Shown: positions 1 through 64,000 of the stretch, piece by piece | Position numbering within the stretch: the stretch's first letter is position 1 | Layout: every line of letters begins with the position of its first letter | Assembly (NCBI RefSeq): GCF_021531975.1 | Contig: NZ_JAFBIY010000004.1 | Location: 124,001-188,000 of the forward strand | Direction of reading: 5' to 3' | Length of the DNA stretch: 64,000 nt | Source of the DNA: Faecalicatena contorta | GTDB lineage: Bacteria > Bacillota > Clostridia > Lachnospirales > Lachnospiraceae | Program-made: the position numbers and the translations under genes | Notes under the pieces: generated by a model | The model's input: only the letters and a program-made list of their open reading frames with translations | Database searches by the model: none | Told to the model about the DNA's origin: nothing

Positions 1-122
1 TTATTACACATCGTCGTGGCACAATGACAGCAGCAGACAGACTTTATGGTATTACGATGCAGGAAAAAGGTATCTCCACACTTGTATCGGTAAGTCTTCT
101 GGAAAATGAACTGGATAAATAA
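1..122 (+). CDS. smc: Chromosome segregation protein SMC, C-terminal end (partial)
   Basis: Only the last 39 codons are in the window, read in the frame starting at base 3 and ending with TAA at 120-122. The peptide [22 protein letters not shown] is typical of the SMC C-terminal ATPase lobe just after the Walker B region. SMC is the condensin ATPase that compacts and segregates the chromosome. The next gene is ftsY, and smc-ftsY is a common gene order in Firmicutes, which supports the call. The rest of the gene lies upstream of the window. Confidence 0.9.
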
Positions 123-136
123 ATGAGGAGGGAACT

Positions 137-1075
137 ATGGCTGAAGAGAAAAAAGGTTTTTTTCAAAGACTTGTCTCTGGATTAAGTAAGACAAGAGATA
201 ATATTGTCTCAGGGATGGATAGTATTTTTAATGGTTTTTCACATATCGACGAAGAATTCTATGAGGAGCTTGAAGAAATACTCATCATGGGAGATCTTGG
301 CGTACAGGCAACTTACGATATACTGGATAATTTAAGAGCGAAAGTAAAAGAACAGCATATTAAAGAACCAGTTCAGTGCCGACAGATTTTGATTGACAGT
401 ATTAAAGAACAGATGGATGTGGGAGAAACCGCATATGAATTTGAAGAAAAAACATCTGTTGTCATGGTAATTGGAGTAAATGGTGTCGGTAAGACGACAA
501 CCATCGGCAAACTTGCAGGAAAGCTTCGCAGTCAGAATAAAAGAGTAATTGTTGCAGCTGCAGATACATTTCGTGCTGCAGCAACCGAACAGTTAAAGGA
601 ATGGGCAAACCGTGCACAGGCAGATTTTATCGGTGGTCAGGAAGGATCGGATCCGGCCTCTGTTGTTTTTGATGCTGTTGCGGCTGCAAAAGCACGAAAA
701 GCGGATGTTCTGCTTTGTGATACCGCAGGCAGACTTCACAATAAAAAGAATCTGATGGATGAGCTTAAGAAAATGAACCGGATCATTGACAGAGAATATC
801 CGGATGCGTACAGAGAAACTCTTGTTGTATTAGATGCTGCAACCGGACAGAATGCCCTGCAGCAGGCAAAAGAGTTTAATGAGGTTGCAGATATAACCGG
901 TATTGTACTTACCAAAATGGATGGTACTGCCAAAGGTGGTATTGCAGTAGCAATTCAGGCAGAACTTGGTATACCGGTTAAGTATATCGGAGTTGGAGAA
1001 TCTATTGACGATTTACAGAAATTCGATACAGATACATTTGTAAATGCATTATTTGCATCAGAACAGGAGGAATAG
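137..1075 (+). CDS. ftsY: Signal recognition particle receptor FtsY
   Basis: This is the SRP receptor GTPase, which docks ribosome-nascent chain-SRP complexes at the membrane for co-translational insertion. Residues 1-100 form a short N domain without the long acidic A domain of E. coli FtsY. The NG GTPase shows the P-loop GVNGVGKT (about 113-120), DTAGR (195-199) and TKMDG (259-263). At 312 aa the length is normal for Gram-positives. The ATG follows GAGGAGGG at good spacing. It lies 14 bp after smc and 5 bp before the deaminase gene, so it is probably co-transcribed with both. Confidence 0.97.
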   Translation: MAEEKKGFFQRLVSGLSKTRDNIVSGMDSIFNGFSHIDEEFYEELEEILIMGDLGVQATYDILDNLRAKVKEQHIKEPVQCRQILIDSIKEQMDVGETAYEFEEKTSVVMVIGVNGVGKTTTIGKLAGKLRSQNKRVIVAAADTFRAAATEQLKEWANRAQADFIGGQEGSDPASVVFDAVAAAKARKADVLLCDTAGRLHNKKNLMDELKKMNRIIDREYPDAYRETLVVLDAATGQNALQQAKEFNEVADITGIVLTKMDGTAKGGIAVAIQAELGIPVKYIGVGESIDDLQKFDTDTFVNALFASEQEE

Positions 1076-1080
1076 GACAG

Positions 1081-2295
1081 ATGCTTACATTAGAGAAATT
1101 TGAAGAAGCAAGTGAACTTGTGAAAAAGGTGACTTTACCGACAAAGCTTGTTTACAGTGAATATTTCAGTGAACAGACAGGTGGTAAAATATATCTGAAG
1201 CCGGAAAATATGCAGTACACCGGTGCGTACAAAGTACGTGGTGCATATTACAAGATCAGTACGATGAGTGAAGAAGAGAGAAAAAAAGGCCTGGTTGCTG
1301 CTTCTGCCGGAAATCATGCGCAGGGTGTAGCTTACGCCGCTAAAAAATTTGGGTGTAAAGCAACGATCGTAATGCCGACCATTACCCCTCTTATCAAAGT
1401 AAATCGTACAAAGAGTTATGGAGCAGAAGTTATTCTTCACGGTGATGTTTATGACGATGCATGCGCCTATGCCATGAAGATAGCAGAGGAACAGGGATGT
1501 ACATTTGTACATGCATTTGATGATCTTGAAGTTGCTACCGGGCAGGGAAGTATTGCCATGGAAATCGTGCAGGAGCTTCCGACTGTGGATTATATTCTTG
1601 TTCCAATCGGTGGCGGAGGACTTATCACAGGTGTTGCAACACTTGCAAAGATGCTGAACCCAAAGATTAAGATTATTGGTGTTGAGCCCGCTGCTGCTGC
1701 AAGTATGACAGCTGCGATCGCAGCCGGCGAGCCGGTAACAATTGAGAAGGCAGATACCATAGCTGATGGTACAGCAGTGAAGCGTGTAGGAGAGAATATC
1801 TTCCCGTATGCAAAAGAAAATATTGATCAGATCCTGACTGTACAGGATGATGAGTTGATCGGTGTTTTCCTTGATATGGTAGAGAATCATAAGATGATCG
1901 TTGAAAATTCCGGTCTTCTTACTGTTGCAGCATTAAAGCAGCTGGACTTAAAAGGAAAGAAAGCCGTTGCCATATTAAGTGGTGGAAATATGGATGTGAT
2001 TACGATGTCCTCTATTGTACAGCATGGACTGATTCAGAGAGACCGTATCTTCTCTGTATCTGTACTGCTTCCGGATAAACCGGGTGAGCTTGTTCGTGTT
2101 GCGGCAACAATAGCAGATGCGCAGGGCAATGTAATCAAACTGGAACACAACCAGTTCGTAAGCACGAACCGTAATGCGGCTGTAGAACTCCGTATCACGA
2201 TGGAAGCATTTGGAACAGAGCATAAGCACAAGATCTTTGAGGCATTAGAGAATGAAGGTTTCCGACCAAGAGAGATCGGAGCAAAGTTATACTAG
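1081..2295 (+). CDS. ilvA: Threonine ammonia-lyase (threonine dehydratase)
   Basis: This PLP enzyme deaminates L-threonine to 2-oxobutyrate and ammonia, feeding isoleucine synthesis or threonine fermentation. The fold type II catalytic domain spans about 1-315, with the PLP lysine in TGAYKVRGA (K51) and a glycine-rich phosphate loop GGGG near 178. An ACT-type regulatory domain follows (about 327-400, with DKPGELVRVA). The 404-aa length with a single ACT domain matches the short Gram-positive form often labelled ilvA or tdcB; which pathway it serves is not decided by sequence. It starts 5 bp after ftsY and is closed by a strong hairpin. Confidence 0.93.
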   Translation: MLTLEKFEEASELVKKVTLPTKLVYSEYFSEQTGGKIYLKPENMQYTGAYKVRGAYYKISTMSEEERKKGLVAASAGNHAQGVAYAAKKFGCKATIVMPTITPLIKVNRTKSYGAEVILHGDVYDDACAYAMKIAEEQGCTFVHAFDDLEVATGQGSIAMEIVQELPTVDYILVPIGGGGLITGVATLAKMLNPKIKIIGVEPAAAASMTAAIAAGEPVTIEKADTIADGTAVKRVGENIFPYAKENIDQILTVQDDELIGVFLDMVENHKMIVENSGLLTVAALKQLDLKGKKAVAILSGGNMDVITMSSIVQHGLIQRDRIFSVSVLLPDKPGELVRVAATIADAQGNVIKLEHNQFVSTNRNAAVELRITMEAFGTEHKHKIFEALENEGFRPREIGAKLY

Positions 2296-2317
2296 AAAAA
2301 TTATATTAAAAACAAAG

Positions 2318-2357
2318 GTGTGTGATGCAGAAAATGACTGTATCATGCACTTTTTTT
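2318..2357 (+). terminator. Rho-independent terminator after the threonine deaminase
   Basis: A 13-bp stem pairs 2318-2330 with 2338-2350, including three G-U pairs, around a 7-nt loop. Seven T residues follow at 2351-2357. It separates the ftsY-ilvA unit from the citrate synthase operon. Confidence 0.85.
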
Positions 2358-2372
2358 ATATATAATTTTATA

Positions 2373-2401
2373 TTGACAAAAACTGTATCATTGTATACAA
2401 T
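2373..2401 (+). promoter_or_regulatory. Sigma-A promoter of the citrate synthase-gntR-icd operon
   Basis: TTGACA at 2373-2378 is a perfect -35 box. It is separated by exactly 17 bp from TACAAT (2396-2401), one mismatch from the consensus -10. No other promoter is needed for the three genes that follow. Confidence 0.85.
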
Positions 2402-2407
2402 GATACA
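2384..2407. promoter_or_regulatory. Perfect 24-bp palindromic operator, probable GntR/FCD binding site
   Basis: Each half reads TGTATCATTGTA from its outer end, giving a perfect 24-bp inverted repeat centred between 2395 and 2396. The central ATTGTATACAAT resembles operators of FCD-subfamily GntR regulators. The palindrome covers most of the promoter spacer and the whole -10 box, so a bound protein should block RNA polymerase. The GntR/FCD regulator encoded in the same operon is the obvious candidate, implying autoregulation. Binding is inferred. Confidence 0.75.
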
Positions 2408-2458
2408 AGATTAAGTTTTATTACTTTACAACAGTAAAGGGCATAAAGGAGAATTAAT

Positions 2459-3850
2459 ATGGAAAACAGGAAAGTTTATCTTGATAAGCACTCGAATTTA
2501 TTACAGCTGGAAGAGCATATGTATCCGCTGGTAGATGTGGATACACCAAACGTGTTCCGCAATTTGTTTCACTACGATGAGATTCCGAAGATTGCATTTA
2601 ATGACCGAATTGTTCCGCACAGTATGCCGGATGAAATATGGATAACGGATACAACTTTCCGTGATGGACAACAGTCCAGAGCTCCATACAGCACGGAACA
2701 GATCGTAACTTTGTATGATTATTTCCATAAACTGGGAGGACCGCAAGGTAAGATCAGGCAGTGTGAATTTTTCCTGTACAGCAAAAAAGACAGAGATGCT
2801 GTATATAAATGTATGGAGAAAGGATATAAATTTCCTGAGATTACAAGTTGGATCCGTGCCAGTAAAAAGGATTTCGAACTTGTAAAAGAGATTGGCATGA
2901 AGGAAACAGGAATACTGGTAAGTTGTTCTGATTATCATATTTTCTATAAACTTAAGATGACAAGAAAGCAGTGTATGGAGCATTATTTATCTGTTGTACG
3001 TGAGTGCCTGGAGACGGGAATCAGTCCAAGATGTCATCTGGAGGATATCACGAGATCAGATATTTATGGCTTTGTAATTCCATTTTGTCTGGAACTCATG
3101 AAATTAATGGATGAATATAAGATACCGGTGAAAATTCGTGTCTGTGATACTATGGGATATGGTGTAAACTATCCCGGCGCAGTGATTCCACGTTCTATTC
3201 CTGGAATTATATACGGACTTCGTGTCCATGCGGGCGTACCTAGTGAACTGATCGAGTTCCATGGACATAATGATTTTTACAAAGCAGTAAGTAATTCCAC
3301 GACAGCATGGCTTTATGGAGCTTCCGGAGTAAACTGTTCATTGTTCGGAATAGGAGAACGTACCGGAAATACACCTCTTGAAGCAATGGTATTTGAGTAT
3401 GCGCAGCTTCGCGGCACACTGGATGGCATGGATACAACAGTGATAACAGATCTGGCTGAGTATTATGAAAAAGAAATCGGATATCGTGTTCCATCCAGGA
3501 CACCGTTTGTAGGCAAGAATTTTAATGTGACAAGAGCAGGAATTCATGCAGATGGACTCTTAAAGAATGAAGAAATTTACAATATATTTGACACAGATAA
3601 ATTCCTGAAACGGCCTCCTTTGGTAGCTGTATCCAATACATCAGGACTTGCAGGAATCGCGCACTGGATCAATACATACTTCCGCCTTCCAGAGGAAAAA
3701 CAGGTGGATAAGAATACAGAACTGGTAGCTATGGTAAAAAGCTGGGTGGATCATGAATATGAAGAAGGTCGTGTCACGGTTCTTACAGACGAGGAATTGC
3801 TTTCTGTTATTGACGACGCATGCAAAAAGCTTGGGGTCAGCCTTGTATAG
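2459..3850 (+). CDS. Probable Re-citrate synthase (2-isopropylmalate/homocitrate synthase family)
   Basis: The protein belongs to the DRE-TIM/HMGL aldol-condensing superfamily, with TDTTFRDGQQSR at about 63-74 and the metal-binding HGHND at about 268-272. At 463 aa it lacks the C-terminal leucine-binding domain of true 2-isopropylmalate synthase. It resembles the Re-face citrate synthase first shown in Clostridium kluyveri (acetyl-CoA + oxaloacetate to citrate). The neighbours argue for this role: a regulator and NADP isocitrate dehydrogenase follow in the same operon. No leuB, leuC or leuD is nearby. Homocitrate synthase is the main alternative; databases often call such proteins 2-isopropylmalate synthase. 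Confidence 0.75.
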   Translation: MENRKVYLDKHSNLLQLEEHMYPLVDVDTPNVFRNLFHYDEIPKIAFNDRIVPHSMPDEIWITDTTFRDGQQSRAPYSTEQIVTLYDYFHKLGGPQGKIRQCEFFLYSKKDRDAVYKCMEKGYKFPEITSWIRASKKDFELVKEIGMKETGILVSCSDYHIFYKLKMTRKQCMEHYLSVVRECLETGISPRCHLEDITRSDIYGFVIPFCLELMKLMDEYKIPVKIRVCDTMGYGVNYPGAVIPRSIPGIIYGLRVHAGVPSELIEFHGHNDFYKAVSNSTTAWLYGASGVNCSLFGIGERTGNTPLEAMVFEYAQLRGTLDGMDTTVITDLAEYYEKEIGYRVPSRTPFVGKNFNVTRAGIHADGLLKNEEIYNIFDTDKFLKRPPLVAVSNTSGLAGIAHWINTYFRLPEEKQVDKNTELVAMVKSWVDHEYEEGRVTVLTDEELLSVIDDACKKLGVSLV

Positions 3851-3877
3851 AGAAGAAATAGAAGAGAGGGATATATC

Positions 3878-4567
3878 ATGGAAGAATATCAGGACCGTTC
3901 GCTGCGGGGAAAAGTTTTTGAAAAGCTACGGGAAGATATACTGTCAGGAGTATACAAAGAGAATGAAGAACTTCGGGAAATTACGATAGGAGAAGAACTG
4001 GGTGTCAGCAGAACGCCGGTAAGAGAAGCATTAAGACAGCTGGAGCTGGAAGGTCTGGTCAGAATTATTCCGAACAAAGGTGCATATGTTACCGGTATCA
4101 CCTCAAAGGATGTGAAAGATATCTATAAGATTCGTTCTATGCTGGAAGGCTTATGTGCAAGATGGGCAACAAAGAATATAACAGAAGAGCAGACTATAGA
4201 ACTCGAAGAGATCGTTCTTCTGTCAGAATTTCACTTGCAAAAGCAGGAAAAAGAAAAGATTTTACAGGTGTCCGAGCTTGATGGAAAATTTCATAAAGTA
4301 CTTTATGAGGCTTCTGACAGCAGAATTTTGGAGCATATGTTGTCTGATTTTCATAAATATGTTAAAATGGCGCGTATGATGTCTGTTGGTGATAAGAATA
4401 GAGCAGCCGAGTCAGTCAAAGAGCATAAACAGATTCTGGAAGCAATCAAACAAAAAGATGCAGATAAAGCGGAAATACTTGCAAATCAACATATCATGAA
4501 TGTAATGGCTAACCTTCATATGGTAGACCAGGAAAAACAGGAGGAGATTAAAAATGGCAAAGATTAA
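3878..4567 (+). CDS. GntR-family transcriptional regulator, FCD subfamily
   Basis: Residues about 8-70 form a GntR winged helix with the diagnostic [20 protein letters not shown]. Residues about 80-205 form an all-helical FCD effector domain of the type that binds metal and a carboxylate. It sits between the citrate synthase-like gene and icd, and its last 14 bp overlap icd. It probably controls this operon through the perfect palindrome on the promoter at 2384-2407. A plausible effector is citrate, 2-oxoglutarate or another carboxylate, but the sequence does not tell which. Confidence 0.88.
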
Positions 4568-5756
4568 GATGACAAACCCGATTGTTGAGATGGATGGAGA
4601 TGAAATGACAAGAATTCTCTGGAAGATGATCAAAGATAATCTTCTGGAGCCATTTATTGAACTGAATACAGAATATTATGATCTGGGCCTGGAACACAGA
4701 AATGAAACAAATGATCAGGTTACGATTGATTCTGCGAATGCAACGAAAAAATACAAAGTTGCTGTAAAATGTGCAACGATCACACCAAATGCAGCACGTA
4801 TGACAGAATACAACCTGAAAGAAATGTGGAAGAGCCCGAATGGAACAATTCGTGCAATACTGGATGGTACTGTATTCCGTGCACCAATTGTTGTAAAAGG
4901 TATTGAACCATGCGTAAAAAACTGGAAAAAACCGATTACAATTGCAAGACATGCATATGGTGATGTATATAAGAACACAGAAATGAAGATTCCGGGACCA
5001 GGAAAAGTAGAACTTGTATATACAGCAGAGGACGGAACGCAGACAAGAGAGCTGGTACACAATTACGCCGGTCCGGGTGTGGCACAGGGAATGCATAATT
5101 TAAATAATTCTATTGAAAGTTTTGCAAGAAGCTGCTTTAACTATGCTCTGGATACGAAACAGGACCTGTGGTTTGCAACAAAAGATACTATATCCAAAAA
5201 ATATGATCACACATTTAAAGATATTTTCCAGGAAATCTTTGATGCAGAATATAAAGAGAAATTCGATGCAGCAGGCATCACATATTTCTACACACTGATC
5301 GATGATGCAGTAGCACGTGTAATGAAATCAGAAGGTGGTTACATCTGGGCATGCAAAAATTACGACGGAGATGTAATGAGTGATATGGTATCCTCCGCAT
5401 TCGGTTCCCTTGCAATGATGACATCAGTACTCGTATCACCGGACGACTACTATGAATACGAAGCAGCACATGGAACTGTACAGCGTCATTATTATAAGCA
5501 CCTGAAAGGGGAAGAAACATCAACAAACTCTGTAGCAACTATTTTTGCATGGACAGGTGCACTCAGAAAACGAGGCGAACTGGACGGTAACACCGAATTA
5601 ATGGCATTTGCTGATAAACTCGAAAAGGCAACAATCGATACCATCGAAGGCGGTCAGATGACAAAAGACCTTGCACTTATTACCACATTAGAAAATCCGA
5701 CCGTACTGAACAGTGAAGAGTTTATAAAAGCGATAGCTGGGAATTTGGTTCAGTAA
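4554..5756 (+). CDS. icd: Isocitrate dehydrogenase, NADP-dependent (eukaryotic-like type)
   Basis: This enzyme oxidatively decarboxylates isocitrate to 2-oxoglutarate with NADP, supplying glutamate precursors. The 400-aa sequence opens with [19 protein letters not shown] and carries [11 protein letters not shown] and the C-terminal [12 protein letters not shown], all typical of the eukaryotic-like homodimeric class rather than the E. coli class. It overlaps the GntR gene by 14 bp, so the two are translationally linked. With the Re-citrate synthase-like gene it provides two of the three steps from oxaloacetate to 2-oxoglutarate; aconitase must be encoded elsewhere. Confidence 0.95.
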
Positions 5757-5757
5757 G

Positions 5758-5944
5758 TGGTACGCGGATGTCGCTAAGATACCTTGCTACGACGCGTTCG
5801 ACTTTCTGACTAGCTCACGAATCTATAAGAGCCCAGAAAACAAACGGGAATCAAGGTTTGTTTTCTGGGCTCTAACAGATTCGGAGCGGATTCTCCAAGT
5901 CTTCCGCTTACCTTCGCAAAGCATCTTAGCGACATCCGCGGCCA
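5758..5944. repeat. 187-bp imperfect inverted-repeat element (possible MITE-like or structured intergenic element)
   Basis: The outer arms 5763-5780 and 5923-5940 are a perfect 18-bp inverted repeat, extended outwards by TGG/CCA with small mismatches. The inner arms 5828-5845 and 5856-5873 are another perfect 18-bp inverted repeat around a 10-nt loop. The sequence between outer and inner arms is also partly complementary (for example GAATCT/AGATTC). No coding frame or T-run was seen. It begins 2 bp after the icd stop and could act as an operon-end structure as well as a repeat. Confidence 0.7.
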
Positions 5945-6105
5945 TTTACTGTACTGGAAATTCGGGGATAAAATTGAACGCCTCAGTTTATTGGCAAAAC
6001 ATGTAATGTAGCTGGCCTTTTCAGCTCCTATGTGTAAAAGTGAAGAATTGTAATGAATTTTGGGAGGTTGAAGTCAGCCCCAGATAAAATCACTGAACCA
6101 AATTT
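5945..6105. other. Remainder of a 349-bp gene-free stretch; nothing recognised
   Basis: Between the palindromic element and the end of the ABC-F gene I see no convincing reading frame, promoter or terminator hairpin on either strand. A short imperfect hairpin near 6012-6032 (AGCTGGCC..CAGCT) is too weak to call as a terminator for the leftward ABC-F gene. Confidence 0.5.
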
Positions 6106-8022
6106 TTATTCCGCCAGTTCCTCCCATCGTTCGTATAGCAACTCTAATTCTTCAGCTACAGCAGCTTTTTCGTGTGCAAGCTCCTGGCATTTTACGGAGT
6201 TTGTATAGATTTCTTCCTGTGTCATCAGGTCATTTATTTCTGTGTCACGTTCTTCCAGGAAAGCGATGCGCTCCTCGGTCTTTTTCAAATCGTTTTTTCG
6301 TTTGCGTTCTCTTGCCTGTGCTTCTTTTTGCTCCTGCCAGCTGAGTTTAGATTCGGAGACAGAAGAGGAGCTGTCTGTCGTCTGCAATTCTGAAGAAGCA
6401 GCGTAGACAGCAGTAAGTTCATCTTTCTTTTCCAGATAATAATCGTAATTGCCGATATAGTTTACAAAAGTCTGGTTTACTAATTCCAGGATCCTGGTTG
6501 CAGTCTGATTGATAAAGTAACGGTCGTGTGAAACATAGAGTACCGTTCCGGTATAATCATTCAGTGCACGTTCCAGTATTTCCTTCGAAGTAATGTCCAG
6601 ATGGTTGGTTGGCTCGTCAAGGATCAGAAAATTTGCCTCAGAAAGCATAAGTTTGGCAAGAGATACACGTCCCCTTTCGCCACCGCTTAAATCACCGATG
6701 AGTTTAAACACATCATCCCCAGTAAAGAGAAATGCTGCCAGCATATTTCTTATTTTTGTATTTGTAAGATCTGGATAGTCATCCGATATTTCATCAAAAA
6801 TTGTCTTGTCCATGTGAAGTACATGGTGTTCCTGATCATAGTAGCCAATCTGCACATTTGTTCCCAGGCGGAAGCTTCCTTCGTCAGCAGAAACAACCTG
6901 ATTCAAGATTTTTAATAAGGTGGTTTTTCCGGTTCCGTTATCCCCGATCACAGCAACATGTTCGCCGCGTTTTATCTCGAAACTTATATCTTTGAAAAGT
7001 GTCTGTGGCGGGAATGCTTTACTCATATGTTCTACGGACAGTACATCATTTCCACTTATGCAGGAAGGCGTGAGTTCGAGATGGATCTCTGTATTCATTT
7101 CCACAGGTTTTTCAACCGGTTTCATTTTTTCAAGCATCTTCTCACGGCTTTCCGCTCGTTTGATTGACTTTTCACGGTTGAAAGAACGAAGCTTTTCAAT
7201 AACCGCCTCCTGGTGTTTGATTTCCTGCTGCTGATTTAAGTATTCTTTTAAGCGCGCATCTCGTAACTGCTTTTTCTTGTCTGCATAGGCACTGTAGTTG
7301 CCCATATATGTCATGAGCCTTCCATTTTCCACTTCAATGACTTTTGTTACAACACGATTCAGGAAGTAACGGTCATGAGATACAATCAGAACAGCTCCCG
7401 GATAATTGAGGAGATATGTTTCCAGCCATGCGATAGAATTCAGGTCCAGGTGGTTGGTTGGCTCGTCGAGAAGCAGAATGTCCGGTTTTGTAAGTAACAG
7501 TTTGCCGAGAGATACACGGGTTTTCTGACCTCCGGACAAAGTATCTACTTTTTTCTGAAAATCATTTTCATCGAATCCAAGACCTTTTAATACGCCAACA
7601 ATCTCGCTTTCATATGCATAACCATTTTCCCGCTCAAATGCGGCAGTCAGCCTGTTATATGTATCCATACGACTATTAAGCGCATCTCCGGTCAGATGTT
7701 TCATTTCCAGCTCGATTGCACGGATCTGACGTTCCATATCAATAATATCAGCTTTGGCGGTTTTTACTTCCTCATAGATAGAATTACCGCTTTCCATTTC
7801 CTGATGCTGCGCCAGATAGCCGAGAGTCTTACCTTTTGTCAGTACGATATTCCCACTGTCGACAGGAAGTTCGCCGACGATCATGCGCAGTATCGTTGTT
7901 TTGCCGGCGCCATTAGCCCCCACAAGAGCAGCTTTTTCATGGTCTTCTATATGAAATGAACCATCTTTAACGATGATATCTTCTCCAAATGCTTTGTTGA
8001 TTTCATGGCATGCGAATATCAT
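6106..8022 (-). CDS. ABC-F family ATPase (YdiF/Uup-like, duplicated ATP-binding cassette)
   Basis: Two ABC ATPase domains without membrane segments define an ABC-F protein, a group acting on the ribosome as translation factors or antibiotic-protection proteins. Cassette 1 has GANGAGKTT, LSGGQKTR and LLDEPTNHLDL; cassette 2 has GDNGTGKTT, LSGGERGR and LDEPTNHLDI. A charged P-site-tRNA-interacting linker lies between them, and a Lys/Glu-rich coiled coil fills the C-terminal ~70 residues, as in YdiF. At 638 aa it looks like a housekeeping ABC-F rather than a short resistance type, but resistance cannot be excluded. It is divergent from rex, with AGGAGG before its ATG. Confidence 0.9.
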   Translation of the reverse strand: MIFACHEINKAFGEDIIVKDGSFHIEDHEKAALVGANGAGKTTILRMIVGELPVDSGNIVLTKGKTLGYLAQHQEMESGNSIYEEVKTAKADIIDMERQIRAIELEMKHLTGDALNSRMDTYNRLTAAFERENGYAYESEIVGVLKGLGFDENDFQKKVDTLSGGQKTRVSLGKLLLTKPDILLLDEPTNHLDLNSIAWLETYLLNYPGAVLIVSHDRYFLNRVVTKVIEVENGRLMTYMGNYSAYADKKKQLRDARLKEYLNQQQEIKHQEAVIEKLRSFNREKSIKRAESREKMLEKMKPVEKPVEMNTEIHLELTPSCISGNDVLSVEHMSKAFPPQTLFKDISFEIKRGEHVAVIGDNGTGKTTLLKILNQVVSADEGSFRLGTNVQIGYYDQEHHVLHMDKTIFDEISDDYPDLTNTKIRNMLAAFLFTGDDVFKLIGDLSGGERGRVSLAKLMLSEANFLILDEPTNHLDITSKEILERALNDYTGTVLYVSHDRYFINQTATRILELVNQTFVNYIGNYDYYLEKKDELTAVYAASSELQTTDSSSSVSESKLSWQEQKEAQARERKRKNDLKKTEERIAFLEERDTEINDLMTQEEIYTNSVKCQELAHEKAAVAEELELLYERWEELAE

Positions 8023-8079
8023 AACACCCTCCTAAAATCCTTGCTGTGTGAACATATTTACGCAAAGTCATATGATTTA

Positions 8080-8107
8080 ATTATAGCGAAAATATGATAA
8101 AAAACAA
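8080..8107 (-). promoter_or_regulatory. Probable promoter of the ABC-F gene
   Basis: On the - strand a perfect -10 TATAAT (8085-8080) lies 16 bp downstream of TTGTTT (8107-8102), about 60 bp before the ABC-F start codon. It is back to back with the rex promoter. Confidence 0.6.
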
Positions 8108-8115
8108 CTAAAAGT

Positions 8116-8144
8116 TTGACTTTGCACGTACAATTCTATATAAT
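8116..8144 (+). promoter_or_regulatory. Sigma-A promoter of rex
   Basis: TTGACT at 8116-8121 and a perfect TATAAT at 8139-8144 are separated by 17 bp. No Rex-type GTTAA-N4-TTAAC site is present here, so rex autoregulation is not evident. Confidence 0.8.
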
Positions 8145-8167
8145 ATTTTTTAGAATAAAAGGAGAAG

Positions 8168-8821
8168 GTGAGTATAGTGCAAAGCAGAGAAATTTCTCAG
8201 GCAGTTATTCGGAGACTGCCAAGGTACTACAGATACTTAGGGGAACTATTGGAAAATGGTGTAGAGCGCATTTCTTCAAATGATCTGAGTAAAAGAATGA
8301 AGGTTACTGCATCTCAGATTCGGCAGGATTTAAATAATTTTGGTGGTTTTGGACAGCAGGGATATGGATATAATGTAAAATATTTATATACAGAGATCGG
8401 CAAGATTCTTGGACTGGAAGAAAATCATAACATGATTATTATCGGTGCTGGTAACCTCGGACAGGCATTGGCGAATTATGCCGCTTTTGAAAAACGGGGA
8501 TTCATTTTAAAAGGTATTTTTGATGTGAATCCTGTGCTGGAAGGTGTTTCTATTCGAGGTGTTAACATCCGGATGATGGATGAGCTGAGTGAATTTGTTA
8601 AGAATAATGATGTAGAGATCGCAGCACTTACCATTCCGAAGGATAAGGCAATTGAAGTGGCAAATATTCTGGTAGATAATGGCGTACGCGCGATTTGGAA
8701 TTTCGCACACACAGATTTGAATCTGCCGGAGAATATCATTGTAGAGAATGTTCATTTGTCAGAGAGCCTGATGCGGCTGTCATATAATATATGCCGCTAT
8801 AATGAAGAGCATAAGAGATAG
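8168..8821 (+). CDS. rex: Redox-sensing transcriptional repressor Rex
   Basis: Rex senses the NADH/NAD+ ratio and represses fermentation and redox genes when NAD+ dominates. The N-terminal winged helix (about 10-75, with AVIRRLPRYYRYLGEL and RQDLNNFGGFGQQGYGY) is followed by a Rossmann NAD(H) domain with GAGNLGQALANY. The 217-aa length is typical. The start is uncertain: GTG 8168 is very close to GGAG, whereas GTG 8177 has a better-spaced AAGGTGAG. Probable targets in this window are the two operators before the Fe-alcohol dehydrogenase at 20126. Confidence 0.96.
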   Translation: MSIVQSREISQAVIRRLPRYYRYLGELLENGVERISSNDLSKRMKVTASQIRQDLNNFGGFGQQGYGYNVKYLYTEIGKILGLEENHNMIIIGAGNLGQALANYAAFEKRGFILKGIFDVNPVLEGVSIRGVNIRMMDELSEFVKNNDVEIAALTIPKDKAIEVANILVDNGVRAIWNFAHTDLNLPENIIVENVHLSESLMRLSYNICRYNEEHKR

Positions 8822-8839
8822 GAAAGGCGTGTAGAGAGA

Positions 8840-8874
8840 AGCGTGTGCGGCAAGCTTGTCTTTACACGCTCTTT
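8840..8874 (+). terminator. Weak hairpin after rex
   Basis: AGCGTGT (8840-8846) pairs with ACACGCT (8864-8870), followed by CTTTTAT. The stem is only 7 bp and the T-run is poor, so partial read-through into the nnr gene is likely. Confidence 0.4.
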
Positions 8875-8910
8875 TATATGTAAAATATACCTGTGCAGGA
8901 GGTGGAAAGA

Positions 8911-10416
8911 GTGAATTATTTGCCAGATGGAGGACAGATGAAGGCTGCGGATCAGCATACGATCCGTGATCTTAAGATACCGTCTATCGTACTCATGGAA
9001 AGGGCCGCGAGGGCGTGTGTAGATTTTATCGGGGAAAAGGATTTTGATCTGTCTCATATCTGTGTCGTATGCGGGTCGGGAAATAATGGCGGAGATGGTT
9101 TTGCAGTTGCCCGCATGCTTGCCGAAAAAGGGCTTAAGGTTACTGTCGTTCTGGCTGGTAATCCAGAGCATTTTACAGATGAAGCGGCATATCAGTTTTC
9201 TCTTCTTGAGAAGACAGAGGCATCTGTCGTTGACCAATTTGCAGCAGATGAATATAGTATCGTAATAGATGCCGTATTTGGTGTCGGGCTCAGCAGAGTG
9301 ATCACCGGGAAATATGCTATACTTCTTGAACAGATGAATCATTCCAAAGCGATAAAAGTGGCTGTTGATATCCCGTCCGGTATTTCCACTGATACGGGCG
9401 TGGTTATGGGAATTGCCTTTCAGGCGGATTATACTGTAACATTTCAGACTGCAAAAGTCGGGCTGATGTTGGAACCAGGGAAAAGCTATGCAGGAATGCT
9501 TTGTGTTGCAGATATCGGGATAGATACGGATATTTTTGCAGAAGATATACGGGTGGCATGTACATTGGATCAATCCGAATATATCAGAATGCTTCCGGTA
9601 AGAAAAGAAGATTCGAATAAAGGAACCTATGGCCGTCTTCTTGTGATTGCAGGAAGTAAGGGAATGTCCGGGGCGGCATATTTAAATGCGCTTTCTGCTT
9701 ATCGCATGGGTGCAGGTCTTGTAAGAATCTATACACCAGAAGTAAATCGGGCAATTTTGCAGCAGATTTTACCGGAGGCAATTGTGACATCCTATGATTC
9801 ATATGATGAAGAGGAACTTATAGAGCTTCTGTCATGGGCAGATGTTGTATGTGTCGGTTCCGGTCTGGGTACCGGCGAGGATTCCGTTCGTATCATGCAT
9901 GCAGTCATGAAGCATGTAAATGTACCTTGTGTTGTTGATGCGGATGGACTTAATATTCTGGCAAGGAATCTAAAATATCTGGAACAAATCGGAGATAAGG
10001 CTTTTGTTTTCACACCACACATGAAAGAGTTTTCAAGACTGACAGGAAAGTCTGTAGAAGAAATACGAATGGCGAGAATGAATGTTTTGAGAGAATTTAC
10101 AGAAGATCATGGTGTTACCTGTGTGTTGAAGGACGCAAGAACGGTTATCCTTTCAAAAAATGGTCGTGCATATGTGAATCTTTCTGGAACGTCTGCCCTT
10201 GCAAAGGCAGGCTCGGGAGATGTCCTTGCAGGGATGATCGCGGCACTTCTGGCTCAGGGACTTGGCTGCAGCGAGGCAGCACTGCTAGGTGTATATCTGC
10301 ATGGGTGTGCCGGTGAATGCGCTGCAGAAAAAATGGGTTGTTATAGCATTTTGGCAAGAGATATTGCAGATGCGATTGGTAAAGCAGTGATGAAACAGGG
10401 AGAGACAAAGATATGA
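8911..10416 (+). CDS. nnr: Bifunctional NAD(P)H-hydrate epimerase / ADP-dependent NAD(P)H-hydrate dehydratase
   Basis: This repair enzyme restores damaged NADHX/NADPHX to NAD(P)H. The N-terminal YjeF_N epimerase domain (about 1-210) shows VVCGSGNNGGDGFAVAR. The C-terminal ribokinase-like dehydratase (about 225-500) has KGTYGRLLVIAGSKGMSGAA and the catalytic GSGDVLAGMI. The start is set at GTG 8911 because AGGAGGTGG at 8897-8905 precedes it at the right distance, giving 501 aa; an in-frame GTG at 8893 would place this RBS inside the gene. It overlaps alr by 4 bp (ATGA), so the two are coupled. Confidence 0.95.
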   Translation: MNYLPDGGQMKAADQHTIRDLKIPSIVLMERAARACVDFIGEKDFDLSHICVVCGSGNNGGDGFAVARMLAEKGLKVTVVLAGNPEHFTDEAAYQFSLLEKTEASVVDQFAADEYSIVIDAVFGVGLSRVITGKYAILLEQMNHSKAIKVAVDIPSGISTDTGVVMGIAFQADYTVTFQTAKVGLMLEPGKSYAGMLCVADIGIDTDIFAEDIRVACTLDQSEYIRMLPVRKEDSNKGTYGRLLVIAGSKGMSGAAYLNALSAYRMGAGLVRIYTPEVNRAILQQILPEAIVTSYDSYDEEELIELLSWADVVCVGSGLGTGEDSVRIMHAVMKHVNVPCVVDADGLNILARNLKYLEQIGDKAFVFTPHMKEFSRLTGKSVEEIRMARMNVLREFTEDHGVTCVLKDARTVILSKNGRAYVNLSGTSALAKAGSGDVLAGMIAALLAQGLGCSEAALLGVYLHGCAGECAAEKMGCYSILARDIADAIGKAVMKQGETKI

Positions 10417-11585
10417 AAAAGTATAGCAGAGTATGTGCAAGGATAGATTTAGATGCGATTGAATATAATATTGAAATGATGAAGAAAAATGTTAATGATG
10501 ACACAAACATGATTGCAGTCATTAAAACAGATGGTTACGGACATGGTGCAGTACAGATTGCCAGACTTCTGGAACCAAAGGATTATATCTGGGGATTTGC
10601 AGTTGCGACACTGGATGAGGCAATTATTTTAAGGAAAAAAGGAATTCGTAAACCAGTTCTCGTACTGGGATGCATTTTTGCTGATCAGAGAGAAGAAATG
10701 CTGGAAAATGAGATCCGTGTAACTGTATATTCAAAGGAAATGGCCTGTGAGGTATCTGAACTTGCAGGCAGAATGGGAAAGAAAGCTTTTATCCATATTA
10801 AACTTGATACCGGAATGTCAAGACTTGGTTTTCCGATCAAGAAAGAGAGTGCAGAAATAATAGAAGAAATCAGCAAAATGCCGAATCTGATCATGGAAGG
10901 AATGTATACACATTTTTCCAAAGCAGACGAGACGGATAAAGATTTCACGAATAAACAAATAGAGGGTTATCTCTACATGAAACGCGCACTGGAGGAAAGA
11001 GGAGTCAGATTCACTTATTATCACTGCTCCAACAGTGCCGGCATTATTGATATGAAAGAGGCAAATATGGATCTTGTACGTGCAGGTATTGCAATGTACG
11101 GAATGTATCCTTCAGAAGAAGTTAAGAAGGAAAATGTACCGCTTAGACCGGCAATGGAACTGATCAGTCATATTGCACATGTGAAATGGATAGAAGCTGG
11201 TACAAGAGTCAGCTATGGTGGAACGTTCATAGCTAAGAATAAAATGAGGCTGGCAACAATACCGGTCGGTTATGGTGACGGATATCCGAGAAGCCTCTCG
11301 AATAAAGGTTATGTGTTGATCCACGGACACAAAGCACCTATCTGTGGAAGAATCTGTATGGATCAGATGATGGTGGATGTTACAGGAATTGATGATGTAA
11401 AATTCGGAGACCGTGTTACCCTTATAGGTAAGGATGATGACGAAAGAATTATGGTTGAAGATTTGAGTAACCTGTCTGACAGATTCAATTATGAATTTGT
11501 CTGTGCTCTCGGAAGAAGGAGAATTCCAAGAGAATATCTCCGTCATGGAGAAGTGGTTGAGCAGGTAGACGATTTTGGAGCATAA
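10413..11585 (+). CDS. alr: Alanine racemase
   Basis: This PLP enzyme interconverts L- and D-alanine, supplying D-Ala for peptidoglycan. It has an N-terminal TIM barrel with the PLP lysine in AVIKTDGYGHGA (K38) and a C-terminal beta domain with the catalytic tyrosine in RVSYGGTF. The 390-aa length is standard. The ATG overlaps the end of the nnr gene by 4 bp. The gene order alr then mazF is widespread in Firmicutes, though in Bacillus an antitoxin gene lies between them. Confidence 0.97.
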   Translation: MKKYSRVCARIDLDAIEYNIEMMKKNVNDDTNMIAVIKTDGYGHGAVQIARLLEPKDYIWGFAVATLDEAIILRKKGIRKPVLVLGCIFADQREEMLENEIRVTVYSKEMACEVSELAGRMGKKAFIHIKLDTGMSRLGFPIKKESAEIIEEISKMPNLIMEGMYTHFSKADETDKDFTNKQIEGYLYMKRALEERGVRFTYYHCSNSAGIIDMKEANMDLVRAGIAMYGMYPSEEVKKENVPLRPAMELISHIAHVKWIEAGTRVSYGGTFIAKNKMRLATIPVGYGDGYPRSLSNKGYVLIHGHKAPICGRICMDQMMVDVTGIDDVKFGDRVTLIGKDDDERIMVEDLSNLSDRFNYEFVCALGRRRIPREYLRHGEVVEQVDDFGA

Positions 11586-11665
11586 ATTACAGTAAACTCT
11601 ATAGAATACTTCGGAAAAAGGTGGAAATACTATTTTTATCATAGTAAAATCGGAGTGTGAATAGA

Positions 11666-12013
11666 GTGCAGGTAAGACGTGGAGATATATTTTATGCAGA
11701 TTTAAGTCCCGTGGTCGGCTCGGAGCAGGGTGGAATACGGCCGGTACTGATCATTCAGAATGATATCGGTAACCGGCACAGTCCAACTGTAATCTGTGCG
11801 GCAATAACTTCCCGTATGAACAAGGCAAAACTGCCGACACATGTGGAAATCGATGCGGGCAGATATCAGATCGTAAAAAATTCCGTTATTTTGCTGGAGC
11901 AGATCCGGACAATTGACAAGCAGAGGCTTAAGGATCTGGTATGTCATCTGGATAAAGAAATCATGCACAAAGTAGATGAAGCTTTAAAGGTAAGCTTTGA
12001 ACTTCATACATAA
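11666..12013 (+). CDS. mazF: MazF/EndoA-family mRNA interferase, no adjacent antitoxin
   Basis: The protein is a PemK/MazF-fold endoribonuclease: [20 protein letters not shown] at the N-terminus, then RPVLIIQND and [14 protein letters not shown], close to Bacillus EndoA (NdoA), which cuts UACAU in mRNA. GTG 11666 is preferred (115 aa) because GGAG at 11652-11655 is then about 10 nt upstream and the N-terminus aligns with EndoA; GTG 11657 would be nearly on top of the RBS. The 80 bp between alr and this gene cannot encode a MazE/NdoAI antitoxin, so it is an orphan here. Confidence 0.93.
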
Positions 12014-12038
12014 CAAAGGAGTTAAAAGATAAAAAAAT

Positions 12039-12779
12039 ATGAACGAAGTGATACAAAAAGAGGCAACGAAACTGATTCGGAATGTATTTCGATACCTGGA
12101 CAAAGATGCAAAAGATATCATGACACACAGACGAAATATTGTTGCGGTAGATGCCCTGGAAAAACTGGAAGATGTGCTTAAGTTTATGTTGGAAGAATCT
12201 TATTCGAGATTTCCGGTGTATGAAGAAAGCATTGATGAAATTATTGGCTTTCTGCATCTTCGTGAAGTGATGACATGTTATCTGAATGAGGAATTACGTG
12301 ACAAACCACTTTGTGAACTGAAAGACTACATAAGACCGGTATCATTTATCCCGGAAACCAAAAGTATTGATACTTTATTTAAAGAAATGCAGGCGGAAAA
12401 GAGTCACATTGCCATTGTTCTGGATGAATATGGACAGACTTCAGGACTTGTGACGCTGGAAGATATTCTGGAAGAAATCGTCGGAAATATTCTGGATGAA
12501 CATGATGAAGAAGATGAAATGTTCTCGGTATGCGCTGATGGCAGTTATATCGTTAATGGTATGCTGGAACTGGAAAAGCTTGAGGATTTGATTCCTGTTA
12601 TTTTCGAAAAAGACGAATATGAAACACTGAATGGTTTTCTGATCGCAGAACTGGATCGTATTCCGGGAGAAGATGAAGAATGTGTTGTTGAATATGAAGG
12701 ATATCGATTTACCGTTCTGGATATAAATGACAATACAATACAAAGAGTTAAGATTGAAAAACTCGCAGAAGCGTGCTAG
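12039..12779 (+). CDS. CBS-pair and CorC/HlyC-domain protein (hemolysin/CorC-like, no membrane domain)
   Basis: Residues about 20-165 contain the tandem CBS pair (RFPVYEESIDEIIGFLHLREV and IAIVLDEYGQTSGLVTLEDILEEIVG), which binds adenine nucleotides. Residues about 175-245 form a CorC_HlyC domain with NGFLIAELDRIPGE. The family is linked to Mg/Co transport or efflux. The usual DUF21/CNNM membrane domain is missing and no hydrophobic segment is present, so at 246 aa it is a soluble CorC-like protein that would have to partner a separate membrane protein. It starts 25 bp after mazF. Confidence 0.85.
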   Translation: MNEVIQKEATKLIRNVFRYLDKDAKDIMTHRRNIVAVDALEKLEDVLKFMLEESYSRFPVYEESIDEIIGFLHLREVMTCYLNEELRDKPLCELKDYIRPVSFIPETKSIDTLFKEMQAEKSHIAIVLDEYGQTSGLVTLEDILEEIVGNILDEHDEEDEMFSVCADGSYIVNGMLELEKLEDLIPVIFEKDEYETLNGFLIAELDRIPGEDEECVVEYEGYRFTVLDINDNTIQRVKIEKLAEAC

Positions 12780-12832
12780 AATAGGAAAAGTGTGGAAAAA
12801 CAACGAATTTAAATAAAAGAGAGGAATTGGAT

Positions 12833-13564
12833 ATGTCAGGACATTCAAAATTTGCGAATATTAAACACAAAAAAGAGAAAAACGATGCAGCAAAGGGAAA
12901 AATATTTACAAAAATCGGAAAAGAGCTTGTTGTTGCAATTAAAGAAGGTGGAAGCTCCGATCCGGCGAATAACAGCCGCCTTCGTGATGTAATTGCAAAA
13001 GCAAAAGCAAATAATATGCCAAATGATACAATCGAAAGAAATATTAAAAAAGCAGAGGGAGATGCAAACGCTTCCAACTATGAGCATATTACATATGAGG
13101 GTTATGGACCAAACGGAACGGCTATTATCGTAGAGGCTCTTACAGATAACCGGAATCGTACTGCTACAAATGTTAAAAATGCATTTACAAAAGGAAAGGG
13201 TAATGTAGGAACACCGGGATGTGTTTCTTTTATGTTTGACAAAAAAGGGCAGATCGTAGTAGCAAAAGAAGAATATGAATGTGATGCGGATGAGCTGATG
13301 ATGCTGGCGCTTGATGCAGGAGCAGAAGATTTTGCTGAGGAGGAAGACAGCTTCGAGATTCTTACTTCCCCGGAAGACTTTAGTACTGTTAGACAGGCAC
13401 TGGAAGATGCAGGAGTTCCGATGGCTGCTGCAGATGTAACAATGCTTCCACAGACATATGTAGAGCTTACATCAGATGAAGATATCAAGAATATTACAAA
13501 AACTCTTGATATGCTTGACGATGACGATGATGTACAAAATGTTTACCATAACTGGGATGAATAA
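12833..13564 (+). CDS. yebC: YebC/PmpR-family protein
   Basis: The N-terminus [20 protein letters not shown] and the block [23 protein letters not shown] identify the YebC family. Members have been described as transcription regulators and, more recently, as translation factors helping polyproline stretches. Three alpha/beta domains give 243 aa, the usual size. ATG 12833 is chosen because GAGG lies 8 nt upstream; an in-frame TTG at 12827 is less likely. It is part of the same rightward run as the CorC-like gene. Confidence 0.95.
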
Positions 13565-13579
13565 CAGTGGAGGATATAC

Positions 13580-14344
13580 ATGGAACAGATAAGAAAGAAT
13601 CTGACGGAACTTTTTGATGAGATGCTGAACCGTATCAATTCTTTTAAAAGGAAGAAATACTGCGGCGTATTTGAAGAAAGTTATGAAGAGTTTAAAAACG
13701 TTTTTACGGCAGTCGCTGAATTGCTGTCAGATATGCCAGAGGATGAAAAAACAAGCACTATTGAAGAACTGGCAGCAGTAATTCCTGATCATGCTTATAC
13801 AAAACTGCAGAGCGAATCCAAGATGAAGAGAAGCCGCCTGGAAGTTGACTATAATATGAATATGGCTGTGTATATTGTTCCGATGTTTACTTATTCACAT
13901 GACACAGACTGTGAAAAGATTGCAGAGAGAATGGTAGCACTCTGGAATGAAAAGCCAGTCACGTCACTGACTCTTGGTCAGGCATCATATGAGACGATTG
14001 CCGGTGGTTTCCGGAAAGGATTCTGTTTTATCACTTCTGCAGTGTGTGACAGTATGAATAAACCGGATGATTGCTATGAGCTTACAACTCTTCGTACATA
14101 CAGAGATGAGTATCTGTGTCAGACAGAGGAAGGCAGGATACTGGTTGACGAGTATTATGAGGTGGCGCCATATCTTGTTCAGGTCATTAATATGCACAAA
14201 AATGCATCTGATATTTACAATGGTATTTATGAAAAATATTTGCTTCCATGTATTACCTGTATTGAACAAAAGAAAAACGAGGAATGCAGAGAGATTTATA
14301 TAAACATGGTACGTGGCCTTCAGAAAAAATATTTATACGCGTAG
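13580..14344 (+). CDS. CFI-box-CTERM domain protein of unknown function
   Basis: This 254-aa soluble protein has a helical N-terminal half without a recognised domain. Its C-terminal half begins with GFCFITSAVCDSM and continues with the LTTLRTYRDEYL and VDEYYEVAPYLVQ pattern. That cysteine/CFI block plus the LR-x-YRD-x-YL motif matches what is called the CFI-box C-terminal domain, whose biochemical role is unknown. Several cysteines (CFI, AVC, DDCYE, CITC) could bind metal or form disulfides. It sits between yebC and the homocysteine synthase with short gaps (15 and 12 bp), so it is probably co-expressed. Confidence 0.6.
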   Translation: MEQIRKNLTELFDEMLNRINSFKRKKYCGVFEESYEEFKNVFTAVAELLSDMPEDEKTSTIEELAAVIPDHAYTKLQSESKMKRSRLEVDYNMNMAVYIVPMFTYSHDTDCEKIAERMVALWNEKPVTSLTLGQASYETIAGGFRKGFCFITSAVCDSMNKPDDCYELTTLRTYRDEYLCQTEEGRILVDEYYEVAPYLVQVINMHKNASDIYNGIYEKYLLPCITCIEQKKNEECREIYINMVRGLQKKYLYA

Positions 14345-14356
14345 GAGGTATAAGTA

Positions 14357-15637
14357 ATGAGTAATTACAAAATAGAAACAAAATGTATTCAGTCTGGATA
14401 TGAACCAGGAAATGGTGAACCGAGAGTGCTTCCAATTTATCAGAGTACAACATTTAAGTACAGCAGCAGCGAACAGATGGGACGCCTTTTCGATCTGGAG
14501 GAATCTGGATACTTTTATACCAGACTTCAGAACCCGACCAATGATGCGGTAGCAGCAAAGATCTGTGATCTCGAAGGCGGTGTGGCAGCAATGCTTACTT
14601 CCTCCGGTCAGGCTGCAAGCTTTTATGCAATTATGAATATCGTAGAAGCCGGAGACCACATTGTATGTGCTTCAGCTCTTTATGGTGGTACATATAATCT
14701 GTATGCACATACCATTCGTAAAATGGGTGTTGAGGCAACTTTTGTTGATCCGGACTGCACACCGGAAGAGCTGGATGCCGCTTTCAAAGAAAATACAAAA
14801 GCTGTATTTGGTGAGACGATTGCCAATCCGGCACTGGTTGTACTTGACCTTGAGAAGTTTGCCAATGCAGCACATGCACATGGTGTTCCTTTTATTGTTG
14901 ATAATACCTTTGCTACACCGATCAACTGCCGACCTTTCGAATGGGGTGCTGATATCGTAACACATTCAACAACCAAATATATGGACGGACATGCAACATG
15001 TGTTGGTGGCGCTATCGTTGACAGCGGAAATTTTGACTGGGAAGCTCATGCTGAAAAGTTCCCGGGACTTACGACACCAGATGAGACCTATCACGGCATC
15101 GTGTATACACAGAAATTTGGAAAGGGTGCGTATATCACAAAAGCAACTGCACAGCTTATGAGAGACCTTGGCTCTATCCAGTCTCCGCAGAACGCATTTC
15201 TTTTGAATCTGGGTCTGGAGACGCTGCATCTGCGTATGGAAAGACATTGTGAAAATGCATTAAATGCAGCAAAATTCCTGCAGGCACATGAGAAAGTTGC
15301 CTGGGTAAACTGTCCGTCGCTGGAAGGCTCCAAAGATTATGAGCTTGCTAAGAAATATATGCCAAATGGCACCTGTGGTGTAATTACTTTTGGCCTGAAG
15401 GGTGGAAGAGATGCTGCAGTCCGTATGATGGACAGCTTAAAGATGATTGCAATTGTTACCCATGTAGCAGACGCAAGAAGCTGTGTGCTCCATCCGGCAA
15501 GTCATACACATCGCCAGATGAATGAACAGGAGCTTATCGAAGCAGGAGTTCAGCCAGATCTGATTCGTTTTAGTGTTGGTATCGAAAACATAGAGGATAT
15601 CATTGCGGATCTTACACAGGCACTGGAACAGGTATAA
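14357..15637 (+). CDS. metY: O-acetylhomoserine sulfhydrylase (homocysteine synthase)
   Basis: This Cys/Met-metabolism PLP enzyme makes homocysteine from O-acetyl-L-homoserine and sulfide. It shows YTRLQNPTND, the TSSGQAA phosphate loop, VDNTFATP, and the PLP lysine in STTKYMDGH (K207). The 426-aa length and the insert around 225-245 (GLTTPDETYHGIVY) separate it from the shorter cystathionine synthases and lyases. No SAM riboswitch or T-box leader precedes it: the CFI-box gene ends only 12 bp upstream. It is followed by a strong hairpin that also carries the RBS of the next gene. Confidence 0.95.
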   Translation: MSNYKIETKCIQSGYEPGNGEPRVLPIYQSTTFKYSSSEQMGRLFDLEESGYFYTRLQNPTNDAVAAKICDLEGGVAAMLTSSGQAASFYAIMNIVEAGDHIVCASALYGGTYNLYAHTIRKMGVEATFVDPDCTPEELDAAFKENTKAVFGETIANPALVVLDLEKFANAAHAHGVPFIVDNTFATPINCRPFEWGADIVTHSTTKYMDGHATCVGGAIVDSGNFDWEAHAEKFPGLTTPDETYHGIVYTQKFGKGAYITKATAQLMRDLGSIQSPQNAFLLNLGLETLHLRMERHCENALNAAKFLQAHEKVAWVNCPSLEGSKDYELAKKYMPNGTCGVITFGLKGGRDAAVRMMDSLKMIAIVTHVADARSCVLHPASHTHRQMNEQELIEAGVQPDLIRFSVGIENIEDIIADLTQALEQV

Positions 15638-15644
15638 AATGAAC

Positions 15645-15688
15645 AAAACACTTCCATACTATTGAAAAAAGTATGGAGGTGTTTTTTT
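15645..15688 (+). terminator. Terminator hairpin that also contains the tepA ribosome-binding site
   Basis: A 15-bp stem with one G-U pair joins 15645-15659 to 15671-15685 around an 11-nt loop, and seven T residues (15682-15688) run straight into ATG 15689. The 3' arm contains GGAGG (15675-15679), 9 nt from that ATG. When folded, the RNA would both terminate and hide the RBS of tepA. Confidence 0.8.
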
Positions 15689-16390
15689 ATGGAAAATCAG
15701 GAAAAAAAGGAAGAAGACCGTAATAATCAGATTAAAGAAATGGGAAGTGTAAGCCTTGACGAAAACAGGAGACAGCATCGAATTAAACTTCTTACAATAA
15801 TTGGTGAAATTGAAGGACATGAAGCGGTATCTGGTAATACCAAGGCCACAAAATATGAACATCTGCTTCCAATGCTTGCTGAAGTGGAAGACAGTAATGA
15901 AATAGATGGGCTTTTGATTCTTCTGCATACAATGGGCGGGGATGTGGAAGCAGGATTATCCATTGCTGAAATGATCGCCTCCATAAGCAAGCCTACGGTA
16001 TCGCTCGTACTTGGAGGGAGCCATTCGATCGGCGGGCCACTGGCGGTTGCTGCCCAGTATTCTTTTATTGTGCCAACAGGAACAATGATCATTCATCCGG
16101 TCCGTTCAAGTGGGATGTTTATAGGGGTACAGCAAAGCCTTCAGAACATGCTGAGGACGCAGGACAGAATCACCGGATTCCTTGCAAGACATTCACATAT
16201 GGATCAAAAGCGAATTGAAGACCTGATGCTGAACCCGACACAACTGGTCAAAGATGTAGGAACACTGTTGGAAGGAAAGGAAGCGGTGAAAGAAGGCCTG
16301 ATTGATGAGGTAGGGGGAATGAGTGATGCTATCGGCAAATTACATGAGATGATAGATGAATACAGAGAAAAAAAGTGTAAAAATATGTAA
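15689..16390 (+). CDS. tepA: ClpP-family serine protease TepA (translocation-enhancing protein, YmfB)
   Basis: The ClpP/crotonase-like fold shows IDGLLILLHTMGGDVEAG, the nucleophile serine in GGSHSIGGPLA and the histidine in MIIHPVRSSG, as in Bacillus TepA, a cytoplasmic protease-like protein linked to secretion and spore outgrowth. It is 233 aa from ATG 15689; an in-frame TTG at 15662 lies within the hairpin and has no RBS. As in Bacillus, it is directly followed by spoIIIE/ftsK, which supports the name. Its RBS is in the 3' arm of the preceding terminator, so translation may depend on where transcription starts. Confidence 0.88.
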   Translation: MENQEKKEEDRNNQIKEMGSVSLDENRRQHRIKLLTIIGEIEGHEAVSGNTKATKYEHLLPMLAEVEDSNEIDGLLILLHTMGGDVEAGLSIAEMIASISKPTVSLVLGGSHSIGGPLAVAAQYSFIVPTGTMIIHPVRSSGMFIGVQQSLQNMLRTQDRITGFLARHSHMDQKRIEDLMLNPTQLVKDVGTLLEGKEAVKEGLIDEVGGMSDAIGKLHEMIDEYREKKCKNM

Positions 16391-16403
16391 TGACAGCATT
16401 CTC

Positions 16404-16432
16404 TTGAAATGATATACTTAAAATAGTATGTT
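16404..16432 (+). promoter_or_regulatory. Probable promoter of ftsK/spoIIIE
   Basis: TTGAAA (16404-16409) and TATGTT (16427-16432) are separated by 17 bp, 24 bp before the ATG of the translocase gene. The -10 box is imperfect. Confidence 0.5.
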
Positions 16433-16455
16433 CTAATCAATAAGGGGGAAAGAGC

Positions 16456-18807
16456 ATGGCTTCTAAGTCAAAGAAAAAAACAACAAGACAGACGAAGAAA
16501 AAGAAAAATACAGAACAAAGTTTTTTAAAAGATGAGATAATCATATGGTCTGCACTTGCTGTCAGCATTTTACTTATGATCAGTAATTTTGGCCTTGGCG
16601 GCAGAGCAGGAGATACGGTGTCTGGCTTTATGATAGATGTATTTGGATGGGTTGCTTATATATTTCCATTTATTTTATTTGGGATCACTGCTTTTCTGAT
16701 TTCAAACAGGGGAAATGCGTCTGCTTATATAAAAACAGCAGCAGGTATATTTCTTATTCTTTTGACCTGTACGCTTCTGCATCTGATCAATGAATGGGGC
16801 GGACTATTAGGAGAATTGTCTGGCAGAATCATGACACCGGCAGTTGGTGTCGTGGGTACATATGTGATCGTGATCATCTGTATGATTATCTGTTTCGTAA
16901 TTATTACTGGTAAGTCAGCCCTGAAAGGTGTGAAAAAACAGAGCGAAAAGGCATATGACCGCGCCAGAGAAGATGCTGCGCGAAGACACGAAGCCACACA
17001 GAGCCGCAAGACTCTAAAACAGCAGAACACACAAGCAACAGGGAAGAAACGTGCCGACCGTCATGTGGAAGGCGTATCATTCGATACAACACTTGGTGAG
17101 AAGACAAAGTCTCCGGATATCAAAGAGCTGAAAGCAAAGCCGGAAGAGGAGCCACAGTTTGTAATTAACAGAGGAAATGATTCTGTTGCTGTACCGGACG
17201 AAACAGAAATGGAAGCAGTGCCAGTACCGGTAGCTGCCACGGAATCGGATTTGTCGGCAAAAAAAGGAAAGATCGCAGAAGAGTCCATACGAAAAGAGAC
17301 AGAGAATGTTGCCGCATCAGTGGCAGCTTCAACAGTGAAAAAGAAAAAATCATATCAGTTTCCACCAATGTCACTGCTGAAAAAGGGAAGTAAAAATGGT
17401 GGGGAGTCAGATGCGAGTCTTCGTGAAACAGCAATGAAACTTCAGCAGACCCTTCAAAATTTTGGTGTCAATGTTACGGTAACAAACGTCAGCTGCGGAC
17501 CATCTGTAACACGTTATGAGCTACAGCCGGAAATGGGTGTAAAGGTCAGTAAGATCGTTGGTCTTGCTGATGATATCAAGCTGAACCTTGCAGCAGCGGA
17601 TATTCGTATTGAGGCACCGATCCCTGGAAAGGCCGCAGTTGGTATTGAGGTTCCGAATAAGGAAAACGCAGCGGTTATGTTACGTGATCTGCTGGAGACA
17701 AAAGAATTTAAAGAACATCCCTCCAGTATAGCTTTTGCAGCAGGAAAGGATATCGGAGGAAAGGTTGTTGTAGCAGATATTGCCCGTATGCCGCATCTTC
17801 TGATCGCAGGAGCTACGGGTTCCGGTAAATCTGTCTGTATCAACACTTTAATTATGAGTATTCTGTATAAGGCAACTCCTGAAGAAGTACGTCTTATTAT
17901 GATTGATCCAAAGGTCGTGGAACTGAGCGTATACAATGGTATTCCGCATCTCATGATTCCAGTTGTAACGGATCCTAAGAAAGCGGCCGGTGCACTGAAC
18001 TGGGCAGTCGCAGAAATGACAAGGCGATATCAGGCTTTTGCTGAATACAACGTAAGAGATATGAAAGGATATAATGATAAGGTCGATGCTCTGCCAGAGT
18101 CTTTCGAAGACAGACCAGAACGTATGCCGCAGATTGTTATCATTGTTGATGAGCTTGCTGACCTTATGATGGTAGCACCAGGAGAAGTTGAGGAATCCAT
18201 CTGCCGTCTTGCACAGCTTGCACGTGCTGCAGGCATTCATCTGGTTCTTGCTACACAAAGACCGTCCGTAAATGTTATAACAGGTCTTATAAAGGCAAAT
18301 ATGCCATCCCGGATTGCATTTTCCGTATCTTCCGGTGTGGATTCAAGAACGATTATTGATATGAATGGTGCAGAGAAGCTTCTTGGAAAAGGTGATATGC
18401 TATTCTATCCTTCCGGTTATCAGAAACCGGCCAGAGTACAGGGCTCTTTTGTATCAGACAAGGAAGTTCAGGCCGTGGTTGACTACCTGATTCATCATAA
18501 TGGCGATGCTTCTTATGATGAAGCGATAGAAACACATGTGAATACAACCACCTCGTCATCTGGCAATATTATGAATGCTGAAGGAGACGAACGGGATGTG
18601 TATTTTGCAGAGGCAGGACGACTGATCATTGAAAAGGAAAAAGCATCTATCGGCATGCTCCAGCGTGCGTTTAAAATCGGGTTTAACAGAGCAGCAAGGA
18701 TTATGGACCAGCTTTGCGAAGCTGGTGTTGTAGGTGGAGAAGAGGGCACAAAGCCAAGAAAAATCCTCATGACTATGGAAGAGTTCGAACAGGAGGTTAA
18801 TATATAA
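16456..18807 (+). CDS. ftsK: DNA translocase FtsK/SpoIIIE
   Basis: This septal DNA pump moves chromosomes through closing septa, including into the forespore. The N-terminal third has four hydrophobic segments (about 27-155), then a charged low-complexity linker (about 165-310). The RecA-like motor carries Walker A GATGSGKS near 454 and IIVDELADLMM as Walker B. A C-terminal gamma winged helix (about 715-780, EKASIGMLQRAFKIGFNRAARI) recognises polar DNA motifs. The 783-aa length is normal for spore formers. The TAA of this gene and the ATG of the next overlap by one base. Confidence 0.96.
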   Translation: MASKSKKKTTRQTKKKKNTEQSFLKDEIIIWSALAVSILLMISNFGLGGRAGDTVSGFMIDVFGWVAYIFPFILFGITAFLISNRGNASAYIKTAAGIFLILLTCTLLHLINEWGGLLGELSGRIMTPAVGVVGTYVIVIICMIICFVIITGKSALKGVKKQSEKAYDRAREDAARRHEATQSRKTLKQQNTQATGKKRADRHVEGVSFDTTLGEKTKSPDIKELKAKPEEEPQFVINRGNDSVAVPDETEMEAVPVPVAATESDLSAKKGKIAEESIRKETENVAASVAASTVKKKKSYQFPPMSLLKKGSKNGGESDASLRETAMKLQQTLQNFGVNVTVTNVSCGPSVTRYELQPEMGVKVSKIVGLADDIKLNLAAADIRIEAPIPGKAAVGIEVPNKENAAVMLRDLLETKEFKEHPSSIAFAAGKDIGGKVVVADIARMPHLLIAGATGSGKSVCINTLIMSILYKATPEEVRLIMIDPKVVELSVYNGIPHLMIPVVTDPKKAAGALNWAVAEMTRRYQAFAEYNVRDMKGYNDKVDALPESFEDRPERMPQIVIIVDELADLMMVAPGEVEESICRLAQLARAAGIHLVLATQRPSVNVITGLIKANMPSRIAFSVSSGVDSRTIIDMNGAEKLLGKGDMLFYPSGYQKPARVQGSFVSDKEVQAVVDYLIHHNGDASYDEAIETHVNTTTSSSGNIMNAEGDERDVYFAEAGRLIIEKEKASIGMLQRAFKIGFNRAARIMDQLCEAGVVGGEEGTKPRKILMTMEEFEQEVNI

Positions 18808-20012
18808 TGAGATGCAGATATTGCGGATATGAGATTCCGGATGGTGAACTGTATTGCAAAAAATGTGGAGAAGAGGTTTGTATTGTCCCGGATTATAATC
18901 CTCTGGATGATATGCTTACAGAACACATTAAGGAAGAAGTAAATGAGAGAAAAGAAACAGGAAGAAGTACTGCTGGAAGAAATACCTCTGGCAGAAACAC
19001 CGTTGGCAGAAACACCGTCGGTAGAAACACAACTGGAAGAATGCTATCTGAAAAAGAAAGAAGACGCCGCCAGGCAGAGCGGAAAAAAGCTGCTCTCCGT
19101 AAAAAGCGCAGAAAGCTTCTTCTTATCATGGCTGCGATTATTGCTGTAATTGTTGCGGTATGTGTTGTTTTTTATCAGAATTCATATAAAGGGATTGTGA
19201 ATAAGGGATATAAAGCATTGGAAAAGGAAGAATATAATACTGCAATTTCCTGTTTCCAGAAAGCAATTTCAAAAGATGGAAAAAATGCAGAAGCCTATAC
19301 AGGCCTTTCCAAAGTATATATAAAGCAGAATAAATTAGAAGATGGGGAAACTATATTTTTAGATGCCATTGATAAGCAGCCCAAGAATGCAGATCTTTAC
19401 GAAGCATGTGTTTTGTTTTATCTTGATACGAAGCAGCAGATGTCAATTCCGGTTCTTTTAGAAGATGTAGATGACAGTGTTGCAGAAAAGCTGGCGGAAT
19501 ATATAATCAGTGAGCCACAGTTCAGTCTGGATGATGAAGAAACATATGAGGATGTACAGCAGCTCGAACTGACATCGGATGCAGGAACCATCTACTATAC
19601 AACAGATGGAACAGAACCGACTACAGAAAGTATAAAGTATACGGAGCCAATCCAGATCAGCGAAGGCGAAACAACTGTACGGGCGATATCTGTAAACAAG
19701 AAAGGCGTACCGAGCAAGTCTGCAGACAAAAAGTATACTGTTGAATTTCCAATCGAGGATGCACCGGCAGTTTCACCGTCTACCGGACAATATGAACAGG
19801 CAACCAGGATAGAAGTAAAAGTCCCGGAGGGATATGAGGCATATTATACAATGAATGGAGAAGAGCCAACAACTGCCTCTAAGAAATATACAGGACCAAT
19901 TGATATGCCGGAAGGAGAAACGTTATTTAAAGTAGTGCTGGTGAACAGTAAAGGCCGTTTAAGCGGAGTGACTACAAGAAATTATATGTATGAACCTGTT
20001 ACAGAAGAGTAA
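18807..20012 (+). CDS. Membrane protein with zinc ribbon, TPR and chitobiase C-terminal domains
   Basis: Domains in order: an N-terminal zinc ribbon (CRYC..CKKC, residues 3-20); a pentapeptide repeat tract GRNT[VST] (52-76); a basic Arg/Lys stretch; one membrane helix (about 104-123); two TPR-like repeats (about 128-200); and two beta-rich modules with TIYYTTDGTEPT and EAYYTMNGEEPT, typical of the chitobiase/beta-hexosaminidase C-terminal (CHB_HEX_C) fold. The likely topology is ribbon inside and TPR plus CHB modules outside. The function is unknown; the first base overlaps the ftsK stop, which suggests a septum or envelope role. Confidence 0.75.
   Translation: MRCRYCGYEIPDGELYCKKCGEEVCIVPDYNPLDDMLTEHIKEEVNERKETGRSTAGRNTSGRNTVGRNTVGRNTTGRMLSEKERRRRQAERKKAALRKKRRKLLLIMAAIIAVIVAVCVVFYQNSYKGIVNKGYKALEKEEYNTAISCFQKAISKDGKNAEAYTGLSKVYIKQNKLEDGETIFLDAIDKQPKNADLYEACVLFYLDTKQQMSIPVLLEDVDDSVAEKLAEYIISEPQFSLDDEETYEDVQQLELTSDAGTIYYTTDGTEPTTESIKYTEPIQISEGETTVRAISVNKKGVPSKSADKKYTVEFPIEDAPAVSPSTGQYEQATRIEVKVPEGYEAYYTMNGEEPTTASKKYTGPIDMPEGETLFKVVLVNSKGRLSGVTTRNYMYEPVTEE
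18960..19034 (+). repeat. Five tandem 15-bp coding repeats
   Basis: Five imperfect 15-bp units, consensus GGCAGAAACACCGTT, encode the repeated pentapeptide GRNT[V/S/T] in the juxtamembrane region of the zinc-ribbon/TPR protein. Units 3 and 4 differ by a single base, a sign of recent duplication. The unit length is a multiple of three, so changes in copy number would keep the frame. Confidence 0.85.
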
Positions 20013-20018
20013 ACAGGA

Positions 20019-20038
20019 TTGTATTCAAATAAATACAA
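20019..20038. promoter_or_regulatory. TTGTA-N10-TACAA inverted repeat upstream of adh
   Basis: The site reads TTGTATTCAAATAAATACAA, with 7-bp arms TTGTATT/AATACAA. It lies 18 bp before the adh -35 box. The same TTGTA-N10-TACAA pattern occurs upstream of pflB at 29200-29219. The binding protein is unknown. Confidence 0.45.
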
Positions 20039-20056
20039 GAAATTTGCGAAATCCTA

Positions 20057-20085
20057 TTGCGTTAATTTTTTAACGGACTTACAAT
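20057..20085 (+). promoter_or_regulatory. Promoter of the Fe-alcohol dehydrogenase gene
   Basis: TTGCGT (20057-20062) and TACAAT (20080-20085) are 17 bp apart. The spacer and the region just after the -10 box each hold a Rex-type inverted repeat. Confidence 0.65.
20059..20076. promoter_or_regulatory. Rex-type operator 1 in the adh promoter spacer
   Basis: GCGTTAATTTTTTAACGG contains the exact core GTTAA-N4-TTAAC (20061-20074) of the clostridial Rex consensus TTGTTAA-N4-TTAACAA. Only the two outer bases on each side differ. It overlaps the -35 box and the spacer. Confidence 0.7.
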
Positions 20086-20086
20086 A

Positions 20087-20104
20087 TAGTTAATTAATTA
20101 ACAA
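20087..20104. promoter_or_regulatory. Rex-type operator 2 at the adh transcription start
   Basis: TAGTTAATTAATTAACAA matches TTGTTAA-N4-TTAACAA at all but one of the 14 defined positions. It starts 2 bp after the -10 box and so covers the expected start of transcription, a classic repressor position. Confidence 0.8.
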
Positions 20105-20125
20105 ACGTAAAGGAGATGCAAAAAA

Positions 20126-21307
20126 ATGGCTAGATTCACATTACCAAGAGATGTATATCACGGAAAAGGATGCTTAGAAGAGTTAAAGAACTTAAAAGGA
20201 AAGAAAGCAATCCTTGTTGTAGGTGGCGGTTCCATGAAACGTCAGGGATTTCTTGACAAGGCAGTAAATTACCTGAAAGAAGCCGGAATGGAAGTGGAAT
20301 TATTCGAAGGTGTTGAACCTGACCCGTCTGTGGAAACAGTAATGAAGGGTGCAGAAGCAATGCGAAAATTTGAACCAGACTGGATCGTAGCAATGGGCGG
20401 AGGTTCTCCGATTGATGCCGCAAAGGCTATGTGGGCGTTCTATGAATATCCGGAAACAACTTTTGAAGATTTGATCACGCCTTTTAATTTCCCTGAATTA
20501 AGACAGAAAGCGAAATTTGCAGCAATTCCATCTACATCTGGAACAGCAACAGAGGTTACTGCTTTCTCTGTTATTACAGATTATTCAAAGGGAATCAAAT
20601 ATCCTTTAGCTGATTTTAATATTACACCTGATGTAGCGATCGTAGATTCCGAGTTAGTAGAAGGACTTCCTGCAAAACAGGTTGCCTACACAGGTATGGA
20701 TGCATTGACACACGCCATCGAGGCCTATGTTTCTACCCTTAACTGTGTGTATACAGATCCACTTGCTATTCAGGCAATCGAAATGGTATTTGATTATCTG
20801 CCGGCTTCCTTTAACGGTAATATGGAAGCAAGAGCACAGATGCACGATGCACAGTGCCTTGCAGGTATGGCATTTTCCAATGCATTACTTGGTATTGTTC
20901 ATTCTATGGCACATAAGACAGGTGCTGCATTCTCCACAGGACATATTACACATGGTCTTGCAAATGCAATGTATCTGCCATACGTAATCAAATATAATGC
21001 AAAAGATCCTGTTGCAGCAAAACGTTATGCAGAGATTGCAAGAAAAACAGGTCTTGAAGGGGCATCTGAGAAAGCATTGATCAACAGTCTTTGCAAAAAA
21101 ATTGATGAATTCAATGTAATCCTGAATATTCCGGCTACACTGAAAGATTTTGGTATTATTGAAAGTGAATTCAAAGAAAAGATTGCTACCATTGCAGAAA
21201 ATGCAGTTGGTGATGCATGTACAGGTTCAAACCCAAGAGCAATTGACCCTGCAACAATGGAAAAACTGTTCACATGTATTTACTATGGTACAGAAGTAGA
21301 TTTCTAA
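20126..21307 (+). CDS. Iron-containing alcohol dehydrogenase
   Basis: This group III (iron-dependent) dehydrogenase reduces aldehydes such as acetaldehyde or butyraldehyde to alcohols with NAD(P)H, regenerating NAD+. The Rossmann half has VVGGGSMKRQG and AMGGGSPIDAAK; the helical half has the family signatures GMDALTHAIEAY and HSMAHKTGAAFSTGHITHGLANA with the metal-binding histidines. The 393-aa length is normal. It has its own promoter with two Rex-type operators and a strong terminator, so it forms a single-gene redox-responsive unit. The exact substrate cannot be told. Confidence 0.93.
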   Translation: MARFTLPRDVYHGKGCLEELKNLKGKKAILVVGGGSMKRQGFLDKAVNYLKEAGMEVELFEGVEPDPSVETVMKGAEAMRKFEPDWIVAMGGGSPIDAAKAMWAFYEYPETTFEDLITPFNFPELRQKAKFAAIPSTSGTATEVTAFSVITDYSKGIKYPLADFNITPDVAIVDSELVEGLPAKQVAYTGMDALTHAIEAYVSTLNCVYTDPLAIQAIEMVFDYLPASFNGNMEARAQMHDAQCLAGMAFSNALLGIVHSMAHKTGAAFSTGHITHGLANAMYLPYVIKYNAKDPVAAKRYAEIARKTGLEGASEKALINSLCKKIDEFNVILNIPATLKDFGIIESEFKEKIATIAENAVGDACTGSNPRAIDPATMEKLFTCIYYGTEVDF

Positions 21308-21311
21308 AACA

Positions 21312-21361
21312 TTGACAAAAAAATGGCAGATATAGGTCTTTATCTGTCATTTTTTTGTCAA
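21312..21361. terminator. Strong terminator after adh
   Basis: A 21-bp stem with one G-U pair joins 21312-21332 to 21341-21361 around an 8-nt loop. A-rich and T-rich tracts within the arms make it look bidirectional. Confidence 0.85.
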
Positions 21362-21420
21362 AAGTAGAAAAAATAGTTATCGGTTTTATGAAAAATTCAG
21401 AAGAATTATACATGTGTTGC

Positions 21421-21449
21421 TTGATATTTTTTTTCATATACATTATTAT
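21421..21449 (+). promoter_or_regulatory. Probable promoter of nfnAB
   Basis: TTGATA (21421-21426), a 17-bp T-rich spacer and TATTAT (21444-21449) lie about 30 bp before the ATG. No Rex-type site is visible near it. Confidence 0.55.
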
Positions 21450-21481
21450 ATAGGAAGTATAAGAATTAGGGAGGAAAAACA

Positions 21482-22369
21482 ATGTACAAGATATTAAAAG
21501 CAGAAAAACTGGCTGCTAACATTTATCTTATGGATGTAGAAGCTCCGCGTGTTGCAAGACATTGTGAACCAGGACAGTTCGTCATCGTTAAGATGGATGA
21601 AAAGGGTGAGAGAATTCCTCTTACAATCTGTGATTTCGACAGAGAAGCTGGAATTGTTACAATTGTATTCCAGCCAGTTGGAGCATCAACAACAAAGATG
21701 ACAGAATTAAAAGCAGGCGATGCCTTCCGTGACTTTACAGGCCCACTTGGATGCGCTTCCGAGTTCGTAACAGAGGATATTGAGACTCTGAAGAATAAAA
21801 AGTTCCTGTTTGTCGGCGGCGGTGTAGGTGCAGCTCCAATTTATCCACAGGTAAAATGGATGAAGGAACATGGTATTGATGTTGACGTTATTATTGGTTC
21901 CAAGACAAAAGATCTGTTGATCCTTGAGGAAGAAATGAAAGCTGTTTCCGGAAATTATTATCCATGTACAGATGACGGATCTTATGGACATGCTGGTATG
22001 GTTACATCTATGATTGATGAACTGGTTGAAAAAGGAAACAAATACGATGTCTGTGTTGCAATCGGGCCGATGATCATGATGAAGTTTGCTTGCCTGACTA
22101 CAAAAAAACACGGAATTCCAACAATCGTTAGTATGAACCCAATCATGGTTGACGGAACAGGTATGTGTGGTGCATGCCGTGTTATCGTTGGCGATGAAGT
22201 GAAGTTCGCATGCGTAGACGGTCCGGAATTCGACGGACATCTTGTTGACTTTGATACTGCAATGAAGAGACAGCAGATGTACAAGACAGCAGAAGGACGT
22301 GCGATGCTGAAATTACAGGAAGGCGACACCCACCATGGTGGATGTGGTCATTGCGGAGGTGACGAGTAA
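21482..22369 (+). CDS. nfnA: NADH-dependent ferredoxin:NADP+ oxidoreductase, small subunit NfnA (SudB-like)
   Basis: The subunit carries an FAD domain (about 1-100, PLTICDFDREAG), an NAD-binding domain (FVGGGVGAAPIYPQ near 110) and a [2Fe-2S] site of the dihydroorotate dehydrogenase electron-transfer type (GTGMCGACRV..FACVDGPEFDG). With NfnB it forms an electron-bifurcating transhydrogenase that couples reduced ferredoxin plus NADH to NADPH formation. At 295 aa it ends in a His/Gly/Cys tail (THHGGCGHCGGDE) beyond the usual fold. Its stop shares a base with the nfnB ATG. Sulfide dehydrogenase activity is the alternative reading. Confidence 0.88.
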   Translation: MYKILKAEKLAANIYLMDVEAPRVARHCEPGQFVIVKMDEKGERIPLTICDFDREAGIVTIVFQPVGASTTKMTELKAGDAFRDFTGPLGCASEFVTEDIETLKNKKFLFVGGGVGAAPIYPQVKWMKEHGIDVDVIIGSKTKDLLILEEEMKAVSGNYYPCTDDGSYGHAGMVTSMIDELVEKGNKYDVCVAIGPMIMMKFACLTTKKHGIPTIVSMNPIMVDGTGMCGACRVIVGDEVKFACVDGPEFDGHLVDFDTAMKRQQMYKTAEGRAMLKLQEGDTHHGGCGHCGGDE

Positions 22370-23754
22370 TGGCAGATGTATTAAAGAGAGTACCTGTAAG
22401 AGAACAGGATCCAAAGGTAAGAGCAACTAACTTCGAAGAAGTATGTTATGGCTATAATAAAGAAGAAGCAATGGAAGAAGCAAGCCGCTGCCTGAATTGT
22501 AAGAATGCAAAATGTGTGCAGGGATGTCCGGTTTCCATTAATATTCCTGGATTTATTTCCAAAGTGAAAGAAGGAGATATCGAAGGAGCATATCAGGTGA
22601 TCGGAGAGTCTTCCGCACTTCCTGCAATCTGCGGACGTGTATGTCCACAGGAATCACAGTGTGAATGCAAATGTATCCGTGGTATCAAAGGTGATCCTGT
22701 ATCTATTGGTAAGCTGGAGAGATTCGTTGCAGATTATGCACTGGAGAATGATATTAAACCAGCAAAGGCTGAGAAGATGAACGGACACAAAGTTGCAGTT
22801 ATCGGTTCCGGTCCATCTGGTCTAACATGTGCTGGTGACCTTGCAAAGCTTGGTTATGATGTAACTGTTTTTGAAGCACTTCATGAACTCGGTGGTGTAT
22901 TAGTATATGGAATTCCTGAGTTCCGTCTTCCAAAGCAGAAGGTTGTAAAGAAAGAAATCGAAAAAGTAAAAGAATTAGGCGTTAAGTTCGAAACAAATGT
23001 TGTTATCGGTAAATCTACAACAATTGACCAGTTAATGGAAGAGGAAGATTTTGAAGCTGTATTTATCGGTTCCGGAGCAGGCCTTCCGATGTTTATGGGT
23101 ATCCCGGGAGAGACAGCAAATGGTGTATTCTCCGCAAATGAATACCTGACAAGAAGTAATCTGATGAAAGCATTTGATGATTCTTATGATACTCCGATCG
23201 CAGCAGGTAAGAAAGTTGCAGTTATTGGTGGTGGTAACGTAGCAATGGACGCTGCAAGAACAGCACTTCGTCTCGGTGCAGAAGTACATATTGTATACCG
23301 TCGTAGTGAAGCAGAGCTTCCGGCCAGAGTAGAAGAAGTACACCATGCAAAAGAAGAGGGCGTTATTTTTGATCTTCTTACCAATCCAAAAGAAATTCTC
23401 GTAGATGAGAACGGATGGGTAAAAGGAATGAAAGTTATCAAAATGGAACTTGGCGAGCCAGATGCTTCTGGAAGAAGACGTCCGGTAGAAATCGAAGGTT
23501 CCGAATACGAAATGGAATTAGATACCGTAATCATGTCACTCGGTACATCTCCAAACCCATTAATTGCATCAACGACAAAGGGTCTTGAGACAAACAGAAG
23601 AAAATGTATCGTGGCAGAAGAAGAAAATGGACAGACATCAAAAGCATGCGTATTCGCAGGTGGAGATGCTGTAACAGGCGCTGCTACTGTAATCCTTGCA
23701 ATGGGTGCAGGTAAGGCAGGTGCAAAAGGAATTCACGAATTATTATCTAAGTAG
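22369..23754 (+). CDS. nfnB: NADH-dependent ferredoxin:NADP+ oxidoreductase, large subunit NfnB (GltD/SudA-like)
   Basis: This is the glutamate synthase small-chain-like flavoprotein of Nfn. The N-terminus has two [4Fe-4S] clusters (CLNCKNAKCVQGCP and CGRVCPQESQCECKC), then two Rossmann folds with VIGSGPSGLTCAGDLAKLGYDVTV shortened here to GSGPSGLTCAG (near 144) and GGGNVAMDAARTA (near 286). At 461 aa it matches standalone GltA/NfnB rather than a true glutamate synthase, and no large GOGAT subunit is adjacent. Pairing with nfnA through a one-base overlap makes the bifurcating transhydrogenase the best assignment. Confidence 0.9.
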   Translation: MADVLKRVPVREQDPKVRATNFEEVCYGYNKEEAMEEASRCLNCKNAKCVQGCPVSINIPGFISKVKEGDIEGAYQVIGESSALPAICGRVCPQESQCECKCIRGIKGDPVSIGKLERFVADYALENDIKPAKAEKMNGHKVAVIGSGPSGLTCAGDLAKLGYDVTVFEALHELGGVLVYGIPEFRLPKQKVVKKEIEKVKELGVKFETNVVIGKSTTIDQLMEEEDFEAVFIGSGAGLPMFMGIPGETANGVFSANEYLTRSNLMKAFDDSYDTPIAAGKKVAVIGGGNVAMDAARTALRLGAEVHIVYRRSEAELPARVEEVHHAKEEGVIFDLLTNPKEILVDENGWVKGMKVIKMELGEPDASGRRRPVEIEGSEYEMELDTVIMSLGTSPNPLIASTTKGLETNRRKCIVAEEENGQTSKACVFAGGDAVTGAATVILAMGAGKAGAKGIHELLSK

Positions 23755-23757
23755 TTT

Positions 23758-23800
23758 AATTTGGGACGTAGACTTTTTGAAAAAGTCTACGTCCCAAATT
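23758..23800. repeat. 43-nt perfect palindrome after nfnAB
   Basis: Perfect 21-bp arms (23758-23778 and 23780-23800) surround a single G. The arms read AATTTGGGACGTAGAC then TTTTT. It may fold as the nfnAB terminator. The GGGAC..GTCCC borders, followed by a CTGTCCCC motif at 23831-23838, resemble dispersed REP-like repeats of Firmicutes. Confidence 0.7.
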
Positions 23801-23802
23801 GT

Positions 23803-23863
23803 ATTTTGTGGTGTACCCAAATGAAAAATGTCCTGTCCCCTTTTGCATTTTGTGGTGTACCCA
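23803..23863 (+). repeat. Two direct 17-bp repeats between nfnAB and the ZIP gene
   Basis: ATTTTGTGGTGTACCCA occurs at 23803-23819 and again at 23847-23863, a 44-bp period. The two copies flank ATGAAAAATGTCCTGTCCCC. They are adjacent to the 43-nt palindrome and probably belong to the same repetitive element. Confidence 0.75.
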
Positions 23864-23872
23864 TGGTATAAT
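23843..23872 (+). promoter_or_regulatory. Possible promoter of the ZIP transporter gene
   Basis: TTGCAT (23843-23848) and a perfect TATAAT (23867-23872) are 18 bp apart. Most of the spacer is the second copy of the direct repeat, so the repeat element appears to supply part of the promoter. Confidence 0.55.
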
Positions 23873-23909
23873 GGCTCGTGTATAAAAATGTAAGTAAGGA
23901 GACACTATT

Positions 23910-24686
23910 ATGACGATATTCTGGGGACTTGTTATTCCATTCCTTGGAACTGCAGCAGGCGCCGCCTGCGTTTTATTTGTAAAAGATGAACTGCCGATTC
24001 GTGTGCAGAAAATACTTTTGGGATTTGCAGCGGGAGTAATGGTGGCAGCATCTGTATGGTCACTTTTGATTCCGGCTATGGATATGTCACAAGATATGGG
24101 GAAATTTGCCTTTATTCCAGCAGCTGTCGGGTTTCTTCTGGGTATTGCATTTCTGCTCATTCTGGACCGCACGATTCCACATATGCATATAGGTTCTGAT
24201 GAGACAGAAGGACCCAAAGCGTCTTTCAAGAAATCTACAATGCTTGTATTAGCGGTTACAATTCATAATATTCCAGAGGGTATCTCCAGTGGTGCCATAT
24301 TTGCAGGTTTGCTGACAGATAATACTGATGTTACATTAGCAGGGGCTTTTGCTTTGTCGATAGGTATTGCTCTTCAGAATCTTCCGGAAGGCTTTATTGT
24401 ATCTCTTCCTGTGAAAAATGAAGGAAATAGCCGTGGGAAAGCATTTTTGCATGGTGCAATGTCAGGAATCGTTGAACCGATTGCCGGAGGGATTACCGTT
24501 TTACTTGCTTCATATATCACCCCAGCGCTCCCTTATTTGCTTGCTTTTGCGGCGGGCGCAATGATTTATGTTGTTGTAGAAGAACTGGTGCCGGAATCTG
24601 CGGAAGGTGACCATAGTAACATTGGTACAATCGGGTTTGCTCTTGGATTTACGCTGATGATGATTCTGGATGTTGCACTTGGATAG
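23910..24686 (+). CDS. ZIP-family divalent metal transporter
   Basis: This polytopic membrane protein imports zinc, iron or another divalent metal. It has about eight hydrophobic segments in 258 aa and the two signature helices HNIPEGISSGAIF and LQNLPEGFIVSLP with the metal-binding histidine, asparagine and glutamates. A short His-containing loop (TIPHMHIGSDE) precedes the first. It closely resembles the ZupT/GufA branch. No zinc-responsive operator was recognised; the promoter lies in a repeat patch. Confidence 0.92.
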   Translation: MTIFWGLVIPFLGTAAGAACVLFVKDELPIRVQKILLGFAAGVMVAASVWSLLIPAMDMSQDMGKFAFIPAAVGFLLGIAFLLILDRTIPHMHIGSDETEGPKASFKKSTMLVLAVTIHNIPEGISSGAIFAGLLTDNTDVTLAGAFALSIGIALQNLPEGFIVSLPVKNEGNSRGKAFLHGAMSGIVEPIAGGITVLLASYITPALPYLLAFAAGAMIYVVVEELVPESAEGDHSNIGTIGFALGFTLMMILDVALG

Positions 24687-24701
24687 CACAGGAGACAAAA
24701 C

Positions 24702-25913
24702 ATGGAAAATATTGTGAGAAATGTTCGAGAAAAACTATGGAAAGAAATAGATGAAAAATACAGAAGCTTTAATCGTTCTCTTGTTCCGGGTGACACAGTA
24801 CCCATGTTAGGCGTACGTATGCCCAAATTGCGTGAAATTGCAAAGCAAATTGCAAAGAATGATGGATGGGAGTATGTGGATGCTGTAAAAAAACAGGAAA
24901 TGACAGGTGATGTCTTTCATGAGGAGCTTTTGCTTCATGGACTTCTAATCGGTTATATGAAATGTAAGGATGATGAGCGTACTGCCTTATTAGACGATTT
25001 TGTGCCGGTGATTAATAACTGGGCCGTCTGTGACAGCAGTTGCATGACGTATAAATTTATGAAAAAGAATACGGATTACTGGTTTGACTATCTTACCAAA
25101 TATACCGAAAGCGTGCGGGAATATGAAATCCGTTTTGCTGTTGTTTCACTTTTGGACCACTTTATCACAGAGGATTATATTACAAGAGTACTTGATATAC
25201 TGGGTAATATCAAACACGAAACGTATTATGTGAAAATGGCAGTTGCATGGGCGGTCTCTGTCTGTTATGTTAAATTCCCAGAGTTAACTTTAGAATTGCT
25301 TACCGGAGATAAATTAGATGACTTTACCCATCAGAAATCTATTCAGAAAATACGGGAGTCATACAGGGTAAGTGCAGAAGAAAAAGAATATTTGAAATCA
25401 TTAAAGAACAGGAAGAACAATAAAATTACATTTCGATATGCAGTCCGTGATGATATTCCGCTGATATATGATTTTATAAAGAAGCTGGCTGATTACGAAA
25501 AGGTTCCGGAAGCTGTTACAGCCACGGAAACGCTTCTTGATGAATGGCTGTTTGAAAAACAGAGAGCAGAAGTTGTTTTTGCAGTACTTGATGGGAAAGA
25601 AATTGGTTTTTCATTTTTTTATCAGACAATGCCTGCATATATCGGAAAAGGTGGCATCTATATTGATGATCTGTTTATTGATGCCAGATACCGTGGCAGA
25701 GGATATGGCAGACTTTTGCTTAAGCGCATGGCAGAAATTGCTTTGGAGCGTGGGTGTGGGAGGATGGAATGGTGCTGCCTGAAATGGAACGAATCAAGCA
25801 TGAATTTCTATCGTTCCATGGGAGCAATCCCTTTAGATGAATGTACAATACTGCGGATGCCTGAAAATCGACTGAAAGAATTGACCGGCATACGTCCGGA
25901 GGATAGAGGTTAA
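24702..25913 (+). CDS. Fusion of an AlkD-like DNA alkylation repair domain and a GNAT acetyltransferase
   Basis: Residues about 1-225 match AlkD-type HEAT-repeat proteins (MLGVRMPKLREIAKQIAK, INNWAVCDSSC, VKMAVAWAVSVCYVKFPE), which bind DNA and in some members excise alkylated bases. After a Lys/Asn-rich linker, residues about 238-390 are a GNAT acetyltransferase with the acetyl-CoA loop DARYRGRGYGRLLLKR and the NFYRSMGA end motif, similar to SSAT/thialysine acetyltransferases. There is no stop or RBS between the parts, so it is one 403-aa protein. The AlkD catalytic residues cannot be confirmed by eye. HelD follows 2 bp later. Confidence 0.85.
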   Translation: MENIVRNVREKLWKEIDEKYRSFNRSLVPGDTVPMLGVRMPKLREIAKQIAKNDGWEYVDAVKKQEMTGDVFHEELLLHGLLIGYMKCKDDERTALLDDFVPVINNWAVCDSSCMTYKFMKKNTDYWFDYLTKYTESVREYEIRFAVVSLLDHFITEDYITRVLDILGNIKHETYYVKMAVAWAVSVCYVKFPELTLELLTGDKLDDFTHQKSIQKIRESYRVSAEEKEYLKSLKNRKNNKITFRYAVRDDIPLIYDFIKKLADYEKVPEAVTATETLLDEWLFEKQRAEVVFAVLDGKEIGFSFFYQTMPAYIGKGGIYIDDLFIDARYRGRGYGRLLLKRMAEIALERGCGRMEWCCLKWNESSMNFYRSMGAIPLDECTILRMPENRLKELTGIRPEDRG

Positions 25914-25915
25914 TT

Positions 25916-27937
25916 TTGAACGAAAATGATTTTTTAAAAGAGATTACAGATAAACTTAGAACCAGGATTGAAGAAATCGATCAGACTCTTCTCAAAGGAC
26001 GAAATGAAGTTTCACAGATGAATGAATATTACTGGGAAAATTATGCCGAGATGGATGAGTATGGGTATGAAATATATGATAACCAGCAGGCACTTCTAAA
26101 TCAGGTAAACGCGAATCAGGAACAACGAAAGTTAAAGCATCGTCTGGAACGTATGCTGGATGCTCCGTATTTTGGAAGAGTTGATTTTCGGTATGACGGT
26201 GATGATGAATCAGAAAAGTTCTATATCGGAATTGCTAATTTTGCTGTCCAAACAGGACATACACCTCTTATATATGACTGGAGAGCACCGGTTAGTAGTC
26301 TCTTTTACGACTACGACAGAGGACCGGCATCATATGAAGCGCCAGGGGGTCAGATGGATGGCGAGATCACTTCAAAATGGCAATATAAGATCAAAAATGG
26401 CCAAATGGTTTATTGTTTTGAAAGTGATACCAAGATTGATGATGAGATTTTGAAGGAAGAACTTGGTCTGAATGGGGATGTACAGCTTAAAAATATTGTT
26501 CGTACTATTCAGAAAGAGCAAAATGCGATCATACGAAATACAAAAGATAAGATCCTGGTAATCCAGGGAGCGGCTGGAAGCGGTAAGACATCTGTCGCAC
26601 TGCACCGTATTGCATATCTTCTTTATCACGACCGAGACAGACTGAAAGCATCAGACATCCTGATTCTTTCACCAAACAGTGTTTTTTCGGATTATATTTC
26701 ACATATTCTGCCTGAACTTGGTGAAGAGAATATTCAGGAGATGAGCTTTGATATTTTTGCTTATAAAGAGTTGCTGGACGTTGTTTCCGACTGTGAAGAC
26801 AGATATGATTATCTGGAAAAGCTAATGAAAATACAGAGTAAGGATTACTGTCTGCATTATCAGGAAAAGCAGTCAGCTGCATTTCTGGGACAAATTGAAT
26901 CCTTTCTTGCAGTTCTGGAAGAAGAACTGATGAATTTTAAAACTGTAAAATTCCGGAAAACCAAAATGACAGAAGAACAGGTCATACATCTGTTTTATTT
27001 CCGGTTTCAGACAATTCCACTTCTGGCGAGAATGGATGCTATTATGGAATATTTCATTGACGAATATGAGACGCTGCATGGCAGGAAATTGTCTGAGGAA
27101 GATGAAGAATATATCCGGCAGCAATTTGACAGTATGTATATCACGAAAGACATTTATCGCATCTATGGATGGCTCATGGAACAATGTGGGTATCCATTTG
27201 CGGCAGATCTTGATCCTGAGAAGCGGAAACTCGAATATGAAGATGTTTTTCCTATGCTGTATCTGAAATATCGTTTGCAGGGGATCCGTCAGCATAAACA
27301 TATTAAGCATCTTGTCATTGACGAAATGCAGGATTATTCTTATTTGCAGTATGTTATTTTGGAACATTTGTTTTCCTGTCGTATGACGATTCTTGGAGAC
27401 CGTGCACAGACACTGGACATAGAATGTCAGGACGTATTAAGATTTCTGCCCAGAATATTCGGTCGCAATATCCGAAAACTGGAAATGAAGAAGAGTTACC
27501 GCAATACAAAAGAGATTGCAACCTATGCTTCAGACCTGACGAATGTGAAAGATCTGGAGTTCCTTGATCGACATGGGAAAGAAGTCGTAGAACAGTATTT
27601 TGAGGATGATGAGAAACTATTTGCATCCATCAGGGATAATATCAATATTGGACAAGACGGATTTGAGACTGCTGCCATAATCGTGATGACAGAAGGCGAA
27701 GCCAGAGACATAAGCAGACTGTTAGGTAAAAGAGGAATGCATACGCACTATATTGACAGAAACAGCAGTGCCTTCCGAAAGGGAATTACCGTTACGACCT
27801 TCTATCTGGCAAAAGGGCTTGAGTTTGACCAGGTATTTGGTATTTTTCACAAAAAGGAAAATCCGCTCGAAAAACAGGCAAAATATATATGTGCAACCCG
27901 TGCTCTACATGAGTTATATGTATATACATTAGACTGA
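25916..27937 (+). CDS. helD: HelD-like RNA polymerase recycling helicase
   Basis: This UvrD/Rep-like superfamily 1 ATPase resembles Bacillus HelD, which strips stalled RNA polymerase from DNA. The N-terminal coiled coil (about 1-80) is the part that enters the polymerase channel. Walker A is GAAGSGKTS (218-226); Walker B is VIDEMQDYSYLQY near 463; a C-terminal helicase motif is VTTFYLAKGLEFDQV. It is 673 aa. No ATG is available at the N-terminus: TTG 25916, shortly after AGAGG, is the best start and lies 2 bp after the AlkD-GNAT stop. Confidence 0.88.
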   Translation: MNENDFLKEITDKLRTRIEEIDQTLLKGRNEVSQMNEYYWENYAEMDEYGYEIYDNQQALLNQVNANQEQRKLKHRLERMLDAPYFGRVDFRYDGDDESEKFYIGIANFAVQTGHTPLIYDWRAPVSSLFYDYDRGPASYEAPGGQMDGEITSKWQYKIKNGQMVYCFESDTKIDDEILKEELGLNGDVQLKNIVRTIQKEQNAIIRNTKDKILVIQGAAGSGKTSVALHRIAYLLYHDRDRLKASDILILSPNSVFSDYISHILPELGEENIQEMSFDIFAYKELLDVVSDCEDRYDYLEKLMKIQSKDYCLHYQEKQSAAFLGQIESFLAVLEEELMNFKTVKFRKTKMTEEQVIHLFYFRFQTIPLLARMDAIMEYFIDEYETLHGRKLSEEDEEYIRQQFDSMYITKDIYRIYGWLMEQCGYPFAADLDPEKRKLEYEDVFPMLYLKYRLQGIRQHKHIKHLVIDEMQDYSYLQYVILEHLFSCRMTILGDRAQTLDIECQDVLRFLPRIFGRNIRKLEMKKSYRNTKEIATYASDLTNVKDLEFLDRHGKEVVEQYFEDDEKLFASIRDNINIGQDGFETAAIIVMTEGEARDISRLLGKRGMHTHYIDRNSSAFRKGITVTTFYLAKGLEFDQVFGIFHKKENPLEKQAKYICATRALHELYVYTLD

Positions 27938-27949
27938 GGATCTGAAAAA

Positions 27950-28429
27950 ATGAAGATAACTATTCTTACCGTTGGAAAAATAAAAGAAAAATATTTAAAA
28001 GATGCCATTGCCGAATACAGTAAACGGCTGAGCAGATACTGCCGGCTGGAGATTATAGAAGTGGCAGATGAGAAGACACCCGATAATGCAAGTGAAACAG
28101 TAGAAGATGCCATTCGGTCAAAAGAAGCCGAAAGGATCCTTAAATATGTAAAAGAAGATGCCTATATCATTACTCTTGAAATTGGAGGAAAGCAGCTTGC
28201 CTCTGAAGAGCTGGCAGAAAAAATCGAAAAGCTTGGAATTCAGGGGAACAGTCACATTATATTCATTATCGGTGGTTCCATAGGACTGGGAAAAGAAGTT
28301 TTAGAAAAATCTGACTATGCACTTAGTTTTTCCAGAATGACTTTTCCACATCAGCTGATGCGGGTAATACTGCTGGAACAGATATATCGGAGTTATCGGA
28401 TCATAAATGGAGAACCATATCATAAATAG
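27950..28429 (+). CDS. rlmH: 23S rRNA (pseudouridine1915-N3)-methyltransferase RlmH
   Basis: This SPOUT methyltransferase modifies pseudouridine 1915 in helix 69 of 23S rRNA, using SAM. The start MKITILTVGKIKEKYLKDAI, the SAM-binding FIIGGSIGLGKEVL and the C-terminal FSRMTFPHQLMRVILLEQIYRSYRIINGEPYHK (key parts MTFPHQ and EQIYR) are diagnostic. The 159-aa length is exact for the family. It follows HelD by 12 bp. Confidence 0.97.
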   Translation: MKITILTVGKIKEKYLKDAIAEYSKRLSRYCRLEIIEVADEKTPDNASETVEDAIRSKEAERILKYVKEDAYIITLEIGGKQLASEELAEKIEKLGIQGNSHIIFIIGGSIGLGKEVLEKSDYALSFSRMTFPHQLMRVILLEQIYRSYRIINGEPYHK

Positions 28430-28448
28430 CAGAACAGCAGGAGGACAA

Positions 28449-29160
28449 ATGAAAAGGCAAAATATTAATCGGGGATTATTTTACATTATAGGACTATTGG
28501 TTCTCGCCCTTGGCATCATACTGAATACAAAAGCCGGTCTTGGAGTATCACCAATCATTTCCGTTGCCTATAGTGTATCTGTGATTATAAATGCAAACTT
28601 TGGAAATATGACACTTCTTTTGTACAGTAGTTTTATTCTTATTGAAATGCTGCTGCATACAAGAACTCATTATTTGAAAAAAAGAGAACACCGGATGGAG
28701 TAGAAAGCAGTCTGAAATTACTACTTTTGAAGGACGCATTGCAGTTTCCCTTAAGTCTTGGTTTTACACGGTTCATGAATTTATTCTCAGATGCGATCCC
28801 TGCATATGATACACCGGGTGTAAGTGTGTTTTACAGTAGCTTTCCGGGGAGAATTATCGTTCTGATTTTTGCAATTATTCTGACAGGTATCGGTGCAGCA
28901 GTATCGCTGAATATGCGATTGATTCCAAATCCGGGAGATGGCATTGTACAGGCAATTGCTGATTGTATCGGAAAAACTGTTTTGACTTGTTTTGTATTTT
29001 GACAACAATCATCGTAGGAACTGTATTTGCAGGGCATATGATAGGAATTGGAATAGGAACTGTGCTGGCAGTCATAGGTGTGGGGAGAGTGATTGCTGTA
29101 TTTAATCACTTTTTTAAAAAGAAAATGGCAATATCAGCAGGTGTCGAAAACTGGGGTTAA
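28449..29160 (+). pseudogene. Frameshifted YczE/YyaS-type membrane protein gene
   Basis: The reading frame from ATG 28449 (after AGGAGG) encodes MKRQNINRGLFYIIGLL..NTKAGLGVSP, typical of the YczE/YyaS/YitT-like multispanning family. At the A7 run 28677-28683 the frame breaks and stops at 28703; removing one A restores GVESSLKLLLLKDALQF. A second break near 28970-28990 (GKTVL versus KNCFDLFCIL) shifts the frame again, and the third segment runs to 29160. Together the pieces make one protein of about 235 aa. Two lesions argue for a real pseudogene, though a sequencing error in the A-run cannot be excluded. Confidence 0.8.
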
Positions 29161-29199
29161 TGACAGGATTGTATAAAATCAAAGACAATCCCGTCTGGT

Positions 29200-29219
29200 T
29201 TGTATCTATTTAAGTACAA
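29200..29219. promoter_or_regulatory. TTGTA-N10-TACAA inverted repeat upstream of pflB
   Basis: The site reads TTGTATCTATTTAAGTACAA and ends 2 bp before the -35 box of pflB, a position suited to an activator. The same pattern lies upstream of adh at 20019-20038. Confidence 0.45.
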
Positions 29220-29221
29220 GA

Positions 29222-29250
29222 CTGACAAAATAATAACAATGTGCTATACT
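29222..29250 (+). promoter_or_regulatory. Promoter of pflBA
   Basis: CTGACA (29222-29227) and TATACT (29245-29250) are separated by 17 bp, 40 bp before the pflB ATG. No Rex-type GTTAA-N4-TTAAC site is present. Confidence 0.7.
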
Positions 29251-29290
29251 GTGCCCGTAAAAAACAAAGGCAAAGAAAAGGAGAGACAAA

Positions 29291-31543
29291 ATGGCACAGT
29301 TTGAACAGTGGGCAGGATTTACAGGAAGAAATTGGCAGAAGTCTGTAGATGTTCGTGACTTCATTCAGAACAACTACACACCATATGACGGAGATGAATC
29401 TTTCCTCGCAGATCCGACAGAGGCAACAAATAAGTTATGGAGCAGATTACAGGAACTCCAGAAAGAGGAACGCGCAAAAGGCGGCGTTCTGGATATGGAG
29501 ACAGAGATTGTATCTGGTCTTACAGCATATGGTCCGGGATATATTGATGAAGACATGAAAGAACTGGAAACAGTTGTAGGTCTTCAGACAGATAAACCAT
29601 TAAAGAGAGCATTTATGCCTTTTGGTGGAATTAAAATGGCAGAACAGGCATGTACAACTTATGGATACCAGCCAAGTGAAAAACTGCATGAAATTTTTAC
29701 GAAATATCATAAAACACACAATCAGGGTGTGTTTGATATCTATACCCCTGAAATGAAAAAAGCACGTCACAACAAGATCATCACAGGACTTCCGGATACT
29801 TATGGACGTGGACGTATCGTTGGCGATTACCGTCGTGTTGCACTTTACGGTATTGATTTCCTGATCGAGAAAAAACAGTACGATTTTGAAAGATATGAAA
29901 GACACGGTATGAAGGGTACAGATTTCCGCCTTCGTGAAGAAATTGCAGATCAGATCCGCGCATTGATCGGAATGAAAGAAATGGCAGCTATTTACGGTTT
30001 TGATATTTCCAAACCGGCAAAAGATGCGAAAGAAGCATTCCAGTGGCTGTATTTTGGATACCTCGCAGCGATTAAGACGCAAAACGGCGCTGCAATGAGT
30101 GTTGGCCGCATCTCTACTTTCCTTGATATTTATATTGAAAGAGACTTAAAGAATGGTACTCTTACAGAGACAGAGGCACAGGAACTTGTAGATCATATGG
30201 TAATGAAATTCCGTATGGTAAAATTCGCAAGAATTCCTTCTTATAATGAGTTATTCTCCGGTGATCCGGTCTGGGCAACACTGGAGGTGGCCGGTCTTGG
30301 GCAGGACGGACGTTCTATGGTAACGAAGAATGACTATCGTTTCCTTCATACATTACAGAATATGGGACCATCTCCGGAACCAAACCTTACTGTACTGTAT
30401 TCTCCAAGACTTCCGGAGAACTTTAAGAAATTTGCATCTCATATTTCAGTTGAGACAAGTTCTATTCAGTATGAGAATGATGATGTTATGCGTCCGGTAT
30501 GGGGAGATGACTACAGCATCTGCTGCTGTGTTTCTGCCACACAGACAGGAAAAGAGATTCAGTTCTTCGGTGCACGTGCAAACCTTGCAAAATGTCTGTT
30601 ATATGCAATCAACGGTGGTGTTGATGTGAAGACAAAACAGCAGGTGGGTCCGGCGTATAAACCGATTACTTCGGAATATCTTGATTATGATGAAGTAATG
30701 GCAAAATATGACGACATGATGGAATGGTTATCCAAACTGTATGTAGATACATTAAATATGATTCATTATATGCATGATAAGTATTACTATGAAGCTGCAG
30801 AGATGGCTCTGATTGATACACATGTAAGACGTACATTTGCGACAGGTATTGCAGGATTTTCACATGTAGTAGATTCCTTAAGTGCAATCAAATATGCAAA
30901 AGTAAAAGTAATCCGCGATGCAGATGGACTTGCAGTTGATTTTGAGACAGAGGGAGATTTCCCGAGATACGGTAATGACGATGATCGCGCAGATGACATT
31001 GCAATCTGGCTTCTTAAGACATTTATGCATAAATTAAGTAAATGTCATACTTATCGTGATTCTGAGCCGACAACATCCATTCTTACCATTACTTCTAACG
31101 TCGTATACGGTAAGGCAACCGGTTCTCTTCCGGATGGAAGAAAAGCAGGAGAACCATTAGCTCCTGGTGCAAACCCATCCTACGGTGCAGAGAAAAATGG
31201 GCTTTTAGCTTCTCTTAATTCGGTAGCAAAGCTTCCTTACGAACTGGCACTTGATGGTATTTCCAATACACAGACAATCAGTCCGGAAGCGCTTGGTCAC
31301 AGTGATGAAGAAAGAAGAGATAATCTGGTACGTGTTATGGATGGATACTTCAGCCAGGGAGCACATCACTTAAATGTGAATGTATTTGGTACAGAGAAGC
31401 TCATTGATGCAATGGAACATCCAGAGAAACCGGAATATGCGAACTTCACGATCCGTGTATCTGGATATGCGGTTAAGTTCATTGACCTGACACGAGAGCA
31501 GCAGATGGATGTTATTGCAAGAACATGTCATAAGGAAATGTAA
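29291..31543 (+). CDS. pflB: Formate C-acetyltransferase (pyruvate formate-lyase)
   Basis: This glycyl-radical enzyme splits pyruvate with CoA into acetyl-CoA and formate, a main anaerobic ATP-yielding route. The active-site cysteines lie in SICCCVSA (411-413; most homologues show a Cys pair) and the radical glycine in RVSGYAV (G725) near the C-terminus. At 750 aa it is full length and belongs to the true PFL branch rather than the diol-dehydratase branch. Its activase gene follows 34 bp downstream. It has a clear promoter with an upstream inverted repeat shared with adh. Confidence 0.97.
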
Positions 31544-31577
31544 GCACAGAAAAATAAAATAGCGAAGGAGCAAAACA

Positions 31578-32309
31578 ATGGCAGCAGGATATATTCACTC
31601 CACGGAAAGTTTTGGCTCTGTAGATGGACCGGGTGTCCGCTTTGTGATATTTACTGCAGGATGCGCTATGCGCTGTCAGTTCTGTCATAATCCGGATACC
31701 TGGCATATGAAAACCGGGACACCACAAGAAGCAGATGACCTGATTAAAAAAGCATTAAGATACCGCTCTTACTGGGGAAGTGAGGGCGGTATTACTGTCA
31801 GTGGCGGGGAACCTCTTCTGCAGATTGATTTTTTAGTCGAACTATTCCGTCTGGCAAAGAAAAACGGTATTCATACGACACTGGATACAAGTGGCAATCC
31901 ATTTACAAGAGAAGAACCTTTCTTCGGAAAATTTCAGGAATTAATGCAGTATACGGATCTGATTCTTCTGGATATCAAGCATATTGATGAGAAGGAACAT
32001 ATCCGTCTTACCGGACATACAAACAAAAACATTCTCGATCTGGCAGACTATTTGTCAGAAATCAATAAACCGGTATGGATCCGCCATGTACTTGTACCGA
32101 AAAGAAGTGATAAAGACGAATATTTAATAAGGCTTCGTGCATTTCTGGATACACTGAAGAATATTGCACGTATTGAAGTTCTTCCTTATCACACACTTGG
32201 AGAATATAAATGGAAAGAGCTTGGATATGCATATCCACTTACAGGAATTGAGCCACCGACAAAAGAAAGAATAGAAAATGCTGAAAAAATACTGCAAAAG
32301 TCATATTAA
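31578..32309 (+). CDS. pflA: Pyruvate formate-lyase-activating enzyme
   Basis: This radical SAM enzyme abstracts hydrogen from the PflB glycine to create its radical. The [4Fe-4S] motif is CAMRCQFC (C29, C33, C36), after GSVDGPGVRFVIFTAG. The SAM-binding GGE motif is VSGGEPLLQ. The 243-aa length without a ferredoxin insert fits PflA rather than activases of other glycyl-radical enzymes. It forms an operon with pflB. Confidence 0.96.
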   Translation: MAAGYIHSTESFGSVDGPGVRFVIFTAGCAMRCQFCHNPDTWHMKTGTPQEADDLIKKALRYRSYWGSEGGITVSGGEPLLQIDFLVELFRLAKKNGIHTTLDTSGNPFTREEPFFGKFQELMQYTDLILLDIKHIDEKEHIRLTGHTNKNILDLADYLSEINKPVWIRHVLVPKRSDKDEYLIRLRAFLDTLKNIARIEVLPYHTLGEYKWKELGYAYPLTGIEPPTKERIENAEKILQKSY

Positions 32310-32384
32310 AATTAGGATTGAACACAGCCGCCTTTTGTGTTAGCATCATACTATGGTCAACGAATGATAGCAGGAGGATACATT

Positions 32385-32795
32385 ATGACTTTTAAAGGCA
32401 GAGTTTCAAAAATATGGTATACAGCAATCGCAGTGCTCAATGGAATCGCAATTGCAAGTGTCATATACAGTGGTATTTCAAAAGCAATGATTTTTTCTCT
32501 CATTGTTCTTTTGCTTGTGGATCTGTATCTGATACCGGTATTATTTAAAAATGAGGTGACGGTAGACAAGAAGTCCGTTACGATATCTTTCGGATTATTA
32601 AAGAAAGTGCTTCCGGTACAGGATATTGCCCTTGTCAGACAGATGAAAGACTATTCCGCATCTTTTGCTGCAGATTTCAACAGAGTCGGAATCGAATCAC
32701 GCAGAATGACGACGGTATACGTTTCTGTTACAGAACCCGACGAGTTTATAGCAGCAATGATGAAGATGAACAAAAAGATCCGTCATATCATATAA
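32385..32795 (+). CDS. Small membrane protein with a PH-like C-terminal domain
   Basis: The 136-aa protein has two adjacent hydrophobic helices (about 10-50) and then a beta-rich domain (KNEVTVDKKSVTISFGLLKKVLPVQDIALVRQ) that resembles bacterial PH domains. The function is unknown. ATG 32385 is chosen because AGGAGG at 32372-32377 is 7 nt upstream; a longer in-frame start at 32337 lacks an RBS. It lies between pflA and the sporulation genes and may belong to neither. Confidence 0.6.
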   Translation: MTFKGRVSKIWYTAIAVLNGIAIASVIYSGISKAMIFSLIVLLLVDLYLIPVLFKNEVTVDKKSVTISFGLLKKVLPVQDIALVRQMKDYSASFAADFNRVGIESRRMTTVYVSVTEPDEFIAAMMKMNKKIRHII

Positions 32796-32808
32796 TGATG
32801 TGGTCCAT

Positions 32809-32837
32809 GCATATCTTTAAAGGCAGGTTCATAAACT
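32809..32837 (+). promoter_or_regulatory. Possible sigma-E-type sporulation promoter for yqfC-yqfD
   Basis: GCATATC (32809-32815), a 14-bp spacer and CATAAACT (32830-32837) resemble the mother-cell sigma-E pattern (ATATT-like -35, CATACAAT-like -10). It lies 26 bp before the yqfC ATG. In Bacillus the yqfCD genes are sigma-E controlled. Confidence 0.4.
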
Positions 32838-32863
32838 AAAACAAAATCTGTGAATGGCGTTTT

Positions 32864-33136
32864 ATGAAAACAAATTCTATTCGCAATAAAGTGGCAGAGT
32901 TTTCCGAACTTCCCAAGGATGTTGTTATGGGAATGCCGGTACTGACTTTAACCGGACACTCGGAACTGTGCCTTGAAAATTATAGAGGAATGATCGAATA
33001 TACGGATACGATCGTACGTATCATGACAAAGATCGGACAGATCAGGGTGACTGGAAAAGGCCTTCAGGTCGCATATTATACGAATGATGAGATGAAGATA
33101 ACCGGACGCATTGCGTCTGTTGAATATCAGCAATAG
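32864..33136 (+). CDS. yqfC: Sporulation protein YqfC
   Basis: The 90-aa protein matches the YabP/YqfC family: KVAEFSELPKDVVMGMPVLTLTGHSELCLENYRGMIEYTD in short blocks and a C-terminal GKGLQVAYYTNDEMKITGRI. It is a small mother-cell sporulation protein, needed in some species for engulfment-stage envelope functions. No strong RBS is seen before ATG 32864. It is followed 12 bp later by yqfD, the conserved partner. Confidence 0.92.
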   Translation: MKTNSIRNKVAEFSELPKDVVMGMPVLTLTGHSELCLENYRGMIEYTDTIVRIMTKIGQIRVTGKGLQVAYYTNDEMKITGRIASVEYQQ

Positions 33137-33148
33137 GAGGAAGCAAAA

Positions 33149-34426
33149 TTGCTGTTGGCAGTCATTCGTTATATCAGGGGATATCTTTGTATCCGGGTTA
33201 CCGGACATTCGGTAGAACGGTTTTTGAATGCGTGCAGCCATAAAGGTATTTCTTTGTGGGGTCTCAGACCGTCACAGGGGGCTTATGAAATGAATATTAC
33301 CATTCATGGCTTCAGACAGTTGAAACCGATCATCAGGAAGACAGGAGCAAATGTTGTAATTGTAAGGCGTTTCGGTCTTCCTTTTTTTTTACACAAATAC
33401 CGCAGACGGAAGCTTTTTTTTGCCGGTATAGGAATCTGTATTTTACTCACCTTTCTTCTTTCAAGATTGATATGGAATATTGAAATTGATGGAAATCTGA
33501 CCAGAACCGATGAAATGCTCCTTAAATTTCTGGATGAGAGAGGAGTGCAAAATGGAATGTGGATTGCCAATGTAGATTGCGAAAGAATTGTAAAAGATAT
33601 CCGTAAAGAATATGATGACATCATATGGGTGTCAGCCTCCATTGATGGAACGAAACTGCACATTCAGATAAAGGAAAATGAAGATTCCATAGAGATGCCG
33701 GAAGAAAATACGGAAGATGCCGCAAGGGATATTGTTGCCGATACGGACTGCATTATCACAAGTATTGTGATCCGAAAAGGTATGGTACAGGTTACGGAAG
33801 GAGCACAGGTAAAGAAAGGTGCCATTCTTGTGTCCGGGCAGGTTCCTGTTGTAAATGATGCCGGTGAGACTATCGCATACCAGGAGCAACGAGCAGATGC
33901 AGATATAAAAGGACAGGTGACTCTTAAGTATGCGGATACCCAATGCCTTACATATATACAAAAAGAAATCAGCAAGACATATAAAGAAGAATATTATATA
34001 CGGGTTGGCAGATACCGGTTTGCTTTTGGAGGTATAAAAAATAATTATAAGAATTTTGAATTATATTCCAAAGAGATACCGGTCTGTATCTCCTCCAATT
34101 TTTACCTGCCAATTTCAGTAGGAAGAAGGACGGCGACGATGTACACACCGATCACGAAAAAATATGAAAAAAAAGAGCTGCAGGAGATATTAAGCAGCCG
34201 ATTTCAAAGATATTGTGATGATTTGGAGAAAAAAGGGGTAGAAATTATCCAGAATGATGTTAAAATATACACAGGATTAGAAGAAGCACGGTGCCTTGGT
34301 ACACTTACTGTCATCATGCCGGTCGGTACACCGAAGCCTTCACAGAAGATAGATATCCCTGAAAATGCAGGAGAAACAGACAGGTCAGGAGAAGAAACGA
34401 ATGGGAATAATGGAAACAGTCATTGA
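33149..34426 (+). CDS. yqfD: Sporulation protein YqfD
   Basis: The 425-aa protein has a soluble N-terminal part (about 1-85), one membrane helix (about 92-110, FFAGIGICILLTFLLSRLIW) and a long extracytoplasmic region with a lipoyl-like beta module (VQVTEGAQVKKGAILVSGQV). It is a mother-cell membrane protein conserved in spore formers and acts with YqfC. The start is TTG 33149 behind AGGAGG. The end overlaps the start of phoH by 26 bp. The C-terminal tail is polar and low in complexity. Confidence 0.93.
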   Translation: MLLAVIRYIRGYLCIRVTGHSVERFLNACSHKGISLWGLRPSQGAYEMNITIHGFRQLKPIIRKTGANVVIVRRFGLPFFLHKYRRRKLFFAGIGICILLTFLLSRLIWNIEIDGNLTRTDEMLLKFLDERGVQNGMWIANVDCERIVKDIRKEYDDIIWVSASIDGTKLHIQIKENEDSIEMPEENTEDAARDIVADTDCIITSIVIRKGMVQVTEGAQVKKGAILVSGQVPVVNDAGETIAYQEQRADADIKGQVTLKYADTQCLTYIQKEISKTYKEEYYIRVGRYRFAFGGIKNNYKNFELYSKEIPVCISSNFYLPISVGRRTATMYTPITKKYEKKELQEILSSRFQRYCDDLEKKGVEIIQNDVKIYTGLEEARCLGTLTVIMPVGTPKPSQKIDIPENAGETDRSGEETNGNNGNSH

Positions 34427-35393
34427 TATTCCAGCAGAACATGAAGCAAACGTATTTGGACAGTTTGATGTTTATGCGAAGAAGATTGAACGTACTTTAC
34501 ATGTTACGTTAATTGCAAGAGGTGAAAAAATAAAGATCATGGGAGATGCACAGGCAGTTGATAAGGCAAAGCGTGTTTTAAGTCAGCTGACGGAGCTCTC
34601 CAGACGTGGAAATACAATTCAGGAACAGAATGTCGATTATACTTTAGCCCTTGTTATGGAAGACAGCGAGGAAAATGTATTGGAAATTGACAGGGATATT
34701 ATTTGTCATACCCTGCAGGGAAAACCAATCAAACCAAAGACACATGGGCAGAAAGATTATGTTGACGCCATAAGAAAAAAGATGATCGTTTTTGGTCTTG
34801 GACCAGCAGGAACAGGAAAGACATATCTGGCCATGGCCATGGCTATTACCGCATTTAAAAATAATGAGGTCGGAAGAATAATCCTTACAAGACCGGCTAT
34901 AGAAGCGGGAGAGAAACTGGGCTTTCTTCCGGGTGATCTGCAGAGTAAGATCGATCCATATCTTCGCCCTCTTTATGATGCTTTATATCAGATCATGGGA
35001 GCGGAAAGCTTCATGAAAAACTCTGAAAAAGGTCTTATTGAAGTGGCTCCTCTTGCCTATATGAGAGGAAGAACGCTGGACAATGCCTTTATAATACTCG
35101 ACGAGGCGCAGAATACGACGCCGGCACAGATGAAGATGTTTCTTACAAGAATTGGTTTTGGCTCAAAAGTAGTCATTACCGGAGATGAAACACAGAAAGA
35201 CCTCCCGGCCGGTCAGGTTTCCGGACTGGATGTGGCAGTAAAAGTGGTAAAACAGATTGATGACATTGCAATCTGTCATCTTACAAGCAAGGACGTTGTA
35301 CGTCATCCTCTCGTGCAGAGAATTGTAAAAGCATATGAAGAATATGAAGCAAAGTCAAAGAGCCGAAGCAGAGACAATAAGAGGAGAAGATAA
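34401..35393 (+). CDS. phoH: PhoH-family ATPase
   Basis: This P-loop protein carries an N-terminal KH-like domain (about 1-95) and a RecA-like ATPase with GPAGTGKTYLAMAMA and IILDEAQNTTPAQM. PhoH proteins are thought to act in RNA metabolism; the reaction is not settled. ATG 34401 has GGAG 9 nt upstream inside yqfD and gives 330 aa; an in-frame upstream TTG/ATG is less likely. The order yqfC-yqfD-phoH-ybeY matches Bacillus except that pgpH is missing between phoH and ybeY. Confidence 0.92.
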   Translation: MGIMETVIDIPAEHEANVFGQFDVYAKKIERTLHVTLIARGEKIKIMGDAQAVDKAKRVLSQLTELSRRGNTIQEQNVDYTLALVMEDSEENVLEIDRDIICHTLQGKPIKPKTHGQKDYVDAIRKKMIVFGLGPAGTGKTYLAMAMAITAFKNNEVGRIILTRPAIEAGEKLGFLPGDLQSKIDPYLRPLYDALYQIMGAESFMKNSEKGLIEVAPLAYMRGRTLDNAFIILDEAQNTTPAQMKMFLTRIGFGSKVVITGDETQKDLPAGQVSGLDVAVKVVKQIDDIAICHLTSKDVVRHPLVQRIVKAYEEYEAKSKSRSRDNKRRR

Positions 35394-35399
35394 GAAATC

Positions 35400-35894
35400 A
35401 TGACACTTTACTATGAAGAAGAAGGAAGCCTTACACTTCCACTGGATACAAAAGACCTTGCAGAAGAAGTCGTTGAGGCGGCCCTTAATTATATCGGATG
35501 TCCATATGAAGCAGAAGTAAATCTGCTTCTTACAACGAATGAGGAGATACAGGCGCTGAATAAAGAGTTCCGGGACATTGACCGGGCAACCGATGTTCTT
35601 TCCTTTCCAATGATTGAGTTTCAGACCCCGGGGGATTTTGGATTTCTCGAAGAGCATGAAGAGTATTTTCATCCCGAAAGTGGCGAACTTGTTCTTGGTG
35701 ACATTGTGATTTCCAAAGAAAAAGTTATTTCTCAGGCAGAGGAATTCGGACATACCCCTAAGCGAGAATATGCTTTTTTAATTGCTCATTCTGTGTTACA
35801 CTTATCAGGGTATGATCACATGGAAGAGAGTGAGCGTCTCGAGATGGAAGAATTACAGAGAGAGATTCTTATGAGACTGAATATATTACGATAA
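35400..35894 (+). CDS. ybeY: Endoribonuclease YbeY (rRNA maturation factor)
   Basis: This zinc-dependent RNase matures the 3' end of 16S rRNA and takes part in ribosome quality control. The metal site HSVLHLSGYDH is complete at about 130-140. The length of 164 aa is usual. It follows phoH by 6 bp. In many Firmicutes dgkA, cdd and era follow; here a flippase gene takes that place. Confidence 0.95.
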   Translation: MTLYYEEEGSLTLPLDTKDLAEEVVEAALNYIGCPYEAEVNLLLTTNEEIQALNKEFRDIDRATDVLSFPMIEFQTPGDFGFLEEHEEYFHPESGELVLGDIVISKEKVISQAEEFGHTPKREYAFLIAHSVLHLSGYDHMEESERLEMEELQREILMRLNILR

Positions 35895-35907
35895 GATGGA
35901 GTAAACT

Positions 35908-37566
35908 ATGGCAGAAAATGTAAAGCGAAAAGAAAAAAACTTTCTTGTGCAGGGCTCTATTCTTGCAGTTGCCGGTGTAATCACTAAGATTATCGGGGCC
36001 GTTTACAGAGTTCCCCTTGTCAATATACTGGGCGATAAAGGTATGGGTTATTATGGAGTGGCATTCCAGATCTATGCGATCGCACTTACTCTGACATCCT
36101 ACAGCTTACCGCTTGCAGTATCCAAGCTTGTATCAGCACGTACAGCGACCGGGGAATATAAAAATTCATACAGAGTATTTCGCGGTGCAATGACATTTGC
36201 TCTTGTGGCAGGTGGTATTGTCGGTGCATTCATATTCTTCGGAGCAGACTTTATTGCCGAGAATCTGATGGCAATGAAACAGAGCTCCTATGCACTGCGC
36301 GTGCTCGCACCATGTATATTAATAGTTGCGTTTCTTGGTGTTTTCCGTGGATTCTTCCAGGGAAATGGATCCATGGTGCCTACTGCCATTTCACAGGTCA
36401 TTGAGCAGATCGTAAATGCCGGTGTCAGTATTGCCGGTGCTTATTTGCTGTTCAAGGTCGGAACAGGTGTGGATGTAAAAAAAGGAACCAAATCCTACGG
36501 AGCAGCTTATGCGGCTGCCGGCGGAACCCTGGGTACCGTTATTGGTGCGTTGAGTGCGTTGTTATTCCTGATTGTTATTTTCCTTGCATATAAAAAAGTG
36601 CTGAAAAAACAGCTTCGCAGAGACAGAGGACACCGCAGAGAAAGTTATCAGCAGATTTTCAGAGTACTGCTCATAACCATTGCTCCTGTTGTATTAAGTT
36701 CAACCGTATATAATCTTTGCGGCGTTGTTGATAATGCGATGTTTGGAAAAATCATGGCTGTGCAGGGACATAAGGAAAGCGAATATGCCGCTCTTCTTGG
36801 TATGTTGAGTGGAAAGTATGATACACTGATCAATGTTCCACTTGCCATTTCCAGCTCGCTTGGAGCGTCGCTGATCCCAAGCCTTGTTGCAACAGCGAAA
36901 ACAGGAAACAGAAGACAGATTCATAATAAGATACATATTTTTTCCAGATTTAATATGATCATTGCGATTCCATGTGCAACAGCTTTTATTGTTCTTGCAA
37001 AGCCACTCCTGGATCTGTTGTTCTTTACAGAGAATAACCAGATCGCGGGAAGAATGTTGCAGCTTGGAGCTCTTTCAGTCGTATTCTATTGTCTGTCCAC
37101 AGTGACTAATGCCGTACTTCAGGGACTTGACAATATGATGGTGCCGGTGAAAAGTGCTGCCATATCTCTTGTAATACATATTATATCCTTATTCTTTATG
37201 CTTGTTGTATTCCGTTGGGGTATTTATGCAGTCGTTCTGAGCAAAATTGTATTTTCCGCATCTACCTGTATCCTTAATGGCCATGCACTGCGGGAAAGAA
37301 TCGGTTATGTACAGGAACAGAAGAAGACCTTTATCATACCGGCAATAGCATCTGTCATTATGGGTATTGTTGCGCTGGTCGTCCATCTATTATCTGAACT
37401 TTTTATCGGTACACAGATTGCAACGCTTATCACAATTCCGATTGCGATTGTTGTTTATGGAGTATCTCTGATTCTTCTTGGCGGTGTAAGTGAAGCTGAA
37501 CTATATGAAATGCCAAAGGGTGCACTGCTTGTAAAAGTATGCCGAAAGCTTCGCCTTTTCAAATAA
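35908..37566 (+). CDS. SpoVB/MurJ-like polysaccharide flippase (MATE/MOP superfamily)
   Basis: This integral membrane protein has about 14 predicted helices over 552 aa and the family start FLVQGSILAVAGVITKIIGAVYRVPL (typical blocks ITKIIGAVYRVPL and YSLPLAVSKLVS). Members flip lipid-linked cell-wall or cortex precursors such as lipid II; SpoVB serves the spore cortex in Bacillus. It could equally be the vegetative YtgP/Amj-type flippase. It starts 13 bp after ybeY, next to several sporulation genes. Confidence 0.85.
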   Translation: MAENVKRKEKNFLVQGSILAVAGVITKIIGAVYRVPLVNILGDKGMGYYGVAFQIYAIALTLTSYSLPLAVSKLVSARTATGEYKNSYRVFRGAMTFALVAGGIVGAFIFFGADFIAENLMAMKQSSYALRVLAPCILIVAFLGVFRGFFQGNGSMVPTAISQVIEQIVNAGVSIAGAYLLFKVGTGVDVKKGTKSYGAAYAAAGGTLGTVIGALSALLFLIVIFLAYKKVLKKQLRRDRGHRRESYQQIFRVLLITIAPVVLSSTVYNLCGVVDNAMFGKIMAVQGHKESEYAALLGMLSGKYDTLINVPLAISSSLGASLIPSLVATAKTGNRRQIHNKIHIFSRFNMIIAIPCATAFIVLAKPLLDLLFFTENNQIAGRMLQLGALSVVFYCLSTVTNAVLQGLDNMMVPVKSAAISLVIHIISLFFMLVVFRWGIYAVVLSKIVFSASTCILNGHALRERIGYVQEQKKTFIIPAIASVIMGIVALVVHLLSELFIGTQIATLITIPIAIVVYGVSLILLGGVSEAELYEMPKGALLVKVCRKLRLFK

Positions 37567-37627
37567 TTTCAGGCATGTATAAATTACAAAAAATTGCCAA
37601 TACTGTACTAAAAAAGGAGTTGTCCTT

Positions 37628-38008
37628 ATGAAAAATAAGTATGGTATTGGTTTTTTTGCAATTACAATTGTTGCAGTACTTCTTGTTACCTGTGCATATC
37701 AGATCAGTTTCCAGAAAGCGAAAGAACGGGCAAGAGAAGCACGTACACAGAAAGAAAATGAAATCCAGGTTTCGGAAAAAGAAGAGACTGTTGTTGCTGA
37801 CGCAGAAGCACTGAAGGAAGATTGTTATTATCTCATGGAAGTAAACGGATATATCGTTGTCTATTTAAGCGACAAGAAAACACCTTATGAGTATACAGAT
37901 ATTCTGTACGAAAATCTTCCCCTTTCGTTAAGACAGGAAATTCGAAACGGTAAATATATAGAAGATACGGAAGATCTTTATGGTTTTCTGGAGAATTACT
38001 CCAGTTAA
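37628..38008 (+). CDS. Single-helix exported protein with a BofC C-terminal-like domain
   Basis: An N-terminal hydrophobic helix (about 6-25) anchors or exports the 126-aa protein. After a charged linker the C-terminal half (CYYLMEVNGYIVVYLSDK..YEYTDILYENLPLSLRQEIRNGKYI..LYGFLENY) fits the pattern of the BofC C-terminal domain, known from the forespore protein that controls sigma-K processing. The N-terminal BofC domain is absent. The assignment is by pattern only. It has AAGGAG at good spacing and no obvious operon partner. Confidence 0.5.
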   Translation: MKNKYGIGFFAITIVAVLLVTCAYQISFQKAKERAREARTQKENEIQVSEKEETVVADAEALKEDCYYLMEVNGYIVVYLSDKKTPYEYTDILYENLPLSLRQEIRNGKYIEDTEDLYGFLENYSS

Positions 38009-38085
38009 AATCCGAATAAAAAGTAGACGAATGCCAGTGAATAGTGTAAGATAAATAAGTGATTTTCAGAAAGGACAAAAGAAAA

Positions 38086-38307
38086 ATGGATGAAAAAAAG
38101 ATAGCACGTATTAATGAATTATATCATAAATCCAAAGCGGAAGGCCTTTCCGAGGAGGAATTAAAAGAACAGCAGATTTTGAGAAGAGAATATATTGATT
38201 CCTTCAAAAGAAATTTAAGAAGTCAGTTAAATAATATTTCCATTCAGGAGGAAGATGGAAGTATTACAGATTTGGGTGAAAAATTTGGGAACAAAAAAGG
38301 ACATTAG
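38086..38307 (+). CDS. DUF896 (YnzC-family) small cytoplasmic protein
   Basis: The 73-aa protein has the DUF896 pattern: KIARINELYHKSKAEGLSEEELKEQ followed by LRREYIDSFKRNLRSQLNNI, a two-helix hairpin. Its role is unknown; in Bacillus the related YneA-linked gene is SOS associated. ATG 38086 follows AAAGGAC; an in-frame start at 38059 is less likely. Its last 53 bp overlap the next gene in another frame, so the two are coupled. Confidence 0.85.
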   Translation: MDEKKIARINELYHKSKAEGLSEEELKEQQILRREYIDSFKRNLRSQLNNISIQEEDGSITDLGEKFGNKKGH

Positions 38308-38836
38308 AAGAAATATATTAAAAGCACGTACTGCATATCCCGAAGAATGTAAGAATTCTGCTGCAAAAGTTATAACTGAGAAGCTTTCAAAACATCCCTG
38401 GTTTCGTAATGCAGAAGTTCTTTACTGTTATGTGGATTTTCGAGGGGAGGTCAGCACGCGCATGCTGATCGAAGAAGCATGGCGCCTCGGGAAAAAAGTA
38501 TGTGTACCGAAAGTATTTGGAGATGATATGAAATTCTTTCAAATACAGTCATTCGAAGAACTTGCACCAGGCACCTTCGGCGTGCCTGAGCCTGTAGATA
38601 TGGATATCCCTGTGGAAGAGGATGGTCTCATGATTATGCCGGGAGCTGCTTTTGATCTGGAAAGGAACCGGATTGGTTACGGAAGAGGATATTATGACCG
38701 TTACCTCTCCAAACACTCCTGTCTGCATACGATTGCCATCGCATATGATCTGCAGATTGTGCCTCATATCGAAGCACAGGAACTGGATATCCGTCCGGAA
38801 CTTATTATTACAGAGACAAGACAGCTGTCCTGCTGA
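38255..38836 (+). CDS. 5-formyltetrahydrofolate cyclo-ligase
   Basis: The enzyme converts 5-formyl-THF to 5,10-methenyl-THF with ATP. The sequence KKDIRRNILKART near the N-terminus and the C-terminal PGAAFDLERNRIGYGRGYYDRYL with the folate/ATP-binding loop are diagnostic. The 193-aa form from ATG 38255 has AGGAGG only 3 nt upstream; GTG 38276 or TTG 38285 may be the true start. It overlaps the DUF896 gene by 53 bp. Confidence 0.92.
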   Translation: MEVLQIWVKNLGTKKDIRRNILKARTAYPEECKNSAAKVITEKLSKHPWFRNAEVLYCYVDFRGEVSTRMLIEEAWRLGKKVCVPKVFGDDMKFFQIQSFEELAPGTFGVPEPVDMDIPVEEDGLMIMPGAAFDLERNRIGYGRGYYDRYLSKHSCLHTIAIAYDLQIVPHIEAQELDIRPELIITETRQLSC

Positions 38837-38853
38837 AAGGAGAATACACACTT

Positions 38854-39030
38854 ATGGAATTACCAAAAGACCCCATGCTCCTTCTGAGTGTGGTAAATAC
38901 AAAGATCAGGGATCATTACCAGACACTGGATGCCCTGTGTGAAGACATGGATGTGAATAAGGAAGAACTTATAAATACATTGAGAGGAATTGATTATGAA
39001 TATGATGAATCCAGACATCAGTTTGTCTGA
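38854..39030 (+). CDS. DUF4250-family small protein
   Basis: A 58-aa frame begins at ATG 38854, preceded by AAAGGAG. It reads MELPKDPMLLLSVVNTKIRD, then YQTLDALCEDMDVNKEEL and IDYEYDE..QFV. This matches the DUF4250 pattern (LPKDPMMLLSVVN-LRD at the start, SIDYEYD near the end), a compact helical protein of unknown function found in Clostridia. It lies 17 bp after the cyclo-ligase and overlaps miaB by 35 bp, so it is probably translated with both. Confidence 0.85.
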   Translation: MELPKDPMLLLSVVNTKIRDHYQTLDALCEDMDVNKEELINTLRGIDYEYDESRHQFV

Positions 39031-40435
39031 TGAAGCACCGGTAAGCGAACCGGAGAGACAGTATTACTACATAGAAAAAGCGAAACAATATGTAAAAGAA
39101 GAAGGAGAGGCTCTTGGCCGGACACTTACTTTCTGCGTAACTACCTTTGGGTGTCAGATGAACGCCAGAGATTCGGAAAAACTGCGGGGTATTCTTCTGA
39201 AGATCGGATATGTGGAAGCTGCAGAAGACGAGGCAGATTTTGTCATCTATAACACCTGTACTGTCCGCGAAAACGCAAATACGAGAGTCTATGGACGACT
39301 GGGACAGTTAAAACCCCGGAAAAAGCAGAATCCACATATGATGATCGGTCTCTGTGGATGTATGATGCAGGAGCCGGAGGTTGTCGAAAAGCTAAAAAAG
39401 AGTTATCGATTCGTAGATATCATTTTTGGAACACATAACATCTATAAGTTTGCAGAGCTTATTGTGACGCGATATGAATCGAAACGAATGGTCATTGATA
39501 TCTGGAAAGATACAGATAAGATTGTGGAAGACTTACCGAATGAAAGAAAGTATGCCTTCAAATCTGGTGTCAATATCATGTTTGGCTGCAACAATTTCTG
39601 CAGCTATTGTATCGTGCCTTATGTCAGAGGGCGTGAAAGAAGCCGCGAGCCACAGGCAATCATACGTGAAATCGAACGTCTGGCAGCAGATGGTGTTTCA
39701 GAGGTAATGCTTCTTGGACAAAATGTGAATTCTTATGGAAAAACACTGGAACATCCGATTACATTTGCAGAGCTTCTCGAAGAGATTGAAAAAATTGACG
39801 GCATTCACCGTATTCGATTTATGACATCGCATCCGAAGGATCTTTCCGATGATCTGATCGCAGTCATGGGAAAATCGAAAAAGATCTGCCGTCATCTTCA
39901 TCTTCCGGTGCAGTCCGGAAGTACACGGATCCTGGAAAAGATGAACCGCAGATATACAAAAGAGCAGTATCTGGAGCTTGTAAGAAAAATCCGTGCTGCA
40001 GTTCCGGACATCTCACTTACGACAGATATTATTGTCGGCTTTCCTGGCGAGACAGAAGAGGACTTTCAGGAGACGTTGGATGTTGTCAGACAGGTACGCT
40101 ATGACAGTGCTTTTACATTTATTTATTCCAGGCGCACCGGCACACCTGCTGCCGTAATGGAAGACCAGATTCCGGAGGATGTCATTAAAGACCGATTTGA
40201 CAGACTGTTAAATGAGGTACAGACCATCGCCTCTTCCGTATGTGCCGTACACGAAGGCAGTGTGCAGGAAGTGTTAGTTGAATCTGTCAGTGAACATGAT
40301 CATACAATGGTGACCGGACGTCTCAGTAATAATCTTCTGGTACATTTCCCAGGAGAGAAATCACTTATCGGAAGTTATGTAGATGTGCATTTGACAGAAT
40401 GCAAAGGATTCTATTATATCGGCAAAAAAATCTGA
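38996..40435 (+). CDS. miaB: tRNA-2-methylthio-N6-dimethylallyladenosine synthase MiaB
   Basis: This radical SAM methylthiotransferase modifies i6A37 of tRNAs reading U-starting codons. The N-terminal UPF0004 domain has cysteines in TFGCQMN, NTCTVRENA and GLCGCMMQ; the radical SAM site is CNNFCSYC; a TRAM domain ends the protein. ATG 38996 follows AGAGG by 8 nt (479 aa). An N-terminal extension of about 40 residues precedes UPF0004. Its partner miaA, which makes i6A37, lies 5 kb downstream after mutSL. Confidence 0.96.
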   Translation: MNMMNPDISLSDEAPVSEPERQYYYIEKAKQYVKEEGEALGRTLTFCVTTFGCQMNARDSEKLRGILLKIGYVEAAEDEADFVIYNTCTVRENANTRVYGRLGQLKPRKKQNPHMMIGLCGCMMQEPEVVEKLKKSYRFVDIIFGTHNIYKFAELIVTRYESKRMVIDIWKDTDKIVEDLPNERKYAFKSGVNIMFGCNNFCSYCIVPYVRGRERSREPQAIIREIERLAADGVSEVMLLGQNVNSYGKTLEHPITFAELLEEIEKIDGIHRIRFMTSHPKDLSDDLIAVMGKSKKICRHLHLPVQSGSTRILEKMNRRYTKEQYLELVRKIRAAVPDISLTTDIIVGFPGETEEDFQETLDVVRQVRYDSAFTFIYSRRTGTPAAVMEDQIPEDVIKDRFDRLLNEVQTIASSVCAVHEGSVQEVLVESVSEHDHTMVTGRLSNNLLVHFPGEKSLIGSYVDVHLTECKGFYYIGKKI

Positions 40436-40475
40436 TATAATAAATGAAATATATACCAACTATATTCAAAAGAAG

Positions 40476-40520
40476 AAACGCTCAAACTATGTAGTAAGAA
40501 CTGATAGTGAGGGCGTTTTT
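40476..40520 (+). terminator. Hairpin after miaB carrying the RBS of the next gene
   Basis: AAACGCTC (40476-40483) pairs with GGGCGTTT (40511-40518), and ACTAT (40486-40490) with ATAGT (40504-40508), with two mismatches between. Five T residues follow at 40516-40520. The 3' arm includes GAGGG (40509-40513), the RBS for ATG 40523, the same layout as before tepA. Confidence 0.6.
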
Positions 40521-40522
40521 GC

Positions 40523-40939
40523 ATGAAAAAATTAAGTGAGATCCTGTTTTTGTGGGCAGTCGGAGGCTGTCTGTATTATGGGTTTGAAATGATATTCCGC
40601 GGATTTTCCCACTGGACAATGTTCGTTCTTGGTGGAATCTGCCTTGTGTTCATCGCAATACAGGGGCAGATGGTAAGATGGGAAGAACCGCTCTGGCGGC
40701 AAATGCTGAGATGTATTATTTTTGTAACAAGTATGGAATTCATTACCGGAATTATTGTAAATAAGTGGCTGAATATGGGGGTCTGGGATTACAGCAACCT
40801 TCCTTTTTCCCTGTTTGGACAGATATGTCTTCCATTTATGATTATTTTTTCCGGTCTTTGTGTTGTGGGAATCTTTCTTAGCGGCTATCTTTTGTACTGG
40901 ATCTATAAAGAGCCAAGGCCTCACTATCATATTCTGTAA
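40523..40939 (+). CDS. Small four-helix membrane protein (ABC_trans_CmpB-like)
   Basis: The 138-aa protein has four hydrophobic segments (about 6-24, 30-46, 62-82 and 105-128). The phrase MEFITGIIVNKWLNMGVWDYSNLPFSLFGQICL (key parts EFITG, VWDYS and LFGQICL) resembles the family called putative ABC transporter permease type CmpB, for which no clear function is known. No ATPase partner is next to it. Its RBS is inside the preceding terminator-like hairpin. Confidence 0.55.
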   Translation: MKKLSEILFLWAVGGCLYYGFEMIFRGFSHWTMFVLGGICLVFIAIQGQMVRWEEPLWRQMLRCIIFVTSMEFITGIIVNKWLNMGVWDYSNLPFSLFGQICLPFMIIFSGLCVVGIFLSGYLLYWIYKEPRPHYHIL

Positions 40940-40955
40940 ATGAAAATTTCTGTCT

Positions 40956-40983
40956 TTTACATTGTGCAGAAAAATGTTATAAT
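40956..40983 (+). promoter_or_regulatory. Promoter of mutS-mutL
   Basis: TTTACA (40956-40961) and a perfect TATAAT (40978-40983) are 16 bp apart, 36 bp before the mutS GTG. Confidence 0.65.
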
Positions 40984-41019
40984 ATAACGTAAAACTTTAA
41001 GCGAAAGAGGAGAAAAAAA

Positions 41020-43665
41020 GTGGCTGAATTAACACCAATGATGCAGCAGTACATGAAAACAAAAGAACAGTATAAGGACTGTATTCTTTTTTATAGATTA
41101 GGCGATTTCTATGAAATGTTTTTTGATGATGCAATCACAGCATCCAGAGAACTGGAAATCACCCTGACAGGCAAAAACTGCGGACTGGAAGAACGCGCGC
41201 CGATGTGCGGCGTCCCATTTCATTCTGTAGATGGATATCTGAACCGCCTTGTATCAAAGGGATATAAGGTTGCCATCTGCGAACAGATGGAAGATCCTGC
41301 TTCTGCAAAAGGAATCGTAAGGCGTGAGGTTGTAAGAATCGCGACTCCCGGAACAAATCTGGATATGCAGGCACTGGATGAGTCCCGCAACAACTACATC
41401 ATGTGTGTGGTATATATTGCAGATCGATTCGGAATGTCTGTGGCAGATGTAACGACAGGTGAGTATCTGGTAACAGAAATAGACAGCGGCGAGAAGCTGT
41501 TTGACGAAATTTACAAGTTTATGCCCTCAGAGCTTATTTGCAATGAGGCTTTTTATATGAGTGGTATGAATCTTGATGATATGAAGAATCGACTGGGAAT
41601 AACAATCTATTCACTGGATGCATGGTATTTCGATGATGCGATCTGCAGCCAGACATTAAAAGACCATTTCCAGGTGGGAACACTTAACGGGCTTGGCATT
41701 GCAGATTATGACTGTGGAATGATCGCGGCAGGTGCTCTTCTTGGCTATTTAAAAGAAACACAGAAGACATCCCTTTCTCATATGTCAAAACTCATTCCTT
41801 ACACGACCGGACGTTATATGCTTCTCGACAGTTCAACGAGAAGAAATCTGGAATTGTGTGAGACTTTGCGTGAAAAACAGAAGAGAGGGTCCCTTCTCTG
41901 GGTGCTGGATAAGACAAAGACAGCCATGGGAGCAAGAACTCTGCGTAAATATATCGAGCAGCCTCTTATTAACCGTAAGGACATTGAAGACCGATTAAAT
42001 GCCGTGGAGGAGCTTAAGGATAATGCGATTTCCAGAGAGGAAATACGGGAATATCTGTCCCCGGTATATGATCTGGAGCGTCTGGTAAGCCGGATTACAT
42101 ATAAGTCTGCCAACCCAAGAGACATGATCGCTTTTCAGAGTTCACTTTCCATGCTGCCGCATATCAAATACATACTCAGTGAGATGAAAAGCCCCCTCCT
42201 TAAGACGTTATATGAGCAGCTGGACACTTTAGAGGATCTGTGCAGCCTTGTTCAGAATGCCATCTGTGATGAACCACCAATTGCCATGAAAGAAGGCGGT
42301 ATCATTCGTGACGGCTATCACGAAGAAGTTGACAAGCTTCGCCAGGCGAAGTCAAGCGGAAAAGACTGGCTCGCCAGACTGGAGGCACAGGAGAGAGAAA
42401 AAACCGGAATTAAGAATCTTCGTATCAGATACAACAAAGTATTCGGCTATTATCTGGAGGTCACGAACTCCTTTAAGAACCTCGTGCCGGATTATTACAC
42501 CAGGAAACAGACTCTTGCCAATGCGGAACGATATATTATTCCGGAACTCAAAGAGCTGGAAGATACGATCCTCGGTGCAGAGGATAAGTTATATGCACTG
42601 GAATATGAATTATTCTGTGACATCCGTGAGAGGATTGCCGGTGAAGTCATAAGAATACAGGCAACAGCAAGTGCCATTGCGCAGATTGATACCTTTGCTT
42701 CACTTGCCCTTGTAGCTGAACAGAATCGATATGTAAGGCCAAAGATCAATGAAAAAGGAGTCATTGATATCCGTGACGGACGTCATCCTGTCGTGGAAAA
42801 GATGATCCCGAACGATATGTTCATAACAAACGACACATATCTGAACGATAAGAAAAACAGAATATCTATCATTACCGGACCGAATATGGCAGGAAAGTCT
42901 ACTTACATGCGGCAGACAGCACTGATTGTATTAATGGCACAGATCGGTTCTTTTGTACCGGCAGACAGTGCAAATATCGGACTGGTAGACCGCATTTTCA
43001 CCAGGGTCGGCGCTTCGGATGATCTTGCCAGCGGTCAGAGTACATTTATGGTTGAAATGACAGAGGTTGCCAATATTCTTCGAAATGCAACAAGTAAGAG
43101 TCTGCTTATTCTGGATGAGATCGGCAGAGGAACAAGTACCTTTGATGGATTAAGCATTGCGTGGGCAGTTATTGAGCATATCAGCAACAGCAAGCTTCTT
43201 GGTGCAAAGACACTATTCGCAACTCATTACCATGAGCTTACTGAGCTCGAAGGTAAGATTGATAATGTAAATAACTATTGTATCGCTGTAAAGGAAAAAG
43301 GCGATGATATCATATTCCTCCGTAAAATTGTAAAAGGCGGAGCAGATAAAAGCTATGGTATTCAGGTTGCGCGCCTGGCCGGCGTTCCGGAATCTGTTAC
43401 AAACCGTGCAAAGGAAATTGTGGAAGAACTTGTAGATGCAGATATTACCGGAAGGATCAAGGATATCGCTGTGCAGGGACATGCACCAAAGATCCGCACC
43501 AAAAAATATGACGAAGTAGATCTGGCACAGATGTCACTTTTTGATACGGTTAAGGATGATGATGTGCTGGAAGAAATAAAGGCACTGGATGTAAGTAATC
43601 TGACACCGATCGATGCGCTGAATACATTATATCAGCTGCAGAACAAACTGAAAAACAGGTGGTAA
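41020..43665 (+). CDS. mutS: DNA mismatch repair protein MutS
   Basis: MutS finds mismatches and small loops and recruits MutL. The mismatch-binding N-terminus MMQQYMKTKEQYKDCILFYRLGDFYEMF contains the GDFYEMF motif with the wedge phenylalanine. The ABC-type ATPase has GPNMAGKSTYMRQ and LLILDEIGRGTSTFDG, followed by a helix-turn-helix and C-terminal tail. At 881 aa it is full length. GTG 41020 follows AGAGGAG at 7 nt. mutL begins 3 bp after its stop. Confidence 0.98.
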   Translation: MAELTPMMQQYMKTKEQYKDCILFYRLGDFYEMFFDDAITASRELEITLTGKNCGLEERAPMCGVPFHSVDGYLNRLVSKGYKVAICEQMEDPASAKGIVRREVVRIATPGTNLDMQALDESRNNYIMCVVYIADRFGMSVADVTTGEYLVTEIDSGEKLFDEIYKFMPSELICNEAFYMSGMNLDDMKNRLGITIYSLDAWYFDDAICSQTLKDHFQVGTLNGLGIADYDCGMIAAGALLGYLKETQKTSLSHMSKLIPYTTGRYMLLDSSTRRNLELCETLREKQKRGSLLWVLDKTKTAMGARTLRKYIEQPLINRKDIEDRLNAVEELKDNAISREEIREYLSPVYDLERLVSRITYKSANPRDMIAFQSSLSMLPHIKYILSEMKSPLLKTLYEQLDTLEDLCSLVQNAICDEPPIAMKEGGIIRDGYHEEVDKLRQAKSSGKDWLARLEAQEREKTGIKNLRIRYNKVFGYYLEVTNSFKNLVPDYYTRKQTLANAERYIIPELKELEDTILGAEDKLYALEYELFCDIRERIAGEVIRIQATASAIAQIDTFASLALVAEQNRYVRPKINEKGVIDIRDGRHPVVEKMIPNDMFITNDTYLNDKKNRISIITGPNMAGKSTYMRQTALIVLMAQIGSFVPADSANIGLVDRIFTRVGASDDLASGQSTFMVEMTEVANILRNATSKSLLILDEIGRGTSTFDGLSIAWAVIEHISNSKLLGAKTLFATHYHELTELEGKIDNVNNYCIAVKEKGDDIIFLRKIVKGGADKSYGIQVARLAGVPESVTNRAKEIVEELVDADITGRIKDIAVQGHAPKIRTKKYDEVDLAQMSLFDTVKDDDVLEEIKALDVSNLTPIDALNTLYQLQNKLKNRW

Positions 43666-43667
43666 AA

Positions 43668-45566
43668 ATGAGCAAAATACAAGTACTGGATCAGATAACA
43701 ATTGATAAAATCGCAGCAGGGGAAGTAATTGAACGACCAGCTTCTGTTGTCAAGGAACTTGCCGAAAATGCCATCGATGCCGGAGCGACTGCCGTTACAG
43801 TCGAGATAAAGGAAGGCGGCATCTCTTTCATGCGAATTGCAGATAATGGATGCGGAATCGAAAAAGAAGACGTGCGCGCGGCATTTCTCAGACATTCTAC
43901 CAGTAAGATCCGTTCCGTAGACGATCTTATGGGGATTCATTCACTTGGTTTTCGTGGTGAGGCACTTTCCAGTATCGCCGCTGTATCACAGGTTGAGCTT
44001 CTTACTAAAACGCGAAACGAGGCCTTTGGTATCCGTTACCGGATCGCAGGGGGAAAAGAAGAAAGTCTGGAAGAGGACAGTGCACCGGATGGTACAACAT
44101 TCATTATCCGGCAGCTTTTCTACAACACACCGGCCCGGAGGAAATTTTTAAAGACGCCAATGACAGAGGCCAGTCACGTAGGTGATCTGATGACACATAT
44201 GGCACTTTCGCACCCGGAAATATCCTTTCGTTTCATTAATAACGGACAGGTGAAATTACACACTTCCGGAAACGGCAATCTAAAAGATGTAATTTATCAC
44301 ATCTATGGAAGGGAAATTGCAGGTGAGCTTCTGAAAGCAGATCAGCAAGAAAACGGTATACACATAACCGGTTTTCTGGGAAAACCAGTCATTTCCAGAG
44401 GAAACCGCAATTTTGAAAACTATTTTGTAGACGGAAGATACATAAAGAGCAATATTATCTCCAAAGCGATTGAAGATGCATATAAAGACTTTACGATGCA
44501 GCACAAATATCCATTTGTTGTACTGCATATCGATGTTTCCGGCAGTCATGTTGATGTCAATGTACACCCGACCAAAATGGAGCTGCGTTTTGACAATCAG
44601 CAGGAGATCTATAATGCTGTCTATGGTGCCGTAACAAAAGGCCTGCATAAAAAAGAACTGATACCCGAGGTAAAGTTGGACCCCGTACCGGAACCGGTAT
44701 CTTATGCATCCAGTGTTCCAAAAAGTGTTCCAAAAAGTGTTCCCAAAAGTGCTCCCAAAAGCGAAGCAAAAGAAACGCGTGATCTGGATTATTTCATGGA
44801 TAAGATGAAACAGAGGGTATATGCGTATCATGCGCAGAACTCGGCAGCTGAAGTGAAAGATAAAACTTCTGTTTTTCGTCCGGAAATACAAAATGACCGC
44901 ATAAAAGAGGCGGTTTCTTATGCCGTAAAGGAAAAACAGACGCAGATGAATCTTTTTGAAGATAAACTTCTCAAACCGGAAGCCAGAAAGGAACATAAGA
45001 TCATTGGCCAGGTATTTGACACTTACTGGCTGGTAGAGTATCATGATAATCTGTATATCATAGATCAACATGCAGCGCATGAACGTGTTCTCTATGAAAA
45101 AACACTTATGGGCATGAAAAACAGAGAATTCACATCACAGATGATCAGTCCGCCGATCGTACTTCATCTTTCCATGCAGGAGGCAGAGCTCCTTGAGAAG
45201 TATATGGACCGATTCACGAAGATTGGCTTTGAATTTGAAGAATTTGGGCAGGAATCCTATGCAGTACGTGCCGTGCCTGACAATCTTTTTTCCATTGCCA
45301 AAAAAGAGCTGCTCATGGAAATGCTGGACAGTCTGTCTGATGAGGTAAACCGGAACAGTTCTTCTGACCTGATCGATGAAAAGATTGCATCCATGTCCTG
45401 TAAAGCTGCAGTCAAAGGCAATCAGCGCCTTTCTGCCAGCGAAGTGGATACTCTGATCGGAGAACTTCTGACACTGGAAAATCCGTATCATTGTCCGCAC
45501 GGGCGCCCTACGATCATTTCCATGTCCAAAAAAGAACTGGAAAAGAAATTCAAGAGGATTGTATAG
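43668..45566 (+). CDS. mutL: DNA mismatch repair protein MutL
   Basis: The N-terminal GHKL ATPase shows VIERPASVVKELAENAIDAGA, DNGCGI and GFRGEALSSI. The C-terminal dimerisation domain has the DQHAAHERVLYE endonuclease motif, so this is the nicking type of MutL; the end PCxC-like motif reads CPHGRPT. The variable linker contains a PKSV tandem repeat (349-364). ATG 43668 has AGGTGG 5 nt upstream and gives 632 aa. It is operonic with mutS and miaA. Confidence 0.97.
   Translation: MSKIQVLDQITIDKIAAGEVIERPASVVKELAENAIDAGATAVTVEIKEGGISFMRIADNGCGIEKEDVRAAFLRHSTSKIRSVDDLMGIHSLGFRGEALSSIAAVSQVELLTKTRNEAFGIRYRIAGGKEESLEEDSAPDGTTFIIRQLFYNTPARRKFLKTPMTEASHVGDLMTHMALSHPEISFRFINNGQVKLHTSGNGNLKDVIYHIYGREIAGELLKADQQENGIHITGFLGKPVISRGNRNFENYFVDGRYIKSNIISKAIEDAYKDFTMQHKYPFVVLHIDVSGSHVDVNVHPTKMELRFDNQQEIYNAVYGAVTKGLHKKELIPEVKLDPVPEPVSYASSVPKSVPKSVPKSAPKSEAKETRDLDYFMDKMKQRVYAYHAQNSAAEVKDKTSVFRPEIQNDRIKEAVSYAVKEKQTQMNLFEDKLLKPEARKEHKIIGQVFDTYWLVEYHDNLYIIDQHAAHERVLYEKTLMGMKNREFTSQMISPPIVLHLSMQEAELLEKYMDRFTKIGFEFEEFGQESYAVRAVPDNLFSIAKKELLMEMLDSLSDEVNRNSSSDLIDEKIASMSCKAAVKGNQRLSASEVDTLIGELLTLENPYHCPHGRPTIISMSKKELEKKFKRIV
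44712..44771 (+). repeat. 12-bp tandem repeats in the mutL linker
   Basis: Four near-identical 12-bp units (AGTGTTCCAAAA and variants with CCC or GCT) run from 44712 to 44759, followed by a degenerate fifth unit to 44771. They encode repeated SVPK/SAPK. The unit keeps the frame. The first two units are identical, which favours slippage. Confidence 0.85.
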
Positions 45567-46541
45567 ATGATAAAAAGACCATTAATTATTTTAACCGGAC
45601 CAACTGCTGTAGGAAAGACAGCCGCATCCATCGGTCTTGCCAAAGCCATTGGCGGAGAGATCATTTCTGCGGATTCCATGCAGGTCTACCGGCATATGGA
45701 CATTGGCTCTGCCAAGATCCGTACAGATGAGATGGCAGGAGTCACCCATCATCTGATAGATGTTCTTGATCCTGATGAAGAATTTCATGTTGTACGCTTT
45801 CAGCAGATGGCAAAAACTGCAATGGAGAAGATTTACGCCAATGGACATATTCCGATCGTAGTAGGCGGAACCGGGTTTTATATTCAGGCACTTCTGTATG
45901 ATATTGATTTTACAGAAGATGAAGGTGACAGAACATATCGGGCATTTCTTTTGGAATATGCGAAAGTACACGGGGCAGAAGCACTCCATGAAAAATTGCG
46001 TGAAACAGACCCAAAGGCAGCCGACAGTATCCATGCAAATAATGTAAAACGTGTTATCCGCGCTCTGGAATTCCATCATCTGACCGGACAGAAGATATCC
46101 GAACATAATGAGAAGGAAAGAAAAAAAGAGTCTCCGTATGCATTTGCCTATTTTGTCCTGAACGACGAAAGAGCACACCTGTATGATAGAATCAACAGGA
46201 GAGTCGACATGATGATAGAAGAGGGGCTTGTAGAAGAAGTGTCGGCACTTAAGAAAATGGGATGTACCCGGGATATGGTTTCCATGCAGGGGCTGGGATA
46301 CAAGGAAATATTAGAATATCTTGACGGGGAATGTAGCCTTGATGAAGCCATCTATAAGATAAAGCGGGATACAAGACATTTTGCTAAAAGACAGATCACA
46401 TGGTTTAAAAGGGAGAAGGATGTGATCTGGATTAATAAAAAAGACTGTAACTATGATGAAACTGAAGTATTAAGTACCATGTTAAAACATTTGGAGGGAG
46501 TATTATGTTGCGAAGATTATTCGGGGGTTCCAGGTTTTTAA
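45567..46541 (+). CDS. miaA: tRNA dimethylallyltransferase MiaA
   Basis: The enzyme transfers a dimethylallyl group to A37 of tRNAs, the substrate for MiaB. The P-loop GPTAVGKTAASI, ADSMQVYR, GGTGFYIQALL and the late QITWFKRE motif are diagnostic. The 324-aa length is slightly above the usual 300-315. Its ATG follows directly on the mutL TAG. The mutS-mutL-miaA order is frequent in Clostridia. A small unknown gene overlaps its last 37 bp. Confidence 0.97.
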   Translation: MIKRPLIILTGPTAVGKTAASIGLAKAIGGEIISADSMQVYRHMDIGSAKIRTDEMAGVTHHLIDVLDPDEEFHVVRFQQMAKTAMEKIYANGHIPIVVGGTGFYIQALLYDIDFTEDEGDRTYRAFLLEYAKVHGAEALHEKLRETDPKAADSIHANNVKRVIRALEFHHLTGQKISEHNEKERKKESPYAFAYFVLNDERAHLYDRINRRVDMMIEEGLVEEVSALKKMGCTRDMVSMQGLGYKEILEYLDGECSLDEAIYKIKRDTRHFAKRQITWFKREKDVIWINKKDCNYDETEVLSTMLKHLEGVLCCEDYSGVPGF

Positions 46542-46798
46542 AAAAAATGAATACACTGATGGAAGTTTATTCCTGCAGTCACAATGCAGAAATGACTTAC
46601 CATGAACTTCTTCGCCTTGAGCCGTTGATCCGCACAGAGGGTGAAAAGTATCTTTATGAGTTGAACAGAGCAGCACTTTTGTATGATATGAGGAAGTTCC
46701 GCCAGGCGGCAGATATCGTACTGGAGATTCCGTCATTTAATCCGGAGATGGATGCCAGATGTGCGCAGCTCAAGACGAAAATTATGGAAGCTATGTAG
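46505..46798 (+). CDS. Small hypothetical protein, possibly TPR-like
   Basis: The 97-aa protein overlaps the end of miaA by 37 bp in another frame and has a strong GGAGGGAG ribosome-binding site 5 nt before ATG 46505, so it looks real. It is mainly helical (YHELLRLEPLIRTEGEKYLYELNRAALLYDM in short pieces, KFRQAADIVLEIP), with a pattern like a pair of TPR helices. No signal peptide, cysteine motif or known domain was recognised. It lies between miaA and the YnbB-type gene. Confidence 0.65.
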   Translation: MLRRLFGGSRFLKKMNTLMEVYSCSHNAEMTYHELLRLEPLIRTEGEKYLYELNRAALLYDMRKFRQAADIVLEIPSFNPEMDARCAQLKTKIMEAM

Positions 46799-46816
46799 AA
46801 AGGACAATTTTTTAAA

Positions 46817-48103
46817 ATGTTAGAAACTGCAGATTTATATAAACAAATGGGAATCCGAAGCCAGGTGTACAACTTTGGTGCAGAGATTGAAAAGGATTTA
46901 AAAGAAAGATTCGAAGCAATTGATAAGACAGCCGAATACAATCAGTTAAAAGTGATTCATGCCATGCAGGAAAACCGGGTCAGTTCCGCCTGCTTTCATT
47001 ATGCAAGCGGATATGGATATGATGATTTTGGCAGAGATACACTGGAAGCAGTTTATGCGTCTGTATTTCACACAGAAAGCGCACTGGTAAGACCGCAGAT
47101 CACCTGTGGAACACATGCACTTTCACTTGCTCTTGCCGCGAACTTAAGACCGGGAGATGAACTTCTGTCTGCTGCCGGCAAACCTTACGACACACTGGAA
47201 GAAGTCATCGGCATCCGTCCTTCTAACGGTTCTCTCGCAGAATATGGCGTGACATATGCACAGGTGGACCTGCTTTCAGATGGTACTTTTGACTATGAAA
47301 ATATCAGAAAAGCAATCAATGAAAGAACAAAACTGGTTACCATCCAGCGCTCCAAAGGTTACCAGACAAGACCAAGCTTTTCTGTAAAACAGATTGGAGA
47401 AGTCATCGCATTTGTAAAAGAGATAAAACCAGATGTGATCTGTATGGTAGACAACTGCTATGGAGAATTTGTAGAAACCATCGAACCAAGCGATGTGGGA
47501 GCAGATATGGTCGTTGGGTCCCTCATTAAGAATCCAGGCGGCGGCCTTGCTCCGATCGGCGGATATATTGCCGGAAGAAAGGATCTTATCGATGCCTGCG
47601 GCTACCGGCTTACTTCGCCTGGTCTTGGGAAAGAAGTCGGTGCATCACTGGGTGTAATGCAGTCGTTTTATCAGGGACTGTTTCTTGCACCGACAGTCGT
47701 GGCCGGAGCATTAAAGGGTGCGATTTTTGCAGCAAATATTTATGAAAAACTGGGTTACAAGGTAATTCCGAACAGCACCGAGAGCCGTCACGATATTATC
47801 CAGGCGGTAGAACTTGGCACACCGGAAGGCGTCATCGCTTTCTGCCGTGGTATTCAGGCTGCTGCACCGGTTGAATCTTATGTAACTCCGGAGCCATGGG
47901 CGATGCCGGGTTATGACAGTGATGTTATTATGGCAGCAGGTGCTTTTGTACAGGGCTCCTCTATTGAACTCAGTGCAGACGGACCGATCAAGCCTCCTTA
48001 TGCTGTATATTTTCAGGGCGGACTCACATGGCAGCATGCGAAGCTGGGAATTCTGATGTCACTGGAATATATGGTCAGAGAAGGACTTGTTACAACAATT
48101 TAA
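46817..48103 (+). CDS. Methionine gamma-lyase-family PLP protein (YnbB, 'aluminium resistance' type)
   Basis: This fold type I PLP enzyme has SACFHYASGYGYDDFGRDTLE (key part GYGYDDFGRD) and the PLP lysine in GSLIKNPGGGLAPIGGYIAGR at about 237. The family (Bacillus YnbB) is annotated as aluminium-resistance or methionine gamma-lyase-like, but the substrate is uncertain. The 428-aa length is normal. It starts 18 bp after the small unknown gene and 9 bp before the flavoprotein, so it is part of the miaA operon tail. Confidence 0.88.
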   Translation: MLETADLYKQMGIRSQVYNFGAEIEKDLKERFEAIDKTAEYNQLKVIHAMQENRVSSACFHYASGYGYDDFGRDTLEAVYASVFHTESALVRPQITCGTHALSLALAANLRPGDELLSAAGKPYDTLEEVIGIRPSNGSLAEYGVTYAQVDLLSDGTFDYENIRKAINERTKLVTIQRSKGYQTRPSFSVKQIGEVIAFVKEIKPDVICMVDNCYGEFVETIEPSDVGADMVVGSLIKNPGGGLAPIGGYIAGRKDLIDACGYRLTSPGLGKEVGASLGVMQSFYQGLFLAPTVVAGALKGAIFAANIYEKLGYKVIPNSTESRHDIIQAVELGTPEGVIAFCRGIQAAAPVESYVTPEPWAMPGYDSDVIMAAGAFVQGSSIELSADGPIKPPYAVYFQGGLTWQHAKLGILMSLEYMVREGLVTTI

Positions 48104-48112
48104 GGAGAGATT

Positions 48113-49336
48113 ATGAAAACAATTGCGATCATCGGCGGTGGTGCTTCCGGGATTATGGCAGCTATCGCTGCAGCGAAGACCGGAAAAGATACAGAGATAC
48201 TGCTTCTGGAACACAAAGATAAGATTGGGAAAAAGATACTTTCTACCGGAAACGGACGCTGCAATCTTACAAATGCATATATGGATATTTCCTGTTTCCG
48301 CGGTAAAAGCAAAGACGAAATAGAAACGGTACTTTCTGCTTTCGGATATGAAGATACCCTTCGGTTATTTGAAGAAATGGGGCTTATGACAAAATCAAGG
48401 AATGGGTATATTTATCCAAGGTGTGATCAGGCCGCAGCCGTTCTGGAAATCTTATGTATGGAACTAAGAAAATATAAGGTACAGATTATTACAGAAGCGC
48501 ATGTAACAGCAGTCATGCGGGGAAAGAAAGGATTTCGAATTGAAGCCGGGAAAGAAGTATACCGGGCAGACCGGGTCATTCTTTCTGCCGGATCCAAAGC
48601 GGCACCGGTACTCGGCTCAGACGGCAGTGGTTATGGACTGGCCAAATCACTCGGCCATACAATGATACCTGTTGTTCCGGCCCTTGTACAGCTTCGCTCT
48701 GAAAAGCATTCTCTGCATAAGGCATCCGGTGTACGTACGGAAGCTTGTGTATCTGCACTGGTAGATGAATCCTGCGTCTGTGAGGACAGAGGTGAACTAC
48801 AGATTACAGCATATGGCATTTCCGGAATCCCTGTATTCCAGATCAGCCGGTATATCGCAAAAGCATTATATAACGGGCAAAAAGCTGAAGTCGCCATAGA
48901 CTTTTTCCCGGAACTCGATGAAAATGCTTTCTTTTTGCTTCTGAAACGGCAGTTTAACGATAGAAAAGAGCAGGAAGCAACTTCCTGTCTGACCGGGCTT
49001 TTTGCACACAAGCTAATTCCTGTTCTTTTTAGTGAAGCGGGCATCCATATGCATGCAAAAGCAAAAGAAATTACAGATAAACAGCTGAAAAGGCTGACGC
49101 AGACATGCAAGTATATGAAGATCCAGATCAAAGATACAAATGGATTTGAAAACGCACAGGTATGTGCAGGTGGTGTGAACTTAACAGAAATAGACTGTCA
49201 TACCATGCAGTCCAGATATGTAGACGGGCTTTATCTGACCGGGGAACTTCTGGATGTGGATGGAATATGTGGTGGTTATAATCTGCAGTGGGCATGGGCA
49301 ACCGGATATATTGCCGGAAGTCACGCTGCAAAATAG
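48113..49336 (+). CDS. HI0933/BaiN-family flavoprotein
   Basis: This NAD(P)/FAD-dependent oxidoreductase begins with the dinucleotide fold AIIGGGASGIMAAIAAA. It also shows GKKILSTGNGRCNLTN and the C-terminal GGYNLQWAWATGYIAG, hallmarks of the HI0933/YhiN family; the family includes BaiN, reported in bile acid dehydroxylation. That does not establish a bile acid role here, since most members are uncharacterised. It is 407 aa and lies in a run with the YnbB-type gene and another flavoprotein. Confidence 0.85.
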   Translation: MKTIAIIGGGASGIMAAIAAAKTGKDTEILLLEHKDKIGKKILSTGNGRCNLTNAYMDISCFRGKSKDEIETVLSAFGYEDTLRLFEEMGLMTKSRNGYIYPRCDQAAAVLEILCMELRKYKVQIITEAHVTAVMRGKKGFRIEAGKEVYRADRVILSAGSKAAPVLGSDGSGYGLAKSLGHTMIPVVPALVQLRSEKHSLHKASGVRTEACVSALVDESCVCEDRGELQITAYGISGIPVFQISRYIAKALYNGQKAEVAIDFFPELDENAFFLLLKRQFNDRKEQEATSCLTGLFAHKLIPVLFSEAGIHMHAKAKEITDKQLKRLTQTCKYMKIQIKDTNGFENAQVCAGGVNLTEIDCHTMQSRYVDGLYLTGELLDVDGICGGYNLQWAWATGYIAGSHAAK

Positions 49337-49348
49337 GAGAGAATATTT

Positions 49349-50986
49349 ATGATTCGGATTCAGCAACTAAAACTTCCGGTTACACATACGGAAGAAGAGT
49401 TCAGATTAAAACTGTGTAAAACACTTCGCATACGGGAAGCAGACCTTATTTCATACCGGATCTTGCGGCAGTCACTTGACGCCCGTAAAAAACCGGAACT
49501 ATATTATGTATATCTTGCAGAAGCAGAAGTGAAGCATGAGAAACAAATCATAAAAAAAATCAAGAATAAAAACATTACAATAGAGAAAAAAGCACCGGCA
49601 TACAACTGTTTTCCTGTTGGGGAGACTGTGTTAAATACACATCCTGTAGTCATCGGGACGGGACCTGCCGGTCTTTTCTGCGGATATGAGCTGGCACGTA
49701 TGGGGTATCGTCCGATTCTTCTTGAACGTGGAGCAGATGTAGACAAACGTATGAAGGATGTACAGAATTTCTGGGAAACAGGAAAACTTCATAAAGAGTC
49801 AAACGTACAATTCGGTGAAGGCGGCGCCGGCACATTTTCAGACGGAAAGCTGAATACTCTTGTACATGATAAAGAAGGACGGAACCGGGAGGTCTTAAGG
49901 CTTTTTGTAAAATATGGTGCTCCCGAACGCATCTTATATGAGAGCAAGCCACATATCGGTACAGATATATTAACAGATGTAGTAAAAAACATGCGCATGG
50001 ATATCTGCCGGATGGGCGGTGAAGTGCGTTTTCATTCAAAAGTTACAGATGTACATATAAAAAAGCAGGAAAACAGACGTATCCTTTGTGGTCTTACTGT
50101 TCTGAATACACAGTCCGGTGAAGAAGAAATGCTTCCGACAGATATTGCTGTACTTGCAATCGGGCACAGTGCAAGAGATACATTTGCCATGTTGAAAGAA
50201 AAGAAGATACCCATGTCTGCAAAGCCTTTTGCTGTCGGTGTACGTATCGAACATCCTCAGCGCCTGATCAACGAATCACAGTACGGGAAGGATGCACCGG
50301 ATATATTACCTGCTGCTGCCTACAAACTGACCGCAAATCTGGAAAATGGAAGAGGGGTCTACACTTTTTGTATGTGCCCGGGAGGTTATGTCGTTAATGC
50401 TTCATCGGAAGAAGGTCTTCTGGCTGTCAATGGCATGAGCTACAGTAAAAGAGATGGACAAAATGCCAATAGTGCGGTGATTGTTACCGTGACTCCGGAT
50501 GATTTCGGAAGTGATGATGTACTTGCCGGTGTAGATTTTCAGAGACGTCTGGAAAAAGCGGCATATGAGGAAGGACATGGAAAAATTCCGGTACAGTGTC
50601 TGAAAGATTTCCGGGCAGATCAGCCTTCAAAAGAAGGCGGCAAGGTCCACCCGCAGATGAAAGGAGCGTACACATGGGCAAATGTACGCCGTATCTTTCC
50701 CGAAGAGATCGCACGGTCACTGGAAAATGGTATTGATATATTTGATCATAAGATTCCTGGTTACGCATCTGATGACGCAGTTGTTTCCGGTGTGGAAAGC
50801 AGAACCTCATCTCCGGTTCGTATTCTTCGTGGAGAAGGGCTTGAAAATGAAGTGAAAGGACTCTATCCATGTGGCGAAGGAGCCGGCTATGCAGGCGGTA
50901 TTACATCAGCTGCCATGGATGGACTGAAAGTGGCAGAAGCCGTCAGCAAAATCTATCATCCATTCGACATGGACACAAAGTATTAA
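49349..50986 (+). CDS. FAD-dependent dehydrogenase, YhiN/'Uncharacterised FAD-dependent' type
   Basis: An N-terminal domain of about 85 residues (IQQLKLPVTHTEEEF..LCKTLRI), probably a small alpha/beta module, precedes the FAD fold VVIGTGPAGLFCGYELARMG (GTGPAGLFCG near 96). It also contains QFGEGGAGTFSDGKLNT and a C-terminal GEGAGYAGGITSAAMDG. At 545 aa it matches a conserved family of predicted FAD dehydrogenases in Firmicutes with no known substrate. It starts 12 bp after the previous flavoprotein. Confidence 0.82.
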   Translation: MIRIQQLKLPVTHTEEEFRLKLCKTLRIREADLISYRILRQSLDARKKPELYYVYLAEAEVKHEKQIIKKIKNKNITIEKKAPAYNCFPVGETVLNTHPVVIGTGPAGLFCGYELARMGYRPILLERGADVDKRMKDVQNFWETGKLHKESNVQFGEGGAGTFSDGKLNTLVHDKEGRNREVLRLFVKYGAPERILYESKPHIGTDILTDVVKNMRMDICRMGGEVRFHSKVTDVHIKKQENRRILCGLTVLNTQSGEEEMLPTDIAVLAIGHSARDTFAMLKEKKIPMSAKPFAVGVRIEHPQRLINESQYGKDAPDILPAAAYKLTANLENGRGVYTFCMCPGGYVVNASSEEGLLAVNGMSYSKRDGQNANSAVIVTVTPDDFGSDDVLAGVDFQRRLEKAAYEEGHGKIPVQCLKDFRADQPSKEGGKVHPQMKGAYTWANVRRIFPEEIARSLENGIDIFDHKIPGYASDDAVVSGVESRTSSPVRILRGEGLENEVKGLYPCGEGAGYAGGITSAAMDGLKVAEAVSKIYHPFDMDTKY

Positions 50987-51079
50987 GAAATTTTTAATGG
51001 TATAAGTATATACACTTTTTCTGAAATATGATAGAATGTATTGAGTTTTTTAGAGAGACAAAAGTGAGGAGGAGTACAT

Positions 51080-51340
51080 ATGAAGGGAACAGGAAGCAAG
51101 AATGCCTGGGCTTTATTTCTGTTTATTTTAACGGGAATTGTACTGGGCGGCTTTATCGGTATGCTTGCAGAAGGTGTGCCTGCACTTAGCTGGCTTGGCT
51201 ATGGACAGACATTCGGACTGGATGAACCAATCATTCTGAATCTGGGTCTTCTGGTGATTACTTTTGGTCTTACGATCAAGATTACGATTGCAAGCATTAT
51301 TGGTGTGATTATCGCAATTTTCATATACCGCTTCTTATAG
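51080..51340 (+). CDS. DUF4321 small membrane protein
   Basis: The 86-aa protein has two hydrophobic helices (about 9-30 and 55-85) separated by a short loop (PALSWLGYGQTFGLDEPIIL) with the pattern of DUF4321, a family found in clostridia near radC and mreB. The role is unknown. It has GAGGAG before ATG 51080 and directly precedes the cell-shape cluster. Weak promoter-like boxes may lie in the 93 bp upstream, but none is convincing. Confidence 0.8.
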   Translation: MKGTGSKNAWALFLFILTGIVLGGFIGMLAEGVPALSWLGYGQTFGLDEPIILNLGLLVITFGLTIKITIASIIGVIIAIFIYRFL

Positions 51341-51376
51341 TTCTACAAAAGAGTATCAACGAATCTAAAAGGATGT

Positions 51377-52069
51377 ATGAATCAGTCAAATACCATGAAA
51401 GAAATACCATGCATGGAGCGGCCATATGAAAAGTGTGAGCGCCGCGGTGCAGAGAGCTTAAGCGATGTAGAACTTCTCGCAGTTCTTCTTCGCACAGGCA
51501 CAAGAGGTGAAAATGCGCTCGGACTGGCGGAGCGGATTCTTTATCATGCCGGTGAAAATGGAATCTTAAGTATCCACCAGTTCAGTAAAGAAAGACTGAT
51601 GCAGATCAAGGGAATCGGAAAGGTCAAGGCGCTGCAGCTGTCCTGCATTTCCGAACTTGCCAAAAGGCTTGCAAAAGCATCGGCTGAGGAAACACTTAAA
51701 TTTTCAAGTCCGGATTCGATTGCCAGATACTATATGGAAGATTTAAGACATGAGAAGCAGGAGATCATGAAGCTTCTGATGTTGAATGGAAAATCAAAAT
51801 TAATCGGTGAGACAAACATCTCCAAGGGGACAGTCAACGCTGCACTTATCACACCCCGGGAGTTATTTATAGAGGCATTACAGAAGAATGCCGTATCTAT
51901 TGTGATCATGCATAATCATCCAAGCGGAGATCCGACTCCCAGCAGGGAGGACAGACTGATTACCAGACGGATTCAGGAATCCGGTGCACTGATCGGGATT
52001 GAGCTGTTAGACCATATCATTATTGGGAATAATTGTTATATCAGTTTTCGCGAGGAAGGTATGCTGTAG
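51377..52069 (+). CDS. radC: RadC-family JAB/MPN-domain protein
   Basis: An N-terminal helix-hairpin-helix domain (about 1-95, with LMQIKGIGKVKALQL) is joined to a JAB1/MPN metalloprotease-like domain with the zinc motif HNHPSGDPTPSREDRLIT. The 230-aa length is normal. Despite the name, a DNA repair role is not established. The gene commonly sits before mreB in Firmicutes, as here, 13 bp upstream. Confidence 0.94.
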   Translation: MNQSNTMKEIPCMERPYEKCERRGAESLSDVELLAVLLRTGTRGENALGLAERILYHAGENGILSIHQFSKERLMQIKGIGKVKALQLSCISELAKRLAKASAEETLKFSSPDSIARYYMEDLRHEKQEIMKLLMLNGKSKLIGETNISKGTVNAALITPRELFIEALQKNAVSIVIMHNHPSGDPTPSREDRLITRRIQESGALIGIELLDHIIIGNNCYISFREEGML

Positions 52070-52082
52070 AAAGGAATTATAT

Positions 52083-53105
52083 ATGGCAAGAAACACATAT
52101 GGGCTGGATCTTGGTTCTTATGAAATTAAAGTATATGATAAGAAGAAAGATACACTCTGGAAAGAAAAAAGTGTGATAGCGATTGAAAACAACAGAGAGA
52201 TTCTGGCTGTTGGTGATGATGCATTTGAAATGTATGAAAAGACACCGTCTTCCATTGAGGTCATATTTCCGATGCAAAATGGTGTAATTTCCAGATTCAC
52301 CAATATGCAGTTTTTGCTTCAGAATCTTCTGAAAAAGGACCGACAGCTGGCACGAGGGGCAGAATATGTTATTGCTGTTCCGACAGATATTACAGAAGTT
52401 CAGAAAAAAGCTTTTTTCGACCTTGTAATCCACTCAACTGCAAAAGCCAGAGAAGTGAACGTCGTAGAACGCTCTATCGCCGATGCAGTTGGTCTTAATA
52501 TAGATGTAAAGAATACAAAAGGTGTATTTATAGCAAATTTTGGCGGAGACACTACCGAATTATCTGTACTCGCCGGCGGCGGTATGGTTTTGAACCGGTT
52601 ACTTAAGATTGGAGGATCAACATTTGATCAGGCAATCATTACACTGATCCGAAACAGCCATGACTTTTTGATCGGCAGCCATTCGGCAGAGCTTTTAAGG
52701 CAGAGATTCGATGTGTTTGGCGCAGATGCGGAAACAGCAGTTATGGCAGCCGGAAGAGACCTGATTACCGGCGTTCCCATGCGAAAAGGGATTTCTGTCA
52801 ATCTGGTGCGAGCTGCGTTTAAAGATCCTCTTATGGAATGTATCCGTGCAATTCGTTCATTGTTAGACCGTACACCGCCGGAAGTCAGAAAAGCGATTTA
52901 TGAAAACGGCATTTTCCTGACAGGTGGTATAGCCAATACAAAGGGACTGGATCTGTATATTGAGAAATCAATCGGTATCCCTGTAAGAACTGCGCAGAAT
53001 CCGGAATTTTGTTCTGTGAATGGAATTAAAAAGATTATCATGTCAAAAGACTTACGACAGCTGGCATTTTCCATGCTGGATGAAAAATATAGGTGGATGA
53101 GATAA
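52083..53105 (+). CDS. mreB: Rod shape-determining protein MreB
   Basis: This bacterial actin homologue forms membrane-associated filaments that guide side-wall synthesis. It has the actin-fold phosphate loops (GLDLGSYEIKVYD, FIANFGGDTTELSVLAGG) and the adenosine motif FLTGGIANTKGLD. At 340 aa it is full length. ATG 52083 follows AAAGGAAT; the frame is open further upstream inside radC but without a better start. Its sequence is somewhat diverged (GLDLGSYEIKVYD in place of the usual DLGTANTLVY), so a MreB-like paralogue is possible. Confidence 0.9.
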   Translation: MARNTYGLDLGSYEIKVYDKKKDTLWKEKSVIAIENNREILAVGDDAFEMYEKTPSSIEVIFPMQNGVISRFTNMQFLLQNLLKKDRQLARGAEYVIAVPTDITEVQKKAFFDLVIHSTAKAREVNVVERSIADAVGLNIDVKNTKGVFIANFGGDTTELSVLAGGGMVLNRLLKIGGSTFDQAIITLIRNSHDFLIGSHSAELLRQRFDVFGADAETAVMAAGRDLITGVPMRKGISVNLVRAAFKDPLMECIRAIRSLLDRTPPEVRKAIYENGIFLTGGIANTKGLDLYIEKSIGIPVRTAQNPEFCSVNGIKKIIMSKDLRQLAFSMLDEKYRWMR

Positions 53106-53106
53106 T

Positions 53107-53973
53107 ATGAAAATCAAAAATCAATCGTCACTTCCAAGTAAATACTGGCTCCTCATTCTTGCCCTGATCTGTATGATCCTTCTGGGAATCGAACGTTTTA
53201 CGGATGGCGGAGGACCGCTTCGATTCATTGGAAATTATACCGTTATTCCGATGCAGAAGGGAATCAGTTATGTGGGCAGATGGATGAGTGACCTTTCTGA
53301 TAATTTTGAAACATTAGATGAGATGAAAAAAGAAAATGAAGCTCTGCAGTCAAAGGTAGATGCTCTTACAATCGATAATACAAGACTTCGCCAGGAACAG
53401 TATGAACTGGAGAGATTAAGAGAGCTCTATAAGCTGGATGAGAATTATTCTGATTATGAAAAAGTAGGTGCGCATGTCATTGCAAACAACGGCAGCAACT
53501 GGTTCAGTGATTTTACCATTGACAAAGGCAGTAATGATGGAATCAAAGTAAACTGTAATGTGCTCGCCGGAAGTGGTCTGGTAGGTATCGTAACGGAAGT
53601 CGGACCTGATTACGCAAGAGTGCGTTCCATTATCGATGATGCAAGTAATGTAAGTGCCATGGTTCTTTCCACCTCTGATACCTGTATGGTATGTGGAGAC
53701 CTTAAGCTCATGTCTGACGGAAAACTCAGATTTGAAAAGCTGGCAAATAATGATAATGAGATTGAAGTCGGTGAACAGATCGTAACTTCTCATGTCAGTG
53801 ACCGATTCGTGCAGGGATTATTTATTGGTTATATCAGCGAGATACAGGTGGATTCCAATAACCTTACCCGTTCCGGCTACATTACACCTGCCGTAGATTT
53901 CAGTAAGCTGCAGGAAGTTCTTGTTATTACGACCACGAAGGAAGATATGACAAAGGGGAACAGTGATTCATGA
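53107..53973 (+). CDS. mreC: Rod shape-determining protein MreC
   Basis: MreC is a bitopic protein linking the MreB cytoskeleton to the external wall machinery. It has one membrane helix (about 13-30), a coiled coil (about 62-110, LDEMKKENEALQSKVDALT) and two beta-barrel domains in the rest (VIANNGSNWFSDFTIDKG, GLVGIVTEVGPDYARVRSI). The 288-aa length is typical. It begins 1 bp after mreB and overlaps mreD by 4 bp. Confidence 0.95.
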   Translation: MKIKNQSSLPSKYWLLILALICMILLGIERFTDGGGPLRFIGNYTVIPMQKGISYVGRWMSDLSDNFETLDEMKKENEALQSKVDALTIDNTRLRQEQYELERLRELYKLDENYSDYEKVGAHVIANNGSNWFSDFTIDKGSNDGIKVNCNVLAGSGLVGIVTEVGPDYARVRSIIDDASNVSAMVLSTSDTCMVCGDLKLMSDGKLRFEKLANNDNEIEVGEQIVTSHVSDRFVQGLFIGYISEIQVDSNNLTRSGYITPAVDFSKLQEVLVITTTKEDMTKGNSDS

Positions 53974-54488
53974 AACGAAAGTTCATAACATTTATGATAA
54001 TACTAATATGCTTTCTTCTGGAAAGCACCATTTTCCGGAAACTGGATTTCGCCTCCATATGCCCAAATCTTCTCATTATCGTTACCTCTTCTTTTGGATT
54101 TATGCGTGGAAAAAAGGAAGGTATGGCAGTAGGTTTTATTTCCGGCATATTTATTGATGTATTCTGGGGGAATTCACTTGGTTTTAACATGCTTTTATAT
54201 ACGGTTATCGGTTATATGAACGGTGCTTTTCAGAGGCTTTTTTATGATGATGACATCAAGCTTCCGATCGGGCTTATTGCAGCCAGTGAACTGATATATG
54301 GTGTTGTTTCCTGTTTCTGTATGTATGTACTGAAAGGAGACTTCGCTTTTTCCACTTATCTGTTCCATATTATTCTACCGGAGCTTGTCTACACAATACT
54401 GGCAACATTGATTTTATATCAGATTATTTTGTACATCAACAAGAGGTTAGAAGCAGAAGAACAAAGGAGTGCAAGTAAATTTGTATAA
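53970..54488 (+). CDS. mreD: Rod shape-determining protein MreD
   Basis: The 172-aa polytopic membrane protein has five or six hydrophobic segments and the MreD pattern CPNLLIIVTSSFGFMRGKKEGMAVGFISG (key parts PNLLIIV and GMAVGFISGIFIDVFWG). It works with MreC and the penicillin-binding protein in elongation. It overlaps mreC by 4 bp (ATGA) and the PBP2 gene by 8 bp. Confidence 0.93.
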   Translation: MKRKFITFMIILICFLLESTIFRKLDFASICPNLLIIVTSSFGFMRGKKEGMAVGFISGIFIDVFWGNSLGFNMLLYTVIGYMNGAFQRLFYDDDIKLPIGLIAASELIYGVVSCFCMYVLKGDFAFSTYLFHIILPELVYTILATLILYQIILYINKRLEAEEQRSASKFV

Positions 54489-57423
54489 ATTGTGGGAACG
54501 GATCAAATCCGGAATATATGAAATTGTAAAATCAAGAGTATTTCTGGTCATTATTGTTTTCAGTATTCTTTCTGCAATACTGTTACAGCGTACCTTCTAC
54601 CTGCAGATTGTAAAAGGACAGGATTATCTGGACAAGTATGAACTGCAGATACAGAAGACCAAAGAAGTAGAAGGAACACGCGGTAATATCTACGACCGTA
54701 ACGGCGTACTTCTGGCATATAATGAACTGGCTTACTCTGTTACCATTGAAGATAATGGCGAGTATGATTCTACCGCTCAGAAAAACGAAGAACTGAATAA
54801 AGTCGTAACAACGGTCATCAACATGGTGGAGTCCAACGGTGATACGGTTATCAATGATTTTGGAATCATTCTGGATAATGATGGTACTTATGCATTTACT
54901 GCTGAGAGTAATACACAGAGGCTTCGTTTTATTGCGGATGTTTATGGATTAAAGACCATTGACGAGCTGAGCGAGGAGCAGAAGAATCAGTCCGCTGGAG
55001 ATATCATTGACTATCTGTGTACGGATAAAAGATATGGATATGGGATTGATCAGAAAGAACTTGGTAAAGATGAAGTCCTGAAACTCATTAATATTCGTTA
55101 TGCGATTTCTCTGAACAGTTATCAGAAATATATTGCTACCACCATTGCAGAAGATGTAAGTGATGAGACAGTTGCGGATGTAATGGAAAACAGTGATGCA
55201 CTGCAGGGTGTCAGCATTGAAGAAGAATCCCTTCGCCGTTATACAGACAGTATGTGTTTTGCCAACATCATTGGTTATACCGGTCAGATTTCCACAGAAG
55301 AGTATGATGCTCTCAGTAAAGAAGATCAGGAAAAATATGATAAAAATGATACGATTGGAAAAGCAGGTATCGAAAAGACAATGGATTCTGTCCTGAAAGG
55401 AGAAAAAGGGGAAGTCAAGCTGTATGTAAACAGCGTCGGAAAAGTCATTGAAAAGACACAGGAGTCTGAACCTGAGGCAGGAAATGACCTGTATCTTTCC
55501 ATTGATGCAAACTTGCAAAAAGCTGCCTATCACATTCTGGAACAGGAGCTGGCCGGAATTCTTCTTTCCAAGATACAGAATACTTTGAGTTATGATCGTT
55601 CCAAGGTTTCCGATGGCAGTGATGTAATTATACCGATTGGCGATGTTTATGATTCATTTATTTCCAATGAAATATTAAATATGAATCATTTTGCACAAGA
55701 TGATGCAAAAGCAACAGAAAAAGAAGTATATGCTATTTTTTCTTCCTACAAAGAAGAACTTCTTGGAACGCTGGAGCAGATATTTAGTAATGCAGATGCA
55801 GCTGCCTATAAGGATTCCTCTAAAGAAATACAGGCGTATCTGACCTATATTGTAACAGATATCCTGACAAGAAATACGGGCGTAATCATGTCCGGAGAGA
55901 TTGACACAAATGATGTAACTTACAAGGCATGGAAAGAAGATGAGTCGATTAACATCTATACTTATTTAAATTATGCCATTTCAAAGAATTGGGTCGATTC
56001 AGCAAAACTGAAAGAATATGTGGCAGAAGGAAACAAATATACCGATTCCAGTGAGTTATATGAAGGACTGAAAAAGTATCTTCTGGAATACCTGAAAGAA
56101 GATAGTGGTTTTGACAAACTGATTTATAAATATATGATCAAAGATGGCCGCGTGACCGGCAGACAGATCTGTCTGATGCTTTATGAGCAGGAAGTGCTCG
56201 AATACGATGAAGCACAATATCAGGCCTTACTGTCCGGAGCGACCGGACCATATGATTTTATACGCGGTAAGATTCAGACTCTGGACATTACCCCGGGACA
56301 ACTGGCACTTGAACCATGTACCGGTTCATTCGTAATGACAGACACAAAAACCGGACAGGTTCTTGCATGTGTATCCTACCCCGGATACGATAATAATCGT
56401 CTTGCCAATACAATGGATTCTGCTTATTACAATAAGCTTGTTACAGACAATGCAAGGCCATTTTACAATAATGCGACACAGGAAAAGACTGCACCTGGCT
56501 CCACCTATAAGCCACTTGTATCTATCGCAGGACTGACGGAAGGAGTCATAAATACACAGACAGTGCTTCCATGTCACGGTGTGTATGAGAAAGTTACTCC
56601 TAATCCTAAATGCTGGGTTTATCCGAATGCGCATGGAAGTCTGAATGTGGAAGGCGCAATTGAAAATTCCTGTAACTGCTTCTACTACGAAGTCGGCTAT
56701 CGATTAAGTCTTACGGATAATGGAAGGAACCTTATCGGAAGCGATAATAATTCCGGTTCTGCAACTTCCAGTTATTATTCCAGTGATGTCGGTACAGACA
56801 CGCTGGCAAAATATGCATCCATGTTTGGTCTGAATGAGACTTCCGGAATTGAAATCCCGGAAGCAGAACCTCAGATCTCGGATGAATCATCTGTTCCTTC
56901 TGCGATCGGACAGGGAACAAACAACTATACAACGAGTCAGCTTGCCAGATACGTGACAACGATCGCCAATAAAGGAACTTTGTTTGATCTGACTTTATTT
57001 GATAAAGTGACTTCTGTAGAAGGTGAGCTCATTGAGGAGTTTGAACCGAAAGTTGAAGCGGAGCTTTCAGATATCTCTGCCTCAACATGGAATGCTGTTC
57101 ACAACGGTATGCGTAATGTTGTACTTGTTTCACACAGCAGTTCGTTTACAGATATTAACAGAAGTGATCTGAAACTGTCTGGAAAGACAGGTACTGCACA
57201 GCAGAGTAAGACACACCCTGACCACGCTTTGTTTGTAGGATTTGCTCCAAGTGATAATCCGGAGATAGCATTTGCTACACGTATTGCAAATGGCTATAGC
57301 TCTACCTTTGCATGCGAGGTCGCAAGGGATGTGATGAAATACTATTACAAACTGGTTCCTGAAGAAGAACTGATTACAGGAACAGCCGCGACAATTGGAA
57401 CAAATGCTTCTAATGAAGGCTAG
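54481..57423 (+). CDS. mrdA: Penicillin-binding protein 2 (elongation transpeptidase), unusually long
   Basis: This class B PBP cross-links peptidoglycan during elongation. A membrane helix (about 17-38) precedes the dimerisation domain (EGTRGNIYDRNGVLLAYN). The transpeptidase has the nucleophile in GSTYKP (S674), SCN (S730) and KTGTAQQ (K902). At 980 aa it is some 300 residues longer than E. coli PBP2; the extra sequence lies about 350-600 between the two domains and is acidic and helical. TTG 54481 is preferred over GTG 54469, which overlaps the AAAGGAG RBS. minD follows after 86 bp. Confidence 0.94.
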   Translation: MYKLWERIKSGIYEIVKSRVFLVIIVFSILSAILLQRTFYLQIVKGQDYLDKYELQIQKTKEVEGTRGNIYDRNGVLLAYNELAYSVTIEDNGEYDSTAQKNEELNKVVTTVINMVESNGDTVINDFGIILDNDGTYAFTAESNTQRLRFIADVYGLKTIDELSEEQKNQSAGDIIDYLCTDKRYGYGIDQKELGKDEVLKLINIRYAISLNSYQKYIATTIAEDVSDETVADVMENSDALQGVSIEEESLRRYTDSMCFANIIGYTGQISTEEYDALSKEDQEKYDKNDTIGKAGIEKTMDSVLKGEKGEVKLYVNSVGKVIEKTQESEPEAGNDLYLSIDANLQKAAYHILEQELAGILLSKIQNTLSYDRSKVSDGSDVIIPIGDVYDSFISNEILNMNHFAQDDAKATEKEVYAIFSSYKEELLGTLEQIFSNADAAAYKDSSKEIQAYLTYIVTDILTRNTGVIMSGEIDTNDVTYKAWKEDESINIYTYLNYAISKNWVDSAKLKEYVAEGNKYTDSSELYEGLKKYLLEYLKEDSGFDKLIYKYMIKDGRVTGRQICLMLYEQEVLEYDEAQYQALLSGATGPYDFIRGKIQTLDITPGQLALEPCTGSFVMTDTKTGQVLACVSYPGYDNNRLANTMDSAYYNKLVTDNARPFYNNATQEKTAPGSTYKPLVSIAGLTEGVINTQTVLPCHGVYEKVTPNPKCWVYPNAHGSLNVEGAIENSCNCFYYEVGYRLSLTDNGRNLIGSDNNSGSATSSYYSSDVGTDTLAKYASMFGLNETSGIEIPEAEPQISDESSVPSAIGQGTNNYTTSQLARYVTTIANKGTLFDLTLFDKVTSVEGELIEEFEPKVEAELSDISASTWNAVHNGMRNVVLVSHSSSFTDINRSDLKLSGKTGTAQQSKTHPDHALFVGFAPSDNPEIAFATRIANGYSSTFACEVARDVMKYYYKLVPEEELITGTAATIGTNASNEG

Positions 57424-57509
57424 AACTCACATACCAGAGAAAGAATATTCCATATAAAGGTACGCCAGAGTAAGTCAGATTTAAAACCAGTTATAGGAGG
57501 ATATGATTC

Positions 57510-58301
57510 ATGGGCGAAGTTATTGTGATTACATCAGGAAAAGGCGGAGTCGGTAAAACAACGACAACCGCAAATATCGGAGCAGGTCTTTCAAGATTTG
57601 ATAAAAAAGTAGTTGTTATTGACACAGACCTTGGTCTTAGGAATCTGGATGTCGTAATGGGACTGGAAAATCAGATTGTATATAATCTGGTAGATGTGAT
57701 CGAAGGGACATGCCGGTTAAAGCAGGCTCTGATTCGTGACAAACGATATGAGAATCTGTATCTGCTGCCTTCGGCACAGACAAAGGACAAGTCTTCGGTT
57801 TCTCCGGGACAGATGAAAAAGCTAACAGCTCAGCTCAGAGACGAGTTTGATTACATACTTCTGGATTGTCCGGCAGGCATCGAACAGGGATTTCAGAATG
57901 CAATTGCCGGGGCTGACCGGGCTCTTGTTGTAACGACACCGGAAGTATCTGCGATCCGTGATGCGGACAGAATCATCGGGCTTCTGGAAAGCAACCAGCT
58001 TAGGAGGATTTCTCTGATCATCAACCGTATTCGTATGGACATGGTAAAAAGAGGAGATATGATGTCTGTAGATGATGTTACAGAAATATTATCTGTTCCT
58101 CTTATTGGTGCAATACCTGACGACGAACAGGTTGTCATCGGTACAAACCAGGGAGAACCGGTGATCGGTCTCGCTTCCCATGCCGGAAAGGCATACGAGA
58201 ACATCTGCAAACGAATCATGGGTGTGGAAGTTCCGTTCATGGATCTTTCCAGCAGCAGGGGAATCTTTTCCAGAATTTCCGATATTTTCCGGAAGAATTA
58301 A
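57510..58301 (+). CDS. minD: Septum site-determining ATPase MinD
   Basis: MinD is a ParA-type ATPase that binds the membrane and positions division inhibitors. It has the deviant Walker A GKGGVGKTTTTANIG at about 10-24 and DTDLGLRNLDVVMG, and ends in an amphipathic membrane-targeting helix (GIFSRISDIFRKN). The 263-aa length is right. AGGAGG precedes the ATG. Its usual partner gene minC, normally just upstream, is not there; only 86 bp separate minD from the PBP2 gene. Confidence 0.96.
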   Translation: MGEVIVITSGKGGVGKTTTTANIGAGLSRFDKKVVVIDTDLGLRNLDVVMGLENQIVYNLVDVIEGTCRLKQALIRDKRYENLYLLPSAQTKDKSSVSPGQMKKLTAQLRDEFDYILLDCPAGIEQGFQNAIAGADRALVVTTPEVSAIRDADRIIGLLESNQLRRISLIINRIRMDMVKRGDMMSVDDVTEILSVPLIGAIPDDEQVVIGTNQGEPVIGLASHAGKAYENICKRIMGVEVPFMDLSSSRGIFSRISDIFRKN

Positions 58302-58312
58302 GGAGGGTTCCT

Positions 58313-58525
58313 ATGTTAAAAAAATCTTCTGTCGCAGTAGCAAAGAGCAGACTAAAGATGCTCGTGACATCTGACCGTGTCCGCTGTGCTCCGGACGAGT
58401 ATGATAACATATGCAGAGAATTATATCAGACACTCTCGAAATATATGCAGATTACAGAAGAAGATTTTAAAGTAGATATATGTCGAACACATATAACAAT
58501 TACTATTGCAGGAGATGAAACGTGA
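58313..58525 (+). CDS. minE: Cell division topological specificity factor MinE
   Basis: The 70-aa protein matches MinE: the MinD-interacting N-terminal helix (SSVAVAKSRLKMLVTSDR) is followed by the beta-rich topological domain (ICRELYQTLSKYMQI, VDICRTHITITI). It is shorter than E. coli MinE (88 aa) but typical of clostridia. It stimulates MinD ATPase and drives its oscillation. It starts 11 bp after minD and its stop overlaps the GTG of the SEDS gene. Confidence 0.92.
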   Translation: MLKKSSVAVAKSRLKMLVTSDRVRCAPDEYDNICRELYQTLSKYMQITEEDFKVDICRTHITITIAGDET

Positions 58526-59646
58526 GATTACTTAGATTTTCCAAACAATACAAGTTAAAAGATTATAGATTCGGTCTGATCACTCTGGTTCTGGCTCTTT
58601 CCATACTCGGAGTCCTTGTCGTAGGAAGTGCCAAGCAGGCGCTTCAGGGGAAACAGATATTTGGTGTGATCGTTGGTGTCACAATTATGTTAATCATATC
58701 TGTGATTGATTATGTATGGGTACTTAATTTTTACTGGCTGATCTACGGAGCGGCAGTAGGAAGCCTTTTGCTGGTACTTCTTATCGGACAGGAAGTAAAT
58801 GGTGCTACCCGTTGGATCAATCTTGGATTTACAACTTTTCAGCCATCCGAGCTTGCCAAAATTTTGCTGATCTTGTTTTTTGCAAAATTTATTTTGAACC
58901 ATGAAGAAGAAATAAATGATAAATTTACAATTATGAAATATGCAATACTTGCCGGTATTCCACTTGCGCTTATTCTTGCAGAGCCAAACCTGTCTACAAC
59001 AATCTGTACGGCACTTGTTATATGCCTTTTGATTTATGTGGGCGGGCTTAGTTACAAGTTTATCGGTACCGTTCTTTTGATACTGATTCCGACAGCAGTC
59101 ATCTTTTTGAGTATTGCAGTACAGCCAAATCAGCCGTTTCTGAAAGAGTACCAGCAGAAACGTATTCTTGCTTTTCTGGAACCGGAGAAATATGCAAATG
59201 ACGAAGCATACCAGCAGAACAACTCAGAGATGGCTATTGGTTCCGGACAGCTGACAGGAAAAGGACTCAATAATAATACAACAACGTCTGTAAAAAACGG
59301 CAATTTTATCCTGGAGCCCCAGACAGACTTTATCTTTGCCATCATCGGCGAAGAACTTGGTTTTATAGGAAGCTGTATAGTTATTGCGTTATTATTGTTA
59401 ATTGTGATACAATGTATATTAATAGGAGTCCGAGCGCAGGACCTCGCAGGAAGAATCATTTGCTGCGGGGTTGGAGGACTGATAGGCTTTCAGAGTTTTA
59501 TTAACATTGGTGTTGCAACAAACATGCTTCCAAACACAGGAGTGCCACTTCCATTTGTCAGTTATGGACTAACATCTCTTGTCAGTTTGTATATCGGTAT
59601 TGGTTTTGTTTTAAATGTTGGATTGCAGCCGAAAAAGTATCAGTAA
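58522..59646 (+). CDS. rodA: RodA/FtsW-family SEDS glycosyltransferase
   Basis: This polytopic protein (about ten helices, 374 aa) polymerises lipid II glycan strands. Family motifs include GATRWINLGFTTFQPSELAKI, the catalytic-region EPNLSTT and a late NTGVPLPFVSYGLTS. Its position beside PBP2 and mre genes indicates RodA, the elongation partner of PBP2, rather than FtsW. GTG 58522 overlaps the minE stop (GTGA). Confidence 0.93.
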   Translation: MRLLRFSKQYKLKDYRFGLITLVLALSILGVLVVGSAKQALQGKQIFGVIVGVTIMLIISVIDYVWVLNFYWLIYGAAVGSLLLVLLIGQEVNGATRWINLGFTTFQPSELAKILLILFFAKFILNHEEEINDKFTIMKYAILAGIPLALILAEPNLSTTICTALVICLLIYVGGLSYKFIGTVLLILIPTAVIFLSIAVQPNQPFLKEYQQKRILAFLEPEKYANDEAYQQNNSEMAIGSGQLTGKGLNNNTTTSVKNGNFILEPQTDFIFAIIGEELGFIGSCIVIALLLLIVIQCILIGVRAQDLAGRIICCGVGGLIGFQSFINIGVATNMLPNTGVPLPFVSYGLTSLVSLYIGIGFVLNVGLQPKKYQ

Positions 59647-59659
59647 GGAGTGAGAGAGT

Positions 59660-60055
59660 ATGAATATAGGACTGATCGCACATGACTCTAAAAAAACACT
59701 TATGCAGAATCTGTGCATTGCATATCGGGGAATATTAAGTAAGCATGAATTATATGCGACAGGAACAACAGGACGATTAATTGAAGAAGTTACGAATCTG
59801 AATATCCACAAGTATCTTGCCGGTCCTTTAGGCGGCAAGCAGCAGCTGGGGGCTCAGATTGCGCAGAATGACATTGATGCATTGATTTTTCTACGGGAAC
59901 CTATGAACCCGAAACCACATGATCCAGATGTAAATGACGTGATCCGTCTGTGTGATACTTATAATATCCCTATGGCAACAAACCTTGCTACAGCAGAGCT
60001 CATTATTTTAGCAATTGACAGAGGAGATCTTGACTGGCGTGAAATGTATCGATAA
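59660..60055 (+). CDS. mgsA: Methylglyoxal synthase
   Basis: The enzyme turns dihydroxyacetone phosphate into methylglyoxal and phosphate, bypassing lower glycolysis when phosphate is scarce. The 131-aa MGS-like fold has IGLIAHDSKK, GTTGRLIEE, the phosphate-binding GPLGGKQQLGAQI and LREPMNPKPHDPDV with the catalytic aspartate and histidine. It follows the SEDS gene by 13 bp; this rodA-mgsA order recurs in clostridia. Confidence 0.96.
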   Translation: MNIGLIAHDSKKTLMQNLCIAYRGILSKHELYATGTTGRLIEEVTNLNIHKYLAGPLGGKQQLGAQIAQNDIDALIFLREPMNPKPHDPDVNDVIRLCDTYNIPMATNLATAELIILAIDRGDLDWREMYR

Positions 60056-61067
60056 AAAGAAAAAATCTTATAAGTTAAAGAGAAGGAACAGATGGGTGCT
60101 ATGCCTGTCTGTTATTCTTGTTGTCCTATGTTGTATTGCTGTATTTGAATATTACTATTTAAATGCACAGAAACCAGAGGAAACACTTGTCACTGAATAT
60201 GAATCTTCTACATATACCGGAAGCCTGTATAAGGGCACTCTTTTTGCAGATGATCTGTGTGTTGTGTCCAAAGACATAGCATTGGAAGGCGCACCGGATA
60301 CAAACGGGCTTTATTCTGCTGCTTTGTTTGATGTAGAGGGGAAGAAGACAGATTTTTCCTATCATATACATGAAAAAGTATTTCCGGCAAGTACAACAAA
60401 AATATTAACCGCTCTTGTTGCCATCAACCATGGTGACCTTTCTGATGTAGTAACTGTATCTGAAAATGCAGATGCAGCAAAATTTGCTTCTGATGAGCAG
60501 ACATGCGGGATCAAAGCAGGTGATAAGTTGACACTGAAGGACTTATTATATGGGTTGCTCTTATATTCAGGAAATGATAATGCCGTTGCCATTGCAGAAC
60601 ATATTGCAGGAAGTCAGGAAGCGTTTGCGGAAATGATGAATGCACAGGCACAGGAGCTCATGGCTACCAAAAGCCATTTTGTTAATTCTAACGGTCTGCA
60701 TGATGAAAACCATTATACTACCGCCTATGATCTGTATTTAATCTTCAATGAATGTATACGTCATCCTGAATTCGTAGAGATCATAGGTGCCTCATCCTAC
60801 ACAGCAAGTGTGACCGGAAGTGATGGGACAGTACGTGATATCAAATGGGAACCAACCAATCACTACGCCCTTGGTGAAGCAACGCCTCCGGAAAATGCAA
60901 CCATTGTAGGTGGGAAGACAGGAACAACTTTAAAAGCAGGTAATTGTCTGATCTTGTTAGAAAAAGACCAGCAGGAGAAACCATTTATTTCCATTATTAT
61001 GGGAGCTCAGACGAAAGATATGCTTTATCAGGATATGACAACCCTGATACAGGCAATTCCTCAATAG
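60039..61067 (+). CDS. dacF: D-alanyl-D-alanine carboxypeptidase (DacF/PBP5-like)
   Basis: This low-molecular-weight PBP trims the terminal D-Ala of peptidoglycan stem peptides. A basic N-terminus and signal-anchor helix (about 18-37) precede the peptidase S11 domain with FPASTTKI (S118, K121), SGNDNAVAIAE and GGKTGTT. The C-terminal PBP5 beta domain is absent. It overlaps mgsA by 17 bp. The start is uncertain: GTG 60039 (342 aa) gives a natural N-terminus, but TTG 60030 and TTG 60015 are also in frame. Confidence 0.92.
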   Translation: MKCIDKKKKSYKLKRRNRWVLCLSVILVVLCCIAVFEYYYLNAQKPEETLVTEYESSTYTGSLYKGTLFADDLCVVSKDIALEGAPDTNGLYSAALFDVEGKKTDFSYHIHEKVFPASTTKILTALVAINHGDLSDVVTVSENADAAKFASDEQTCGIKAGDKLTLKDLLYGLLLYSGNDNAVAIAEHIAGSQEAFAEMMNAQAQELMATKSHFVNSNGLHDENHYTTAYDLYLIFNECIRHPEFVEIIGASSYTASVTGSDGTVRDIKWEPTNHYALGEATPPENATIVGGKTGTTLKAGNCLILLEKDQQEKPFISIIMGAQTKDMLYQDMTTLIQAIPQ

Positions 61068-61078
61068 CAAAGAAAAAG

Positions 61079-61106
61079 AGGGGCATCCCGACACTGGGAT
61101 ACCCCT
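61079..61106. terminator. Shared bidirectional terminator between dacF and the DUF378 gene
   Basis: AGGGGCATCCC pairs with GGGATACCCCT around a 6-nt loop with one C-A mismatch. On the - strand it is followed by CTTTTTCTTT, a good terminator tail for the leftward DUF378 gene; on the + strand the T-run is short. Confidence 0.7.
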
Positions 61107-61110
61107 TTCA

Positions 61111-61323
61111 CTATGAACGGATGTCCGGTGTATCCTGAATTCTTCCATACATACTGATCAGATATAGACCACACAATCCGACAATCGTATATATGATACG
61201 TGATAACCATGACAGGTTGCCAAATAAAAATGCGACCAGGTCAAAACGGAAGATACCGACAAGAAGCCAATTGACTGCTCCTATAATTACAAGTGTCAGA
61301 GATATGTTGTCAAACCATTTCAT
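61111..61323 (-). CDS. DUF378 small membrane protein
   Basis: The 70-aa protein reads MKWFDNISLTLVIIGAVNWLLVGIF, then VAFLFG and a second helix (IIYTIVGLCGLYLISMYG). The NWLLVG and IYTIVGL patterns are those of DUF378, two-helix membrane proteins of unknown function. The start at 61323 is chosen because AAGGAGGAA lies just upstream on the - strand; a longer frame extends to 61383 without an RBS. It is one of only two leftward genes here. Confidence 0.85.
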   Translation of the reverse strand: MKWFDNISLTLVIIGAVNWLLVGIFRFDLVAFLFGNLSWLSRIIYTIVGLCGLYLISMYGRIQDTPDIRS

Positions 61324-61399
61324 GAGAATTCCTCCTTTTTTCATGATAGTGATAGTATGCCTGCTGATTATAGATTTATTCATTGAGAAGGAAATTATT

Positions 61400-62350
61400 A
61401 TGAACCAGGAACACTTCTTTTATTATGCTTATTCCGATTATCTGAAAAATAAATATGGCGAGAAAGTGTACAAGCTTCCTGTAAACCTTCCTGTTACCTG
61501 TCCAAATCGGGTAAACGGAAATACCGGGTGCACTTTTTGTGCGGAACAAGGCACTGGATTTGAAGCAATGGAAAATAATATTTCCGTAACAGATCAGCTT
61601 AGAAAAACAAAAGAATTGATCGAGAAGAAATATCATGCCCACAAATTCATTGCTTATTTCCAGAATTATACAAACACATTTATGCCTCTTTCTACATTTG
61701 AAAATTATATGAAAGAAGCTGCTGCCTGTACAGATATTGTAGAAATCGCTGTTTCAACAAGACCAGACTGTGTTCGAGGAGATTATCTCGATGTATTACA
61801 GCAGATAAAAAAAGAATATGGACTTGAAATTACAATTGAAGTGGGACTTCAGACTGCCAATTATCATACCCTTCGTACGATCAACCGGGGACATACACTG
61901 GCAGAGTTCATAGATGCAGTGCTAAAGATCAGGGAATACGGATTTGACATCTGCACTCATGTCATACTGAATCTTCCGGGTGATACACGGGAAGATTCTG
62001 TTGAAACAGCAAAAATCCTGTCTGCGCTTCGTATTCCTGTTGTCAAGATTCACTCACTTTATATTGCCCGAAACACACAGTTGTGTGAAGCGTACGAAAA
62101 TGGTACAATAACTCTATGTTCAAAAAATGAGTATCTGGACAGACTGATCGAATTTCTGGAATATCTGCATCCGGATATCGCAGTTGAACGGCTTTTCAGC
62201 CGGGTTCCCGAAAAAGATGCTGTTTTCTGTAACTGGGGAACGAGCTGGTGGAAGCTGAAAGATGAAGTCCTTTTGCTTATGCAAGAGCGAAACACAAGGC
62301 AGGGGAAATGCTGTGACTATCTTGACGGATCAGCATTAAAGCAATGGTAG
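61400..62350 (+). CDS. TIGR01212-family radical SAM protein (YhcC-like)
   Basis: The [4Fe-4S] cluster motif is in LPVTCPNRVNGNTGCTFC followed by AEQGTG, the cysteine spacing typical of YhcC/TIGR01212 proteins. EVGLQTANYHTLRTINRGHT and HVILNLPGDTRED are further family blocks. The function is unknown, possibly RNA or cofactor modification. ATG 61400 with AAGGAAA upstream gives 316 aa; an earlier in-frame start at 61193 would overlap the opposite-strand gene and is not credible. It is divergent from the DUF378 gene. Confidence 0.88.
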   Translation: MNQEHFFYYAYSDYLKNKYGEKVYKLPVNLPVTCPNRVNGNTGCTFCAEQGTGFEAMENNISVTDQLRKTKELIEKKYHAHKFIAYFQNYTNTFMPLSTFENYMKEAAACTDIVEIAVSTRPDCVRGDYLDVLQQIKKEYGLEITIEVGLQTANYHTLRTINRGHTLAEFIDAVLKIREYGFDICTHVILNLPGDTREDSVETAKILSALRIPVVKIHSLYIARNTQLCEAYENGTITLCSKNEYLDRLIEFLEYLHPDIAVERLFSRVPEKDAVFCNWGTSWWKLKDEVLLLMQERNTRQGKCCDYLDGSALKQW

Positions 62351-62361
62351 GAGGCAATATT

Positions 62362-63741
62362 TTGGCTGATAAAAATAATGTGACGAACATTACAGTCTTT
62401 CGAAAAAAATGGAATATTAATATTGGTGTGTTCCTTTTTGGAGTTATTTTCATTTATCTGATCGTAACGGTTCTTTTATACCTCACCGGTCAGCATGTTT
62501 CTGCATATGAAGTACGGGAGGGAACCATACTGAAAGATAATGCATATACGGGTTTCATTGTGAGAAATGAGCAGGTTGTAACAGCCGAAGCAGACGGATA
62601 TGTAAATTATTTTGCACCTGAAGGAAGTAAAGTCGGTGCACGCACAAATGTATATTCTCTTTCTTCACAGGAGCTCGATTTTGCAGACACTTCTGCTTCA
62701 GAAACAGAAGAACTTTCTGCCGAAGAAAGAGATGCGATTTTTGGCAAAACCCAATCATTCAGTGATAGTTTTCATCCGGAACAGTTCAGTGATGTGTATA
62801 CTCTTAAGAATAATATTCAGTCTGTACTGGAAAGCAAGTCCAGCCAGAGCCGTCAGGCGCAGCTTGAAGAAATGCTGGCATCCGGTGTGGATGGTCTGCA
62901 GGTATACCCGGCAGCAGGTGACGGCATTATCATCTATGCTACCGATGGATATGAGAGTACAACTGTCAGTGATGTTACTGCAAATATGATTTCAACTACC
63001 GATTATATTCTTACCGGAATAAAGAACAATGAGAAAATAAAAGCCGGAGAACCAGTCTATAAGCTGATTAAAGACGATCATTGGAGTATTGCAATTCTTC
63101 TTGAGGATGACACCGCCAGGGAGCTTGCTGAAGTATCAAGAGTAAAGGTACGTTTTTCCAAGGATAACGAAACAACAAGAGCAGATTTTGCTATTTATAA
63201 TACAAAAGACGCTAATATTGGATTTCTTACTTTTGACTCTTCCATGATACGCTACGCAAAGGAAAGATATCTGGATATTGAACTGATTTTGGAAGACGAG
63301 ACAGGTCTTAAGATCCCGAAATCTTCTGTCGTAAAGAAAAGCTTTTATCTTGTGCCGGAATCATATCTGACACAGGGCGGAAATAGTAAGGAGACCGGCG
63401 TACTGATCGACTCCGGAAAAGATAATGCGGAATTCAAAAAAGTAGACATTTATTACAGAGATAATGAAAATGGCATGGTATATCTGGACCCTAATGTATT
63501 TGATAAAAATACAACTCTTTTAAAACCGGATTCAACAGAAACGTATACCCTGAAGAAAACAAAGGCTTTAAAAGGTGTATATAACATTAACAAAGGATAT
63601 GCTGTATTTAAACAGATAAAGATACTTTGCGAAAGCGAAGAGTATTACATTGTAGAATCTGGCAATGATTATGGTCTGGCGAATTATGATCATATTGCAC
63701 TGATTGGCGAAGATGTACAGGAAAATGATGTCGTATTTTAA
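62362..63741 (+). CDS. HlyD-like membrane-fusion/adaptor protein of the yggS-sepF neighbourhood
   Basis: The 459-aa protein has one N-terminal membrane helix (about 20-42, FLFGVIFIYLIVTVLLYLTG) and a large extracytoplasmic part. Lipoyl-like halves occur early (GFIVRNEQVVTAEADGYVNYF, EGSKVGARTNVYSL) and later (GIKNNEKIKAGEPVYKLI), as in HlyD-type adaptors, but no transporter gene is nearby. The start is TTG 62362, 7 nt after AGGAGG at 62349-62354; ATG 62344 lies before that RBS. It is followed by yggS, whose cluster normally continues with sepF and other division genes. Confidence 0.72.
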   Translation: MADKNNVTNITVFRKKWNINIGVFLFGVIFIYLIVTVLLYLTGQHVSAYEVREGTILKDNAYTGFIVRNEQVVTAEADGYVNYFAPEGSKVGARTNVYSLSSQELDFADTSASETEELSAEERDAIFGKTQSFSDSFHPEQFSDVYTLKNNIQSVLESKSSQSRQAQLEEMLASGVDGLQVYPAAGDGIIIYATDGYESTTVSDVTANMISTTDYILTGIKNNEKIKAGEPVYKLIKDDHWSIAILLEDDTARELAEVSRVKVRFSKDNETTRADFAIYNTKDANIGFLTFDSSMIRYAKERYLDIELILEDETGLKIPKSSVVKKSFYLVPESYLTQGGNSKETGVLIDSGKDNAEFKKVDIYYRDNENGMVYLDPNVFDKNTTLLKPDSTETYTLKKTKALKGVYNINKGYAVFKQIKILCESEEYYIVESGNDYGLANYDHIALIGEDVQENDVVF

Positions 63742-63759
63742 GAACAGGAGTGATACATA

Positions 63760-64000
63760 ATGTTAAAAGAAAATCTGGAACAGGTAGAAAAAAATATTCA
63801 GGAAGCTTGCGAAAGAAGTGGTCGCAAACGCAGTGAAGTGACATTGATCGCTGTCAGCAAAACGAAACCTGTAGAAACCTTACAGGAGGCTTATGACCTT
63901 GGTGTTCGTGTCTTTGGCGAAAATAAGGTACAGGAACTGACCGAAAAATACGAGGCTCTTCCGGAAGATATTCACTGGCACATGATTGGTCACCTTCAGA
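63760..64000 (+). CDS. yggS: YggS-family pyridoxal phosphate homeostasis protein (partial)
   Basis: Only the first 80 codons are in the window. The sequence [34 protein letters not shown] contains the PLP lysine in AVSKTKP and the FGENKVQE block of the YggS/PLPBP family, which binds PLP and balances B6 vitamers. It lies 18 bp after the HlyD-like gene, with AGGAG upstream of ATG 63760. In Firmicutes it usually precedes sepF in the division cluster. Confidence 0.93.

Follow-up and report, generated by a model that had tools for sequence, protein, structure and literature searches.

Strict anaerobes, the gut Lachnospiraceae among them, reach glutamate through the citrate-to-2-oxoglutarate branch, and to our knowledge little is known about its control. 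In Bacillus, citrate synthase and aconitase are controlled by CcpC/CitR, which are LysR-type and not GntR proteins, have other operators, and fill the same role in the citrate branch. PmiR of Pseudomonas aeruginosa, a GntR protein, is reportedly a sensor of 2-methylisocitrate. Atu1419 of Agrobacterium fabrum, an FCD-type GntR protein of the VanR group, is described in the accessible part of its report as binding the palindrome ATGTATACAT, which overlaps the -10 box of two targets; Arg45 reads G3 and Thr46 an A, and Ser44, Arg49 and Glu34 lie at the backbone (PMC7797058). According to the same text, the Atu1419 residues that match D135, H139, H183, H205 and R86 of the regulator studied here hold zinc and a fortuitous citrate, and citrate left DNA binding unchanged (PMC7797058). 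For CitO of Enterococcus faecalis, the accessible text reports metal- and arginine-dependent citrate binding with a KD of 1.2 uM and a requirement of Arg97 and His191 for citrate sensing (PMC4746285). A survey of GntR motifs, in the portion available, has one Clostridia regulator in what appears to be its FadR-subfamily column (PMC4494728). In the open literature we found no description of the regulator or operator reported here, subscription papers being mostly outside this coverage, and the accessible part of one paper that touches on Re-citrate synthase, isocitrate dehydrogenase and operons does not mention GntR (PMC12016533).

We analyzed a 64,000-nucleotide stretch of the Faecalicatena contorta genome, called the window below. 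A sequence-only reading had proposed that a flawless 24-bp inverted repeat covers most of the spacer and the whole -10 box of a TTGACA-17-TACAAT promoter, in front of an operon with its own FCD-type GntR regulator, a Re-citrate synthase-like enzyme and isocitrate dehydrogenase. The geometry was borne out by the coordinates (Table 1): the arms, 12 nt long, are 100% complementary and 0 nt apart, and the repeat takes up 12 of the 17 spacer bases plus the entire -10. The promoter scored 11/12; since 2 promoter-like sites were found in the 201 bases scanned, with 1.5 expected from shuffles, the scan by itself is no proof. Across the 34 contigs of the genome (2.44 Mb) the 24-mer had a single copy at 3 or fewer mismatches, and the reversed control had none. 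We considered TGTATCAT at 2339-2346 as an auxiliary operator half-site and rejected it, as it is part of the hairpin upstream; in the other upstream regions compared, neither TGTATC nor GATACA stands 45 bp ahead of the operator.

Table 1. Promoter and operon features of the window (positions count from its first letter; hexamers and spacer as read from the sequence)
Feature	Positions	Strand	Remarks
Terminator-like hairpin	2314-2354	+	3' of the upstream threonine ammonia-lyase gene; holds the half-site 2339-2346
-35 hexamer TTGACA	2373-2378	+	Offset -11 from the operator, kept in relatives
Spacer, 17 bases	2379-2395		
Proposed 24-bp operator TGTATCATTGTATACAATGATACA	2384-2407	.	Perfect inverted repeat; arms 2384-2395 and 2396-2407
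Operator core TTGTATACAA	2391-2400		Outer arms 2384-2390 and 2401-2407
-10 hexamer TACAAT	2396-2401	+	Fully within the operator; 17-bp spacer
HMGL-family synthase, probable Re-type citrate synthase	2459-3850	+	PF00682, E 1.9e-33; function suggested by operon context
FCD-type GntR regulator, proposed operator-binding protein (autoregulated)	3878-4567	+	PF00392 and PF07729 above cut-off
NADP-dependent isocitrate dehydrogenase	4554-5756	+	NF006156, 690.8 bits, cut-off 335
Inverted repeat with 28-nt arms	5818-5883	+	Possible transcript end behind the operon
ABC-F-like gene, named by eye	6106-8022		Convergent with the operon

Family models confirmed the gene content claimed for the operon as regards the regulator (PF00392, 66 bits with a cut-off of 27; PF07729, 97.7 bits with a cut-off of 24.3) and isocitrate dehydrogenase, whose genes overlap by 14 bases. 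The synthase assignment stood in part. The protein has the HMGL-family fold expected of a Re-citrate synthase, and its genetic link to aconitase and isocitrate dehydrogenase was found, the latter being next in 65 of 80 related loci and one locus (L351) reading operator-synthase-aconitase-GntR. However, its best NCBIfam model, NifV homocitrate synthase, gave 139.2 bits against a cut-off of 462.9, isopropylmalate synthase models likewise stayed under their cut-offs, and the genome also holds a Si-type citrate synthase-family gene (G000 C25:154978-156153, one PF00285 match), which led us to reject the HMGL synthase as the genome's sole citrate synthase. Of the 299 family genomes surveyed, 262, the window's included, have a gene matching PF00285, and at least two copies occur in 76/158 genomes without the HMGL synthase versus 20/141 with it (genome lists entered by hand). 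Behind the operon, nested inverted repeats at 5763-5940 (arms of 25 nt and 28 nt, 92-93% complementary) lie between the isocitrate dehydrogenase gene and the convergent ABC-F-like gene and resemble a terminator within a bigger palindromic element.

The search for the palindrome upstream of orthologous operons, which the earlier reading had put forward as a check, came out in its favor. A search of genome contigs with the GntR protein gave 492 relatives, and the best 80 of the 492 loci were used with the window, making 81 regions; the upstream region was that before the synthase, or before GntR where a complete synthase gene was missing, and an operator was counted at 4 or fewer mismatches. It was present in 74 of the 81, in 35 distinct sequences. 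The 7 regions in which it was not found were L007, L016, L037, L054, L057, L072 and L078; the synthase start lies off the contig in L007, L016 and L054, where the gene is cut by the contig end, and the other four are genuine misses or have a site farther away. By hand count, the order synthase-GntR-isocitrate dehydrogenase occurs in 65/80 loci, synthase and GntR without the same type of isocitrate dehydrogenase in 7/80, and GntR without synthase in 8/80.

Promoter register is kept along with the operator. In 71/74 sites a TTGACA with one mismatch or none lies at offset -11, other offsets from -40 to -6 having two or fewer each, and TACAAT within the operator is exact in 72/74. The exceptions have TTGACA at -20 and -21 (L006 and L071) and at -12 (L070); in L006 and L071 the left arms (TGTATAAT and TGTATGAT) fall at the -10, so the operator would cover the -10 there too. 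Over the 74 sites, all positions of the 24 bp but 1, 6 and 19 carry high information; in the flanks it is low save for TTGACA and for 0.5-0.7 bits at two bases before TTGACA and at one right after the operator. The G and C of the core TTGTATACAA are invariant (74/74), which fits the FCD-type GntR palindrome NyGTNxACNy. Perfect palindromes make up 29/74 sites. Position 6/19 is symmetric in 42/74 sites, with 39.1 in shuffles (p = 0.18), and covariation there was dropped as evidence of reading by a dimer; since this position is free, the window's copy owes its perfect symmetry partly to chance, and the operator as conserved across sites reads GTATNATTGTATACAATNATAC. Comparison of these regions argues strongly that the palindrome is a real, strongly conserved control site of citrate-to-2-oxoglutarate genes. 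At one locus (L172, G051 C304; positions 3001 and 3028) two operators stand 27 bp apart, start to start, before one synthase gene.

We then asked what the regulator looks like. FCD proteins of the VanR group have six FCD helices and FadR has seven. The predicted model (mean pLDDT 82.4) shows six well-predicted FCD helices (76-100, 103-120, 126-145, 149-168, 175-191 and 195-212) and an additional low-confidence helix at 218-225, and by this model the regulator would belong to the six-helix VanR group rather than with seven-helix FadR. The nearest solved proteins are PmiR (7xp0 and 7xp1; 2.1e-22 by sequence, 5.4e-13 by fold) and Atu1419 (1.6e-11 by fold, Foldseek). Residues E34, S44, R45, T46, R49, R86, D135, H139, H183 and H205 are invariant in 49 orthologues. 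The putative metal-site residues D135, H139, H183 and H205 align with N137, H141, H192 and H214 of Atu1419, and Arg97 and His191 of CitO appear to occupy the same positions as the pocket residues. The residues aligned to the DNA-contacting set of Atu1419 are identical here, and the invariant ones match those reading TGTATACA; being widespread in the family, they favor binding of such a core without singling out this protein.

Operator and regulator were then followed across 299 genomes of the family, one per genus, using the 24-mer with position 6/19 free and up to 3 mismatches, and presence cut-offs of E <= 1e-100 for the synthase (141 genomes) and E <= 1e-50 for GntR (135 genomes). The operator pattern occurred in 124/299 genomes and the reversed pattern in 10 (read from the table), unrelated to GntR, which 4 of the 10 possess. 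Genomes with both genes had the operator in 104/116 cases, those with the synthase only in 1/25, those with GntR only in 10/19, and those with neither in 9/139, that is, 114/135 with GntR versus 10/164 without (Fisher p = 1e-47 with genera treated as independent, an independence overstated because genera are related). No site was found at 3 mismatches in 12/116 genomes with synthase and GntR and in 9/19 with GntR only. Operator presence follows the regulator. The operator directly precedes GntR-isocitrate dehydrogenase in G022, G275 and G123 (L169, L217 and L233), where the synthase of this family was not found, and precedes GntR on stretches without synthase at L049, L055, L059, L063 and L069.

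A class-wide scan of 391 genomes gave a pattern match in 89 and a reversed-control match in 38 (hand count), so that pattern presence alone is weak at this level and the weight lies in the genes beside the sites. The thirty class-level loci examined comprised 17 that adjoin a synthase of 66-70% identity (seven families, with 7/17 from one genus), 5 that adjoin aconitase (three families), 2 that adjoin a GntR of 49-50%, 1 that adjoins a homocitrate-synthase-like gene, and 5 that adjoin none of these gene kinds. Among 80 genomes outside the family, a site was present in 15/18 with a strong GntR match versus 4/62 without, at a threshold chosen post hoc. Gene orders in these and the family loci included, besides that of L351 (an operator with 3 mismatches), operator-aconitase-GntR-citrate synthase of the Si family (L358 and L359), operator-GntR-citrate synthase of the Si family (L353), and a perfect operator followed by a homocitrate-synthase-like gene, above the cut-off of the NifV model, and GntR (L343, G320 C7); in L064 another isocitrate/isopropylmalate dehydrogenase-family gene, below NCBIfam cut-offs, lies between synthase and GntR. 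Operator and regulator are constant while enzymes and gene order vary.

Two of the class-level loci are of separate interest. The L343 enzyme stands in the usual synthase's place and is a candidate for a further Re-citrate synthase lineage; its genome also carries a site with one mismatch next to an aminotransferase (L344; 51% identity). At L310 (G462 C1) two related sites, with 3 mismatches each and 195 bp apart, have as neighbors a citrate lyase ligase gene and a GntR paralogue (38%), a hint of a sister regulator for citrate fermentation.

Co-occurrence, the cases with other enzymes and the DNA-reading residues together indicate that the operon's GntR very probably binds the palindrome. A dimer of this FCD-type protein of the VanR group would read the core TTGTATACAA, with Arg45 as the most likely contact of the invariant G. 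Conservation extends to the outer arms (GTAT..ATAC), which lie 8 bp beyond the core half-sites and probably accommodate additional protein, as an extended contact or as a second dimer. The bound dimer would cover the -10 and start region and close the promoter to RNA polymerase, so that GntR would repress its own gene together with those for citrate synthesis and isocitrate oxidation. We consider it likely that the palindrome is the operator of the operon's GntR and that binding there represses by occlusion of the -10; we infer repression from operator placement on the -10, and binding, ligand and stoichiometry are inferences too. All metal-site residues are retained in the FCD domain, as is the arginine that contacts citrate in Atu1419, so the signal is most likely a carboxylate, which may either release or strengthen binding. 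Citrate or isocitrate ranks first, as a tentative choice by analogy with PmiR, CitO and the Atu1419 pocket, followed, at somewhat longer odds, by 2-oxoglutarate or glutamate, which the target list suggests.

What else the regulator may control was examined at 62 sites outside the synthase and GntR fronts, taken from multi-site genomes and some operator-bearing genomes without synthase; labels were assigned by hand and the set is not exhaustive, the single sites of G026, G086, G102, G125, G285, G033, G250 and G280 being among those left out. With 2 or fewer mismatches, 22/26 sites precede nitrogen or citrate-branch metabolism genes of our own list, namely aspartate aminotransferases (18), AsnB (2), an ammonium transporter (1) and a 5-oxoprolinase subunit (1); the other 4 comprise DUF4914, pyruvate formate-lyase, AgcS and one in-frame site. 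One-mismatch operators stand before the DUF4914 gene in L162 (G045) and before the pyruvate formate-lyase gene in L165 (G278). With 3 mismatches only 7/36 sites precede such target genes, which makes single cases (glutamate dehydrogenase, aconitase, and Si-citrate synthase in G190) weak, and many of these second sites, like the in-frame ones, look like chance matches. Glutamine synthetase III, also at 3 mismatches, carries more weight, as its site was seen in two genera, with TTGACA at -11 in both. Aspartate aminotransferase is the first downstream gene in 20 genera and follows an intervening integrase gene in one further genus; the second aminotransferase type falls below its NCBIfam cut-off, so 'aspartate' is approximate there. 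A phage-integrase-family gene lies beside aspartate aminotransferase Ic in three genera (L155, L159 and L236). Listed targets accounted for 29/55 sites in GntR-bearing genomes and 0/7 in genomes without GntR. A binomial test of second targets was set aside, as its rate of 0.004 was assumed.

In the window's own genome, no second 24-mer site was found at 3 or fewer mismatches. A shorter pattern gave six matches there, five of them new at 2-3 mismatches, and one in the reversed control, so a weaker real second site is possible; none of the shorter-pattern matches fell within the 3-kb loci of known target genes, and no site was seen by eye upstream of aspartate aminotransferase Ic and aconitase. 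In other genera, the same operator also fronts aspartate aminotransferase, asparagine synthetase, glutamine synthetase III and other genes, a new observation, and the regulator's targets would there widen to the synthesis of aspartate, asparagine and glutamine. The first proposal, control of the 2-oxoglutarate branch, is too narrow for the regulator family, given the sites before aspartate aminotransferase, AsnB and glutamine synthetase III elsewhere.

Positions of these second sites bear on whether GntR might be mainly a CitO-like activator, or dual, a reading that in its dual form overlaps with ours and that we regard as unlikely. CitO, also an FCD GntR protein, activates with citrate from about -41 to -74, according to the accessible text. 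On the upstream side, two G060 sites, at Amt and SBP3, stop 8 bp short of TTGACA-17-TACAAT and TTGACA-17-TATACT, respectively, a placement like that of CitO activator sites, from which a dual repressor/activator role is possible; the aminotransferase site of L221 has the same offset upstream of TTGACA with a poor -10. The two good cases, Amt and SBP3, share one genome, and TTGACA just downstream of a site occurs only in L221, L223 and L225 among oriented sites. Against a main role in activation, the operon site covers the -10 in nearly all 74 sites instead of lying upstream of the -35 as in CitO. AsnB and glutamine synthetase III sites have the operon-like geometry in 4/4 cases, across the two genera that have them. 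At class level, TTGACA stands at -11 in 8/10 synthase sites (of 17 found) and 3/5 aconitase sites. Aminotransferase sites mostly lack a TTGACA there, counted at 2 or fewer mismatches to the hexamer (present in type Ic, 1/13; other type, 2/7); many of them lie, by eye, at or after the start, just 3' of a -10-like sequence, where the block would act at the start.

Binding by another regulator, for example an FCD GntR paralogue, with the operon's GntR acting elsewhere and being a neighbor by gene order only, is improbable. The core TTGTATACAA is probably common to FCD proteins: six exact copies occur in the window's genome, and of the five outside the operator, two have a GntR paralogue (about 40% identity) close by. 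Similar cores are probably read by further FCD paralogues, and the core by itself does not tell which protein binds; a genome search with the core only, at 1 mismatch, gave no enrichment (140 matches, 150 in the control). The two exact cores near those paralogues (G000 C11:210837, L082; C33:15739, L087) are perhaps operators of other FCD regulators. The full operator, however, tracks this GntR gene in the family, also where the synthase was not found, and does so in other families too (15/18 versus 4/62 genomes); the DNA-reading residues of the operon's GntR fit as well, though common in the family.

That the palindrome acts as RNA, as a hairpin or attenuator, or as the terminator of the neighboring gene, is very improbable: a minus-strand terminator-like hairpin was called over it, but a palindrome on the -10 leaves at least its left half untranscribed from this promoter, an Rfam search of 2200-6100 found no family, the upstream gene has its own hairpin (Table 1), and the -35 is in fixed register with the palindrome. 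A chance palindrome in AT-rich intergenic DNA, with which the chance-level symmetry at position 6/19 would agree, is refuted by the conservation in 74/81 regions, and one perfect 24-bp palindrome was observed in the 64 kb where base composition predicts 0.005.

The preferred reading, an operator through which the operon's GntR represses its own promoter, names the protein, defines the operator to the base and sets out the promoter geometry; it also supplies candidate targets from many genera and a few candidate ligands, so that branch control becomes testable with a single purified protein. Where annotation leaves the function of a citrate synthase in doubt, the operator also gives a regulatory clue to it. 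The regulon is new, and its kind, an FCD GntR regulator, is ordinary. More speculatively, one FCD GntR with a 24-bp double-armed operator may be the so far missing transcription factor that governs how carbon flows into glutamate in Clostridia: it would accompany the citrate branch from family to family, be the citrate synthase Re-type, Si-type or homocitrate-synthase-like, have spread in some Lachnospiraceae into a glutamine, aspartate, asparagine and ammonium regulon, sense a tricarboxylate via a metal, repress mostly, and activate at a few promoters by operator position.

Known systems share some traits with this locus and differ in others. NanR of E. coli (PMC8012715) is also an FCD GntR protein, and its operator consists of repeated GGTATA units with several dimers side by side. 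Those are direct repeats bound by three dimers of a protein with a 32-residue N-terminal extension, whereas the operator here is an inverted repeat without NanR-like direct GGTATA repeats and the GntR domain starts from about residue 11. CitO resembles the regulator in being an FCD GntR linked to citrate metabolism; unlike it, CitO activates citrate utilisation genes from its sites at about -41 to -74, and here the site lies on the -10 of a biosynthetic operon. PmiR is the closest solved relative by both sequence and fold, with D/H/H/H and Arg at the same places of the alignment. Atu1419 is alike in fold, in the core TGTATACA, in a palindrome over the -10, in the Ser44-Arg45-Thr46-Arg49 helix, and in the histidine metal site and Arg86; it differs in its 10-bp operator without outer arms, in being a tetramer able to loop two sites, in its folate effector, and in controlling hydroxycinnamate catabolism.
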